From: Candidatus Didemnitutus sp.
GTDB lineage: Bacteria > Verrucomicrobiota > Verrucomicrobiia > Opitutales > Opitutaceae
Length of the DNA stretch: 43,621 nucleotides
Assembly: GCA_030681265.1 (NCBI GenBank)
Contig: JAUXXD010000026.1
Location: 1-43,621, forward strand
Direction: 5' to 3'
In this document: positions 1 through 43,621 of the stretch, one piece after another
Numbering within the stretch: the first letter of the stretch is position 1
How the letters are laid out: the number at the start of each line of letters is the position of its first letter
Translations under genes and position numbers: made by a program
Notes under the pieces: model-generated
Told to the model about the DNA's origin: nothing
The model's input: only the letters and a program-made list of their open reading frames with translations
Database searches by the model: none

Positions 1-337
1 CGCCATATTTTTCGAGGATGCCGCCCGCGTGGAGCTGCATGGAAAGATTGAGCGCGGTCTGGCCGCCGAGTGTCGGCAAGAGTGCGGAGGGGCGCTCCTT
101 GGCGATGATCTTTTCGAGGATCTCGACCGTGAGCGGTTCGATGTAGGTGACATCGGCGAACTCCGGATCGGTCATGATCGTGGCCGGATTGGAGTTCACC
201 AGGATGACTTTGTAGCCTTCCTCCTTGAGTGCTTTGCACGCTTGCGTGCCGGAGTAATCAAATTCACAGGCCTGGCCGATAATAATAGGGCCAGCGCCGA
301 TGATCAAAATGGATTCAAGGTCGGTGCGTTTAGGCAT
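1..337 (-). CDS. carB: Carbamoyl-phosphate synthase large subunit, N-terminal part (cut by window edge)
   Basis: Only the first 112 residues lie in the window; the rest runs off the left edge. The protein starts [20 protein letters not shown] and continues with [32 protein letters not shown] and [11 protein letters not shown]. These are the signature segments of the first ATP-grasp half of CarB, which makes carbamoyl phosphate from bicarbonate, ammonia (from glutamine via CarA) and two ATP for arginine and pyrimidine synthesis. The ATG at 337 is chosen because it gives the canonical CarB N-terminus. It lies 124 bases downstream of the regulator gene on the same strand. No carA is adjacent upstream, so the two subunits are not encoded side by side in the usual carA-carB order here. 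Identification is near certain. Confidence 0.96.
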
Positions 338-461
338 GAGCGCAGATTTCGCTGAGGGTTGAGCCCGCGGAAACGTCGCGCAAGCGGGAAAAGCTCTTGG
401 GACACAGAACACCGGGCGCTCGCCCCCACGGGTCGAGGCCGGGCTGGCCGGCGCGGACGAC

Positions 462-1727
462 TCAGGGGAGCTTCGCCGGGTCGATGCCCAGCGTTTGCGC
501 CGCCGCGATGCGGTCCCCGCCACAGCCGTGCAGCACGCGCGCGATGTATTGTTTTTCCTGACCGGCGAGGTATTCGGCGAGGGATGGCCAGTCTTTCAAC
601 TCGTGCACGCGCAGCGGGAGTTGGGCGGACGTGATCACGCGCGACTCCGCCAGCGCAATCACTTGCGAGACCACTTGCGTGAATTCCGCCAGATTGCCCG
701 GCCAGCGGTAGGCCTTGAGTTTGGCGAGGGCGTCGTCGGTGAATTCGATCTGGCGGACGTCGAACTGCGAGTTGACGGCGTTCGCCACCACTTCCTTGAG
801 CAACAACGGAATATCCTCCGTGCGCTCCCGCAACGGCGGCAGCACGACCGGCAGCGTGGCGATGCGATAAAAGAGTTCTTCGTTGAAGCCGCCTTCCTCC
901 GTGAGTTTTTCGAGGTCGGTCTCCGTCGTGCAAATGACGCGGAGCTGGTGGGCGTGGCCGCGGAACACCGACGCCAGCTTCTCCTGCGTCCCCTTGTCGA
1001 GGCATTGCACGTGCTCGAGGAGCAGCGTGCCGTTCTTGGCCTGCTCGATCCATTTGCCGCCATTGCTCTCCGCGCCGATCAAGCCTTCCTGCAGGGCCGC
1101 CGCATCGTGCATCTGGCAATCGACCGTGCTCATGGGCTGTGCCGACGATGCGCCCCCGAGGTGGAGCAACTCCGCCGCGATCTCATGCCCCGCGCCAAGT
1201 TCGCCCGTGATGAGCACGGGGGTTTGCGCGGTGGCAAATTTTTTCAGTTGCGCAATGACGCGCTTGATCTTCGCACTGGAGCCGACGAAGCGGGCGTCGA
1301 AATCCTCCGGCTTGAATGTGCCCGTGGTGGCCGCCGCCCCCTTCGACTCGCGCTCGGAAACCATGCGCTTGAACTCCACCCCGCGAGTCAAGGTTTGCAT
1401 CAGCTCGGCAACGCGAAAGGGTTTTTGCAGGTAGTCAAACGCCCCCAACTTCAACGCCTGGACGGCACTGTCCGTGCTCGCGTAGGCCGTCATGATGATG
1501 ATGACCGCGGTCGGATCGTATTGCTTGAGCTGCTTGAGGAGCGTGATGCCGTCCATCGGCTTCATGTCGATGTCGGCCAGCACGAGATCGAACCGCTCCG
1601 CTTTGTAACGCACCAGCGCCTTTTCTCCGTCCGTGGCGAACGCCGTGGCGTAACCCGTCGGTTGGATGACCGCCTCGAGCATCTCGTGGATAGAGATGAG
1701 GTCGTCGACTATGAGAATGGATGGCAT
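462..1727 (-). CDS. Degenerate NtrC-family response regulator (REC + AAA+ + truncated Fis HTH)
   Basis: The 421-residue protein starts at the ATG at 1727 (MPSILIVDD), giving a proper receiver-domain start. Receiver domain, residues 1-120: acidic pocket near residues 8-9, phospho-acceptor D52, T80 and K102. The AAA+ domain (about 145-375) is recognisable by an [10 protein letters not shown]-type start, [12 protein letters not shown] and RWPGNL, but its core motifs have decayed. The Walker A lysine is replaced (GELGAGHE, H181), Walker B reads LLLEH instead of LxLDE, and the GAFTGA loop that contacts sigma-54 is absent. GNVREL has become GNLAEF. The C-terminal Fis-like helix-turn-helix stops after [14 protein letters not shown], so the recognition helix is short or missing. 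I infer a regulator that works without sigma-54 remodelling, perhaps by phosphorylation-controlled binding. The gene follows the pilC-like gene by 78 bases, so the two may be co-transcribed. Confidence 0.88.
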
Positions 1728-1805
1728 AGCAAAATGACTCGCGACTTTGCGCGGGCCGCTGTGGGCAGGCAAGCGGCAACGCGCATTGAAACGTAAACCT
1801 GATGT

Positions 1806-2939
1806 TTAACTGCCAACCACCGAACCCATTTCGAAAATTGGCAAGAACATCGCCATCACGATACCACCGACCACTACCCCGAGAAACACAATCAGCATGG
1901 GCTCGATCAAGGATGTCAGGGCGGCGACCGTGGCATCGCACTCGGTATCGTAGAAATCAGCGACTTTGTTCATCATGCCGTCGACATTGCCGGTGGATTC
2001 ACCGGCCTTGACCATGTGCTTCATCATCGGCGGGAAAAATTTGTTGGCCGCCATCACATCGGAGACCTGACCGCCCTGTGAGACATGCCGCGAGATTTCC
2101 GCGCAGGCGTCTTCGACCTGCACCATGCCGGAAGCCGAGGCCACGATTTCCAGCGTGCGCAAAATCGGCACGCCCGAGCGCATCAGCGTCGCATAAGTGC
2201 GACAAAAACGTGACAGCGCGATCTTGTGAATCAGGTTACCGAAAATCGGTGCCTTAACCAACAACTCGTCCTTGTGCCGCCGACCGACCGGCGTGGAGAC
2301 GTAGCGTTTGAGAAACATAAAAATGCCGTAGCAAAGCAGCCCAATCGCCCACCACCACGACTGGAGAAAATTACTCAAATCAATCAACATCTGCGTCGGC
2401 GCGGGCAGTTTGGCCCCGAAATCGTCGAACATTTCCGCGAACACCGGAATAACGAAGATGAGCAGCACGTTGACCAAACCCACCGCCAAACCGATGACGG
2501 CAATCGGGTAAGTCATCGCAGATTTAACCTTCTTGGTCAGCTTGACGGTGGACTCGAAGTAATCGGCGACCTTGCCCAAAATTTCCGCCAAGCCACCCGA
2601 CGCTTCGCCCGCCTCCACCATCGAGATGAACAGCGTGTTGAACGAACGCGGAAATTTCTTAACCGCCTGCGAAAACGACGTGCCCGTGGCGATGTCGTTG
2701 CGCACATCGCGAATCACGATGCGAAACACCGGATCTTCCGTTTGGTCCTGCAACGCCTCCAAGCACGACACCAGCGGCAAACCAGCCTGCAAGAGCGACG
2801 CCAATTGGCTGGTGAAAATCGCCAGCTCGCCGAGGTCCAATTTGTAGGTCTTCGCCTTCTTCTCGAGCGCCTTTTGCTTCGCGAGATTTTGCGCCGCCAA
2901 TACGCTGGATTTCGCTTTTGCGGCAGCAGGTTTAGCCAT
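1806..2939 (-). CDS. pilC: Type IV pilus / type II secretion inner-membrane platform protein PilC/GspF
   Basis: The protein has 377 residues, close to the usual PilC/GspF length. The N-terminal 35 residues are Lys/Ala-rich, as in PilC. Two tandem GspF domains follow: the first (about 38-165) contains FTSQLASLLQAGLPLVSCLE, and the second (about 245-365) contains FCRTYATLMRSGVPILRTLE. Each is followed by a hydrophobic segment, with membrane helices near 145-165, 190-210 and at the C-terminus (PMLIVFLGVVVGGIVMAMFL). In known systems this protein sits in the inner membrane and couples the cytoplasmic ATPases to pilin polymerisation. No pilB/pilT ATPase or pilin gene is visible here, so PilC and GspF cannot be told apart by context. 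It is divergent from the tRNA gene and precedes the NtrC-like regulator. Confidence 0.92.
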   Translation of the reverse strand: MAKPAAAKAKSSVLAAQNLAKQKALEKKAKTYKLDLGELAIFTSQLASLLQAGLPLVSCLEALQDQTEDPVFRIVIRDVRNDIATGTSFSQAVKKFPRSFNTLFISMVEAGEASGGLAEILGKVADYFESTVKLTKKVKSAMTYPIAVIGLAVGLVNVLLIFVIPVFAEMFDDFGAKLPAPTQMLIDLSNFLQSWWWAIGLLCYGIFMFLKRYVSTPVGRRHKDELLVKAPIFGNLIHKIALSRFCRTYATLMRSGVPILRTLEIVASASGMVQVEDACAEISRHVSQGGQVSDVMAANKFFPPMMKHMVKAGESTGNVDGMMNKVADFYDTECDATVAALTSLIEPMLIVFLGVVVGGIVMAMFLPIFEMGSVVGS

Positions 2940-3054
2940 AGGCCATCGTTAAAACCAAAGGCCGGAATACCCGCAACCCTTTCCTTTGCACGGCGGTGTC
3001 CAACAAAAGCTTGAAGCGGTCGCCGCGACCGGCACTGTCGGCCCCACGGAGCCC

Positions 3055-3128
3055 GCGGGCATAGTTTAATGGCAAAACTCCTGTTTTCCAAACAGGTATC
3101 GTCGGTTCGATTCCGTCTGCCCGCTCCA
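3055..3128 (+). tRNA. tRNA-Gly (anticodon UCC), CCA encoded
   Basis: The acceptor stem GCGGGCA (3055-3061) pairs perfectly with TGCCCGC (3118-3124). The D-stem is GTTT/AAAC. The anticodon stem CCTGT/ACAGG encloses loop TTTCCAA, giving anticodon TCC at 3087-3089. The T-loop is TTCGATT. A discriminator U (3125) is followed by an encoded CCA (3126-3128). One T-stem position is a T-T mismatch (3102/3116). The gene decodes GGA and GGG glycine codons. It lies between the divergent pilC-like gene and rsmE. Confidence 0.95.
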
Positions 3129-3200
3129 ACCCACCGCACTCGTCTTGGCCGTCGCCCCGCGTTTTCTTGCGACCCGCGCCGCGCCCGCTCGCTTCCACTT

Positions 3201-3932
3201 GTGAATCTCGCCCTGTTTACTCCGGAGGAATTTTCCCGCCCGCTGCCGCGCTCCGATCGCCGCGCCGAACACCTCCGGCGCGTCCTTCACGCAGATGTCG
3301 GCACGTCCTTCGACGCCGGCCTCCTTAACGGACCGCGCGGCAAAGCCACCGTCACCGCTCTCGACGCCAACACGCTCACATTGAGTTTCACCGCGACTGC
3401 TCCAGCGGCTCTCGCCGATCCGCTCGTCTTGCTCCTCGGTCTGCCGCGTCCGCAAACCGCGCGCGATATCTTGCGCGACGCGACGACACTCGGCGTGAGC
3501 GCGTTGCATTTCATCATTACCGAACGCACCGATGCCAACTACGCCACCAGCAGTCTTTGGCGCGACGGTGCGTGGCGCCGGCACGTCATCGCGGGTGCCG
3601 AACAGGCTTTTTCGACGCAAATCCCCGACGTCACCGTAGGTCGCACCCTTGCCGAAGCGCTCGACGAACTAGCGCCCGACACGCGACGTCTCGCGCTCGA
3701 CAATTACGAAGCCCCGAGCTCGCTGGCCGGACACGCCGCGTTGCACGACGCGAATGCCGCCACGCCCGTGGTGCTCGCCTTCGGCCCGGAACGCGGCTGG
3801 TCGGCAGCGGATCGCGCGCAGTTGCGCGCGGCGGATTTTCAACTGGCGCAACTCGGCGAGCGCGTGCTGCGCCTCGAAACCGCCGTCATCGCCGCGCTCA
3901 CCCTCGTGAAAGCCGCCCGCGGCGTGCTGTAG
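3201..3932 (+). CDS. rsmE: 16S rRNA m3U1498 methyltransferase RsmE
   Basis: The 243-residue protein starts at a GTG at 3201 (NLALFTPEEF). The reading frame stays open further upstream but would run through the tRNA, so this start is preferred. RsmE is a SPOUT-fold enzyme that methylates N3 of U1498 of 16S rRNA in the 30S subunit using S-adenosylmethionine. Visible marks are the N-terminal PUA-like part with RRAEHLRRVLHADVGTSFDA, the middle LGLPRPQTARDILRDATTLG with FIITERTDAN, and the knot region with LAFGPERGWSAADRAQL, LGERVLRLETAVIAAL. The length fits the family (about 240-250). The gene converges with rsmD, only 20 bases separating the stops. Confidence 0.93.
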   Translation: MNLALFTPEEFSRPLPRSDRRAEHLRRVLHADVGTSFDAGLLNGPRGKATVTALDANTLTLSFTATAPAALADPLVLLLGLPRPQTARDILRDATTLGVSALHFIITERTDANYATSSLWRDGAWRRHVIAGAEQAFSTQIPDVTVGRTLAEALDELAPDTRRLALDNYEAPSSLAGHAALHDANAATPVVLAFGPERGWSAADRAQLRAADFQLAQLGERVLRLETAVIAALTLVKAARGVL

Positions 3933-3952
3933 TCGCCAGCGACTCCGTTCGT

Positions 3953-4516
3953 TCACGCGCGGCGGAAGAAGGCCACCGTCGGTTGCCGCACGCCTTTGCC
4001 CAGTCGCTTCACGCATTGCCAGCCGACGGGCGCGAGTTCGAGTTCACCGGGCATTTCAAAACTAACCACCGGATCCACCGCCATCGCGAGCGCTTCGGTT
4101 AACCGCTCAAAGAGCAGCGCGGCGACTTCGGTGATGATTTCGTAGGGCGGGTCGATGAACACGAGTTCGGGCACCACGCCGCGCACCAGCGGTGCGGTTG
4201 TCGCGTCGAGCGTCAACACGCTCACGTCCGCTGAGTCGCGCGCGAGACTCTTGCAGACCGCCGTGAGATTTTGTCGCAAGCAGGCCACGACCTTGGGATT
4301 GCGCTCGATAAACGTGCCCCCCGCCGCGCCCCGACTCAGCGCTTCAAGTCCGTAAGAACCTGTCCCGGCAAACAGATCGAGAAAGTGCGCACCCTCCACG
4401 CGACTCGCCAAACTGGAGAATACCGCCTGGCGCAACGCATCCGTCGCCGGGCGCACGAGGTCGCCTTTCGGAGCAATGAGAGGGATGCCGCGGGCATTAC
4501 CGCCGGTTATACGCAT
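3953..4516 (-). CDS. rsmD: 16S rRNA m2G966 methyltransferase RsmD
   Basis: The 187-residue protein begins MRITGGNARG at the ATG at 4516, the typical RsmD N-terminus; a longer frame to 4549 adds 11 unlikely residues. It is a Rossmann-fold methyltransferase that modifies N2 of G966 in 16S rRNA. Visible motifs are RPATDALRQAVFSSL, the SAM-binding FLDLFAGTGSYGLEALSRGA, FIERNP and the catalytic FIDPPY. The length is as expected. It converges with rsmE, so two small-subunit rRNA methylases sit tail to tail. The upstream 172 bases separate it from the divergent MCE transport operon. Confidence 0.94.
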   Translation of the reverse strand: MRITGGNARGIPLIAPKGDLVRPATDALRQAVFSSLASRVEGAHFLDLFAGTGSYGLEALSRGAAGGTFIERNPKVVACLRQNLTAVCKSLARDSADVSVLTLDATTAPLVRGVVPELVFIDPPYEIITEVAALLFERLTEALAMAVDPVVSFEMPGELELAPVGWQCVKRLGKGVRQPTVAFFRRA

Positions 4517-4688
4517 GTTGCGCTGGCTGTTATGACGTCCCTCAACCAACGCGAGAGTTGGCGATTGTGCGGAACACTATCTGCTGGGACGGGTTGAAAC
4601 ATATAATTGCGCCACCTGCGGTGTGGATTTATCTCTCAGCAACTTTCTGGTGACCATCACCTAACTGGCTACCGGAAAATCAAAGGCA

Positions 4689-6176
4689 ATGCCTTACCTA
4701 AGACCTAGCAAACTCGTCCGACTCCCCGTCTGGCTGCTCTTCGCAGTTGGGCTGGTGGGAACGTGCGCGCAGGCCAAGGTCGTGAATATGTGGCCGTTTT
4801 GGGTCAAACACGTCGACGAAATCACGGGCTCCGTCACCGCCCAGCAAACCTTGGGACCCTTGTTCGAAGCGCGCCGTGCGCCCGACGGGGCCACGACGCA
4901 AATCTGGCGACCCATCTATATTCATCACCAAAACGGCGAACGGGAAACGACGCACCTGCTCTACCCTTTCTTCAGTTGGCACCGCGACGGCGACCGCGCG
5001 TCTTTCTCGTTTTTCCAGCTGATCAATCAACACCGCGACACAAACGTCGACGGCACCCCGCGCGCGGGTTTCGATGTGTGGCCGTTTTATTTTTCGCGCG
5101 AGACCGGTGACCCCGCGACGAGTTACCGCGCTTTGCTTCCCGTAGCCGGCACGATCAAACACCGTTTCGGCAAAGACGAGTTGAGCTGGGCCGCCTTCCC
5201 GCTCTATCTGCGCGTCGCCCAAGGCGAAAAGCGCACGCATTACACGCCGTGGCCGTTCGTGCGGCACATTTCCGGCGGCGGCCACGCCGGATTCGAACTC
5301 TGGCCCCTGGCCGGAAACCGCGCGCGCGCCGGCGAGTATCGCGAGCAATTTTTCCTCTGGCCTCTGATTTACCGGCAGGAACGCAAACTGTCCGATCCCG
5401 TGCCGGAGCGTCGCGTCGGCATGCTGCCTTTCTACACGCGCGAATCGGGCACGGGCTACGTGAGTGAGAATTTTCTCTGGCCGTTCTTCGGCTACACCGA
5501 CCGCACCGCTCCGCAACGTTACCACGAGACGCGTTACCTCTGGCCGTTCCTCGTGCAAGGCCGCGGCGCCGAACGCCACGTCAACCGTTGGGCACCCTTC
5601 TACTCGCACTCGGTCGTGAAGGGTTACGACAAGCAGTGGGTGCTCTGGCCCTTGCTGCGCCACGCGCGCTGGCAGGACGGCGTGGTCGCACAGGAGCGCA
5701 GCCAGTTGCTCATCTTCCTCTACTGGTCCAATGAGCAGCGCAGCCTCACGAATCCGTCCGCCGCCCCCGCCTACAAGAAACATTTCTGGCCGCTCGTCAG
5801 CGTGTGGGACAACGGCGCGGGCCGTCGCCAATGGCAAATGCTCAGTCCGCTGGAAGTTTTCTTCCCACACAACGACACCGTGCGCCAAGTCTACACGCCG
5901 CTCCTCGCCATCTTCCGCTACGACCATCGCGCCGCAGACGATGTGCGCTGGTCCTTTCTCTGGAACGCCGTCAGCCGCACCCAGAGTCCGCGCGAGCGCG
6001 CATTCCACGTCGGGCCGCTCTTCAGTTCCGCCGAAAATGCCGACGGAGCGCGCATCGCGCTCGGCGCTGGTCTCCTGAGTTGGCGGCGCGCCCCGAGCGA
6101 CCGACGCTGGCAGTTTTCGTTATTCGATTTTCGTTCCGCTCGTGCTAAAAACTCCGCAGCGGACGTGTCTCCATGA
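4689..6176 (+). CDS. Exported aromatic-proline repeat protein, first gene of the MCE lipid-transport operon
   Basis: The 495-residue protein has a clear signal peptide (LPVWLLFAVGLVGTCAQA, cleavage near residue 30), so it acts in the periplasm or outer membrane. I do not recognise a named family. The mature protein is built from about twenty short repeats spaced roughly 15-30 residues, each with a Trp/Tyr/Leu-Pro-Phe/Leu core: NMWPFWVKH, LLYPFFSWH, DVWPFYFSR, TPWPFVRHI, ELWPLAGNR, FLWPLIYRQ, FLWPFFGYT, YLWPFLVQG and VLWPLLRHA. Charged turns lie between them. This suggests a repetitive beta-strand structure such as a barrel or an elongated bridge. The TGA stop overlaps the mlaE start (ATGA at 6173-6176), so translation is likely coupled and the product probably works with the MCE transporter. 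That role is inferred from context. ATG at 4689 is preceded by a weak AAAGG. Confidence 0.85.
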   Translation: MPYLRPSKLVRLPVWLLFAVGLVGTCAQAKVVNMWPFWVKHVDEITGSVTAQQTLGPLFEARRAPDGATTQIWRPIYIHHQNGERETTHLLYPFFSWHRDGDRASFSFFQLINQHRDTNVDGTPRAGFDVWPFYFSRETGDPATSYRALLPVAGTIKHRFGKDELSWAAFPLYLRVAQGEKRTHYTPWPFVRHISGGGHAGFELWPLAGNRARAGEYREQFFLWPLIYRQERKLSDPVPERRVGMLPFYTRESGTGYVSENFLWPFFGYTDRTAPQRYHETRYLWPFLVQGRGAERHVNRWAPFYSHSVVKGYDKQWVLWPLLRHARWQDGVVAQERSQLLIFLYWSNEQRSLTNPSAAPAYKKHFWPLVSVWDNGAGRRQWQMLSPLEVFFPHNDTVRQVYTPLLAIFRYDHRAADDVRWSFLWNAVSRTQSPRERAFHVGPLFSSAENADGARIALGAGLLSWRRAPSDRRWQFSLFDFRSARAKNSAADVSP

Positions 6177-6925
6177 ACCACTTTAAACTCATCCTCGGTC
6201 ACATTGGTGGCGTGCTCCTGCTCCTGCAGCGCACGCTGCGCTATGCACCCACCTTGCCGCAACAGTCGCGTCGCTTCATCGAACAGTGCTACGTCATCGG
6301 CTACACCTCGCTGCCAATCGTCACGATTCTCAGTTTCTTTATCGGCAGCGTGCTCGCGTTGCAGAGCGGTTACTCCATGCAAAATTTCGGCGCGAAACAG
6401 TTCATCGGCAGCCTCGTCGGTCTCTCGATGGCGCGTGAACTCGGCCCGGTAATGGTCGCCATCCTCATCGCCGGGCGCGTCGGCTCCGCGATCACGGCGG
6501 AACTCGCCTCGATGAAGGTTTATCAGGAAATCGATGCGCTCGTGACCATGAACATCGCGCCGGAACGCATCCTCGTGCTGCCGCGCCTCGCCGCAGTGCT
6601 CGTCATGATGCCGGTGCTCGCGCTCATCGCCAATCTTTGCGGTTGGTATGGCGGCGCACTGATTGCGGAAAACACGCACTTCATCTCCCTCGACAAAGAA
6701 GCCTACTTCGCCGCGCTCATGCGCTACATGACTTGGCGCGACATCACCGACGGTCTGCTCAAGGCCGAAGTCTTTGGCTTCGTGATTGTGCTCGTGTGCT
6801 GTTACATCGGACTCAACACCCGCGGCGGTCCGCGCGAAATCGGCCAATCCGTCACCAAGGCGGTCGTCACGTCCCTCATCCTTATCCTGGTGCTCGATTA
6901 CTTCGTCACCAAGGCCCTCATTTAA
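6173..6925 (+). CDS. mlaE: MlaE-family lipid-transport ABC permease
   Basis: The 250-residue integral membrane protein of the MlaE/YrbE family has about five to six hydrophobic segments. Family marks include FIEQCYVIGYTSLPIV, GSVLALQSGYSM, LVGLSMARELGPVMVAILIAG and RVGSAITAELASMKV, followed by EIDALVTM, the coupling region to the ATPase. In Mla/MCE systems this permease sits in the inner membrane with MlaF and MlaD and moves phospholipids between membranes. The start overlaps the preceding stop by four bases, and mlaF starts six bases after its stop. Length matches the family (about 255-260). Confidence 0.95.
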   Translation: MNHFKLILGHIGGVLLLLQRTLRYAPTLPQQSRRFIEQCYVIGYTSLPIVTILSFFIGSVLALQSGYSMQNFGAKQFIGSLVGLSMARELGPVMVAILIAGRVGSAITAELASMKVYQEIDALVTMNIAPERILVLPRLAAVLVMMPVLALIANLCGWYGGALIAENTHFISLDKEAYFAALMRYMTWRDITDGLLKAEVFGFVIVLVCCYIGLNTRGGPREIGQSVTKAVVTSLILILVLDYFVTKALI

Positions 6926-6931
6926 CCGGAC

Positions 6932-7735
6932 ATGAGCACCTACTCAGCCTCTCCTTTCGCCAGTAAAACCTTCGGCGTCACGTTCGCAAATCTCACCAAG
7001 AAATTCGGCGACACCACCGTGCTGCACAACGTCAGCCTCGAAGTGAAACCGGGCGAAATCTTCTGCCTCATGGGCCCAAGCGGCTCCGGCAAAAGCGTCC
7101 TCATCAAACACCTCGCCGGGCTCGAATTACCGACCAGCGGCACCGCGCACATCGGCGAGTTCAACGCCTCCGATCCCGCCACGCGCCAGCAAGTGCACCT
7201 TGCCCTCGTCTTCCAAGCCGGCGCGCTCTTCAACTCGCTCACCGTCTTCGATAACCTCGCGCTCTACCTGCGCGAACACCGCCTCGGCACCGAAAACGAA
7301 ATCCGCGAGCGCGTCATGCACACGCTCTCGATTCTCTCGCTCGAAGACTCCGCCAAGAAATTCCCGTCGGAACTCTCCGGCGGCATGAAAAAGCGCGTCG
7401 CCATCGCCCGCGCGCTCGTCATGCAACCGCAGTTGCTCATCTACGACGAGCCGACGTCGGAACTCGACCCGGTGATGAGCGCGACCATCAGCGAAATCAT
7501 CGCCACGTTGCGCGAGCAAACCGCCGTCACCAGCCTCGTCGTCACCCACGACCGCAATCTCGCCCTCAGCATCGCCGATCGCATCGCCATCATCATGGAC
7601 GGTCGCATCCACGCCACGGGCACACCGGAGGAATTCCGCAAACCGACCGACCAGGTCATCGCCGAATTCCTCTGGCCCGTCATCGACATCAACAATCCTC
7701 GTTTTAAGAAAACCATAGGCAAATCCCATGAATAA
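6932..7735 (+). CDS. mlaF: MlaF-family ABC ATPase
   Basis: The 267-residue ATPase of the MCE/Mla importer family shows the standard ABC motifs in order: Walker A GPSGSGKS (48-55), Q-loop region VFQAGALFNSLTVFDNLA, signature LSGGMKKRVAIARAL, Walker B LLIYDEPTSELDP and the switch histidine VVTHD. The GGMKKRV version of the signature is typical of MlaF. It supplies energy to MlaE/MlaD at the inner membrane. The stop overlaps the mlaD start (7728-7735), which favours coupled translation and stoichiometric assembly. Confidence 0.96.
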   Translation: MSTYSASPFASKTFGVTFANLTKKFGDTTVLHNVSLEVKPGEIFCLMGPSGSGKSVLIKHLAGLELPTSGTAHIGEFNASDPATRQQVHLALVFQAGALFNSLTVFDNLALYLREHRLGTENEIRERVMHTLSILSLEDSAKKFPSELSGGMKKRVAIARALVMQPQLLIYDEPTSELDPVMSATISEIIATLREQTAVTSLVVTHDRNLALSIADRIAIIMDGRIHATGTPEEFRKPTDQVIAEFLWPVIDINNPRFKKTIGKSHE

Positions 7736-8714
7736 CACCCAACAGTCCATTCGCGTGGGCCTCTTCTTCCTGCTCGGCTGCGCGCTCGCCTGGATCACAT
7801 TTGAATCCCTCACCGGCGGTCAGCTCTTCAAGCAAAAGGGCTACACGCTTCTCGCGCCCTTCTCGAACCTGAAGGGCCTCAAGACCGGCGACGAAGTGCT
7901 CATGGCCGGCGTCAAGATCGGCACCGTCACGCAAACCCGCCTCGGCCACCAGCGCGTCGAAGCCGTGCTCACGATTAATTCGTCCGTCCAAATCGCCAGC
8001 GACGCCGTGGCTGCCGTCGAAACCTCCAGTCTGCTCGGCAGCCAGCATCTCGCCGTCAGCTTCGGCGAATCCTCCACCATGCTGCAACCCGGGCAGACCA
8101 TTCGCACGAAGAACACGGTCGATATGAACGAAGTCATCGCTCAACTCGGCTCGCTCGGCGCGAAACTTGAAGACGTGGCCGGCAACATCGGCAAAGCCCT
8201 CGGCGGCGACGCCGGTGGCTCGCTGTTCTCGAAAGTCGACCGCCTCGTTGAGGAAAACGGCCCGAAACTCACCGAGACTATCTCCAATTTGAAGGAGATC
8301 ACCACCATGCTGCGCAGCAGCGAGGGCACACTCGGCAAACTCGTCAACGATTCGAAATTGCACGACGAACTCCTCGGTGCCGTCGGCGAAATCAAAAACG
8401 CCGCCGCCGATGCGAAACTCTTCCTCGGCGACACGCGCACCCTCGTCGCCGACGTCAAAGCCGGTCAAGGTGCACTCGGCCTCCTGCTCTACGACCCGGT
8501 CACCGCCGACAACCTCAAGGTCAGCATGAACAACCTCCGCGAACTCTCCGCGAAGTTGAACAGCGGCGAAGGCACCTTCGGCAAATTGCTCGTCGACGAC
8601 ACGCTCTACAAGGAAGTCCAGGGCCTGATGCGCAAAGCCGACCGCGCCCTCGACGGTCTCGGCGACCAAGGTCCGATCACCGCCGTCGGTGTTGTAGCCA
8701 ACGCGCTGTTCTAA
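7728..8714 (+). CDS. mlaD: MlaD-family MCE-domain lipid-binding protein with long helical tail
   Basis: The 328-residue protein has an N-terminal membrane helix (VGLFFLLGCALAWITF). A single MCE domain follows (about 35-115) with FSNLKGLKTGDEVLMAGVKI and TSSLLGSQHLAVSFG, the core of the hexameric lipid-conducting ring. It is longer than enterobacterial MlaD (about 180) because of a C-terminal extension. That extension is helical and carries a motif three times: SEGTLGKLVNDSKLHDEL, GQGALGLLLYDPVTADNL and GEGTFGKLLVDDTLYKEV. Such tails occur in MCE proteins of other phyla and may form a longer tunnel or coiled-coil. No mlaC, mlaB or mlaA is in the window, so the periplasmic shuttle step may be done differently. 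It converges with the next gene. Confidence 0.93.
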   Translation: MNNTQQSIRVGLFFLLGCALAWITFESLTGGQLFKQKGYTLLAPFSNLKGLKTGDEVLMAGVKIGTVTQTRLGHQRVEAVLTINSSVQIASDAVAAVETSSLLGSQHLAVSFGESSTMLQPGQTIRTKNTVDMNEVIAQLGSLGAKLEDVAGNIGKALGGDAGGSLFSKVDRLVEENGPKLTETISNLKEITTMLRSSEGTLGKLVNDSKLHDELLGAVGEIKNAAADAKLFLGDTRTLVADVKAGQGALGLLLYDPVTADNLKVSMNNLRELSAKLNSGEGTFGKLLVDDTLYKEVQGLMRKADRALDGLGDQGPITAVGVVANALF

Positions 8715-8752
8715 AACCGTTCGCCGACACACGCCGCGCGCGCAGCGCGAAA

Positions 8753-11700
8753 TCAGCCCGGCAGTTTGAAATTCTCAAACTGCTGTTTCACTTCCTGCAT
8801 GAACGCCGCGGCGCCCGCGCCGTTCACAACTTTGTGATCGAACGTGAGTGAAAGTGTCACGACTGCGCACGGATAGACGACGCCGTCGTCGTTGATCATG
8901 CGTTCGTGCGCCGTGCCGATGAAGAGCGTGCCCACCGCCGGCGGCACCACGATCGGCGTCGCGCATTCGACGCCGAATCCGCCGAGACTCGTGATGTTGA
9001 GCGGCGCCTGCACCTCGGATATTTTGCCCGCGCGTGTTTCCGCCAGGGCTTGTTCGTAGGCGGCGGTAAATGCCGCCCAACCAAGTTTGCTCGCGGCCGC
9101 GATCGCCGCCGTCGCCAGACGGTCGCCGGCCATGGCCACGGCCACGCCTTGGTCGAAGTCGGCCTGTTCGTAAATGTTGCCATCCTTGCCGACGATGCAG
9201 CGGAACGCCGCGTGTTTTTCCTGCGCGCGCGTGATGCACCACGCCATCATCGCCGATGGTGACGGCGCGGCTTTGCCGTGTTTCGCCTTCGCGGCTTCGC
9301 GCGCCAAGCGGATCGGCTCCCAGCGCACATCCAGCAACATATTGGCGGGCACGACCGCGCTGAGGCGCTTCGTGATTGCCGGAGGCAGTGCAGGCGGACG
9401 GATAGTTCCTTTCATCGGAGCAGCGGGGTGGGACGCCGCAACGGGCGCGGTAACAGTGGGACGCGCCGCCACCGACGCGGGCGCAGCAGCGGTTTTGGCC
9501 GCCGGTGACGGCGCGGGTGCGGCGCCTTCGACGCGCAACTCGGCCACGCTCGCGGCGTCGCCGGTCACCAGCGCGATGTCTTGGCCGATGAGCACGGTGT
9601 CATCGAGCTTGATGCGCCACTCTTTCATCTTGCCCGCGAACGAGGCTTCGACCGGATACACGGCCTTGTCGGTTTCGAGTTCGCACAACACGTCGTCGTG
9701 CGCGACCGCATCGCCGATTTTTTTGTTGAGGCTCGCCACGCGCGCAGAGCGCAAACCTTCGCCCATGATCGGCACGCGCACGATGATATCGCTCGTGCCG
9801 GCCATGACGGTGTTTTGCGGACCGTGCGCCTCAGGCGCGACAGGCGCCGCGGTCGGCGCTGGCGCGGCAGGTGCCGCCGCCGGAGTGGCCGGTGTCGCGG
9901 GCACGGCACCGCGCGCGACGTCGAGCGCCACCGTGGCCCAAATCGTTTCCACAATGCGCGGCCCATCCGGCAACGCGGCGTATTCGTAGATCGGGTTGTA
10001 GCCGATCATGACGTGGCCCTTCGAAATCAAACGCGGCGGTGCCTTCATACCCGCCCACAAATCCGTCTGGCCCATGACGTGCGTGATGATCATCTGCCCG
10101 ACGGAGCACGCCTCCGTGTCTTCTTGCACCACGATCAAGCGGCCGGTCTTGCGCACCGACGCTTCGATCGTCGCGCGATCCCACGGCATGATGGAACGCA
10201 GATCGATCAACTCCACGCTGACTTCGCCCTGCAATTGCGCGATCGCTTCGTGCGCCTTTTCCATCGTGTTGCCCCACGCCACCAGTGTGAGATCCTCGCC
10301 CGGTGTGACGACGCGCGCCTGGCCGAGCGGAATCGACACAATCGGCGCGGCCAGCGTCTGTTCCGCCCACAACAAATGTTTCGGCACAAGAAACAGCGTG
10401 ATGTCTTCGCCGTGCATCGCCGTCCATAGCAAGCCTGCCGCATCCTCCGGCGTGGAGGGAATGACGACATTGATGCCGGGGAAATGCGCGTAGGCCGCCT
10501 CGTTCGCCTGCGAATGCCAGAGTCCGCCACCAGGCAGATAAGCGCCATAGGGCGCGTAAAACACCGCGGGCACTTTCCACGCGCCGTTCGAACGCCAGCG
10601 GAGATTCGCGAGGTTGGAGACGACTTGGTTGAAACCGGGAAAACTAAAATCGATGAACTGCAGCTCAAACACCGGTCGCCGCCCGTAGAGCGCGAGCCCG
10701 CCGCCGACACCGAAGATCGTCGATTCCGCCAGCGGCGAGTTGAACACCTGTTCGGGAAAATCCGTGGAAAGTTTCTGCGTGAGCCGGAACACGCCGCCCT
10801 TCGGATCCTCGATGTCCTCGCCGAAAAGAATCCGTCCGGGATCGAGATCGAGTCCGGCGCGCAACGTCAGATTCAGCACGTCGCCCATGCGGTATTTGCC
10901 CGCGGGAAAAATCTCCTCGTTGAGATTGGGCGACTCGCCCGTGACTTCCAAAAACAGCTCGTCGGCGCGCGGGTCCTCGGCTTTTTCCGCCGCCGCATAT
11001 TCGGCGCGCACGCGTTCCTTGATCTCCGCCTCCAGTTTCGTGAACGCCGCTGCCGTGAGTTCACCCGCCTCAATCATCCGATCCTTCAGAATGCGGATCG
11101 GGTCGGACTTCTCCATCGCCGCGATGTCCTCCTTCGAACGGTAGAGCGTGTGGTCGTCCGAACTCGTGTGGCTCGACAGCCGCTCCATGCGGCACCACAG
11201 CAGCACCGGACCTTCGCCTTTGCGCAACTGCGCGAGCGCGGTCTGCGCCTCGGCGTAAATCAATTCGGGATCGCAGCCATCAATCGTGCGCCACGGCGTG
11301 CGATTCAGCACCTCGATCGCCAACGGATTGATGTCCCGCGTCGGCGTCGAAATGCCGTAGGCGTTGTCTTCGACGATAAACAGCACCGGCAATTTCTTCT
11401 CCAACGCGAAGCTGACCGCCTCGTAGAAATCACCCTGCCGCGTCGCGGCATCGCCGATCGTTGTGATGACCACGCTCTCCTTGCCGTCGAGCTTCATGCC
11501 CCACGCCACGCCGCACGCGGGCAACAATTGCGCGCCGAGCGGAGTCGGCACGCTGACGATGTTCAATTCCCGACACGAAAAATGCGACGGCATCATCCGT
11601 CCGCGCGACGCCGACTCGCGTTTCGCAAAATATTCCAACGCCAGATGCCGCGTCGTTAGCCCGTGGCCCATGCATAGACCGCGATCGCGATAGTAAGGCA

Positions 11701-11896
11701 AAACGAAGTCGTCCTTGCCCAACAGCGTGCCCAACGCGCTCAACGCCTCGTGGCCGCGACCCGACACATGAAAATGTCCTTTGCCCTGCCGATTCAGACT
11801 CTCCTCCCGCAAATCGCCCAAGCGGCTTTCCAGCATCGTGCGAAGCAGATGCTGGCGCTGTTCCTTGTTCAATTTGCGGGAATCACTCTTGGCCAT
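8753..11896 (-). CDS. Single-chain 2-oxoacid dehydrogenase: E1alpha-E1beta-lipoyl-E2 fusion
   Basis: This 1047-residue protein joins three normally separate subunits. E1alpha (about 1-330) has the thiamine diphosphate motif GDAATRQGDFYEAV...EDNAYGIS and a phosphoserine-loop-like HTSSDDHTLYR. E1beta (about 335-670) has LFGEDIEDPKGGVFRLTQ, FNSPLAESTIFGVGGGLAL and VPAVFYAPYGAYLPGG. An Ala/Pro linker leads to a lipoyl domain with ELETDKAVYPVEASFAGK (lipoylated K744), then an E2 acyltransferase domain with catalytic FDHKVVNG (H1021; N1025 where Asp is usual). The peripheral subunit-binding domain that normally recruits E1/E3 between lipoyl and catalytic domains is not visible. The E1 type resembles branched-chain or general 2-oxoacid dehydrogenases; the substrate is not certain. 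No E3 gene is nearby. ATG at 11896 is preferred over a TTG 30 bases upstream. Confidence 0.93.
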   Translation of the reverse strand: MAKSDSRKLNKEQRQHLLRTMLESRLGDLREESLNRQGKGHFHVSGRGHEALSALGTLLGKDDFVLPYYRDRGLCMGHGLTTRHLALEYFAKRESASRGRMMPSHFSCRELNIVSVPTPLGAQLLPACGVAWGMKLDGKESVVITTIGDAATRQGDFYEAVSFALEKKLPVLFIVEDNAYGISTPTRDINPLAIEVLNRTPWRTIDGCDPELIYAEAQTALAQLRKGEGPVLLWCRMERLSSHTSSDDHTLYRSKEDIAAMEKSDPIRILKDRMIEAGELTAAAFTKLEAEIKERVRAEYAAAEKAEDPRADELFLEVTGESPNLNEEIFPAGKYRMGDVLNLTLRAGLDLDPGRILFGEDIEDPKGGVFRLTQKLSTDFPEQVFNSPLAESTIFGVGGGLALYGRRPVFELQFIDFSFPGFNQVVSNLANLRWRSNGAWKVPAVFYAPYGAYLPGGGLWHSQANEAAYAHFPGINVVIPSTPEDAAGLLWTAMHGEDITLFLVPKHLLWAEQTLAAPIVSIPLGQARVVTPGEDLTLVAWGNTMEKAHEAIAQLQGEVSVELIDLRSIMPWDRATIEASVRKTGRLIVVQEDTEACSVGQMIITHVMGQTDLWAGMKAPPRLISKGHVMIGYNPIYEYAALPDGPRIVETIWATVALDVARGAVPATPATPAAAPAAPAPTAAPVAPEAHGPQNTVMAGTSDIIVRVPIMGEGLRSARVASLNKKIGDAVAHDDVLCELETDKAVYPVEASFAGKMKEWRIKLDDTVLIGQDIALVTGDAASVAELRVEGAAPAPSPAAKTAAAPASVAARPTVTAPVAASHPAAPMKGTIRPPALPPAITKRLSAVVPANMLLDVRWEPIRLAREAAKAKHGKAAPSPSAMMAWCITRAQEKHAAFRCIVGKDGNIYEQADFDQGVAVAMAGDRLATAAIAAASKLGWAAFTAAYEQALAETRAGKISEVQAPLNITSLGGFGVECATPIVVPPAVGTLFIGTAHERMINDDGVVYPCAVVTLSLTFDHKVVNGAGAAAFMQEVKQQFENFKLPG

Positions 11897-12157
11897 GACG
11901 GTCGTGGGAGCCTGAAGGATTTCCAAATTGTCATAACGGGCAACGGCTTTTTAGCCAAAGCTGGAAAAACTCCGGCGAATTTTCGCTACCCCCTCAAACT
12001 CCTCTCTGAGAAAAGCACACCTCACACGATGGATGCTCACCCCGAGTCCCGTAGGTTGCGCGCTCGCCGCACTACGTGATGCGTCCAACAAGCCACCGCT
12101 CAATCCTTCTCAGGAATTCCTCAGTGCGCTCAGGGCCTTAGTGGTTCAACGTCAAGG

Positions 12158-14164
12158 TCACACCAACCCCGCACTCTTCGCGTAGCGCATCAGGCCGCCG
12201 CGAAACGCCGGAAAGCCAGTGCCCATCAACAGCGCGAAGTCCGCGTCGTCCGCACTCTGCAACACGCCTTCGTCGAGCACGCGCTTTGTCTCCGCAATCA
12301 TCACGCCGTTGAGCCGTTGTTGAATCGCTGTCGCATCAAGCGTCGTCGCCGACACGGGCGAGAGCACACGCATCGCCGGATTCAACGCCTCTTTGCCGCC
12401 TTCGTAAGTGTAGAAGCCCGTCGAGGCCCCGTTCTTGCGGCCCTTCAAGCCGGCCGCGAGCATCCGCTGGCAAATCGTCGCGCTGCCGAAGCGCTCAGGG
12501 AAATAGTGCCGCATTTCGCCGTAGATAAAATCCGTCACATCCACGCCGACTTCGTCGATCAAACGCATCGGCCCCATCGGCCAGCCCCAGTCGCGCATCG
12601 CACGGTCGATCACATCGCTCGGCACGCCCTGCTCCCAGAGCAGACACGCTTCGTTGAGGTAGAAAAACAACACGCGCGTCACGAGGAAACCCGGCGACGA
12701 ACGGCAGATCACCGGCGTCTTGCCGAGGTGTTTCGCAAACGCGAGCACGCGCTCCGCCGTGCCGCGCGTCGTGTGCGGACTGAGCACGAGCTCCAGCAAC
12801 GGCATCCGACTCACCGGATTGAAAAAATGAATGCCAATCGTCCGTTCCGGATGCGTAGCGGTGGCGGCCAGTTCCTCGATCGGCAGCGCCGACGTATTCG
12901 ATGCGAGCACGCAATCCGGTCGCACCACCGCCGCGAGCGCCGCGAAAAGTTTTTGCTTCGCCTCGACGTTCTCGACGATCGCCTCGACGACGAGATCGCA
13001 GTCGGCGAAAGCAGCGTAATCGGTCGTGCCCTTGACGCGCGCGACTCCTTGCGCCGCCGCGTCCGCGCTGAGTTTGCCGCGCTTGGTCGCATCGTCGAAA
13101 ATACCCCGAACCACCCCGAGTCCGCGGTCAACGAACTCCGGCTTCACGTCGCCCATCACGACTTCGTAGCCGCGCGCCGCGCACCATTGCGCAATACCCG
13201 AACCCATCACGCCTGCACCGACCACGCCGATGCGCTTGAATGGCTCGACCGGCACTGGCGCGGCGGGTTTTTCGAACCACGCGTCCACCGTCAGCTTCTT
13301 CACCGCGTCCTTCAGGAAGAAGACGTGAATCAAATTCTTCGCGACGTCGCTCGCGGCAATCTCACCGAAACCCGCCGCTTCAATCGCGAGTGCGTGCTCG
13401 AGTGACTTGCCCACGCTGGCGGCAATCACATCCAGCACCGCAATCGGCGCCGTCTGCCCGCGCAGGCGTGTCGCGGCAAATTTCCGTTGCTCGGCCAACA
13501 GCGTGTCATCCGCCGGAGCCACCGCCGCGCGCGTTGGTTTACCTTCGTTCGCCAATTTCAGCGCTGCAGTCCGTGCGCGTTCGCGCAACTCCGCCGCCGG
13601 CACGAGTTCGTCCACGAGTCCCGCGCGATGCGCGTCCGCCGCCGGCAATAATTGCGCCTTCAAAATGTGTTCCACTGCGCCGCGACCGCCGATCAGGCGC
13701 GGCAAGCGCGCGCAACCACCCCAACCGGGAATCAGGCCAATGCCGACTTCCGGCAAACCGATCACCGTCTCGCGCGCGTTGCTCGCGATGCGCCAATGGC
13801 ACGCCAGCGCCAGCTCGTAACCGCCGCCCGCACACGCACCGTGAATCGCGCACACCACCGGCACTTTGAAATCCGCGAGCAAGCCGAACAATGCCTGCCC
13901 TTCCCGCGACGCCGTCGCTGCGTCACGCGCATTGTCGATGCGCCCGAGCCATTTCAGATCCGCCCCAGCAACAAAGATTTTCTCCTTCGCACTGAGCACG
14001 ACCACCGCTTTGACCGGTTCCGCTGCCAGCGCCGTGATCGCGGCGCGCAACGCGGCCTGCGTCGGCGGATTGAAGACATTCGCGCGGCTCGACGGATCAT
14101 CAAACGTGATCCAACCAATGCCGTCGGTATCGATGGAGTGAGTGACAGTGGGGGTGTTGCTCAT
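12158..14164 (-). CDS. fadJ: Bifunctional enoyl-CoA hydratase / 3-hydroxyacyl-CoA dehydrogenase (FadB/FadJ type)
   Basis: The 668-residue multifunctional beta-oxidation enzyme has a crotonase domain at about 1-260, with oxyanion-hole and active-site regions VAGADLKWL, HGACAGGGYELALACHWRIA and GLPEVGIGLIPGWGG; both catalytic glutamates appear present. The NAD-binding 3-hydroxyacyl-CoA dehydrogenase domain starts at about 290 with IGVVGAGVMGSGIAQWCAARG, followed by SNTSALPIEELA, GIHFFNPVSRMPLLELV and SSPGFLVTRVLFFYLNEA. The C-terminal dehydrogenase domain carries GWPMGPMRLIDEVGVDV and GRKNGASTGFY. It hydrates trans-2-enoyl-CoA and oxidises the product in fatty acid degradation. FadB versus FadJ cannot be decided from sequence alone. 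No thiolase gene is adjacent. Confidence 0.92.
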   Translation of the reverse strand: MSNTPTVTHSIDTDGIGWITFDDPSSRANVFNPPTQAALRAAITALAAEPVKAVVVLSAKEKIFVAGADLKWLGRIDNARDAATASREGQALFGLLADFKVPVVCAIHGACAGGGYELALACHWRIASNARETVIGLPEVGIGLIPGWGGCARLPRLIGGRGAVEHILKAQLLPAADAHRAGLVDELVPAAELRERARTAALKLANEGKPTRAAVAPADDTLLAEQRKFAATRLRGQTAPIAVLDVIAASVGKSLEHALAIEAAGFGEIAASDVAKNLIHVFFLKDAVKKLTVDAWFEKPAAPVPVEPFKRIGVVGAGVMGSGIAQWCAARGYEVVMGDVKPEFVDRGLGVVRGIFDDATKRGKLSADAAAQGVARVKGTTDYAAFADCDLVVEAIVENVEAKQKLFAALAAVVRPDCVLASNTSALPIEELAATATHPERTIGIHFFNPVSRMPLLELVLSPHTTRGTAERVLAFAKHLGKTPVICRSSPGFLVTRVLFFYLNEACLLWEQGVPSDVIDRAMRDWGWPMGPMRLIDEVGVDVTDFIYGEMRHYFPERFGSATICQRMLAAGLKGRKNGASTGFYTYEGGKEALNPAMRVLSPVSATTLDATAIQQRLNGVMIAETKRVLDEGVLQSADDADFALLMGTGFPAFRGGLMRYAKSAGLV

Positions 14165-14292
14165 GGGGAAATTGTCCGACTAAGCAACCGCGCCCGCGCC
14201 GTTGTCGCAACGCCAAGGCTCGGCGCGGCGCCAACTATTAGCGCGCGTATGACACGTGGAAAGCGACGCACCCCATCACCACGCGCTAGGCA

Positions 14293-15036
14293 CTACGGCG
14301 TGTGTCGCTTCGTGCCGGGCGAGAACTTGCGCAAATACTTCAGTGCGACTTCGAGATCCTTTGGCAACGGCGCGGTGAGCGTCGTGCGTTCGCGCGTGAG
14401 TGGATGGTTGAAGGTCAGTGCCGTGGCGTGCAACGCGAGGCGGTCGATCAAGGGCCGTTCCTCATCGCGTCCTTTGTAGCCGCGCTTCAAGCCCGACAGC
14501 AGTAGCGGCGTGCCATTACCGTAGAGTGGGTCGTTGAGCAACGGCGTGCCGGTCGCGGCGAGATGCACACGGATTTGATGTGTCCGGCCAGTGCGCGGCT
14601 GCACATCGACCAAGGTAAACGCGCCGAAACGTTCCAGCACCTGCACGTCAGTCACGGCGGCTTGGCCGTGTTTCTTCACCACACACATCTTGCCCGGCGC
14701 ACCTTCGTCCTCTTTGAGCACGAGTTCGATCGTCGTAAAATCCAGCTCCGGCGCACCTACCACGAGCGCGTGGTAATGTTTCGCCACCGTCTTCGATTGA
14801 AACTGTCCGCTGATAAAATCGAGTGCGACTTTCGATTTCGTGAACAACACCAGTCCGCTCGCCTCGGTGTCGAGCCGGTGCACGTTGGCCACGCCCGCGC
14901 CGAACTTCGCCCGCACGGCCGCGAGTAGGTTCGCCTTGCTCGGCGCGCGACGCTCCGCCGCGACGGGCAGGTCGCTCGGCTTGTCGAACGCGAGCAGCGC
15001 GTCGTCCTCGAAAATGATCGGCGGTAAATGCGGCAT
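14293..15036 (-). CDS. RluA-family rRNA/tRNA pseudouridine synthase
   Basis: The 247-residue protein starts at the ATG at 15036 (MPHLPPIIFEDDALLAFDKP). The frame is open further upstream but overlaps the end of the preceding gene with low-quality sequence, so that extension is rejected. The catalytic core shows NVHRLDTEASGLVLFTKS with the catalytic Asp of the HRLD motif, then KHYHALVVG and QPRTGRTHQIRVHLA. There is no N-terminal S4 domain, which separates it from RluC/RluD and leaves it nearer RluA/TruC-like members. It isomerises specific uridines to pseudouridine in structured RNA; the target site is not predictable. It lies 28 bases after the triple-repeat protein gene, probably in one operon. 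Confidence 0.9.
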   Translation of the reverse strand: MPHLPPIIFEDDALLAFDKPSDLPVAAERRAPSKANLLAAVRAKFGAGVANVHRLDTEASGLVLFTKSKVALDFISGQFQSKTVAKHYHALVVGAPELDFTTIELVLKEDEGAPGKMCVVKKHGQAAVTDVQVLERFGAFTLVDVQPRTGRTHQIRVHLAATGTPLLNDPLYGNGTPLLLSGLKRGYKGRDEERPLIDRLALHATALTFNHPLTRERTTLTAPLPKDLEVALKYLRKFSPGTKRHTP

Positions 15037-15064
15037 GGCGGGCGGCGCCGGAATTACACGCACC

Positions 15065-16729
15065 TCAAGACTCGTTCGAGGAATCGTCGGCCGCGGCGCT
15101 GTCCGCATCGCTGTCGGTCTTGTCGCTGGACTTGCCGCGGCTGCGCGAACGCTTGGCCTTCGAATCCTTGGCATTGAGCCAGAGTTCGCCCTTGGCGTTG
15201 CGGTTGACCCAGAAGATCTCGCCGTCGTGTTCGCCGAAGGATGGCTTCGCCTTCGCATCGTCCGGCACGTTGAGGCCGGATGCGACGAGGGCGCTGAGCA
15301 ACGCGTCTTCGGTGCGTTCCAGTTTCTCCGCGAGTTCCGTGATGCGCAGGGCGAAACCGTCACCGCGCTTCTTCGGCTCCAAGAGGAGCCGGACCGCCGC
15401 CAACGTCTTGGCGGGAATGCGCGTGGGCAACGGTGTGAGCGAGGACGTTTCGCCGTCCGTTACGGTGGCGGGTGCCGGGAATTCATCGTTCGCCGATTGC
15501 GCTTCGTTGGTGCCGCCATCGTCGGCGCCTTCATCCGAGCCATCGTCGGGACGCTGGCCCTGACCCTTGCGGGCGTTGATCCAAACTTCGCCGCGCGAAT
15601 TTACATCCATCCAGTAAAGAAAATCGCCTTCCGCAAAGAAGAACGGTTTTTCTTCGCTCTCGGTTTTCAAGCGCAGGCCTTGCTCCTCGATTTGCGCGAG
15701 CAACGTCGCGTCGTCGAGGCGGAGCGCCTTGGTGAGAAACGCGAAACTGCCCGACCAACCGTGGCCGCGACGATTGCGGCGCATGAGGCTGCGGAGCTTG
15801 TCGAGGAAAGTCTTCGCGGCATTGCCGCCGCCACCGGGGTTTTGCGCGGGCTTGTCGTTACCGGAATTTTGGGCCGGCGGCGCTGGGCGCGCGGGCTCGG
15901 GACGGCGTTCTTCGCGGCGCTCGTCGCGGCGTTCGTCGCGCTTTTCTTCCTGCCGCGGCGCGGGCGCGGCGTCGACCGGCGCTTCTTCGTCGCTCAGGCG
16001 TTTGCCGGGCACGATGCGGAAAACCGGCTCGGGTTTCTCGCGCGTATTGATCCAGATTTCGCCGCGGCGATTGATGTTCACCCAGAAAAGGTCGCCCTCG
16101 AACTCCACGTAAACGGGCTTGGCGTTTTCGTCGGCGGGAATCGACATGCCGCACTCCACGAGCGCGCCCTTGATGTCGGATTCTTCGAGCCTCCATTTCT
16201 TCGCCAAGTAATCGACGCCGACGCTCGTGCCGGGGCCGCGGTGATTCTTGCGCAGGTGCGGACGCAGGGCTTCGAAGAAGGTCGGCAGCTCGTCCTCTTC
16301 GGCGAGTTTGTCCCACTCGTCCTGCTCGTGTTCTTCGTCCGGCGCATCGGGATCGTGATCGCGCGATGTGTCCACCGGACGGCGGAAGCTGTCCTTGGTG
16401 CCGGGCAATTCGTCGGCGAGAAAGGTCTCGCCGGCCTCTTCGCTCGCGGCGGCCGGTGAGTTGGCGGATTTGAACTTCGCTTCGAACTCGGCGCGCAGTT
16501 TATCGGCCTCGACGCGCGCGGCGGCCGCGGCGGCGTCTTCGAGCGTCCAATCGCGCTGCGTCGAACGCCGGGCGAGACCGGTGAAGGCGAGCGGATTATC
16601 CGGCGGCGTATAAAAGTGGATGATATCCCACTCTTCTTGGCCCAGATCATTCAAAAATTTTGCCAGGAGCGCCGGGGTCGCAAAGCCACCCTTGCCGCTC
16701 GTGATTACTTTGTATTCCCAGTTGGACAT
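15065..16729 (-). CDS. Protein with DUF4177-like N-terminus and three tandem copies of an ~80-residue module
   Basis: The 554-residue protein starts at ATG 16729 (MSNWEYKVITSGKGG). Residues 1-60 resemble the small DUF4177 family (WEYKV, LNDLGQEEWDIIHF). An acidic region follows. Three related modules come next, at about 151-231, 308-388 and 442-522. Each opens with a helical, winged-helix-like part (DYLAKKWRLEESDIKGALVE; FLTKALRLDDATLLAQIEE; ELAEKLERTEDALLSALVA) and closes with a beta part ending FWVNINRRGEIWIN, LYWMDVNSRGEVWIN or FWVNRNAKGELWLN. The linkers are disordered and highly charged (Arg/Glu-rich, then Asp/Glu/Gly-rich), and the C-terminus is Lys/Arg/Ser/Asp-rich. No signal peptide is seen, so it is cytoplasmic. 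I do not recognise a function. RNA or DNA binding is a reasonable guess from the winged-helix-like parts, basic tail and neighbouring RNA-modification gene. Confidence 0.85.
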   Translation of the reverse strand: MSNWEYKVITSGKGGFATPALLAKFLNDLGQEEWDIIHFYTPPDNPLAFTGLARRSTQRDWTLEDAAAAAARVEADKLRAEFEAKFKSANSPAAASEEAGETFLADELPGTKDSFRRPVDTSRDHDPDAPDEEHEQDEWDKLAEEDELPTFFEALRPHLRKNHRGPGTSVGVDYLAKKWRLEESDIKGALVECGMSIPADENAKPVYVEFEGDLFWVNINRRGEIWINTREKPEPVFRIVPGKRLSDEEAPVDAAPAPRQEEKRDERRDERREERRPEPARPAPPAQNSGNDKPAQNPGGGGNAAKTFLDKLRSLMRRNRRGHGWSGSFAFLTKALRLDDATLLAQIEEQGLRLKTESEEKPFFFAEGDFLYWMDVNSRGEVWINARKGQGQRPDDGSDEGADDGGTNEAQSANDEFPAPATVTDGETSSLTPLPTRIPAKTLAAVRLLLEPKKRGDGFALRITELAEKLERTEDALLSALVASGLNVPDDAKAKPSFGEHDGEIFWVNRNAKGELWLNAKDSKAKRSRSRGKSSDKTDSDADSAAADDSSNES

Positions 16730-16789
16730 TCGAGGGCGCAATCCATCCCGCATCGCCCTGCCCGACGCCAGCCTAAACTCGACCCCGCC

Positions 16790-17953
16790 TCACTCAGCGG
16801 TCACCCGCTGCAGGAACATCGCGATGGCGTAGTCCGCCAGTTGCCCGCCCGGCCCGTGGCGGTTGAAATCGAACCCGTGCGTCGCCCACGGCAACGCGAG
16901 GTAATGGTGCGGCACGCCGACGGCGCGCAAATGCGCCACCATCCGCTCGCTGTGCCGATACCAGACCAGCGTATCCGGCGTGCCGTGCAACAGCAGCGTC
17001 GGCGGCGAAGCTGGCCCCGCCAACTTTTGCGCGCTCGCCGAGTGATACACCGCTCGTCGCTCCGGCGTGTCGGGCGGACCGCCGAGGTATTGCCGCATCA
17101 AGTTGATCGAATTCAACGTGTCGTCCTCGCGCGAGACCGACCACGCAAACTCCATGTCCTGCGGCGCGTAGAGCGACACCACGCCGCAGATCGCCGGATC
17201 CTGCGCGTCGTAGGCCGCCGCCGTCGCGATCTGTCCGCCCGCCGAACGGCCCACCAACACGAGACGCGTCGCGGCGATCCCGAGGCGCGCCGCATTTTCC
17301 TTCAACCACGCGATCGCCGCCAACGTGTCCTCGCGCGGTGCGGGCCATTGGTGCGCGGGCGCCAGCCGATAGGAAATTGCCGCGACTGCGTAACCGCGCG
17401 CCGCCCAGTGGTGATTCCACTCCGCCAACTGCGTGCGGTCGCCGCCATCCCAACCGCCGCCATGCACGACGACCAGACACGGCCGCGCCGCGCGATCCGC
17501 CGCCACGTCGCTCGCGCGATAGAAATCCAAACTCAGTTCCTCGCCGCCCGATGCGCGCAAAACTTCCGTTGTCACTACCACCCGCCGAAGCCGTGGTGGA
17601 AAATACGCGCGCCGCCACGACCACGCGATTCCGTCCGCCCCCGCCGCGCACCCAAACGCCGCCGACAGTTCGCGTGGCAAATGTTGCGCAAGGCGTGCGG
17701 CCGAAATCGCCGGTCGCAGCAGCGCCGCCGCCGCGACCGCCGCCAACACCAGTGTTGCCGCGCCCAACCAGCCAGTCAGGAGCACCCACGCCAACACCGC
17801 CAGCGTCACCGGCAGCAGCACCAGCCAATGGCCGAACTCGCCCATCGCGATCGCCAGCTTCCACACGCCCGCCCAATGCGGTGCGGGCCGCCACGTCAGC
17901 GACGCCGCGAGCGCGACCAGCAAGGTGAACGAGGGAAGCAGAGCGGACGCCAT
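16790..17953 (-). CDS. Membrane-anchored alpha/beta hydrolase (esterase/lipase, HSL-like)
   Basis: The 387-residue protein starts at ATG 17953 (MASALLPSFTLLVALAASL). Residues 1-95 contain about three hydrophobic helices, which anchor the enzyme in the membrane. The hydrolase domain follows from about 130. The HGGG oxyanion motif is in VVHGGGWDGG, the nucleophile elbow is GRSAGGQIA (GxSxG), the acid is probably in LLHGTPDTLVW and the histidine is in WATHGFDF. This arrangement belongs to the hormone-sensitive-lipase/Aes branch, which hydrolyses carboxyl esters. The substrate is unknown. A much longer open frame upstream to 18766 is antisense to the RsuA-type gene and is not coding. It is divergent from that gene. 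Confidence 0.88.
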   Translation of the reverse strand: MASALLPSFTLLVALAASLTWRPAPHWAGVWKLAIAMGEFGHWLVLLPVTLAVLAWVLLTGWLGAATLVLAAVAAAALLRPAISAARLAQHLPRELSAAFGCAAGADGIAWSWRRAYFPPRLRRVVVTTEVLRASGGEELSLDFYRASDVAADRAARPCLVVVHGGGWDGGDRTQLAEWNHHWAARGYAVAAISYRLAPAHQWPAPREDTLAAIAWLKENAARLGIAATRLVLVGRSAGGQIATAAAYDAQDPAICGVVSLYAPQDMEFAWSVSREDDTLNSINLMRQYLGGPPDTPERRAVYHSASAQKLAGPASPPTLLLHGTPDTLVWYRHSERMVAHLRAVGVPHHYLALPWATHGFDFNRHGPGGQLADYAIAMFLQRVTAE

Positions 17954-18061
17954 GTCTCCTCTTGCGCAAAAGTCGCCCGACGGACGACCAAATTCTCGCC
18001 CGCGCCCACCCCACTGGAGAAACTGCTCGACGGCGCGCGCATTTCTCCGGTCACTTGCGGC

Positions 18062-18760
18062 ATGTGGCGTCGCCTCGACCAATGGCTCTCCAATCTCGGC
18101 TACTGTTCCCGCCGGGAGGCCCGCGGCTGGATGGACGACGAGCGCATCACGATCAACGGCCAACTCGCCGACGATCCGGGCGAACGTTGCGCGAGCACGG
18201 CGTTGCGCGTGGACGACGAACCGCTCGACCACCCCGACGGCCTGTTGCTCCTGATGAACAAACCGCTGGGCCGCGTCTGCTCGCACGAAGCGCGCGAAGG
18301 TCCGAACGTTTACGATTTGTTGCCCGCCCGTTGGCGGCGCCGCAACCCGCAGGTCACCACGATCGGTCGCCTCGACAAGGACACGAGCGGACTCTTGCTC
18401 CTCACGGACCAAAGCGCGCTCGTTCACCGGCTCACTTCGCCAAAACACAAGGTCGCGAAAATCTACCGCGCCACACTCAATCGCGATTTGCCCGCGGGAC
18501 TCGGCGAACTTTTCGCGAGCGGCACGCTCCTGCTCGAAGATGAAACCACGCCGTGCGCTCCGGCGGAGTTGCGTGTGCTCGGTCCGCGCGAAGCGGAACT
18601 CACGCTCACCGAAGGACGCTTCCATCAAGTCCGCCGCATGTTTGCCAGCCAAGGTTGTGAAGTTGTCACACTCGACCGCGTGCGCTTTGGTCACCTCGAA
18701 CTCGGCGACCTCGCGCTCGGCACGTGGCGCGACCTGCCGCTCGACACTTTTTCCACATGA
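18062..18760 (+). CDS. RsuA/RluB/RluE/RluF-family pseudouridine synthase
   Basis: The 232-residue protein starts at ATG 18062 (MWRRLDQWLSNLGYCSRREAR), which begins an S4 RNA-binding domain (about 1-60). The catalytic domain has LMNKPLGRVCS, the active-site Asp in TTIGRLDKDTSGLLLLT, then KIYRATLN and TEGRFHQVRRMFASQG, the markers of the RsuA family. It converts one uridine to pseudouridine in rRNA; whether it is 16S (RsuA) or 23S cannot be decided. Its TGA overlaps the next ATG (ATGA at 18757-18760), coupling it to the YhbY-type gene. Confidence 0.93.
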   Translation: MWRRLDQWLSNLGYCSRREARGWMDDERITINGQLADDPGERCASTALRVDDEPLDHPDGLLLLMNKPLGRVCSHEAREGPNVYDLLPARWRRRNPQVTTIGRLDKDTSGLLLLTDQSALVHRLTSPKHKVAKIYRATLNRDLPAGLGELFASGTLLLEDETTPCAPAELRVLGPREAELTLTEGRFHQVRRMFASQGCEVVTLDRVRFGHLELGDLALGTWRDLPLDTFST

Positions 18761-19059
18761 ATCCACTTCCTCTCCTCACCGGCGCGCAGCGCACCAAACT
18801 CCGCGGCCTCGGCCAAGTGCAACCCGACCACGTGTGGATGGGCCGCGATGGCGTCACGCCGACGTTCACCATCGAATTCAACCGGCAGATGGATGCACGC
18901 GAGTTGGTGAAACTGCGTTTTACTGGCGGACAGGATCGCAAAGTGCGCGCCGCGCTCACGACGGAAGTTGAAATGGCGAGCGCGTGTTTGTGCGTGGGTG
19001 CCGTGGGACACACGGCGTTGTTTTGGCGTCCGGGTCCCGACGGCGCGAAGTTGCTCTGA
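18757..19059 (+). CDS. yhbY: YhbY/CRS1-CRM-domain RNA-binding protein
   Basis: The 100-residue protein consists of a single CRM domain, the whole length of bacterial YhbY (about 97). Recognisable segments are LTGAQRTKLRGLGQVQPD, the GxxG-like loop MGRDGVT, FNRQMDARELVKLRF and CVGAVGHTALFWRPG near the end. YhbY binds pre-50S particles in bacteria; CRM domains bind RNA. Its start overlaps the stop of the pseudouridine synthase gene by four bases, so the pair is translationally coupled and probably works on the same ribosomal RNA. Confidence 0.9.
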   Translation: MNPLPLLTGAQRTKLRGLGQVQPDHVWMGRDGVTPTFTIEFNRQMDARELVKLRFTGGQDRKVRAALTTEVEMASACLCVGAVGHTALFWRPGPDGAKLL

Positions 19060-19094
19060 GCGAGATGAACGCGGCGGCACGGCGTGGTGCGCCG

Positions 19095-19129
19095 CAAAAA
19101 CAAAAACGCCGACTCGCAAAGAGTCGGCG
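19095..19129 (-). terminator. Rho-independent terminator after the secreted-protein gene
   Basis: Read on the minus strand, a perfect 9-bp stem (CGCCGACTC / GAGTCGGCG, 19129-19107, five-base loop) is followed by TTTTTGTTTTTG. It lies 74 bases after the stop of the gene at 19203-19823. On the plus strand no U-tract follows, so it acts on the minus strand. Confidence 0.85.
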
Positions 19130-19202
19130 CCTTGGCCGCGTTACCGGTGCTTGGCATTACTGACGCGCGGGAGCGGGCGGCACCACCACCGTCGCAAAAA
19201 AA

Positions 19203-19823
19203 TCACTTCACCTGCTTGCCGGCCTTCGCGCCTTGCGTGCGGTAGGCTTGCTGAATCGACGACTCGTAACTGCTTTCCAGTTCCGGATAAATCGCCATCG
19301 CGGCAGCAAGCGATTGTTGGAAACCGGCTTCCTTCGAGTGGTTGACGTGCAAATAAACCGCGTAGTCGGACAGGCTGTTGAACGAGAGCTCCGAGGTTTG
19401 CTTGATGTATTCGGGGCCTCCGAGCATCGCGAGCGCGGTGACTTCCTTGGTTTTCTTTTTCACCAAGCCGCTCGCAAAACCGCCGAAGGGGATTTTCGAC
19501 GCGACGGCGTTCGCGGCCGCATCGCCCGCCTTTTCGCCGACGATCTTGCTCGCGGCGACGTTGAAAACCTTGTTCGCCCACTCGGTAGTTTCGCCGTTGG
19601 CTTTGTAAGGCAGCAGATATTTTCCGGTCGATGAGGTGATCGGTTGCGGTGCTTCGAGCACGATCGTGTATTGTTGGTATTTATCGACGAGCTTCATGAC
19701 TTTGCCGATCAGCACTTGGGCCTTCACGACGTCGCCCATCGAATTCGATGAAAGGGCAATCACCGGCAGGGACAGGGCCGCGAACAACGCGGAGAGGGTA
19801 ACGATTTTCCAGAATGATTTCAT
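19203..19823 (-). CDS. Secreted protein of unknown function
   Basis: The 206-residue protein has a clear signal peptide (KIVTLSALFAALSLPVIALS, cleavage near residue 25) and no lipobox, so it is exported. I do not recognise a family. The mature part has an N-terminal helix (GDVVKAQVLIGKVMKLVDKY), a short beta-like part (YTIVLEAPQPI), an alanine-rich amphipathic middle (GEKAGDAAANAVASKIP) with a glycine patch (FGGFASG), and a helical C-terminus rich in Ser/Tyr/Glu. The gene stands alone: a palindrome lies about 100 bases upstream and a strong terminator follows, suggesting a separately controlled transcript. Confidence 0.82.
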   Translation of the reverse strand: MKSFWKIVTLSALFAALSLPVIALSSNSMGDVVKAQVLIGKVMKLVDKYQQYTIVLEAPQPITSSTGKYLLPYKANGETTEWANKVFNVAASKIVGEKAGDAAANAVASKIPFGGFASGLVKKKTKEVTALAMLGGPEYIKQTSELSFNSLSDYAVYLHVNHSKEAGFQQSLAAAMAIYPELESSYESSIQQAYRTQGAKAGKQVK

Positions 19824-19922
19824 GGTTGGGCGGGGTTAACGGTGACCGGACGGCGCGCAGCGGAGAAGTCGCGGGTCGCGGGTCGCAACGGAGATTCTAG
19901 CAAGCGCTGCTCCATCCGCCCA

Positions 19923-19938
19923 TACGCAGACCTGCGTA
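19923..19938. promoter_or_regulatory. Palindromic operator candidate
   Basis: TACGCAGACCTGCGTA is a perfect 7-bp inverted repeat (TACGCAG / CTGCGTA) with a two-base centre. It lies in the 136-base gap, about 100 bases upstream of the secreted-protein start at 19823 and 22 bases after the TonB-like stop. The size and dyad symmetry fit a site for a dimeric helix-turn-helix regulator, for example of the LuxR/FixJ type. That assignment is inference. Confidence 0.4.
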
Positions 19939-19959
19939 GGCGCGACCGGCGCGGCGCAC

Positions 19960-20757
19960 TCAGTCGCTATCCAGCAACGTAAACGAAATCGGCACACGCA
20001 CCCGCGTGTTCACCTTGCGACCGGTCTTCACGCCGGGGCGAAACTTCCATTTGCTCACGCCGAGGAGCGCCGCTTCCTCAAAGCCACGATGCGTCGAACT
20101 CACCACCATCGGCAGCACGACATCACCATTGGAATCGACAATGAATTCCACCACCACTTCCGCGTGCGCGATTTCTTTGCGCAACGCATAGGGAAATACT
20201 GGTGACGGTTGCAACAAAGGCACCGGCTGCCGATCGAGTTGTTTGATCTCAAAAATGTGTCCCATCTTTGAGAGGTTTTTGTCGCGGCCGATGTTGACCG
20301 GTATCTGCGTAATTTTTGCCGCACCCAGATTGCTCGTCACCTCGGGCACATATTGCAGCGGCTGGACGAACGTGCTCACCGTCACCGCCGAAGGCATATC
20401 CAGCAACTGCGGCACCGCCACCGCCGGCGGCGCCTCATCCGCGTCGGACAGGTCTGCGACTTGATCCGGTGGTTCTTCATCGAGCGGCGGCATGACGATT
20501 TGGATAAATTCCATAGATTGCACCGGTGCGGCGCGAACGGTTTCGGGCCGGTAATCCAGTCCCCAAAAAAACGCACCGTGCAACGCCACCGACCCCAACA
20601 TGCCGAGGAAGATATTCACGCGTTGGCGCGGGATGCCGTCGTAGCGCCACGATCCGGTCGCCTCGCTCGCGCCACTGCGCTTCTTCGGCCAAAGCCGCGC
20701 CTCAGACGCGCGCGCTGCTCGATCAGACGTGACCTCCCCATTACCCAGGTCGATCAT
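19960..20757 (-). CDS. TonB-like energy transducer / periplasmic-spanning protein
   Basis: The 265-residue protein starts at ATG 20757 (MIDLGNGEV). After a 50-residue cytoplasmic part comes one membrane helix (FLGMLGSVALHGAFFWGL, about 60-78). An acidic, Pro-containing periplasmic stretch follows (PPLDEEPPDQVADLSDADEAPPAV), and then a C-terminal TonB domain (about 180-262) with SPVFPYALRKEIAHAEVVVEFIVDSNG and FEEAALLGVSKWKFRPG. TonB-type proteins pass proton-motive-force energy from ExbB/ExbD to outer-membrane receptors. No exbB/exbD is adjacent, and the periplasmic linker lacks long Pro-Lys/Pro-Glu repeats, so a structural or accessory role is also possible. It is divergent from rsgA. Confidence 0.85.
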   Translation of the reverse strand: MIDLGNGEVTSDRAARASEARLWPKKRSGASEATGSWRYDGIPRQRVNIFLGMLGSVALHGAFFWGLDYRPETVRAAPVQSMEFIQIVMPPLDEEPPDQVADLSDADEAPPAVAVPQLLDMPSAVTVSTFVQPLQYVPEVTSNLGAAKITQIPVNIGRDKNLSKMGHIFEIKQLDRQPVPLLQPSPVFPYALRKEIAHAEVVVEFIVDSNGDVVLPMVVSSTHRGFEEAALLGVSKWKFRPGVKTGRKVNTRVRVPISFTLLDSD

Positions 20758-20784
20758 AATGCCTATATTACGCCTAGTCGTGCC

Positions 20785-20817
20785 GCGCACCCCTGCATGG
20801 GTTGCCCAAGGGTGCGC
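20785..20817. repeat. Inverted repeat between the TonB-like gene and rsgA
   Basis: GCGCACCC (20785-20792) and GGGTGCGC (20810-20817) are a perfect 8-bp inverted repeat. The 17-base loop itself holds TGGG/CCCA. It lies in the divergent promoter region, 66 bases before the rsgA start. It could be an operator or an RNA hairpin in an rsgA leader; no U-tract follows on either strand. Confidence 0.4.
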
Positions 20818-20882
20818 ATGCCTTGCGCCACCCGCAAGTGCGCCATTGCACCGCGGGCGCTCCTCCTGCCACCCTCGCCGCC

Positions 20883-21965
20883 ATGACCCTCGCCGACCTC
20901 GGCTGGACCGACACCCTCGCGACCGCCTTCGCGCCCTACGCGGCCGACGGGCTGCTGCCTGCGCGCGTGACGCTCCAATTAAAAGGCTTCTGGGAAGTCA
21001 CGCAGCCCGACGAGGCGCGCCTCGCGGATTGCACCGGCAATTTTCTCAACGAAACCACCGCCACCTCCGACATGCCTGCCGTCGGCGATTGGGTCGCGAT
21101 CATGCCGCTCCCCGGCGACCCGACCCGCGCACAAATCCACGCCGTGTTGCCGCGCCGCACCAAATTTTCCCGCAAGGCCGCCGGCGTGCAGGAGATCGAG
21201 CAAATCGTCGCCGCCAACATCGACACCGTGTTTCTCGTCAGTTCGCTCGACGGTAATTTCAACCTCCGCCGCATCGAACGCTACCTCTCCGCCGCGCGCG
21301 CCAGCGGAGCGGAACCCGTCGTCGTCCTCAACAAATCCGATCTCACGCCGGCCGAAGTTGCCGACCGCCGCGCCGAGGTGGAAGTGATCGCGCGCGGCAT
21401 CCCCGTCATCGTCACCAGCGCCGTAAAACGCGGCGGCCTCAAGGCCCTGCAACCGTGGCTCCGCCCGCAAACCACCGTGGCCTTCCTCGGTTCCTCCGGC
21501 GTCGGCAAATCGACGTTGATCAACGAAATCGTCGGCGAAGAGGTGTTGTTCACCCAGGAAGTGCGCAACATCGACGGCAAGGGCCGCCACACCACGACGC
21601 AACGCGAACTCATTCTCTCGCCGGATGGCGTGCTCATCATCGACACGCCCGGCATGCGCGAACTCCAACCGTGGCAAGCCGACGAGTCGGTCGACGATGT
21701 CTTCGCCGACCTGAAGGAGTTGTCGCTCCGCTGCAAATTCACCAACTGCTCGCACACCACCGAACCCGGCTGCGTCATCGTGCCCGCGCTCGCCGACGGC
21801 ACGCTCGAACGCGCCCGCTGGAACAGTTACCAACGTCTCCTGCGCGAGATGGCCTTCGAAGTTCGCCGCACCGACCGCCGCGCCTCACAAAAAGGCAAAT
21901 CCGTCTGGAAAAAACAGACGAAAGAAATGCGCCAGCGCGTAGAGGAAAAACGCGGTGACGACTGA
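20883..21965 (+). CDS. rsgA: Small ribosomal subunit biogenesis GTPase RsgA
   Basis: The 360-residue protein starts at ATG 20883 (MTLADLGWTDTLATAF). The GTPase motifs are in the circularly permuted order typical of RsgA/YjeQ: G4 LNKSDLT first, then G1 GSSGVGKS (203-210), a switch region KGRHTTTQRELI and G3 DTPGMREL. An OB-fold precedes it (DCTGNFLNETT, VGDWVAIMP), and a zinc finger follows (CKFTNCSHTTEPGC). RsgA checks late 30S assembly at the decoding site and releases on GTP hydrolysis. The basic C-terminal tail (KKQTKEMRQRVEEKRG) is usual. It is followed by a long intergenic repeat, not another coupled gene. Confidence 0.96.
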   Translation: MTLADLGWTDTLATAFAPYAADGLLPARVTLQLKGFWEVTQPDEARLADCTGNFLNETTATSDMPAVGDWVAIMPLPGDPTRAQIHAVLPRRTKFSRKAAGVQEIEQIVAANIDTVFLVSSLDGNFNLRRIERYLSAARASGAEPVVVLNKSDLTPAEVADRRAEVEVIARGIPVIVTSAVKRGGLKALQPWLRPQTTVAFLGSSGVGKSTLINEIVGEEVLFTQEVRNIDGKGRHTTTQRELILSPDGVLIIDTPGMRELQPWQADESVDDVFADLKELSLRCKFTNCSHTTEPGCVIVPALADGTLERARWNSYQRLLREMAFEVRRTDRRASQKGKSVWKKQTKEMRQRVEEKRGDD

Positions 21966-21994
21966 GTCGAGTCAAGCTGCGCGCAGCCGCAGAG

Positions 21995-22309
21995 CCAAAC
22001 CGGTTGCCCGCGAAAAACACGAAAGGGCACGAAAGCGAATGACGGCGGGCTAATTCCGAATGTCGAATGACGAATGACGAACAGGGCGGAGCGGGTGAGC
22101 TGTGGCTGGATTTGCGACGCGGCTTAGCTCGTCACTCATCACTCTCCTCTCGTCCCTGCCTTTTCGATTTGGTGTCTATTCGTGTCCATTCGTGGTTTCT
22201 CATTTCTTGATTCGGAAAACAGGCCGATCCGAAATCAGAGTTTGAACCACCGCCGCAACTCCGCCTTTCTCGCACCAGCGGGCCAAGCCAGCCGTAGGCA
22301 TAATACGGA
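21995..22309. repeat. Long dispersed repeat, copy 1
   Basis: This ~315-base non-coding segment fills most of the 376-base gap between rsgA and the lipoprotein gene. It is nearly identical, over its whole length, to 23502-23815 in the same orientation (offset 1506-1507). It includes short internal iterations (CGAATGACGAATGACGAAC) and GTGTCTATTCGTGTCCATTC. It ends with GGCCAAGCCAGCCGTAGGC just before the downstream gene. No protein in it looks real. Confidence 0.93.
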
Positions 22310-22341
22310 ATACTAGGTATACTGAATCAATCTGAACAATT

Positions 22342-23061
22342 ATGTATCGACTAGCCGCAGTCTCTATCTTTCTGCTCGCGCTACTATCTGGGTGCGTCGC
22401 TCCACCGGCACGGCCACGCATCGACAATATCCCAATGTATGGCCAGCCGAGCATCACTCGGCCTGATTTTTTGCAAAAGGCCGATGCCGATTTCATCCTA
22501 AATGCATCGTCTGCTTTCGGCGGAGACCGGCAAGCTGCTAGCCGCGAATGGGCGGGGCAGGCCTCTCGGTTTCTTGCGCAGGGCAATCTAGACTTTGCCA
22601 TGCGTCGCTACAATCAGGCCTGGTTGCTTGATGACACCAATTACGAAGTTTATTGGGGATTCGCGCGCGTAGGAGTGGAGTCGGACAATTTCGAAACTGG
22701 CGTAAAATTCATGAAGCAAGCGGTCGAGTTGTGCCGCGACGATTTCCAGTTACCAGCCGTTTACTCCGATCTCGGCGTCGCTTTTTCGTTTTTAGCCAAC
22801 TCCGTTCCACACGAACGCGCTTCGGAAAGATCCGCCGCTTTTGCTTCGGCCAATGACGCCTTCGCCAAGAGCATCGCGCTATCCCCGAAATACGCTAACG
22901 CTTGGCGGCGATGGAGCATATCTCTCGCCATGGAGCGAAAGTATTCCGAGGCCGCAGAAAAGGCGCAGCGCGCAAAAGAGATGGGGGCGCCGCCACTCCC
23001 GCCAAAACTGGCAAAGGAAATTGAAGATGCGGTCGCGCTCACATATGGCGCGCAAAAGTAG
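22342..23061 (+). CDS. TPR-containing lipoprotein
   Basis: The 239-residue protein has a lipoprotein signal peptide: AAVSIFLLALLSGC with Cys19 as the lipidation site. Repeated helical segments at about 75-150 and 175-235 look like tetratricopeptide repeats: ASRFLAQGNLDFAMRRYNQAWLLDDTNYEVYWGFARVG, and AFAKSIALSPKYANAWRRWSISLAMERKYSEAAEKAQRA. TPR lipoproteins usually act as envelope scaffolds; the partner here is unknown. Codon use and base composition are noticeably less GC-rich than in the neighbouring genes. The gene lies between the two copies of the long repeat, so it may have arrived with the repeat unit. Confidence 0.85.
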   Translation: MYRLAAVSIFLLALLSGCVAPPARPRIDNIPMYGQPSITRPDFLQKADADFILNASSAFGGDRQAASREWAGQASRFLAQGNLDFAMRRYNQAWLLDDTNYEVYWGFARVGVESDNFETGVKFMKQAVELCRDDFQLPAVYSDLGVAFSFLANSVPHERASERSAAFASANDAFAKSIALSPKYANAWRRWSISLAMERKYSEAAEKAQRAKEMGAPPLPPKLAKEIEDAVALTYGAQK

Positions 23062-23132
23062 CACAAACATCCCTAAGGACTATGCGGTTTGATGTTCTGC
23101 GTCTTCGCTAAGTTCATTCGAGTATCCGCATA

Positions 23133-23549
23133 ATGGCTCCGACACTTCCGGCATCGCGCAAGAAAGTGCTGTTGGTTTGTGCACAAAACAAAATCCGCAG
23201 CTACACCGCCGAGAAAATGTTAGCGGGTTCGCCGCTCTACGACGTGCGGTCACGCGGAGTCTCGAACGTCGCGCGCATCAAACTCACCGCCGGTGATCTC
23301 GGTTGGGCCGACTTGATTTTTGTGATGGAGAAAAACCACAAAGAGCGCATCGCCCGCAAATTTTCCGCCGCGGTCACCGGCAAGCGCATTGTGTGCCTCT
23401 TCATCGAAGACATCTACCAGCCGATGGAAGCATCCCTGCTCGCCGAACTCCGCCGCAAACTCGCCCCGCACCTCGACCTCCCCGAAATTGCCGAACCGGA
23501 TCCAAACCGGTTGCCCACGAAACCCACGAAAAGGCACGAAACGGAATGA
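23133..23549 (+). CDS. Low-molecular-weight protein tyrosine phosphatase-like protein
   Basis: The 138-residue protein is short and cytoplasmic. The P-loop VLLVCAQNKIRSYTAEKML holds the CX5R(S/T) signature of tyrosine phosphatases (C16, R22). DLIFVMEKNHKERIARKF and a Gly/Val-rich middle follow, and FIEDIYQPME may carry the general acid region. It resembles the small predicted phosphatases of the COG4551 type more than classical LMW-PTPs, whose DPY acid loop is not clear. The last residues (PNRLPTKPTKRHETE) are encoded by the start of the second long repeat, so the natural C-terminus may have been replaced. Activity is inferred. Confidence 0.82.
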   Translation: MAPTLPASRKKVLLVCAQNKIRSYTAEKMLAGSPLYDVRSRGVSNVARIKLTAGDLGWADLIFVMEKNHKERIARKFSAAVTGKRIVCLFIEDIYQPMEASLLAELRRKLAPHLDLPEIAEPDPNRLPTKPTKRHETE

Positions 23550-23815
23550 CGGCGGGCTAATTCCGAATGTCGCATGACGAATGACGCACAGGGCGGAGCG
23601 GGTGAGCTGTGGCTGGATTTGCGACGCGGCTTAGCTCGTCACTCATCACTCTCCTCTCGTCCCTGCCTTTTTCGATTTGGTGTCCATTGGTGTCCATTCG
23701 CGGCTTCTCATTTTGAGCCGCAAAACACGCCGATCCGAAATCAGAGTTTGAACCACCGCCGCAACTCTGCCTTCCTCGCACCAGCGGGCCAAGCCAGCCG
23801 TAGGCTTTATACGGA
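23502..23815. repeat. Long dispersed repeat, copy 2
   Basis: This ~314-base segment is nearly identical to 21995-22309. It begins inside the 3' end of the phosphatase-like gene and contributes its last codons and stop. It ends 26 bases before the next ATG. Differences between the copies are scattered single substitutions and one- to few-base indels, as expected for drifted copies of one element. Confidence 0.93.
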
Positions 23816-23841
23816 CTTTAGAAACTATTACTCGGCAAACG

Positions 23842-24318
23842 ATGAAACCCCTGCGCGAAGTCAGCTACAAGAACCACAAATGGCATTGTCGATTAGAGTT
23901 CTTCCCCGAACGGATTGAATACGAATGGGACAAGTGGGGCTTTGGCGTGGAAAAAAACCGCAAGGTGATAATGCGCGATGCCTTGTCTCCATATCTATCG
24001 GAAGGAAATGCAGTTGGTGCGTATATGGCATCACCGCTGATCAGGGGAGGATTGTTCGCCACGCTAGCCGTCTTCTCGCTGACCTTGCTCCCGACCCCGT
24101 GGCACTACCTTGGATATTTTTTCATCGCGAGCACCGTGCTGTCCCTCTCATTCGCGCTGAGACGGATTGGCACCACCCACTGGCTGAGCATCCTGAAGAA
24201 AGATGGCGATGTCGCCGTAGGCGTGCACGTGACAAAGTGGTCTCAAACCGAACGGGATGAGTTCAAGGAGTTTTACCGCAAGTGGGCAGAGCCAGAGAAA
24301 GTCGGCGCGAGCGACTAG
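23842..24318 (+). CDS. Small membrane protein of unknown function
   Basis: The 158-residue protein has an N-terminal soluble part (1-60) rich in aromatic and charged residues (KWHCRLEFFPERIEYEWDKW). Two hydrophobic helices follow at about 66-86 and 90-108 (GGLFATLAVFSLTLLP; YLGYFFIASTVLSLSFAL), and then a second soluble part (LSILKKDGDVAVGVHVTKW). The beginning and end look like two halves of a beta-rich domain split by a membrane hairpin. I do not recognise a family. It starts directly after the second long repeat. Confidence 0.75.
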   Translation: MKPLREVSYKNHKWHCRLEFFPERIEYEWDKWGFGVEKNRKVIMRDALSPYLSEGNAVGAYMASPLIRGGLFATLAVFSLTLLPTPWHYLGYFFIASTVLSLSFALRRIGTTHWLSILKKDGDVAVGVHVTKWSQTERDEFKEFYRKWAEPEKVGASD

Positions 24319-24456
24319 CGGCGTAATATGCAAGATTGGTGCCGCTCTGCGTGGTCCGCACGATCAACCCGTGGCCCTGAACTCTACCAGCCACTTGCCA
24401 CCTCGATTCATCGCTCCCAGCGTTGACGCCTTGCGGTGATGTTCTAGGGTGCGGGC

Positions 24457-25287
24457 ATGTTCACGATTATCGGAGCTGATGGTAAGGAATACGGGCCGGT
24501 TTCGACCGACCAATTGCGGGAATGGATCGCCAGCGGTCGGGCCAACGCCCAAACGCAATGCCGGCGCGACGGCGAATCCGCGTGGAGCACCCTGGGCTCG
24601 TTGCCCGAGTTCACCGCCGCGTTCTCCTCGCCGCCACCGCGCGCCGAACAACAAACCGGCAACGGCAAGTCGGTCGATCCCGAGGCCTACGCCGCGCGCC
24701 TCATCGCGCGCAACGCCTCCTTCGATTTCGGCGCGGCACTGACGCGTTCGTGGGAACTGTTGCTGGCGAATTTCTGGCCGCTCGTCGGCGTGACGTTTGT
24801 GCTGACTCTGATCACCGCCGCCCTCAATTGCATCCCGCTCGTCGGCCTTCTCGCCAACGGCATCTTCATCGGCGGTCTCCAGTATTACTACCTCAAGCGG
24901 CTGCGCGGCCAAGCGGCGGAGATCGGCGACTGCTTCATCGGCTTCAACGTCCTCACGGCGGCGCTCATCATCGGTAGTTTACTCGTGTCGGTGTTCTCCA
25001 TCGTCGGTCTCTTCTTCCTCATTATCCCCGGCATTTACCTCATCATCGCCTACCAATTCACTTTCCTGCTAATCATCGATCACCGACTGGAATTCTGGTC
25101 GGCCATGGAAGTGAGCCGCCGCGTCATCACGCGCAACTGGTTCTGGATGCTCCTGCTCGTGATCGTCGGCACGCTCCTCTCCGGTCTCGGCGTCATCGTG
25201 TTCTTCATCGGCTACATTTTCACCGCGCCGATTTTGCACGGCATGGTGGTGTCGGCCTACGAGCAACTCGTCGGACGTCCCGACTGA
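24457..25287 (+). CDS. GYF_2 (DUF4339) domain membrane protein
   Basis: The 276-residue protein starts with a GYF_2/DUF4339 domain (1-50: MFTIIGADGKEYGPVSTDQL, REWIASGRANAQTQCRRDGE, W). This fold probably binds peptides. From about 85 it has a membrane domain of four to five helices (LANFWPLVGVTFVLTLITAA, LVSVFSIVGLFFLIIPGIYL, FWMLLLVIVGTLLSGLGVIV) like the DUF975 or glycerophosphodiester-phosphodiesterase membrane families. Such combinations are common in Verrucomicrobia and related phyla and have no established function. It converges with the DoxX gene. Confidence 0.85.
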   Translation: MFTIIGADGKEYGPVSTDQLREWIASGRANAQTQCRRDGESAWSTLGSLPEFTAAFSSPPPRAEQQTGNGKSVDPEAYAARLIARNASFDFGAALTRSWELLLANFWPLVGVTFVLTLITAALNCIPLVGLLANGIFIGGLQYYYLKRLRGQAAEIGDCFIGFNVLTAALIIGSLLVSVFSIVGLFFLIIPGIYLIIAYQFTFLLIIDHRLEFWSAMEVSRRVITRNWFWMLLLVIVGTLLSGLGVIVFFIGYIFTAPILHGMVVSAYEQLVGRPD

Positions 25288-25307
25288 ACTACGCTTTGAA
25301 AACGGAA

Positions 25308-25335
25308 TTGCCGCTCCCACACACAGGAGCGGCAA
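25308..25335. terminator. Hairpin between convergent genes
   Basis: TTGCCGCTCC (25308-25317) and GGAGCGGCAA (25326-25335) form a perfect 10-bp stem with loop CACACACA. It lies between the convergent GYF_2 and DoxX genes, 20 bases after the former's stop and 14 after the latter's. U-tracts are weak on both strands (TTCCGTTTTC on the minus strand), so termination is probable but not certain. Confidence 0.55.
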
Positions 25336-25348
25336 CGACCGCGGACGG

Positions 25349-25825
25349 TCACTGACTGGAGCCCGCGCGAGCGCGACGCTGTTGCCAGAAATAATCGAGC
25401 GACCACTTCCCCGGCCCGAACGCCAACACGAGCGCGGAAACCAGCAGGAAGAGAAACGGCGCGGCTTCGGTGAAATTGTCGGGTTTGCTGAAGAGCGTGC
25501 GCACCGCCTCGTTGTCGGCGGTGAAGTAGGCGACGAGCATCGTGAAAATCAACGGCACCGATACGGGCCGTGCGAACAAGCCGAGTGCGAGCAACAGTCC
25601 GCCGCCCGCTTCCGTCGCACCGGCGAGCAAGGCATTGAGCTTCGGCAACGGAATATCCAACGACGCAAAAAATCCCGCCGTGCGGTCGAGATTCATCAAC
25701 TTGCCCCAACCCGTCTGGGCAAACGACCAGCCCCAATAAACCCGAAGCACAAACAGCAGCGGCGCTTGGAGCGCAGCCGCGCAGGCATCGAATTTTTCGC
25801 AAAAGGGTTGGAATCGAGTAAGCAT
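25349..25825 (-). CDS. DoxX-family membrane protein of the bufferin-like operon (BufD/HvfD type)
   Basis: The 158-residue protein starts at ATG 25825 (MLTRFQPF). It has four hydrophobic helices and the DoxX signature: LRVYWGWSFAQTGWGKLMNL, FFASLDIPLPKLNALLAGATEAGGGLLLALGLF, and VPLIFTMLVAYFTAD. DoxX-family proteins occur as the fourth gene of bufferin/Hvf operons (BufD, HvfD). The three genes upstream on the same strand are precursor, DUF692 and DUF2063, so it fits that position. Its exact job is unknown; the family is a small quinone-linked or redox-associated membrane fold. The gap of 107 bases to the DUF2063 gene leaves open a second promoter. Confidence 0.85.
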   Translation of the reverse strand: MLTRFQPFCEKFDACAAALQAPLLFVLRVYWGWSFAQTGWGKLMNLDRTAGFFASLDIPLPKLNALLAGATEAGGGLLLALGLFARPVSVPLIFTMLVAYFTADNEAVRTLFSKPDNFTEAAPFLFLLVSALVLAFGPGKWSLDYFWQQRRARAGSSQ

Positions 25826-25932
25826 AATCGGAGGGGTAATTGTGGAGCACTGAGGCGGCGCCGCGATGGCCGCACCTACACAGATAAGAGCCGCGCACCC
25901 GCAAAATATTCCCGCCCACTCCCCACTACTCA

Positions 25933-26886
25933 CTACTTCCGACAAAACCACCCCAACTCCATCCACGTGCGGAACCAGCTTTGCACTTTCGCGGCCCAAT
26001 CTTCGCGCGGCCGCTTGGCGCGCGGGATGCCGACGCCGAGCGCGGTCGCCAGCGGCTTACCCGCGCGGATCGCCACGAGAATATTAAACGCCGCTGGTTC
26101 GAGTCGCTTGAAATAGGTTTTCCCTTCGTGCCGGTGGATTGCGAGGTAGCAACGTTCCGCCTTCGGCGCGCGCACTTTCGCGGCGGCGCGGCGGCGGAGT
26201 TCCGTCGGCGCGTTCGACGCATCTCCGCGCAACAGCACTTCGCGCGTGCGCACGGCGAGAATGAAATCATCCACCGGATAACGCAGGTCGAGGAGCTGGA
26301 TGTAGGGTTGCAAACTCAATTTGAGTTTTGCGGGATTGGCGTCGAGCAGGTCGTCGATGGTGAAGACCGGAAACGCCGCGCCGTCGTAAACTTCGATCTG
26401 CGCCCACTCGAAACGCGCGATGTCCACGCAGAGCGTCGTGTGCGGTTTCGTCAGCGCCGGTTCCTCGCCAATAAATTTCGCCAGGCGTTGCGGCAGATCG
26501 CGCAGCGTCCAGTAACGCGACGGATATTTTTGCAAAAACGCCTCGGAGAGACGCGTGAATTTTCGTTCGCCGAGCACGGCGCGCAGGCCGGGACAATCCT
26601 CGTGCAAACTGTCGAGCACGCGGAACCAATACATGCGGTTGTAGATTTCGAGTCGCTCGAAGGCGGTGAGCCGGTCGTTCGGTTTCGCAATCTCGGCGGC
26701 GACGGCGCTGGTGCGCCGCCCGTCGGACCAACGGCGTTGCGTGCGCGTGTCGCGTCCAAGCGGACGCGTGACGACGGCGAGCATCGCGCGTTGCAAGTCG
26801 GCCAGTTCGCTCCGCGTGCTCGCGCCGAGCGGGCGGGCTTTTTTTGCCGGCTTGGTGCGGGAGCGTGGGCGTGGAGCAGAAGGCAT
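25933..26886 (-). CDS. DUF2063 partner protein of the MNIO enzyme (BufC/HvfC type)
   Basis: The 317-residue protein has a basic, Pro/Arg/Lys-rich N-terminus (1-22). A DUF2063 domain (about 28-125) follows with ADLQRAMLAVV, RLEIYNRMYWFRVLDSLHED and CPGLRAVLGERKF, then a second helical/beta part containing SRYWTLRDLPQRLAKFI and FEWAQIEVYDG. In characterised DUF692 systems this partner binds the precursor and is required with the DUF692 enzyme for modification. It starts 22 bases after the DUF692 stop, which supports one operon and one complex. Confidence 0.88.
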   Translation of the reverse strand: MPSAPRPRSRTKPAKKARPLGASTRSELADLQRAMLAVVTRPLGRDTRTQRRWSDGRRTSAVAAEIAKPNDRLTAFERLEIYNRMYWFRVLDSLHEDCPGLRAVLGERKFTRLSEAFLQKYPSRYWTLRDLPQRLAKFIGEEPALTKPHTTLCVDIARFEWAQIEVYDGAAFPVFTIDDLLDANPAKLKLSLQPYIQLLDLRYPVDDFILAVRTREVLLRGDASNAPTELRRRAAAKVRAPKAERCYLAIHRHEGKTYFKRLEPAAFNILVAIRAGKPLATALGVGIPRAKRPREDWAAKVQSWFRTWMELGWFCRK

Positions 26887-26908
26887 GGGGTGTTTGTAAC
26901 GTATTATA

Positions 26909-27793
26909 TTACAAACCGGCTCGGGGTCGGTTTGCGGACGTGCGCGGAGTGAGGGCCGCGCGGGCGCCGGCGAGGTAGGCGTTGGCTTTTAAGGCCTCGT
27001 CGTGCACTTCGGCGAAGGACGGAATCTTGTCGTCCCATTCGAGCAGCGTGGCGGTGACGCCGCAGCGTTGAATGGCGTGCGCGTAAAGTTTCCACACCGG
27101 ATCGAGCACGGGGTGGTCGTGCGTATCGAGCAGGTATTTTTCGAACTTCGTGTGGCCGGCAATGTGCATCTGCGCGACGCGGTGCGCGGGCACGAAGTTG
27201 AGGTAATCGAAAGGGTCGAAGTTGTGGTTTTCCGAGGAGACGTAGATGTTGTTTACATCGAGCAGGATTCCGCAATCGGCGCGCTCCACGACTTCGGTGA
27301 GGAACTCCCATTCGGTCATCTCGGACGCGTGAAATTCGGTGTAGGAGCTGACGTTTTCGACGGCGATGGGCAGTTCGAGGTAGTCGCGCGCGTAACGGAT
27401 GTTGGCGGCAACGTGTTTGGCCGCGGCGACCGTGTAGGGCATCGGCAACAGGTCGTGCGAGACGGTGCCATCGACGCTGCCCCAGCAGAGGTGATCCGAA
27501 ATCCACGGCGTGCCGGTGATCTTGGTGAGCGCCTTGAGGCGCTTGAGGTGATCGCGGTTGGGGAAATCTGCGGAGCCGAGGTAAAGTGAAACGCCGTGTT
27601 GCACGACGCGGTATTGCGCGAGGATTTGGTCGAGGACTGCGCGCGGACGGCCACCTTCGACCATAAAGGTTTCCGAAATTATCTCGAACCAATCGACTGT
27701 CGGTTTCTCCGAGAGAATGTGGTCGTAGTGCGGCACGCGCAGACCGATGCCAATTCCGTAGTCCGTGAATCCGTTGAATTTATTGGCGGGCAT
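26909..27793 (-). CDS. DUF692 multinuclear iron-dependent oxidase (MNIO), BufB/HvfB type
   Basis: The 294-residue protein starts at ATG 27793 (MPANKFNGFTDYGIGIGLRV). A longer frame to 27925 would run through the hairpin and is rejected. DUF692 enzymes are TIM-barrel proteins with two or three iron ions that oxidatively modify cysteines (or other residues) of ribosomal peptides. Metal-ligand and core motifs are visible: GIGLRVPHYDHIL, DWFEIISETFM, VQHGVSLYLGS, ISDHLCWG with HDLLPMPYT, VENVSSYTEFH, ADCGILLDVNNIYVSSENH, HIAGHTKFE and DTHDHPVLDPVW. The length matches the family (about 280-300). The substrate is predicted to be the Cys-repeat protein encoded immediately upstream. Confidence 0.95.
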   Translation of the reverse strand: MPANKFNGFTDYGIGIGLRVPHYDHILSEKPTVDWFEIISETFMVEGGRPRAVLDQILAQYRVVQHGVSLYLGSADFPNRDHLKRLKALTKITGTPWISDHLCWGSVDGTVSHDLLPMPYTVAAAKHVAANIRYARDYLELPIAVENVSSYTEFHASEMTEWEFLTEVVERADCGILLDVNNIYVSSENHNFDPFDYLNFVPAHRVAQMHIAGHTKFEKYLLDTHDHPVLDPVWKLYAHAIQRCGVTATLLEWDDKIPSFAEVHDEALKANAYLAGARAALTPRTSANRPRAGL

Positions 27794-27861
27794 AGGCGCG
27801 GGGACTGACTCGCTGCAGGCGGAAAATTCGGGCCTCGTCAGGGGAAGGCAAACTTTCGCGA

Positions 27862-27896
27862 AGAAAAGGAGACCGGTCGCGGCGCAACCGGTCTCC
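27862..27896 (-). terminator. Intra-operon terminator/attenuator after the precursor gene
   Basis: On the minus strand, a perfect 10-bp stem (GGAGACCGGT / ACCGGTCTCC, 27896-27868, nine-base loop) is followed by TTTTCTT. It lies 47 bases after the precursor stop and 68 bases before the DUF692 start. Partial termination here would make more precursor than enzyme messenger, a common layout in peptide-modification operons. Confidence 0.75.
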
Positions 27897-27943
27897 GCAA
27901 ATTTCAATAGGCGCGCGCGAAACAACGCGGCGCAGAAGCGGGC

Positions 27944-28246
27944 TTACTTGCCCGGCTCGGCTTTCTTGTCGTCCTTGGCTTTGCAGCCGTCCTTACTCTT
28001 GCAGGCATCCTTGGCCTTGTCGTCGGCAGCCTTGCAGCCGTCTTTGCCCTTGCAGCTGTCCTTGGCCTTGTCGTCCTTGGCTTTGCAACCGTCTTTGCCT
28101 TTACAGCTGTCTTTGGCTTTTTCGTCGCCCATCATGACGGCGGAGCCGGGGCTCTGGATGGAGGCGGATGCTTTGACAGCGAGCCCGCCGGCGTAGAGAC
28201 CGGCAATAGCGGCGGCCGCGATGATCATTCGGGTGGATTTATTCAT
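27944..28246 (-). CDS. Bufferin-like secreted precursor with three 17-residue Cys repeats
   Basis: The 100-residue protein has a signal peptide (MIIAAAAIAGLYAGGLAVKASA, cleavage near residue 27-29), so the product is exported. Residues 43-93 are three tandem 17-residue repeats: KAKDSCKGKDGCKAKDD, KAKDSCKGKDGCKAADD and KAKDACKSKDGCKAKDD. This gives six cysteines at 48/54, 65/71 and 82/88, each pair C-x5-C, in a Lys/Asp matrix. There is no aromatic or hydrophobic core. Together with the DUF692, DUF2063 and DoxX genes immediately downstream, this is the precursor of a metal-binding modified peptide (bufferin/HvfA class). In known members the cysteines become thiooxazole or oxazolone-thioamide groups that bind copper. 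Here the core is CKGKDGC, not EGKCG, so the exact modification is unknown. Confidence 0.9.
   Translation of the reverse strand: MNKSTRMIIAAAAIAGLYAGGLAVKASASIQSPGSAVMMGDEKAKDSCKGKDGCKAKDDKAKDSCKGKDGCKAADDKAKDACKSKDGCKAKDDKKAEPGK
27968..28120 (-). repeat. Three tandem 51-bp coding repeats in the precursor gene
   Basis: Units at 28120-28070, 28069-28019 and 28018-27968 each encode one 17-residue C-x5-C repeat. They are contiguous and in frame, so copy number can change by whole units without a frameshift. No unique spacers separate them, so this is not a CRISPR array. Confidence 0.9.
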
Positions 28247-28319
28247 AGTGATACGTTTTCAGGGTTTTGCCGTGCTGACACAGCGTCGTGCCGGTCAGCG
28301 TGGATACGTCGGCGTTACT

Positions 28320-28350
28320 AGTAAGAGCGTAGTCCAGGCGACTTATTCCC
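28320..28350 (-). promoter_or_regulatory. Candidate ECF-sigma promoter of the bufferin-like operon
   Basis: On the minus strand, GGGAATAA (28350-28343) is followed after 15 bases by CTCTTACT (28327-28320). The first element looks like a group-4 (ECF) sigma -35 element. The -10 end lies 73 bases before the precursor ATG, leaving room for a leader. Known bufferin/Hvf operons are often under ECF sigma factors, which is why I propose this. No sigma factor gene lies in the window. Confidence 0.35.
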
Positions 28351-28393
28351 GCAACCTTTCATCCGCCACCCACGTGCCGCTTGGCGCGGACAC

Positions 28394-29380
28394 TTAAATA
28401 ATCTGATCGTGCAACGGCTCGCGCTTGAGGTAGCGGCCCAAGTTATCCGTGAAATGGCGCACGAGGCTCTCGTCCTGCCCTTGATGTCCGCCGGCGAGGT
28501 GTGGCGTGATCTGGCAATTCGGCGCGGTCCACAACGGATGCTCCGGCGGCAACGGTTCCGGGTCGAGCGCGTCCAAATACGCCCCGCCCACCTGCCCGCT
28601 CGTCAACGCCGCCACGAGCGCGTCCTGATCGACGGTGGCACCGCGACCGATGTTGTAGAAATACGCGCCGCGCCGCATCTGCGCGAAAAACGCTGCATTG
28701 CAAAAACGCTGCGTCGACACGCCGTCAGGCAGCACGTTGACGACGTGGTCCGCCAGTGCGAGGTGGTCGGGCATCTCGGCGGGCGTCACGAGTTCGACCG
28801 CGTCCTCGTTTTCGTCGGCGCGTGGCGTGCGGCGCACACCAATCACGCGGCAGCGAAACGGCGCGAGCAACTCCGCGAGACGTTGCCCAATCGTGCCGTA
28901 GCCGAGCACGACCACGGTTTTGCCGGTGAGTGTTTCGATCGAGTAGCGGCCCGGCCCGTAATTCCATTCGTGCGCGCCGGTCATGTTGCGCACGTAGATC
29001 GGCAACTCGCGCGTGAAACTCATCATCATCGCCAGCGCGTGCTCGGCGCACGGACCTGCGAAAACGCCCGAGGCGTTCGTGACCATCGTGCCGCGCGCGC
29101 GCATCGCTTTGCGAAATTCCGCCTGATCGTAGCGCGTGTAGCCCGCCGTCGAAATCGCCACCCAGCGCAAACGCGGATTCGCCACGACGTCAGCCGGATT
29201 CGGTTGCCCGTAGGCGATGTCAGCCTCGGCGAGCGACGAGTCGGTCTGCCCTTCCGTCAACACCGACGCGGACGATTGCTGTGATTGCACCACCCGGCAA
29301 CCGAGTCGGGCGAGGCTGTCGTAAAACAGCTCCCGTGCTCCGGGCCGCAATGCGTGGTTCGTCCAAACCGTGACACTCAT
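28394..29380 (-). CDS. D-isomer-specific 2-hydroxyacid dehydrogenase
   Basis: The 328-residue protein starts at ATG 29380 (MSVTVWTNHALRPG). The NAD-binding domain has VVVLGYGTIGQRLAELLAPF (GxGxxG). The catalytic Arg lies in NIGRGATVDQDALVAALTSG, the Glu in YLDALDPEPLPPEHPLW and the His in ITPHLAGGHQGQ, completing the Arg-Glu-His triad of this superfamily. The reaction is reversible reduction of a 2-oxoacid to a D-2-hydroxyacid with NAD(P)H; the substrate is not predictable. It is on the same strand as, and upstream of, the bufferin-like operon, but 147 bases and a candidate promoter separate them. It is divergent from the hybrid kinase. Confidence 0.9.
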   Translation of the reverse strand: MSVTVWTNHALRPGARELFYDSLARLGCRVVQSQQSSASVLTEGQTDSSLAEADIAYGQPNPADVVANPRLRWVAISTAGYTRYDQAEFRKAMRARGTMVTNASGVFAGPCAEHALAMMMSFTRELPIYVRNMTGAHEWNYGPGRYSIETLTGKTVVVLGYGTIGQRLAELLAPFRCRVIGVRRTPRADENEDAVELVTPAEMPDHLALADHVVNVLPDGVSTQRFCNAAFFAQMRRGAYFYNIGRGATVDQDALVAALTSGQVGGAYLDALDPEPLPPEHPLWTAPNCQITPHLAGGHQGQDESLVRHFTDNLGRYLKREPLHDQII

Positions 29381-29520
29381 GCGGCGATTTCGTCGCGCAC
29401 ACACGCCTGCAGCAAGCGCTATTGCTCCTCTAGGGAATCAACCCTGCTCGCTCGGGAAATCCCCGAGCCACCACGCGATGTTGCATCCCAACCTCGACAC
29501 GGCACCGCTGTTGACTCATT

Positions 29521-32500
29521 GTGTGCGTTTGCGTGCAATGCGCCGTGCTCCGAGCTCGCCGCCACCTCTGCCTTGCCGCGTGCGCGGTGGCATTATGGCT
29601 CGCGCAGTCGGCGCACGTCGTTGCCGGACTCTTTCATCCCGAAGCGGGACGTCCCCTCGTCCGCACTTACGCGCCCGCTGATTACGGCGGGCATTATCAA
29701 GTGTGGAGCATGACGCAGCGCGCCGATGGCGTGCGTTTCTTCGGCTATTTCGGTGGCGTCGCGGAATTTGATGGTGCCGCGTGGCGACAACTCGCGTTGG
29801 AAATCGGCTCCGTGCGCGGCCTCGTCGTCACGCCGGAGCAACAACTCTTTCTCACCGCGTCGAAAGACCTCGGTTGGTGCGATCACGACGAGACAGGGCA
29901 ACTGCGTTTTCATTCACTCAAGCCCGCTTTGCCGCCCGAGGCGGGGCAACCCGGACCCTTCGCCGAACTCGCGGTGCACGACGGCGCGTTGCATTTCACC
30001 ACGACCGACGCCGTCGTGCGCTGGCGCAACGGTCGCGTGGATCGCGTCTGGCCCATCGGCGGCAAGGGCACGTTGCGCCTCGCCAAAGTCGGCGAACAAC
30101 TCTGGGTGCGCCGCATGACGGCGCCGACCGTGCTCGCGTTGCGCGGCGACGAGTGGATTACGGTCGTCGAGGATCCGTGGCTCGCCGGTCAACGCGTCAA
30201 CTTCATCGCCGCCGCCGGTGCGGACCGCATCGTCTTCGGTCTCAGCGCGAGCGGACTGTATTCGCCCGGCACCGACGGCCGCCTCGCACGTTGGACGACG
30301 CCCGCCGACTCCGTGCTGGCCAACGCGCAACTCTACGCCGCCGCCACGCTGAGCGACGGCACGCTCGCCATCGGAACGTTAAGCGACGGTCTCGTGCTCA
30401 TCGCGCCCGACGGCCAGCGCGCGCGCCAACTCACGATGGCCGACGGTCTGCCGAGCAACTTCGTCGAAGGCCTCGGCACTGATCTCGAAGGTCGCCTCTG
30501 GCTTTGCACTTTCAACGGCATCGCGACGCTCGATTGGCCGACAGCGTTTACGGTGTTCGACGCGCGCGCCGGCATTGATCCGGTCACGATTCGTTCGCTA
30601 CGCCGTCTCGATGAACAAGTCGTCCTCGGCGGCAATGCTGGTGTGTTCGCAATTGAACCCGCGCGCGACGGCACGGTGCAAACTGCGTCGGTTCGCCGTG
30701 TGACCGCCGTTGTCGATTTTCACGGCGACGCCGTCACGCATCGCAGCGGCAAAATTTATCCGGCGTCCGGCGGTTTGAAGACTTTGCGCGATGGCCAACT
30801 CGTAACCGTGTTGCCGATGGAGGACGCAGTGTTCGCCGTCGGGATGCATCCGAGCGATCCCGACCGCATCTACTTCGGTGCGCAAAAAGGTGTCGGTAGC
30901 GCGCGTTACCGCGACGGCCAGTGGCAACTCGAAGGTTACGCCGCGAATCTGACGGCTTCGGTAAATTTTGTGCAGGTCGCCAGCGACGGCACCGTGTGGT
31001 ATCGCTCGATCGTGAGCGAAGGCTGGCGCGTGCAACCGGCGCGCACCGCCGACGGCGGACTTGATTGGTCGCAGCCCAACGCGGTGCCGCTGACCAAGAT
31101 TCTAGGTTGGCCGGCAAAGCTGGATGCGTTTTGGAATATCACGACGAGCTCGTTCGGCCTGATCGGATTTACCGATCAAGGAATATTGCGCTACGACGCG
31201 GCCCACGAAAAATTTACGCCGGACGCGCGCTTCGATCGTTCGCTCACACCACCGGGACCGCTCTTCACCGTCTCCGAAGAAACGGCTGATGGATTGTGGT
31301 GCATTGTTTTTCCCGAAGGGCGCAAGGCGGGCCGACGCCACGCGATGGGCCGCTACCTCTTTGAGGCAGATGGCACGGCGCGGTGGATTCCGTTGCCCGA
31401 CGATCTCACCGTTTCGCTCGGCGCCTTTGCGGCGCATGAAGTCATCACCGACGCGCAACACCCACATGTCTACTGGATGCGCGGCACCAACGCCGTCGGG
31501 CGGCTCGATCTCGCTAAAGCCACGACACCAGCAGCACCGCGCGCGCCGTTGTTGCGCCGCGTGCTCCGAGGCACCGCGCCGCAACCATTGGCGGGCGTGC
31601 GACCACAGCGCGAGTTCGCGTGGGCGCGCACCGCGTTGACGTTTCATTACGCCGCGCCGCATGCCGGACTCGGCACGACGCGCTTTCAAACACGTCTCGT
31701 CGGCTGGGACGACAACTGGAGCGAACCGCAAGCGCGGGCGGAAACGACGTTCACCGGTCTCGGCGCGGACCGCTATGTTTTCGAAGTGCGCGAGCTCGAT
31801 GCGCAAGGCCGCGTGAGTCCGGCGGCGCGTTTCGAATTTGCGATTTTGCCGCCGTGGTGGTTCACGCCGTGGGCGTGGCTGGCCTACGCGACGGCGGCGG
31901 CGGTGTTGCTCTATGGACTGTTCCGCTGGCGCGTTGCCTCGCTCATGAGCCAACGTGTGATATTGGAAGGCATCGTGCGCGAACGCACCGGTGAACTCGC
32001 CGCTGCGCGCGATCAGGCGGAGGCCGCCAACCGCGCGAAAAGCAATTTCCTCGCGCACATGAGTCATGAATTGCGCACGCCGCTCAACGGCATCATCGGC
32101 TACGGGCAGGTGTTGCTCAAGGACAGCTCGGTGCACGGCAGCTTGCGCGAACGCGTCTCGATCATCCATGCCAGCGGGCTGCACTTGCTGCGCCTGATCA
32201 ACGAAGTGCTCGATTTCTCGAAGATCGAAGCGGGCAAAATCGAGCGGCACGACACGGCGTTTCACTTCGATCTGTGGTTGCGCGAACTCACGGTCGGCCA
32301 TCGCGCCGCGGCCATCGCGCGCGGACTGGAGTTGGCGATCAACGTCGTGCCGGGCGTGCCGGAGTTCGTCCACGGCGACGCGCAAAAGCTGCGGCAGATT
32401 CTCGACAATTTGTTGTCCAACGCGGTGAAGTTCACCACGCGCGGCACGGTGACGTTGCAAGTTGCACCGACGACAAGCGATCTCGTCGCGTTTACGGTGC

Positions 32501-33384
32501 GCGACACGGGCGTCGGGCTGTCGTCGGAAGATCGCGCGCGGCTCTTTCAACCGTTTGAACAGGCGCGTGACGGACGACCGGTCGCACCCGGCACCGGACT
32601 CGGACTCGCCATCACGCAACGCCTCGCGCAGGTGCTCGGCGGTGACATCACGGTGGAGAGCACGGCGGGCGTTGGCTCGGCGTTTTGTTGCACGGTGCCG
32701 TTGCCCGCGACGACCGACCCACGACCACACGGCGCGACGGCGGCAAGTCCGACCGGCTATCGCGGCGAGCGGCGGCGCGGGCTCATCGTCGATGACCACG
32801 CCCTCAAACGCTCGTTGCTTGCGGATATGCTGACGCCTCTCGGTTTCAACGTCGCCACTTACGCGAGCGCCGAGGAACTCCTCGCGTTGCCACCTGAAGC
32901 ACGCCGCGCCGATCTCGCAATTCTCGACGTGAAACTGCCGGGCATTGACGGGTTGGAGTTGGCTCGACGATTGCACGCCACGCGTGAAACCGCTGCGATG
33001 CCAATTGTTTTTTCGTCGGCTTCGGTGCTCACGTTTGATCACGCCACGGCGGCAAAGTTGGGCTGCCACGCATTTTTACCCAAACCGTTTTCCGCAACCG
33101 AACTTTTCGCGATTCTGGCGCAACAACTCGACTTGGCCTGGGAGAGCGCTGTCACGATTGACGCGCCCGCCACTCCCGCCGACGACGGGGCTCAGCTTCC
33201 GCCCGAACTTGTCTCGTCGTTACTGGCGATCGCGGACACGGGAGATGTGGCGGCGTTGCGTCGCGCCATTACGATTGCGCTTCAAGAGCATCGCGCCAAC
33301 AAGACACTCACGCGGGTTGATCATGCGGCGGCTTCCTATCAACTAGAGGAAGTGCGCCTCCTCCTTCGCAACAACCCCCGATGA
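29521..33384 (+). CDS. Hybrid sensor histidine kinase with periplasmic beta-propeller and receiver
   Basis: The protein is up to 1287 residues. Starts at GTG 29521, 29533 or 29545 are possible; 29545 gives the cleanest signal peptide ([21 protein letters not shown]). A large periplasmic sensor (about 45-690) has Reg_prop-type propeller strands, for example [20 protein letters not shown] and [24 protein letters not shown]-like beta-sandwich follows (about 698-775; [11 protein letters not shown]). One membrane helix (about 780-803) leads to HisKA with [15 protein letters not shown] (phospho-His H849), and HATPase with [16 protein letters not shown] and [10 protein letters not shown] receiver follows (acidic pair 1091-1092, phospho-acceptor D1136 in ILDVKLPG), then an 80-residue helical tail. 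It phosphorylates its partner in response to an external, probably nutrient, signal. The stop overlaps the response-regulator start by four bases. Confidence 0.92.
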
Positions 33385-34301
33385 AGCCAGCCAACGTTCT
33401 CGTCGTCGACGACACTCCTGCCAATCTAGGTGTGGTGCTCGAACTTCTCAGTGGAGCCGGCCACCGCGTGCTCGTCGCCGAGAGCGGCCGGCGCGGCCTG
33501 GAAATTCTCGCCGCGCAAGCCATTGATCTGGTGCTGCTCGATGTGCTCATGCCGGACATGGATGGCTTCGCCACCTTTGCGAAGGTCCGCGAAAATGCCG
33601 CGTGGCATGAGATTCCGGTGATTTTCCTCACCGCGCTCGACGATCCCTCGCAAAAGGTGCGCGCGCTCGAATCCGGCGCAGTTGATTACATTAACAAGCC
33701 GGTGCACCCGCCGGAAGTGTTGGCGCGCGTGCGCACGCATCTCGATCTGCGCACGGCCCGGCGGGAATTACAGCGTCAAAATGCGCGGCTCGAATCCGAA
33801 GTGGCGCTCCGCCTCGATGCCGAAGCACAGCTCGCGCAATCGCTCGACCGCGCGCTGCTGGTGGTGGACGCCAAGGGCGCCATTGTTTTCCAAACCTTGC
33901 GCGCCGTGCATCTGCTGCACAAGCACCTGCCGGATCACACGCCCGGCAAGTTACCGGCGGAACTCGACCAAATAGAGCTCTACGAATCCGCCGCCGGCAC
34001 CTTGCTCATCCACCGCTTCAGCAGTCGCGAGGAGATGGCCTTGTCCGTGTTGCAGTTCACCGAACGCCAGGCACCGCCCGGCCCGAGTGAATTGATTCCC
34101 CTCGGCCTCACGCCGCGCCAGGCCGAAGTGCTTTATTGGGTCGCGCAGGGCAAAACGAATGCGGAGACGGCGATCATCCTCGGCACGAGTCCGCGCACGA
34201 TCGACAAGCATGTAGAGCAACTGCTGGATCGCCTCGGCGTCGAGAACCGCATCTCCGCCGCCGCGCAAGCCAACGACATCCTCCGCGCGCAGGCGAGTTA
34301 G
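33381..34301 (+). CDS. LuxR/NarL-type response regulator with internal PAS-like segment
   Basis: The 306-residue protein starts in an ATGA overlap with the hybrid kinase. The receiver domain (1-120) has [12 protein letters not shown], phospho-site [14 protein letters not shown] in FLTALDD and K in [11 protein letters not shown] coiled-coil (about 128-155, [15 protein letters not shown]) and a PAS-like segment (about 155-230, [16 protein letters not shown]) follow. The C-terminal LuxR helix-turn-helix (about 238-295) reads [20 protein letters not shown], with [20 protein letters not shown]. It is the output partner of the kinase upstream. The DNA site is not known; GATTGGTCCAATC downstream at 34340 is one palindrome to consider. 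Confidence 0.93.
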
Positions 34302-34339
34302 CGTCACCCAGCGCGCCCACCCATCGGCGCGCTTGCCAA

Positions 34340-34352
34340 GATTGGTCCAATC
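34340..34352. promoter_or_regulatory. Palindrome upstream of the DUF2339 gene
   Basis: GATTGGTCCAATC is a perfect 6-bp inverted repeat around a central T. It overlaps a second dyad, TTGGTC/GACCAA. It lies 28 bases upstream of the DUF2339 start and 39 after the response-regulator stop, a position suited to an operator. The regulator is unknown. Confidence 0.35.
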
Positions 34353-34379
34353 GACCAAAAGGAAAGCGGGCTAACTCTA

Positions 34380-37300
34380 ATGTCATCACTAGTCTTTCTG
34401 TTGCTGGCCTATGTCGGCGTGGTGTTGGTGGTATTTCCGATTTGGGCGCTCCTTAAGCTCCGCGCCCACGCGGACAAACTCGCCGAGTTGCAAGTTCGCC
34501 TCGACCTCGCCGAGGCCGCGCTGCAGCGGAAAAAATCATCGCCCGAAACAACATTGTCCGTCGCCGCACCGTTGAACACGGCTCCGTCGGAAACTTTTTT
34601 CACTCCACCGGAATGCACCGAGGAAGCGGCGTCGGCCGGGTCACTGCCCCCGCTTGCCGATTCATCCCGGGGATTGGCCGCGACCGAAGCCACGCCGCAA
34701 ATCGAGCCACCGCCCGTCGAGCCGCCAGTGATTCCACCCGCGCCGACTCCCTCGCACCAGCCGCGCTTTAATTGGGAGCAATTCATGGGCGCGAAACTCT
34801 TCGCGTGGCTCGGCGGTTTTGCGCTGTTTCTCGGCGTCGTGTTCTTCGTGAAATACTCGTTCGAGCACAACCTGATCTCTCCGGAGGTGCGGGTCGCGCT
34901 CGGCTTCGCGCTCGGCGCTGGCTTGGTCATCGGCGGATTGCGGCTGGCCGCGACGCGCTACCGCATCACGAGCCAGACGCTGATCGCCGCGGGCGTGGTG
35001 TCACTCTACGCGGTGACGTTCGCATGCAACTCGATCTACCACTTTGCTTTCTTCGGTCAGGGGCCGACGTTTCTGTTGATGGCGCTGATTACAACCGTGG
35101 CGTTTTTCTGCGCGGTGCGATTGCGCGCGCACGTGGTCGCGCTGCTCGGGATGCTCGGCGGCTTTCTCACGCCGCTCTTGCTCTCGACGGGAGTGGACAA
35201 TCCCGGCGGACTTTTCGGCTATCTCGCGCTGTTGGACGCGGGGTTGGTCGCGGTGATGCTCGCAACGTCATGGCGTTATCTCGTGCCACTCAGTGCCGGT
35301 TGCACGGCGTTGATGATCCTGGCGTGGAGCGATCGCTTCTTCACGGTCGCGAACGGTCCCACCGCCATGCTGGTGTGTCTTGGGTTTGGCGCGCTCTACT
35401 TTGCGGCGGCGGAGTGGGCGCGGCGGCGCGATCAAACGCACCCGATGATTTCATGGACGGCGGCAGCGATGCTCTTCCTCGGTCACGCTTTCGCGTTCTA
35501 TTTTTTGAGTTTTCCCGAATTCGCGCAGCAAGCGTTGCTCTGGTTCGGTTATGTGCTGGTGGTCGATGTGGCTTTGCTCGCCTTGGCGTGGCGGGATGAT
35601 TCGCTGCCGATGCTCCATGGCCTCGCCGGTTTGGCTGTTTTTGCATTACTGGCACAATGGACTGCCGGCTTTGTGACCGATGCACAGCTGCCGTCAGTGC
35701 TTGGCTTCTACCTCGTTTTTGCGGCACTGCACACGGCCTTTCCGTTGCTGGTGAACCGGCTGCGCCCCGAGCCGAACGCGCGTGAGTGGAGTCAGTTTTT
35801 TCCAGCGCTGACGCTCGTGCTGCTGTTGGTGCCATTGCTGGAACTCACGCCGATTTCCTTCGTGATCTGGCCCGCCGTGCTCGTGGTGAATCTCCTCGCG
35901 GTCATCGTCGCGGTGGTGGCCGGTTCGCTGCTCGGGCTCGTCGCGGTGATCGTGCTCACGTTGGGTGTAACAGGATGTGCGCTCCTCCGTGTGCCGGTGG
36001 GCGTGGTGCTCGAGCCATTGCTGCTGCTGCCGCTGCTCGTGTTTGCGGTCTTCTTTTTCGTAGTGTGTTTATGGCTCGGGCGCCGCCTGCCTGCTGGACC
36101 TGCAACGATTGCGCGCGGCGACGTTCTCACGCGGCTCTTCGGCGGACCACGCGCGCAACTTCCGGCGCTGGCGGTGTTGCCACCGTTTCTCCTGCTCGTG
36201 CTGGTGTGTGCGCGTTTGAGCGTGCCGGATCCTTCCTTGGTATTCGGCCTCGCGCTGTTGCTGACGGTGCTCGCGCTGGGGCTCACACGGTTGATGCAAG
36301 TAGATTGGCTGCCGGCAGTCGCGCTCGCGGGCGTCGTCGCCGTCGAATACGCGTGGCGTTCGCAACACTTCGAGGCGTCGGCCACGGCATTGGCGCTGAC
36401 TTGGTATGCGGTGTTCACTGTCGTGTTTCTGATATTCCCGTTCGTTTTCCTGCGTCGGATGGCGGATCGCACGGGGCCGTGGGCGGTGGCGGCGTTGGTT
36501 GGCGTGGTGCAATTTCCGTTGTTCTATGCGCTGCGTGGTTCGCTGGTGCCGGAGCGCCTGCCCGGACTCTTGCCCGCAGCGTTCGGCGTGGTCTGGTTGG
36601 TGGCGCTCGTCGTGCTGCTCCGGCGAATTCCCGCGGAAAGTCCCGCGCGTCTCAATCAACTCGCGTGGTTCGGCGGCGTGGCGCTGTTGTTCATCACGCT
36701 GGTGTTCCCGATTCAATTTGATCGGCAATGGCTCACGCTGGCGTGGGCGTTGGAGGGCGCGGCGTTGTGCTGGCTCTATCATCGCGTGCCGCATCCGGGA
36801 CTGCGCGGCGTCGGCGTGGTGTTGCTGGCGGTGGCGTTTGTGCGCCTGGCGCTGAATCCAGCGGTGCTCTCCTATCATGTGCGCGGCGAACTGCCGTTGC
36901 TCAACTGGTGGCTGTGGACCTATGGGCTGGCGATTGCGGCCTTGTTCACCGCCGCGCGACTGCTCGCGCCGCCGCGGGAGCGTGTGTTCGGCATGAATTT
37001 GCCGCCGCTGCTGCAAACCGGCGGAGTCGTGCTGTTGTTTCTCCTGCTCAACATCGAGATTGCTGACTTCTACACGCCCGTCGGCGCGCGCGCGATCACG
37101 TTGCAATTCTCAGACGACTTCGCGCGCGACCTGACTTACACGATCACGTGGGCGCTGTTCGCCCTCGGGTTGCTCGGGGCGGGCTTGTGGAAAAAGCAAC
37201 CGGCGGCGCGCTACGCGGCGTTGGGGTTGCTCAGCGTCACTTTGCTCAAACTTTTCTTCCATGACCTTGCGCGACTTGAGGCGCTCTACCGGGTCGGTGC

Positions 37301-37394
37301 CCTGTTTGCCGTCGCCGTCATCGCGATCTTCGCGTCCTTCGTTTACCAACGTTTTCTGCCTCCCGATGAAAATCCCTCCGCCAACTCCCGCTGA
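34380..37394 (+). CDS. DUF2339 multi-spanning membrane protein
   Basis: The 1004-residue protein begins with one membrane helix (SSLVFLLLAYVGVVLVVFPI). A coiled-coil and a Pro/Glu/Ser/Thr-rich stretch (about 25-125) follow, and then the DUF2339 core, which opens FNWEQFMGAKLFAWLGGFAL and FLGVVFFVKYSFEHNLISPE. More than twenty hydrophobic helices follow to the end. DUF2339 proteins are large predicted inner-membrane proteins of unknown function. They are often encoded next to a DUF3999 gene, as here, where the next gene overlaps by 29 bases. ATG at 34380 is supported by AAAAGGAAAG upstream. A transport or envelope role is only a guess. Confidence 0.92.
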   Translation: MSSLVFLLLAYVGVVLVVFPIWALLKLRAHADKLAELQVRLDLAEAALQRKKSSPETTLSVAAPLNTAPSETFFTPPECTEEAASAGSLPPLADSSRGLAATEATPQIEPPPVEPPVIPPAPTPSHQPRFNWEQFMGAKLFAWLGGFALFLGVVFFVKYSFEHNLISPEVRVALGFALGAGLVIGGLRLAATRYRITSQTLIAAGVVSLYAVTFACNSIYHFAFFGQGPTFLLMALITTVAFFCAVRLRAHVVALLGMLGGFLTPLLLSTGVDNPGGLFGYLALLDAGLVAVMLATSWRYLVPLSAGCTALMILAWSDRFFTVANGPTAMLVCLGFGALYFAAAEWARRRDQTHPMISWTAAAMLFLGHAFAFYFLSFPEFAQQALLWFGYVLVVDVALLALAWRDDSLPMLHGLAGLAVFALLAQWTAGFVTDAQLPSVLGFYLVFAALHTAFPLLVNRLRPEPNAREWSQFFPALTLVLLLVPLLELTPISFVIWPAVLVVNLLAVIVAVVAGSLLGLVAVIVLTLGVTGCALLRVPVGVVLEPLLLLPLLVFAVFFFVVCLWLGRRLPAGPATIARGDVLTRLFGGPRAQLPALAVLPPFLLLVLVCARLSVPDPSLVFGLALLLTVLALGLTRLMQVDWLPAVALAGVVAVEYAWRSQHFEASATALALTWYAVFTVVFLIFPFVFLRRMADRTGPWAVAALVGVVQFPLFYALRGSLVPERLPGLLPAAFGVVWLVALVVLLRRIPAESPARLNQLAWFGGVALLFITLVFPIQFDRQWLTLAWALEGAALCWLYHRVPHPGLRGVGVVLLAVAFVRLALNPAVLSYHVRGELPLLNWWLWTYGLAIAALFTAARLLAPPRERVFGMNLPPLLQTGGVVLLFLLLNIEIADFYTPVGARAITLQFSDDFARDLTYTITWALFALGLLGAGLWKKQPAARYAALGLLSVTLLKLFFHDLARLEALYRVGALFAVAVIAIFASFVYQRFLPPDENPSANSR

Positions 37395-39441
37395 TCGCGC
37401 GCGCCACGGCGGTTGGCTCCTGCCGTGGCTTTCGCTGGCCGCCTTCGGCGCGCTCACGCCCCACGAGTGGCAGCACCGTCAGGTCTTCACCGTTAACGAA
37501 CCGGGCCTGACGCGCATCGCCGTGACCGCCGAGACCATGACGCACGCGCAGCCGAGCCTGAGTGATATGCGCATCCTCGACGAGGCCGGTCGCGAAGTGC
37601 CCTATTGGATCGACGGGCGATTTTCCTCTCACCACGATCCGCAGACGGAGACGCCGCCGCGCGTCGCCGCGCGCAACTTCACCTCGTTCGACACCACCGC
37701 AGGCACGCAGTTGTTGATCGAGACCGGACTGACGGGCGAACTCGAAGCGATTGAGCTCACAACTTCGTCAGCAGGCTTTTTCCTCGCCGCCCATGTCGAA
37801 ATTTCCGCCGACGGTAATCAGTGGAAGTCACTCGGACCCGCCGTGCCGATCTTTCGCAACCTCGGTGCGGAGCAATTGCGGCTCGCGTTATCGCGGCAGC
37901 GGGCCGCGTTCGTGCGCGTAACGCTCGACGAGCCCCGCGCCACGTCCGACCCGGCGCGACGCGACGCGACGCACCCGCGGGTTCCCTTCACCGGCGCGCT
38001 CGTGCAAGCGGCACCGATCCACGCCACTCCCCCGCGCCTGACGCCGCTCGGCGTCGCGGTGGAGCGACGCGAAGAGTTTGCCGGGGTGACGACGCTGACG
38101 TTGCAACTCGCCGGACGACATGCGCCCCTCGCGACTCTGTCATTCGCGAGCAGTGAGCCATTGTTCATGCGCCATGTCACGGTGGCGGTGCGAGAGATGC
38201 AGGGCGGTGAAGCCGGAGAGCGGGTCATCGCCACCGGCACGATCTACCGCGTAGCGCTCGCCGGGACCGCCGTGCGCGAACAGTTGGCACTGCCACTCGA
38301 TTATCTGCCGACCAACCGCGAACTCATCGTGCACGTGCACAACGGCGACTCGCCTCCGCTCGTCATCGACGCCGTGCACGCGAAGCGGCGCGCGATCGAA
38401 GTGCGTTTTGTTGCGCAGCAAGTCGGCGAATATCAGTTGCTCCTCGGCAATCCGCAAGTCGGCGCCCCCCGCTACGACTTGGCCCTCTTTACCGACGAAC
38501 TGAGTCGCGCCGAGACGAAAGTCGTGACGGCCGGATCCGCGCAACCAATGCCTCATTATCGTCCGCGGGAAACGGTGTCGTCTCTACCGGACACGGACGT
38601 GCCCCTCATCGGAGCACCGCTTGATACCACCAACTGGCGACACCGCCGCCCGCTGCAGCTCGCACGCCCCGGCGTGCAACAAATCGAACTCGACCTGGCC
38701 GTGCTCGCGTATGCGCAACCGGATTTGGACGACCTGCGCATCGTGCAAGATCGCCACCAGTTCCCCTATTTGCTGGAGCGAACCAAGCTGATGCGAAAAT
38801 CTTCTGTTCCGATTTTCCCCGCCCCCGATAACAAACGTCCCACGGTAAGTGTGTGGCGGATGCCGTTGCCTCACGTCGGGCTGCCAACGCGAGAACTGGG
38901 ATTGTCTTCGGACACGCCGTTGTTTGATCGCACCATCAAAGTCTACGAAATGCGCCGCTCAGCCAGCGGCCAACGGCGCGCGCATACACTTTCGCAAGTC
39001 AAGTGGAGCCATGTCCCGACCGACCAGCGCACGGCGTGGACGCACCTCGTCCTCACCGAACGCCCGCTCACGGATACGCTTTGGTTCGAAACTGATAACG
39101 GCGACAATCCCGCGATCACACTCAAACCTGTGACGCTTTTCACTCCCGTGGTGCGGCTCGTGTTCAAGGCTGATGAAGCCGAGGGGTTTGCCCTCATCTA
39201 CGGCAATGCGGAGGTTTCGGCGCCGCGCTATGACCTGCGCTTACTCGCGCGCCAATTACTCAGTGCCAGTCGCAACGTTGCCACGCTCGTCGGCGACGGC
39301 ACCGTCGCGCCACCCTCGCTCTGGGCTCGCTTGCTAAGCGGCAATAGCGGCATGGTTCTTTTCTGGGCGACGCTTACCCTGGTCGTGATCGTGCTCCTCT
39401 TGGTCGTCGCCCGATTGCTGCCCAAGCCGCCTGCCGGGTAA
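37366..39441 (+). CDS. DUF3999-like exported protein, partner of DUF2339
   Basis: The 691-residue protein starts at ATG 37366 (MKIPPPTPADRARHGGWLLP) inside the end of the DUF2339 gene; a frame to 37261 adds implausible sequence. A signal/anchor helix (about 16-30) precedes a large periplasmic region of beta-sandwich type. It contains two matching halves, each with a discoidin-like opening (FTVNEPGLTRIAVTAETM, LARPGVQQIELDLAVLAYAQ, PDLDDLRIVQ) and an ending with LLLGNPQVGAPRYDLALF or LIYGNAEVSAPRYDLRLL. A C-terminal membrane helix (VLFWATLTLVVIVLLLVVARLL) anchors it. This architecture and the DUF2339 neighbour fit DUF3999. The function is unknown. Confidence 0.85.
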   Translation: MKIPPPTPADRARHGGWLLPWLSLAAFGALTPHEWQHRQVFTVNEPGLTRIAVTAETMTHAQPSLSDMRILDEAGREVPYWIDGRFSSHHDPQTETPPRVAARNFTSFDTTAGTQLLIETGLTGELEAIELTTSSAGFFLAAHVEISADGNQWKSLGPAVPIFRNLGAEQLRLALSRQRAAFVRVTLDEPRATSDPARRDATHPRVPFTGALVQAAPIHATPPRLTPLGVAVERREEFAGVTTLTLQLAGRHAPLATLSFASSEPLFMRHVTVAVREMQGGEAGERVIATGTIYRVALAGTAVREQLALPLDYLPTNRELIVHVHNGDSPPLVIDAVHAKRRAIEVRFVAQQVGEYQLLLGNPQVGAPRYDLALFTDELSRAETKVVTAGSAQPMPHYRPRETVSSLPDTDVPLIGAPLDTTNWRHRRPLQLARPGVQQIELDLAVLAYAQPDLDDLRIVQDRHQFPYLLERTKLMRKSSVPIFPAPDNKRPTVSVWRMPLPHVGLPTRELGLSSDTPLFDRTIKVYEMRRSASGQRRAHTLSQVKWSHVPTDQRTAWTHLVLTERPLTDTLWFETDNGDNPAITLKPVTLFTPVVRLVFKADEAEGFALIYGNAEVSAPRYDLRLLARQLLSASRNVATLVGDGTVAPPSLWARLLSGNSGMVLFWATLTLVVIVLLLVVARLLPKPPAG

Positions 39442-39449
39442 CCAGCAAA

Positions 39450-39474
39450 AGCCCGCGCCGAATGGGCGCGGGCT
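39450..39474. terminator. Terminator hairpin between convergent DUF3999 and M13 peptidase genes
   Basis: AGCCCGCGCC (39450-39459) pairs with GGCGCGGGCT (39465-39474), a perfect 10-bp GC-rich stem with a five-base loop. The minus-strand side continues TTTTGCTGG; the plus side continues GAAATTTG. It lies 8 bases after one stop and 31 after the other, so it probably serves both genes, best on the minus strand. Confidence 0.7.
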
Positions 39475-39505
39475 GAAATTTGCGGGAACTGGAGCGCGGC
39501 GGCGC

Positions 39506-41551
39506 TTACCAGATCTTCGCGCGGTCTTCTTCTTTCCGCCACATCGGATCGCCGTCCTTGATGCCGAAGGCGTCGAAGAAGGGTTGGAAGTTCACCAGCG
39601 CGCCAATCGCGCGGAAATTGCCCGGCGCGTGCGGCCCGACCATCACCTGGCGACGCATCGCGTCTTCGCGATAGGCGGTGCGCCAACCTTGCGCCCACGA
39701 GATGAAAAAGCGCTGCTCGGCAGTGAAACCGTCGATCTTCTCCGGCGTCGGCTTGCCCGCGAGTGAGCGTTGGAAAGCTTCGAAGGCGATCGAGACGCCG
39801 CCGAGGTCGGCAATGTTTTCGCCGAGCGAGAGCGCGCCATTCACCTTGAGGCCGGGGAGCGCCTCGTAGCTGCTGTATTGATCGATCAGCTTTTGGGCGC
39901 GGGCTTGGAATTGCGCGGCATCCTCCGCCGTCCACCAGTCGGTCAGGTTGCCGTCGGCATCATAACGGCGGCCCTGGTCGTCGAAACCGTGGGTGATCTC
40001 GTGGCCGATCACGCCGCCGATCATGCCGTAATTGACAGCGTCGTCCTTGGTGAAATCGAAGAACGGCGGCTGGAGGATGCCGGCGGGGAAGACAATCTGG
40101 TTCGCCGTCGGCTGGAAGTAGGCGTTGACGGTTGGAGGCGTCATGCCCCACTCGCCCTTGTCCACGGGCTGGCCGAGTTTGCGGTTATTGCGCTGCACTT
40201 CGAATTCGGTCGTGGCGCGGCGATTGGCGAAATAGGAATCGCGCGTGATATTGACCGAGGAGTAGTCGCGCCACTTGTCGGTGTAGCCGATGCGAGCAAC
40301 GAAGCGGTCGAATTTCGTGATCGCCTTCTCGCGCGTCGCAGCGCTCATCCACTCCAACGTGGTGAGGCGGTCGCGCATGACGGCTTTGATGTTGGTGATC
40401 ATCTCGTCCATGCGGGCCTTGGCGGCGGGCGGATAATACTGCGCGACGTAGAGCTGGCCGAGGGCTTCGCCGAGCGAGCTGTCGGTTGCGCGCGCGGCGC
40501 GTTGCCAACGAGGCTCCATCATCGGCGTGCCTTGCAGCACGGTGGAGTAGAAACGGAAATGTTCCGTTTCAAACGGACTCGCCAACGCGGGAGCGGCAGA
40601 CGCGAGCAGGCGGTAGCGCAAGTAAGTCTTCCACTCGTCGATCGGGCGGCTGGTGAGCAGATTGTTCAGACCGACGATGAATTTCGGTTGGCCGACAATG
40701 ACGTAGTCCGTGGCGCTGAGATCGAGACCGGCGCCCTCGAAAATCTCGCGCACGGGCAGGGCACTGAGATTGGCGGCGAGTTCGTCCACGCTCATGCGGT
40801 TGTAATTGGCGAGGCGGTCGCGCAACTCGACCGGCGTTTTCGCGTTTTCGGCCATCGCCGTTTCGAGACTGAGCAATTGCGCGGCGGCCGCGGCAGCCGC
40901 GGTTTCGCTGTCGCCCGCGAGCACGAACATTTTCGCAACATGCTCGACGAACGCGGCGCGTTGTTTCGCAAAACCTTCGGCAAAATAGTAATCGCGGCTG
41001 GGCAGGCTCATGCCGCCTTGCGAAACGTAGAGCGCGTTGAGGTCGCTCTGCTTCTGGTCGGCGAAAACAAACTGTCCGAAGAGCCCGCCGGAGCCGAGGC
41101 GGCGCATATGCGCCACGACTCGTGCGAGGTCTTCGATGTTGGCGATGGCGGCGATGCCCGCCAAATCGTCGGCGATCGGCGTGAGGCCGGCGGCGTCGAT
41201 CGCGTCGGTGTTCATCGCCGAAGCGAAAAAGTCGCCGACCTTTTGCTCGATGGTGCCGGTCTCGTGCGTTTGCGCGGAGACGGATTCGAGGATGCTCTTC
41301 ACGTTGGTCCAGTTGTTCTGGCTCAACGTATCGAACGCACCAAAGCGCGACTTGTCGGCCGGCATAACGAACTTGTTATACCAGCCGCCGGCGGCGAACT
41401 TGGCGAAGTCGACGCGCGGGTCGACGGTGAGGTCCATGTGGTCGGTGCTGAAGCCGCTCGGCAGCTTCGCGGGTGTGTCCTCCGCCAAGAGGACGGAAGA
41501 GATCAGGCCGGCCACGATCGCGGCGAGCGCAAGGTTGCGGGTTGTTTTCAT
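39506..41551 (-). CDS. pepO: M13-family zinc metallopeptidase (PepO/neprilysin-like), exported
   Basis: The 681-residue protein starts at ATG 41551 with a signal peptide (NLALAAIVAGLISSVLLAED), so it acts in the periplasm. The N-terminal M13 domain spans about 50-430. The catalytic domain has NAYFQPTANQIVFPAGILQP, the zinc motif GHEITHGFDDQG (H517, H521; E518 catalytic) and the third ligand in GENIADLGG (E578, with D582). DAMRRQVMVGPHAPGNFRAI and the C-terminal W are present. Bacterial M13 enzymes cleave oligopeptides and small proteins. The gene follows the CoA-transferase gene by 73 bases on the same strand. Confidence 0.94.
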   Translation of the reverse strand: MKTTRNLALAAIVAGLISSVLLAEDTPAKLPSGFSTDHMDLTVDPRVDFAKFAAGGWYNKFVMPADKSRFGAFDTLSQNNWTNVKSILESVSAQTHETGTIEQKVGDFFASAMNTDAIDAAGLTPIADDLAGIAAIANIEDLARVVAHMRRLGSGGLFGQFVFADQKQSDLNALYVSQGGMSLPSRDYYFAEGFAKQRAAFVEHVAKMFVLAGDSETAAAAAAAQLLSLETAMAENAKTPVELRDRLANYNRMSVDELAANLSALPVREIFEGAGLDLSATDYVIVGQPKFIVGLNNLLTSRPIDEWKTYLRYRLLASAAPALASPFETEHFRFYSTVLQGTPMMEPRWQRAARATDSSLGEALGQLYVAQYYPPAAKARMDEMITNIKAVMRDRLTTLEWMSAATREKAITKFDRFVARIGYTDKWRDYSSVNITRDSYFANRRATTEFEVQRNNRKLGQPVDKGEWGMTPPTVNAYFQPTANQIVFPAGILQPPFFDFTKDDAVNYGMIGGVIGHEITHGFDDQGRRYDADGNLTDWWTAEDAAQFQARAQKLIDQYSSYEALPGLKVNGALSLGENIADLGGVSIAFEAFQRSLAGKPTPEKIDGFTAEQRFFISWAQGWRTAYREDAMRRQVMVGPHAPGNFRAIGALVNFQPFFDAFGIKDGDPMWRKEEDRAKIW

Positions 41552-41624
41552 ATTGAGGCTGAGGGTTGAATCAGGCGGTTGGAAACTGGGGCGCGCCGGT
41601 GCGGGCAACTTCGGAGCGAAAAAT

Positions 41625-42980
41625 TCATGCCAGAGCCACTTCGAACGGTGCGCCCGTCTTGGCCTTCACGTCGTCGAGCGTGACGCCCTCGTGTAGCTCG
41701 ATCAACACGAGGCCGCCGCCGTCGGGCTTCACCTCGAAGACGCAGAGGTCGGTGATGATGAGGCTGACCACGCCCTTGCCGGTGATGGGCAGCGTGCATT
41801 CCCGCAGAATCTTCGGGCTGCCGTCCCGCGCGCAATGTTCCATCACGGCGACGACGCGTTTCACGCCGGCCACCAGATCCATCGCGCCACCCGGGCCTTT
41901 CACCATCTTGCCAGGCACCATCCAGTTCGCGATGTCGCCGTTGTCCGCGACTTCGAGCGCGCCAAGGATCGAGAGGTCGATGTGCCCGCCCCGGATCATC
42001 GCAAAGGAATCGGCGCTGGAGAAAAATGCGGAGCCCGGAATCGTCGAGATGGTTTGCTTGCCGGCGTTGATCAGGTCGGCGTCAACCTCCGCCTCGCCCG
42101 GAAACGGTCCGATGCCGAGCAGACCGTTTTCGGACTGCAAGGTGACGTCCATGCCCTCCGGAATGAAATTGGCGACAAGCGTGGGGATGCCGATGCCGAG
42201 ATTCACGTAGTAGCCGTCGCGTAACTCCTGGGCGGCGCGCTTCGCCATCAGGTCGCGGATCGGCGACTCTTTCTTCGACGCGGCGGCGCCCTGCACGGTG
42301 CGGAACTCGATGCGCTTCTCGTAATTCACGCCTTGCACGATGCGATCCACATAAATGCCGGGCGTGTGGATTTGATCGGGTTCGAGTTCGCCGATTTCAA
42401 CCAGTTCCTCGACCTCGGCGACGCAGACGGTGCCGCAGGTGGCGATCATGGGATTGAAATTCCGCGCGGTCTTGCGGAAGACGAGGTTGCCGGACTTGTC
42501 GCCTTTCCACGCTTTCACGAGCGAGACGTCGGCGCGGATGCCGGGTTCGAGCACGTAGTCCTTGCCGTCGAATTTCTTGGTTTCCTTGCCGTCGGCCAGC
42601 TTCGTGCCGAAGGCGGTGCGGGTGTAGAAACCGGGGATGCCCGCCCCACCGGCGCGGAGCCGTTCCGCCAGCGTCCCCTGCGGGATCAGCTCAAGTTCCA
42701 ACTCGCCCGCCAGCACCTGGCGTTCAAATTCCTTATTCTCGCCCACGTAGGACGCCATCACCTTGCGGATCTGGCGTGTCTTGAGCAGCAGGCCCATGCC
42801 GAAGTCGTCCACGCCGGCGTTGTTGCCGACGATGGTAATGCCCTTCACGCCACTATCGCGTAGCGCCGCGATGAGGTTCTCGGGAATACCGCAAAGCCCG
42901 AAGCCTCCCGCGGCGACGGTCATGTTATCGTGCAACAAGCCCGAGAGGGCCGCCTCGGCGTTGGGGTAAATTTTGCTCAT
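41625..42980 (-). CDS. Fused 3-oxoacid CoA-transferase (SCOT-type, subunits A and B in one chain)
   Basis: The 451-residue protein starts at ATG 42980 ([18 protein letters not shown]). The A half (about 1-225) has [18 protein letters not shown] and [16 protein letters not shown]. The B half (about 240-451) has [20 protein letters not shown], and the active-site Glu lies in [15 protein letters not shown]. This glutamate forms the covalent CoA thioester. The enzyme swaps CoA between succinyl-CoA (or acetyl-CoA) and acetoacetate or related 3-oxoacids. Most bacteria have separate ScoA and ScoB; the single chain resembles the mitochondrial form. With the beta-oxidation enzyme and the E1-E2 fusion elsewhere in the window it suggests keto-acid use. 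Confidence 0.94.
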
Positions 42981-42998
42981 GGAAGTAAAAGGAAATTG

Positions 42999-43026
42999 AC
43001 CACGGATTTCACGGATCGCACGGATG
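42999..43026. repeat. Short ACGGAT triplet repeat
   Basis: Between the CoA-transferase start and the NfeD-like gene, ACGGAT occurs three times at nine-base spacing (ACGGATTTC, ACGGATCGC, ACGGATGCG). This looks like the remains of a short dispersed intergenic repeat. Confidence 0.5.
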
Positions 43027-43094
43027 CGGTGCGGAACGAAAACTGGAGGCAGGGCGGTTTGCCCCGACAGCAACTGCGCTCATACGTCGGTAAA

Positions 43095-43481
43095 TCATGA
43101 TGTTCGCGCCTCGACAACCAATTCACCGAGTTTTTGCGCCACCACCCTTACCGGGGTGCCAACCGACAACGACCGGCCTAGAGACGTCGCATCGTAAAGT
43201 TTTCCTTCAACTCGCACCCGACCCAACGGGCGAAATTCAAGCACAACCATTCCCTCACAGCCGATCAATTTCTCAGATACGTGTTCCTGCGGCGCAGCGC
43301 CGCTTTCAGCAGCCGCTTGTCTATCGACGACCATGACCACCAACCAAAGCGGCCACAGCAGAAATAGCAGCCATCCAAATAGAGGATCGACCAGAAAACT
43401 TAGTGGATTCAGCTCGGGATTTTTCGGTTTTGGCTTTGTGAAAATAACCCAACATGAGGCGAACAGCCCAATCAGAAAATA
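43095..43481 (-). pseudogene. NfeD-like membrane protein, 5' end apparently cut by an insertion sequence
   Basis: Read on the minus strand from 43481, one open frame encodes about 128 residues: a partial membrane helix (YFLIGLFASCWVIF), a basic loop, a second helix (LFGWLLFLLWPLWLVVMVV) and a C-terminal NfeD OB-fold (KLIGCEGMVVLEFRPLGRVR, then VEGKLYDATSLG, LSVGTPVRVVAQKLGELVVE). No ATG, GTG or TTG starts the frame between the boundary at 43481 and a TTG at 43343. The frame reaches a stop just beyond the boundary, where the insertion sequence end begins, so the true start and first helix are missing. The last 82 residues could still be made from TTG 43343 or ATG 43334. NfeD proteins pair with membrane flotillins/SPFH proteins; none is seen. 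Confidence 0.6.
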
Positions 43482-43621
43482 GGTTCTTCCGGTTTCTTAG
43501 TGGCAGAGAGGTGCTGAGCGAGGCAGGCTGGAGAGATGAGAGACACCGGCAAAGAGACGGTCGCGGAACACTACGGCAAGCTCTTGGGGATTGAGCCGCC
43601 GTGGGAAGTGCGCACGGCGCA
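43482..43621 (+). mobile_element. ISL3-like insertion sequence, left end (continues beyond the window)
   Basis: A candidate terminal inverted repeat starts at 43482 (GGTTCTTCCGGTTTCTTAG), the GG-TCTTC style of ISL3 family ends. The transposase gene begins 54 bases inside. The right end, and so the direct repeats, lie outside the window. Confidence 0.55.
43536..43621 (+). CDS. ISL3-family transposase, N-terminal fragment (cut by window edge)
   Basis: The first 28 residues are visible from ATG 43536: MRDTGKETVAEHYGKLLGIE, then PPWEVRTA. The pattern LLGIEPPWEV is typical of the start of ISL3-family transposases, which continue into a zinc-binding domain and a DDE catalytic core. AGGCTGGAGAG upstream gives a plausible ribosome binding site. 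The rest lies outside the window, so completeness is unknown. Confidence 0.65.
   Translation, partial: MRDTGKETVAEHYGKLLGIEPPWEVRTA

Follow-up and report, generated by a model that had tools for sequence, protein, structure and literature searches.

The window (the whole stretch of DNA analysed, 43,621 nt) carries a real and complete operon of a precursor, an MNIO (DUF692) enzyme, a DUF2063-RRE partner and DoxX. With a probability of about 80%, it is a Cys-Lys/BufA2-type captophorin (bufferin) operon, whose repeat-array precursor would give a 5-thiooxazole peptide buffering copper. Observed here are the genes, their homology, the conservation of a promoter and a hairpin, and the linkage of the precursor motif to MNIO genes. 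By its sequence features, the precursor falls not in the EGKCG group but in the Cys-Lys (BufA2-like) captophorin/bufferin group published by Gadgil et al. (2026, PMC13097082), and is an unusual, barely described repeat-array variant of a known bufferin family. The conserved bufA-bufB hairpin and the ECF-type promoter before bufA and doxX are additions of the present analysis.

Operon layout

Four consecutive ORFs, all on the minus strand, were read in the window from 28246 down to 25349 (Table 1), as described in an earlier note on this DNA. The gene order is A-B-C-DoxX, with the Cys-rich precursor gene directly 5' of the MNIO gene and 150 bp separating the end of bufA from bufB. This order, a BufB above its curated cut-off and a BufC that resembles 3DEE and has an RRE bear out the description of the cluster as a complete bufferin/Hvf-type operon.

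Table 1. Features of the operon and its flanking signals in the window.
Feature	Coordinates	Strand	Basis
bufA-like precursor, 100 aa, 6 Cys	27944..28246	-	homologues of 71 loci aligned
bufB, MNIO (DUF692/PF05114) maturase, 294 aa	26909..27793	-	NF050167, PF05114
bufC, DUF2063 + RRE partner protein (PME-type 1), 317 aa	25933..26886	-	PF09836, fold
doxX-like membrane protein, 158 aa	25349..25825	-	PF07681 79.3 bits, cut-off 23.6
ECF-sigma-type promoter of bufA, GGAATA-N16-CTCTTA	28322..28349	-	conserved motif
Terminator-like hairpin between bufA and bufB	27868..27896	-	kept across loci
ECF-type promoter, second copy, upstream of doxX	25885..25912	-	motif match

The repeat-array precursor

Three 17-residue units with CKGKDGC, CKGKDGC and CKSKDGC supply all six Cys, in a 5-10-5-10-5 spacing. 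Each Cys is preceded by S, G or A and followed by K, and no EGKCG motif is found in the precursor, as the earlier note had it. Its three exact units are confirmed in their 17-residue spacing but not in their exactness, since unit pairs are identical at 15/17, 14/17 and 14/17 residues (39-40/51 nt). The Lys/Asp-only matrix is also not upheld, as the mature part (71 residues, with the cut placed by eye) has the composition K20 D13 A10 G8 C6 S5. The leader MNKSTRMIIAAAAIAGLYAGGLAVKASA is assigned by eye as Sec-type, and AlphaFold predicts a helix at residues 3-30; the precursor as a whole is predicted to be disordered, with no usable fold (pLDDT 50, pTM 0.20). The back-translated motif occurs three times in the 3.56 Mb genome, always within bufA, and its reversed control 0 times; thus, the repeat is not due to chance. 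bufA is the only precursor copy found in the genome. Collagen-adhesin models also matched precursors, but these low-complexity matches are far below the model cut-offs and were rejected.

Relationship to BufA2 and other precursors

Against the BufA2 model NF050166, the precursor scores 11.8 bits (cut-off 60), and it lacks the six-Cys core of BufA2, which in the P. putida member has 5-5-6-5 spacing. The P. putida precursor (CFGVNGCKGQNDC) passes with 92.5 bits and shares with it C-x5-C, CKG and Lys after Cys. The cut-off is passed by none of the 71 family members (best 54.4 bits), by no precursor in 387 phylum genomes, and by 0/10 precursors from other groups (Verrucomicrobiota, Acidobacteriota, Ignavibacteriota, Myxococcota and others). 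Buf2/BufA2 bufferins (NF050166, maturase NF050167) and the present operon have in common the A-B-C-DoxX order, a Sec-type leader (putative here), C-x5-C with CKG motifs, a BufB-type MNIO and a DUF2063-RRE partner. However, the conserved 6-Cys domain is missing here, and in its place are CKGKDG-type hexads in variable number, below the BufA2 cut-off. The new precursor subgroup suggested earlier fits a published group, Cys-Lys (BufA2), although its repeat-only arrays do escape the BufA2 model. The Cys-Lys captophorin branch thus includes simple hexapeptide arrays missed by the curated model.

EGKCG captophorins (oxazolin HvfA, fontiphorin, gonophorin, bulbicupramide) likewise have the same gene set and a repeat precursor, in which the 17-residue unit in some cases holds two Cys (PMC12452194), and their Neisseria and Haemophilus clusters have the ECF-MsrAB regulon in common with the present case. 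They differ in having Lys before and Gly after Cys and C-x4-C spacing, and one EGKCG protein has been modelled as a beta-helix (PMC12452194), whereas disorder is predicted here. The CxxxxC precursor family (Antoine et al. 2025; 76 proteins) is similar in signal peptide (putative here), MNIO, DUF2063 and DoxX, but has four, not five, residues between Cys; CxxxxxC is absent from the main text of that paper. No description of repeat-only arrays was found in the main texts searched, and neither CKGKDG nor CKGKNSC occurs there; such arrays may be illustrated in supplementary alignments of published work (e.g. adjamnio-3). The search found no text treating Verrucomicrobiota together with bufferins.

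Distribution of the motif and its linkage to MNIO genes

In 252 family genomes, CKxKDGCK has 77 matches from 27 genomes, all in precursor genes adjoining an MNIO gene. By genome, the motif is present in 27/77 with MNIO and in 0/175 without (Fisher p 3e-16). A motif-only scan of genome_contigs gave 32 loci from several phyla, 28 of them with MNIO; one other locus, L129, has neither MNIO nor DoxX within the available DNA. The search for the motif beside DUF692 genes in relatives, which the earlier note had proposed as a check, is thus positive for 77/77 family matches and 28/32 genome_contigs loci.

The relatives form a continuum with one leader throughout: 6-Cys BufA2-like cores stand at one end, repeat-only arrays of 3 to 11 Cys at the other, and chimeras between them. 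Thirty relatives of class A and 20 of class B have a 5-5-6-5-5 Cys core. The tree behind the comparison of 6-Cys and repeat-only precursors is a quick, unrooted one with long branches flagged and outgroup rows chosen by the repeat motif. A tblastn search with a precursor against plasmids gave no match, perhaps owing to the low-complexity filter.

Maturase and partner protein

BufB passes the curated BufB equivalog NF050167 with 338.5 bits (cut-off 310) and scores 350.1 bits against PF05114. Aligned to 3BWW and 8HCI, it has LLEWD254-D255 at the catalytic-base/specificity site, where 3BWW has RDF, and Val after GLR, without the conserved Arg at the FonB-Arg16 site. In Cys-Lys MNIOs, Asp replaces FonB-Phe250 beside the catalytic Asp and there is no conserved Arg at FonB-Arg16 (PMC13097082). 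BufB has these group features (Gadgil et al. 2026), with the Asp-Asp pair present and the FonB-Arg16 equivalent not Arg, whereas 3BWW and FonB, on the EGKCG side, have Phe at the specificity site. Asp occupies the FonB-F250 site in 68/71 family enzymes with a classed precursor. At cross-phylum repeat loci, Ala, Glu or Gly is found there in 11/15, the other 4 being unread. FonBC did not process Cys-Lys test substrates in vitro (PMC13097082), and activity thus rests on family-specific enzymes. The precursors, which have 3 to 11 Cys, are natural substrates useful for studying repeat reading by MNIOs and the role of the Asp-Asp site.

BufC scores 56.6 bits against PF09836, over the cut-off, and 46.6 bits against the HvfC equivalog NF050145, below the cut-off of 142. 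Its model (pLDDT 88) matches the folds of 3DEE (Z 15.0) and TglI (8HCI_A, Z 12.7), and residues 190-316 match the RRE of TbiB1 (5V1U, Z 8.3). These matches come from fold comparison only, as phmmer of BufC against the PDB gave nothing useful. The fold alignment comprised this BufC and 40 of 56 BufC references.

Promoter and hairpin

The promoter motif of bufA begins 103 nt upstream of the start codon. In its strict form it is found upstream of 60/71 homologous bufA genes (on average 0.02 and at most 1 in 50 shuffled sets; 0 on the reverse strand), and a slightly looser form precedes doxX in 19/56 loci, against 0/56 in a control stretch. The window has two copies, with 0.05 expected from shuffles, and a sigma-70 promoter scan of it gave 0 matches. 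Elsewhere in the same genome, the pattern is found before two ECF sigma genes, msrA, msrB and a redoxin gene, and in relatives it is upstream of the orthologues. The motif is also enriched (9 vs 3) in G001, a genome without MNIO. By its motif, the operon seems to belong, through its promoter, to a stress regulon whose tasks include the repair of oxidised proteins, with the sigma factor inferred from published relatives.

Similar ECF/Msr/MNIO regulons have been published for Neisseria and Haemophilus. The SigE regulon of Neisseria meningitidis and the RpoE2 regulon of Haemophilus influenzae, under ECF sigma and anti-sigma control, likewise bring methionine sulfoxide reductase and a bufABC-DoxX cluster together. 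The present case differs in being from Verrucomicrobiota, in its Cys-Lys-type precursor and in a promoter predicted from DNA alone. The literature search found no text combining Opitutaceae, ECF sigma and methionine sulfoxide. The common promoter links presumed thiooxazole peptides with the repair of methionine sulfoxide in one more, distant lineage, so that the physiological role, be it in copper, in oxidant or in both, can be put to a direct test.

The hairpin has the sequence GGAGACCGGT...ACCGGTCTCC followed by TTTTCTT. A like hairpin is present in 62/69 loci, compared with a mean of 4.55 in shuffles (max 9, 20 sets) and 5/69 in an upstream control; other scoring gives 60/71, one of them over N, and 62/69 is the count used. 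By itself, a window-wide terminator scan is near chance (7 found, 5.5 expected). Among the literature matches listed for bufferin and terminator, nothing was relevant.

Proposed function and alternatives

Envelope stress would cause an ECF sigma factor to transcribe bufA and, separately, doxX, and the terminator-like hairpin after bufA would leave more precursor than enzyme mRNA. In the cytoplasm, a complex of BufB, an iron MNIO, with its RRE partner BufC would bind the precursor and carry out a four-electron oxidation of every Cys in the CKGKDGC units to give 5-thiooxazoles, with an expected mass shift of about -4 Da per Cys, or -24 Da for six. The product, largely unfolded, would be exported by Sec and would chelate copper, or soft metals like it, in the periplasm beside DoxX. 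The modification chemistry, metal binding, export and hairpin effect are all modelled on published relatives. On the most likely reading, a 5-thiooxazole forms at every precursor Cys and the peptide, once exported, acts as a copper buffer. Against this reading stand the low BufA2 scores, the failure of FonBC on Cys-Lys test substrates, the non-Asp residues at 11/15 cross-phylum repeat loci and the enrichment of the promoter motif in G001. A broader proposal is tentative and less likely than not: CKGKDG arrays may form a class of captophorin precursor in their own right that spans phyla, made up of disordered strings of several thiooxazoles with a capacity tuned by repeat number, which here would serve, under one ECF sigma factor, a wider response to soft metal(loid)s and oxidants (Cu, Hg, As, hypochlorite) and not to copper alone.

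Of the alternatives to the copper-buffering thiooxazole peptide, the least improbable, itself unlikely, is that BufBC installs another modification (e.g. oxazolone/thioamide, or on some Cys only) with another metal specificity. In its favour, the residue before Cys is Ser, Ala or Gly and the one after it Lys, which differs from KCG; also in its favour, promoter sites in the same genome lie upstream of an arsenosugar gene (ArsS) whose contig carries MerA. However, the enzyme is a BufB by the curated cut-off, and the PME1-dependent cases counted as characterised by Gadgil et al. yield 5-thiooxazole (PMC13097082). The different modification considered in the earlier note finds no support here, as the P. 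putida BufA2 shares the C-x5-C and Lys layout and BufB has the Cys-Lys Asp-Asp pair.

The precursor could instead be an unmodified metallothionein-like thiol peptide, with the enzyme pair acting elsewhere or not at all, as its Cys- and Lys-rich, probably disordered sequence and the single L129 locus would allow. This is improbable given the strict linkage of the family motif to MNIO genes and a BufC gene that lies downstream on the same strand in 69/71 family loci. Very improbable is a repeat-only core that is a decaying BufA2 relic left by loss of the 6-Cys domain, although the BufA2 score is near noise and Cys number varies from 3 to 10 among the nine members of the genus whose precursor is intact. 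Differing codons between unit pairs are more often synonymous than not (synonymous/non-synonymous 7/2, 7/3 and 4/3), Cys1 and Lys4 are invariant in 49 genus hexads while the codons for both vary, and loci from other phyla retain the same hexad as the family precursors.

The buf operon and its products

As the earlier note had claimed, bufA, bufB, bufC and doxX lie consecutively on the minus strand as an operon. BufB scores above the cut-off of its family model. The window, contig C76, belongs to a genome assembly of 3.56 Mb (98.9% complete) that carries a single MNIO and a single precursor of the bufA kind. The predicted structure of BufC (pLDDT 88) matches the folds of NGO1945 (3DEE, Z 15.0) and TglI (Z 12.7), and residues 190-316 of the model resemble the RRE protein TbiB1 (Z 8.3).

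Features of the buf operon and its surroundings
Feature	Position	Strand	Evidence or location
Divergent ORF	29521-33384	plus	
D-2-hydroxyacid dehydrogenase gene	28394-29380	minus	PF02826 165 bits
bufA precursor gene	28246-27944	minus	
Terminator-like hairpin	27896-27868	minus	bufA-bufB gap
bufB	27793-26909	minus	PF05114 350 bits; NF050167 'MNIO family bufferin maturase' 338.5 bits (cut-off 310)
bufC	26886-25933	minus	PF09836 56.6 bits
doxX	25825-25349	minus	79.3 bits

The bufA product consists of three units with a period of 17 residues and C-x5-C in each. The units had been described as exact; the period stands, while exactness does not, as pairs of units share 14-15 of 17 residues. With synonymous/replacement codon changes of 7/2, 7/3 and 4/3 in the three comparisons, the units look to be under selection at the protein level. 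AlphaFold predicts a helical leader and disorder in the remainder.

Precursor classes in the family

MNIO matches were found in 77 of 252 family genomes, 76 of them above the cut-off. The set of relatives comprises 76 MNIO places, five weak or short matches having been left out, and the precursor is readable at 71 loci. The excluded loci are L064 and L073, where the leader is not fully readable, L107 and L108, which have distant MNIOs, and L023, with a precursor of another kind. The L023 candidate, upstream of a distant MNIO (49% identity), is 237 aa long with 7 Cys and a start that is twin-arginine-like by eye. Most of the 71 precursors share a leader resembling MNKSTRLIITAAAxAGLYAGSLA, in which M1, A12, A13 and G16 are unchanged in 71/71.

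After one row (L098) was moved by hand, 30 precursors fall in class A, with a 6-Cys core alone (for example, CKGKNSCKGQGGC-x6-CKGKNSCKGKGGC), 20 in class B, with this core plus CKGKDG-type hexads, and 21, including that of the window, in class C, without the 6-Cys core and with a few irregular rows. The number of Cys per precursor is 6-11, 8-14 and 3-11 in classes A, B and C, and C-x5-C is the most frequent Cys spacing in each (123/156, 135/167 and 113/150, respectively).

Relationship to known precursors

The system type is already known, and the novelty sits in the precursor. Gadgil et al. sort precursors into DUF2282, Lys-Cys and Cys-Lys groups and demonstrate 5-thiooxazole in several (PMC13097082). 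Antoine et al. report a mass loss and a 305 nm band for Buf2, describe EGKCG repeats 17 residues long, and leave hundreds of Cys-rich precursors unclassified (PMC12452194); the window type could be among these. Bulbicupramide is an EGKCG system (PMC12538549), and the HvfBC iron site is treated in PMC13419390.

A Pseudomonas putida plasmid precursor, which passes the BufA2 model at 92.5 bits (cut-off 60), shares the C-x5-C/CKG plan of the Opitutaceae precursors. Among the 71 family precursors, 64 match this model at E up to 1, with a top score of 54.4 bits and none above the cut-off. A scan of 387 phylum genomes with the model yields 15 matches, none above the cut-off. Of 10 precursors scanned from the 20 non-Opitutaceae pattern loci, 9 match at 13.2-40.1 bits, with none passing.

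Linkage of the repeat to MNIO genes

The earlier note had proposed a search for repeat homologues beside DUF692 genes, and the association is borne out. Searched as DNA, CKxKDGCK gives 77 matches in 27 of 252 family genomes (control 0), all 77 within bufA genes; all 27 genomes carry an MNIO, and the motif is found in 0 of 175 MNIO-less genomes (p 3e-16). Scanning genome_contigs with a longer pattern yielded 32 loci, of which 12 were Opitutaceae loci that the set already included. An MNIO gene is present in 28 of the 32, and in 16 of the 20 non-Opitutaceae loci. The four loci without one are two from Akkermansiaceae with DoxX beside the precursor, one truncated by the locus end, and L129, in whose locus DNA neither MNIO nor DoxX was seen. 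Groups named in the titles are Verrucomicrobiota, Bacteroidota, Ignavibacteria, Kapaibacterium, Acidobacteria, Myxococcales, a Deltaproteobacterium, Pseudobacteriovorax and Thiotrichaceae.

Gene order differs among five Akkermansiaceae loci (L113, L117, L127, L132 and L135). The repeat precursor adjoins DoxX in the last four, with an MNIO about 1.5 kb beyond in L117 and L135 and none within the locus DNA of L127 and L132; in L113 the MNIO is encoded on the opposite strand. In an unclassified bacterium (L130), the precursor has eleven CKGKD units by eye and shows no match to the BufA2 model at E up to 1; the MNIO is 47% identical.

MNIO phylogeny and the specificity site

In a tree of 89 MNIO rows, made by a quick method with SH-aLRT support only, the window MNIO falls in a set of seven rows, all class C (99), nested in a set of 21 rows (98; 13 C, 6 B and 2 A). 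Class C requires at least three label changes on starred branches; thus, repeat-only cores do not form one clade in this tree.

In MNIOs of Cys-Lys precursors, Asp replaces Phe beside the catalytic Asp according to Gadgil et al., and FonBC is reported to have failed to process Cys-Lys test substrates (PMC13097082). BufB of the window reads LEWD254-D255, versus RDF in 3BWW. Asp occupies this site in 68/71 family loci: 20/21 in class C, 20/20 in class B and 28/30 in class A, where the exceptions are one Asn and one unread. The 15 cross-phylum repeat loci have Ala (6), Glu (4), Gly (1) or an unread residue (4), which indicates that the Asp is not common to all enzymes beside CKGKDG precursors.

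Gene neighborhood

A hairpin similar to that between bufA and bufB is present in 62 of 69 loci (one gap containing N and one of 8 nt were left out), compared with a mean of 4.55 and a maximum of 9 in 20 shuffle sets, and 5/69 in equal-length stretches upstream of bufA. The D-2-hydroxyacid dehydrogenase gene precedes bufA on the same strand, as it does in 47/71 loci (43/63 of those with more than 1 kb of DNA), ending 125-341 nt before bufA in most of the 40 rows listed; no role for it in the operon is evident. By eye, the long divergent ORF resembles a sensor histidine kinase that has an N-terminus of the propeller type and also a receiver domain.

A putative ECF-type promoter and its proposed regulon

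The pattern GGAATA-N16/17-CTCnnA is found upstream of bufA in 60/71 loci, at a median of 102 nt from the start (103 nt in the window), with a shuffle mean of 0.02 and none on the reverse strand. As it was defined only after inspection of the bufA upstream regions, it is the genome-wide counts that test it independently. The window's own genome has 19 matches versus 1 for the reversed pattern, and eight other operon-bearing genomes have 6-12 versus 1-3 in the control. Four MNIO-less genomes have 9/3, 3/5, 16/11 and 11/7 (matches/control); thus, the signal appears weak or absent there, perhaps with the exception of one genome (G001).

With start codons set mechanically, sites in the own genome precede bufA and doxX of the window, two ECF sigma genes, msrA, msrB, a redoxin, a DUF547 gene, a pyridine-nucleotide oxidoreductase, a glycosyltransferase, a FabK-like gene and arsS; in two cases, the redoxin and arsS, site and first start overlap. 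The remaining matches have no clear gene (sites on C10 and C148 were left out). In 20 hand-picked regions from six of the eight other genomes, 21 sites precede an ECF sigma plus anti-sigma-like gene (4), msrA (4), msrB (6), a clear redoxin (1), a DoxX gene remote from the operon, by eye (1), or no clear match (5, one a weak redoxin). A slightly looser motif occurs upstream of doxX in 19/56 loci (control 0).

The same gene set is described in published work (PMC3240639, PMC7907618 and PMC3511200): msrAB and a DoxX operon under Neisseria meningitidis SigE, and msrAB with a DoxX/COG3220/DUF2063 cluster under Haemophilus influenzae RpoE2, with RpoE2 dependence under hypochlorite. Caulobacter SigF controls DUF2282, DUF692, DUF2063 and DoxX genes, with msrA unchanged. 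By analogy with these published sets, the verrucomicrobial operon most likely works as a periplasmic copper/oxidant-stress captophorin.

At one relative's locus (L231, G050:C1:3251500-3253400), a doxX gene recognized by eye stands apart from the buf operon and retains the promoter motif. Eleven of the 19 own-genome sites lie on the 56 kb contig C125 (L177-L179), which also encodes an ECF sigma factor, MerA (537 bits), ArsS (427 bits), a redoxin and an oxidoreductase, and resembles a metal(loid)/redox stress cluster.
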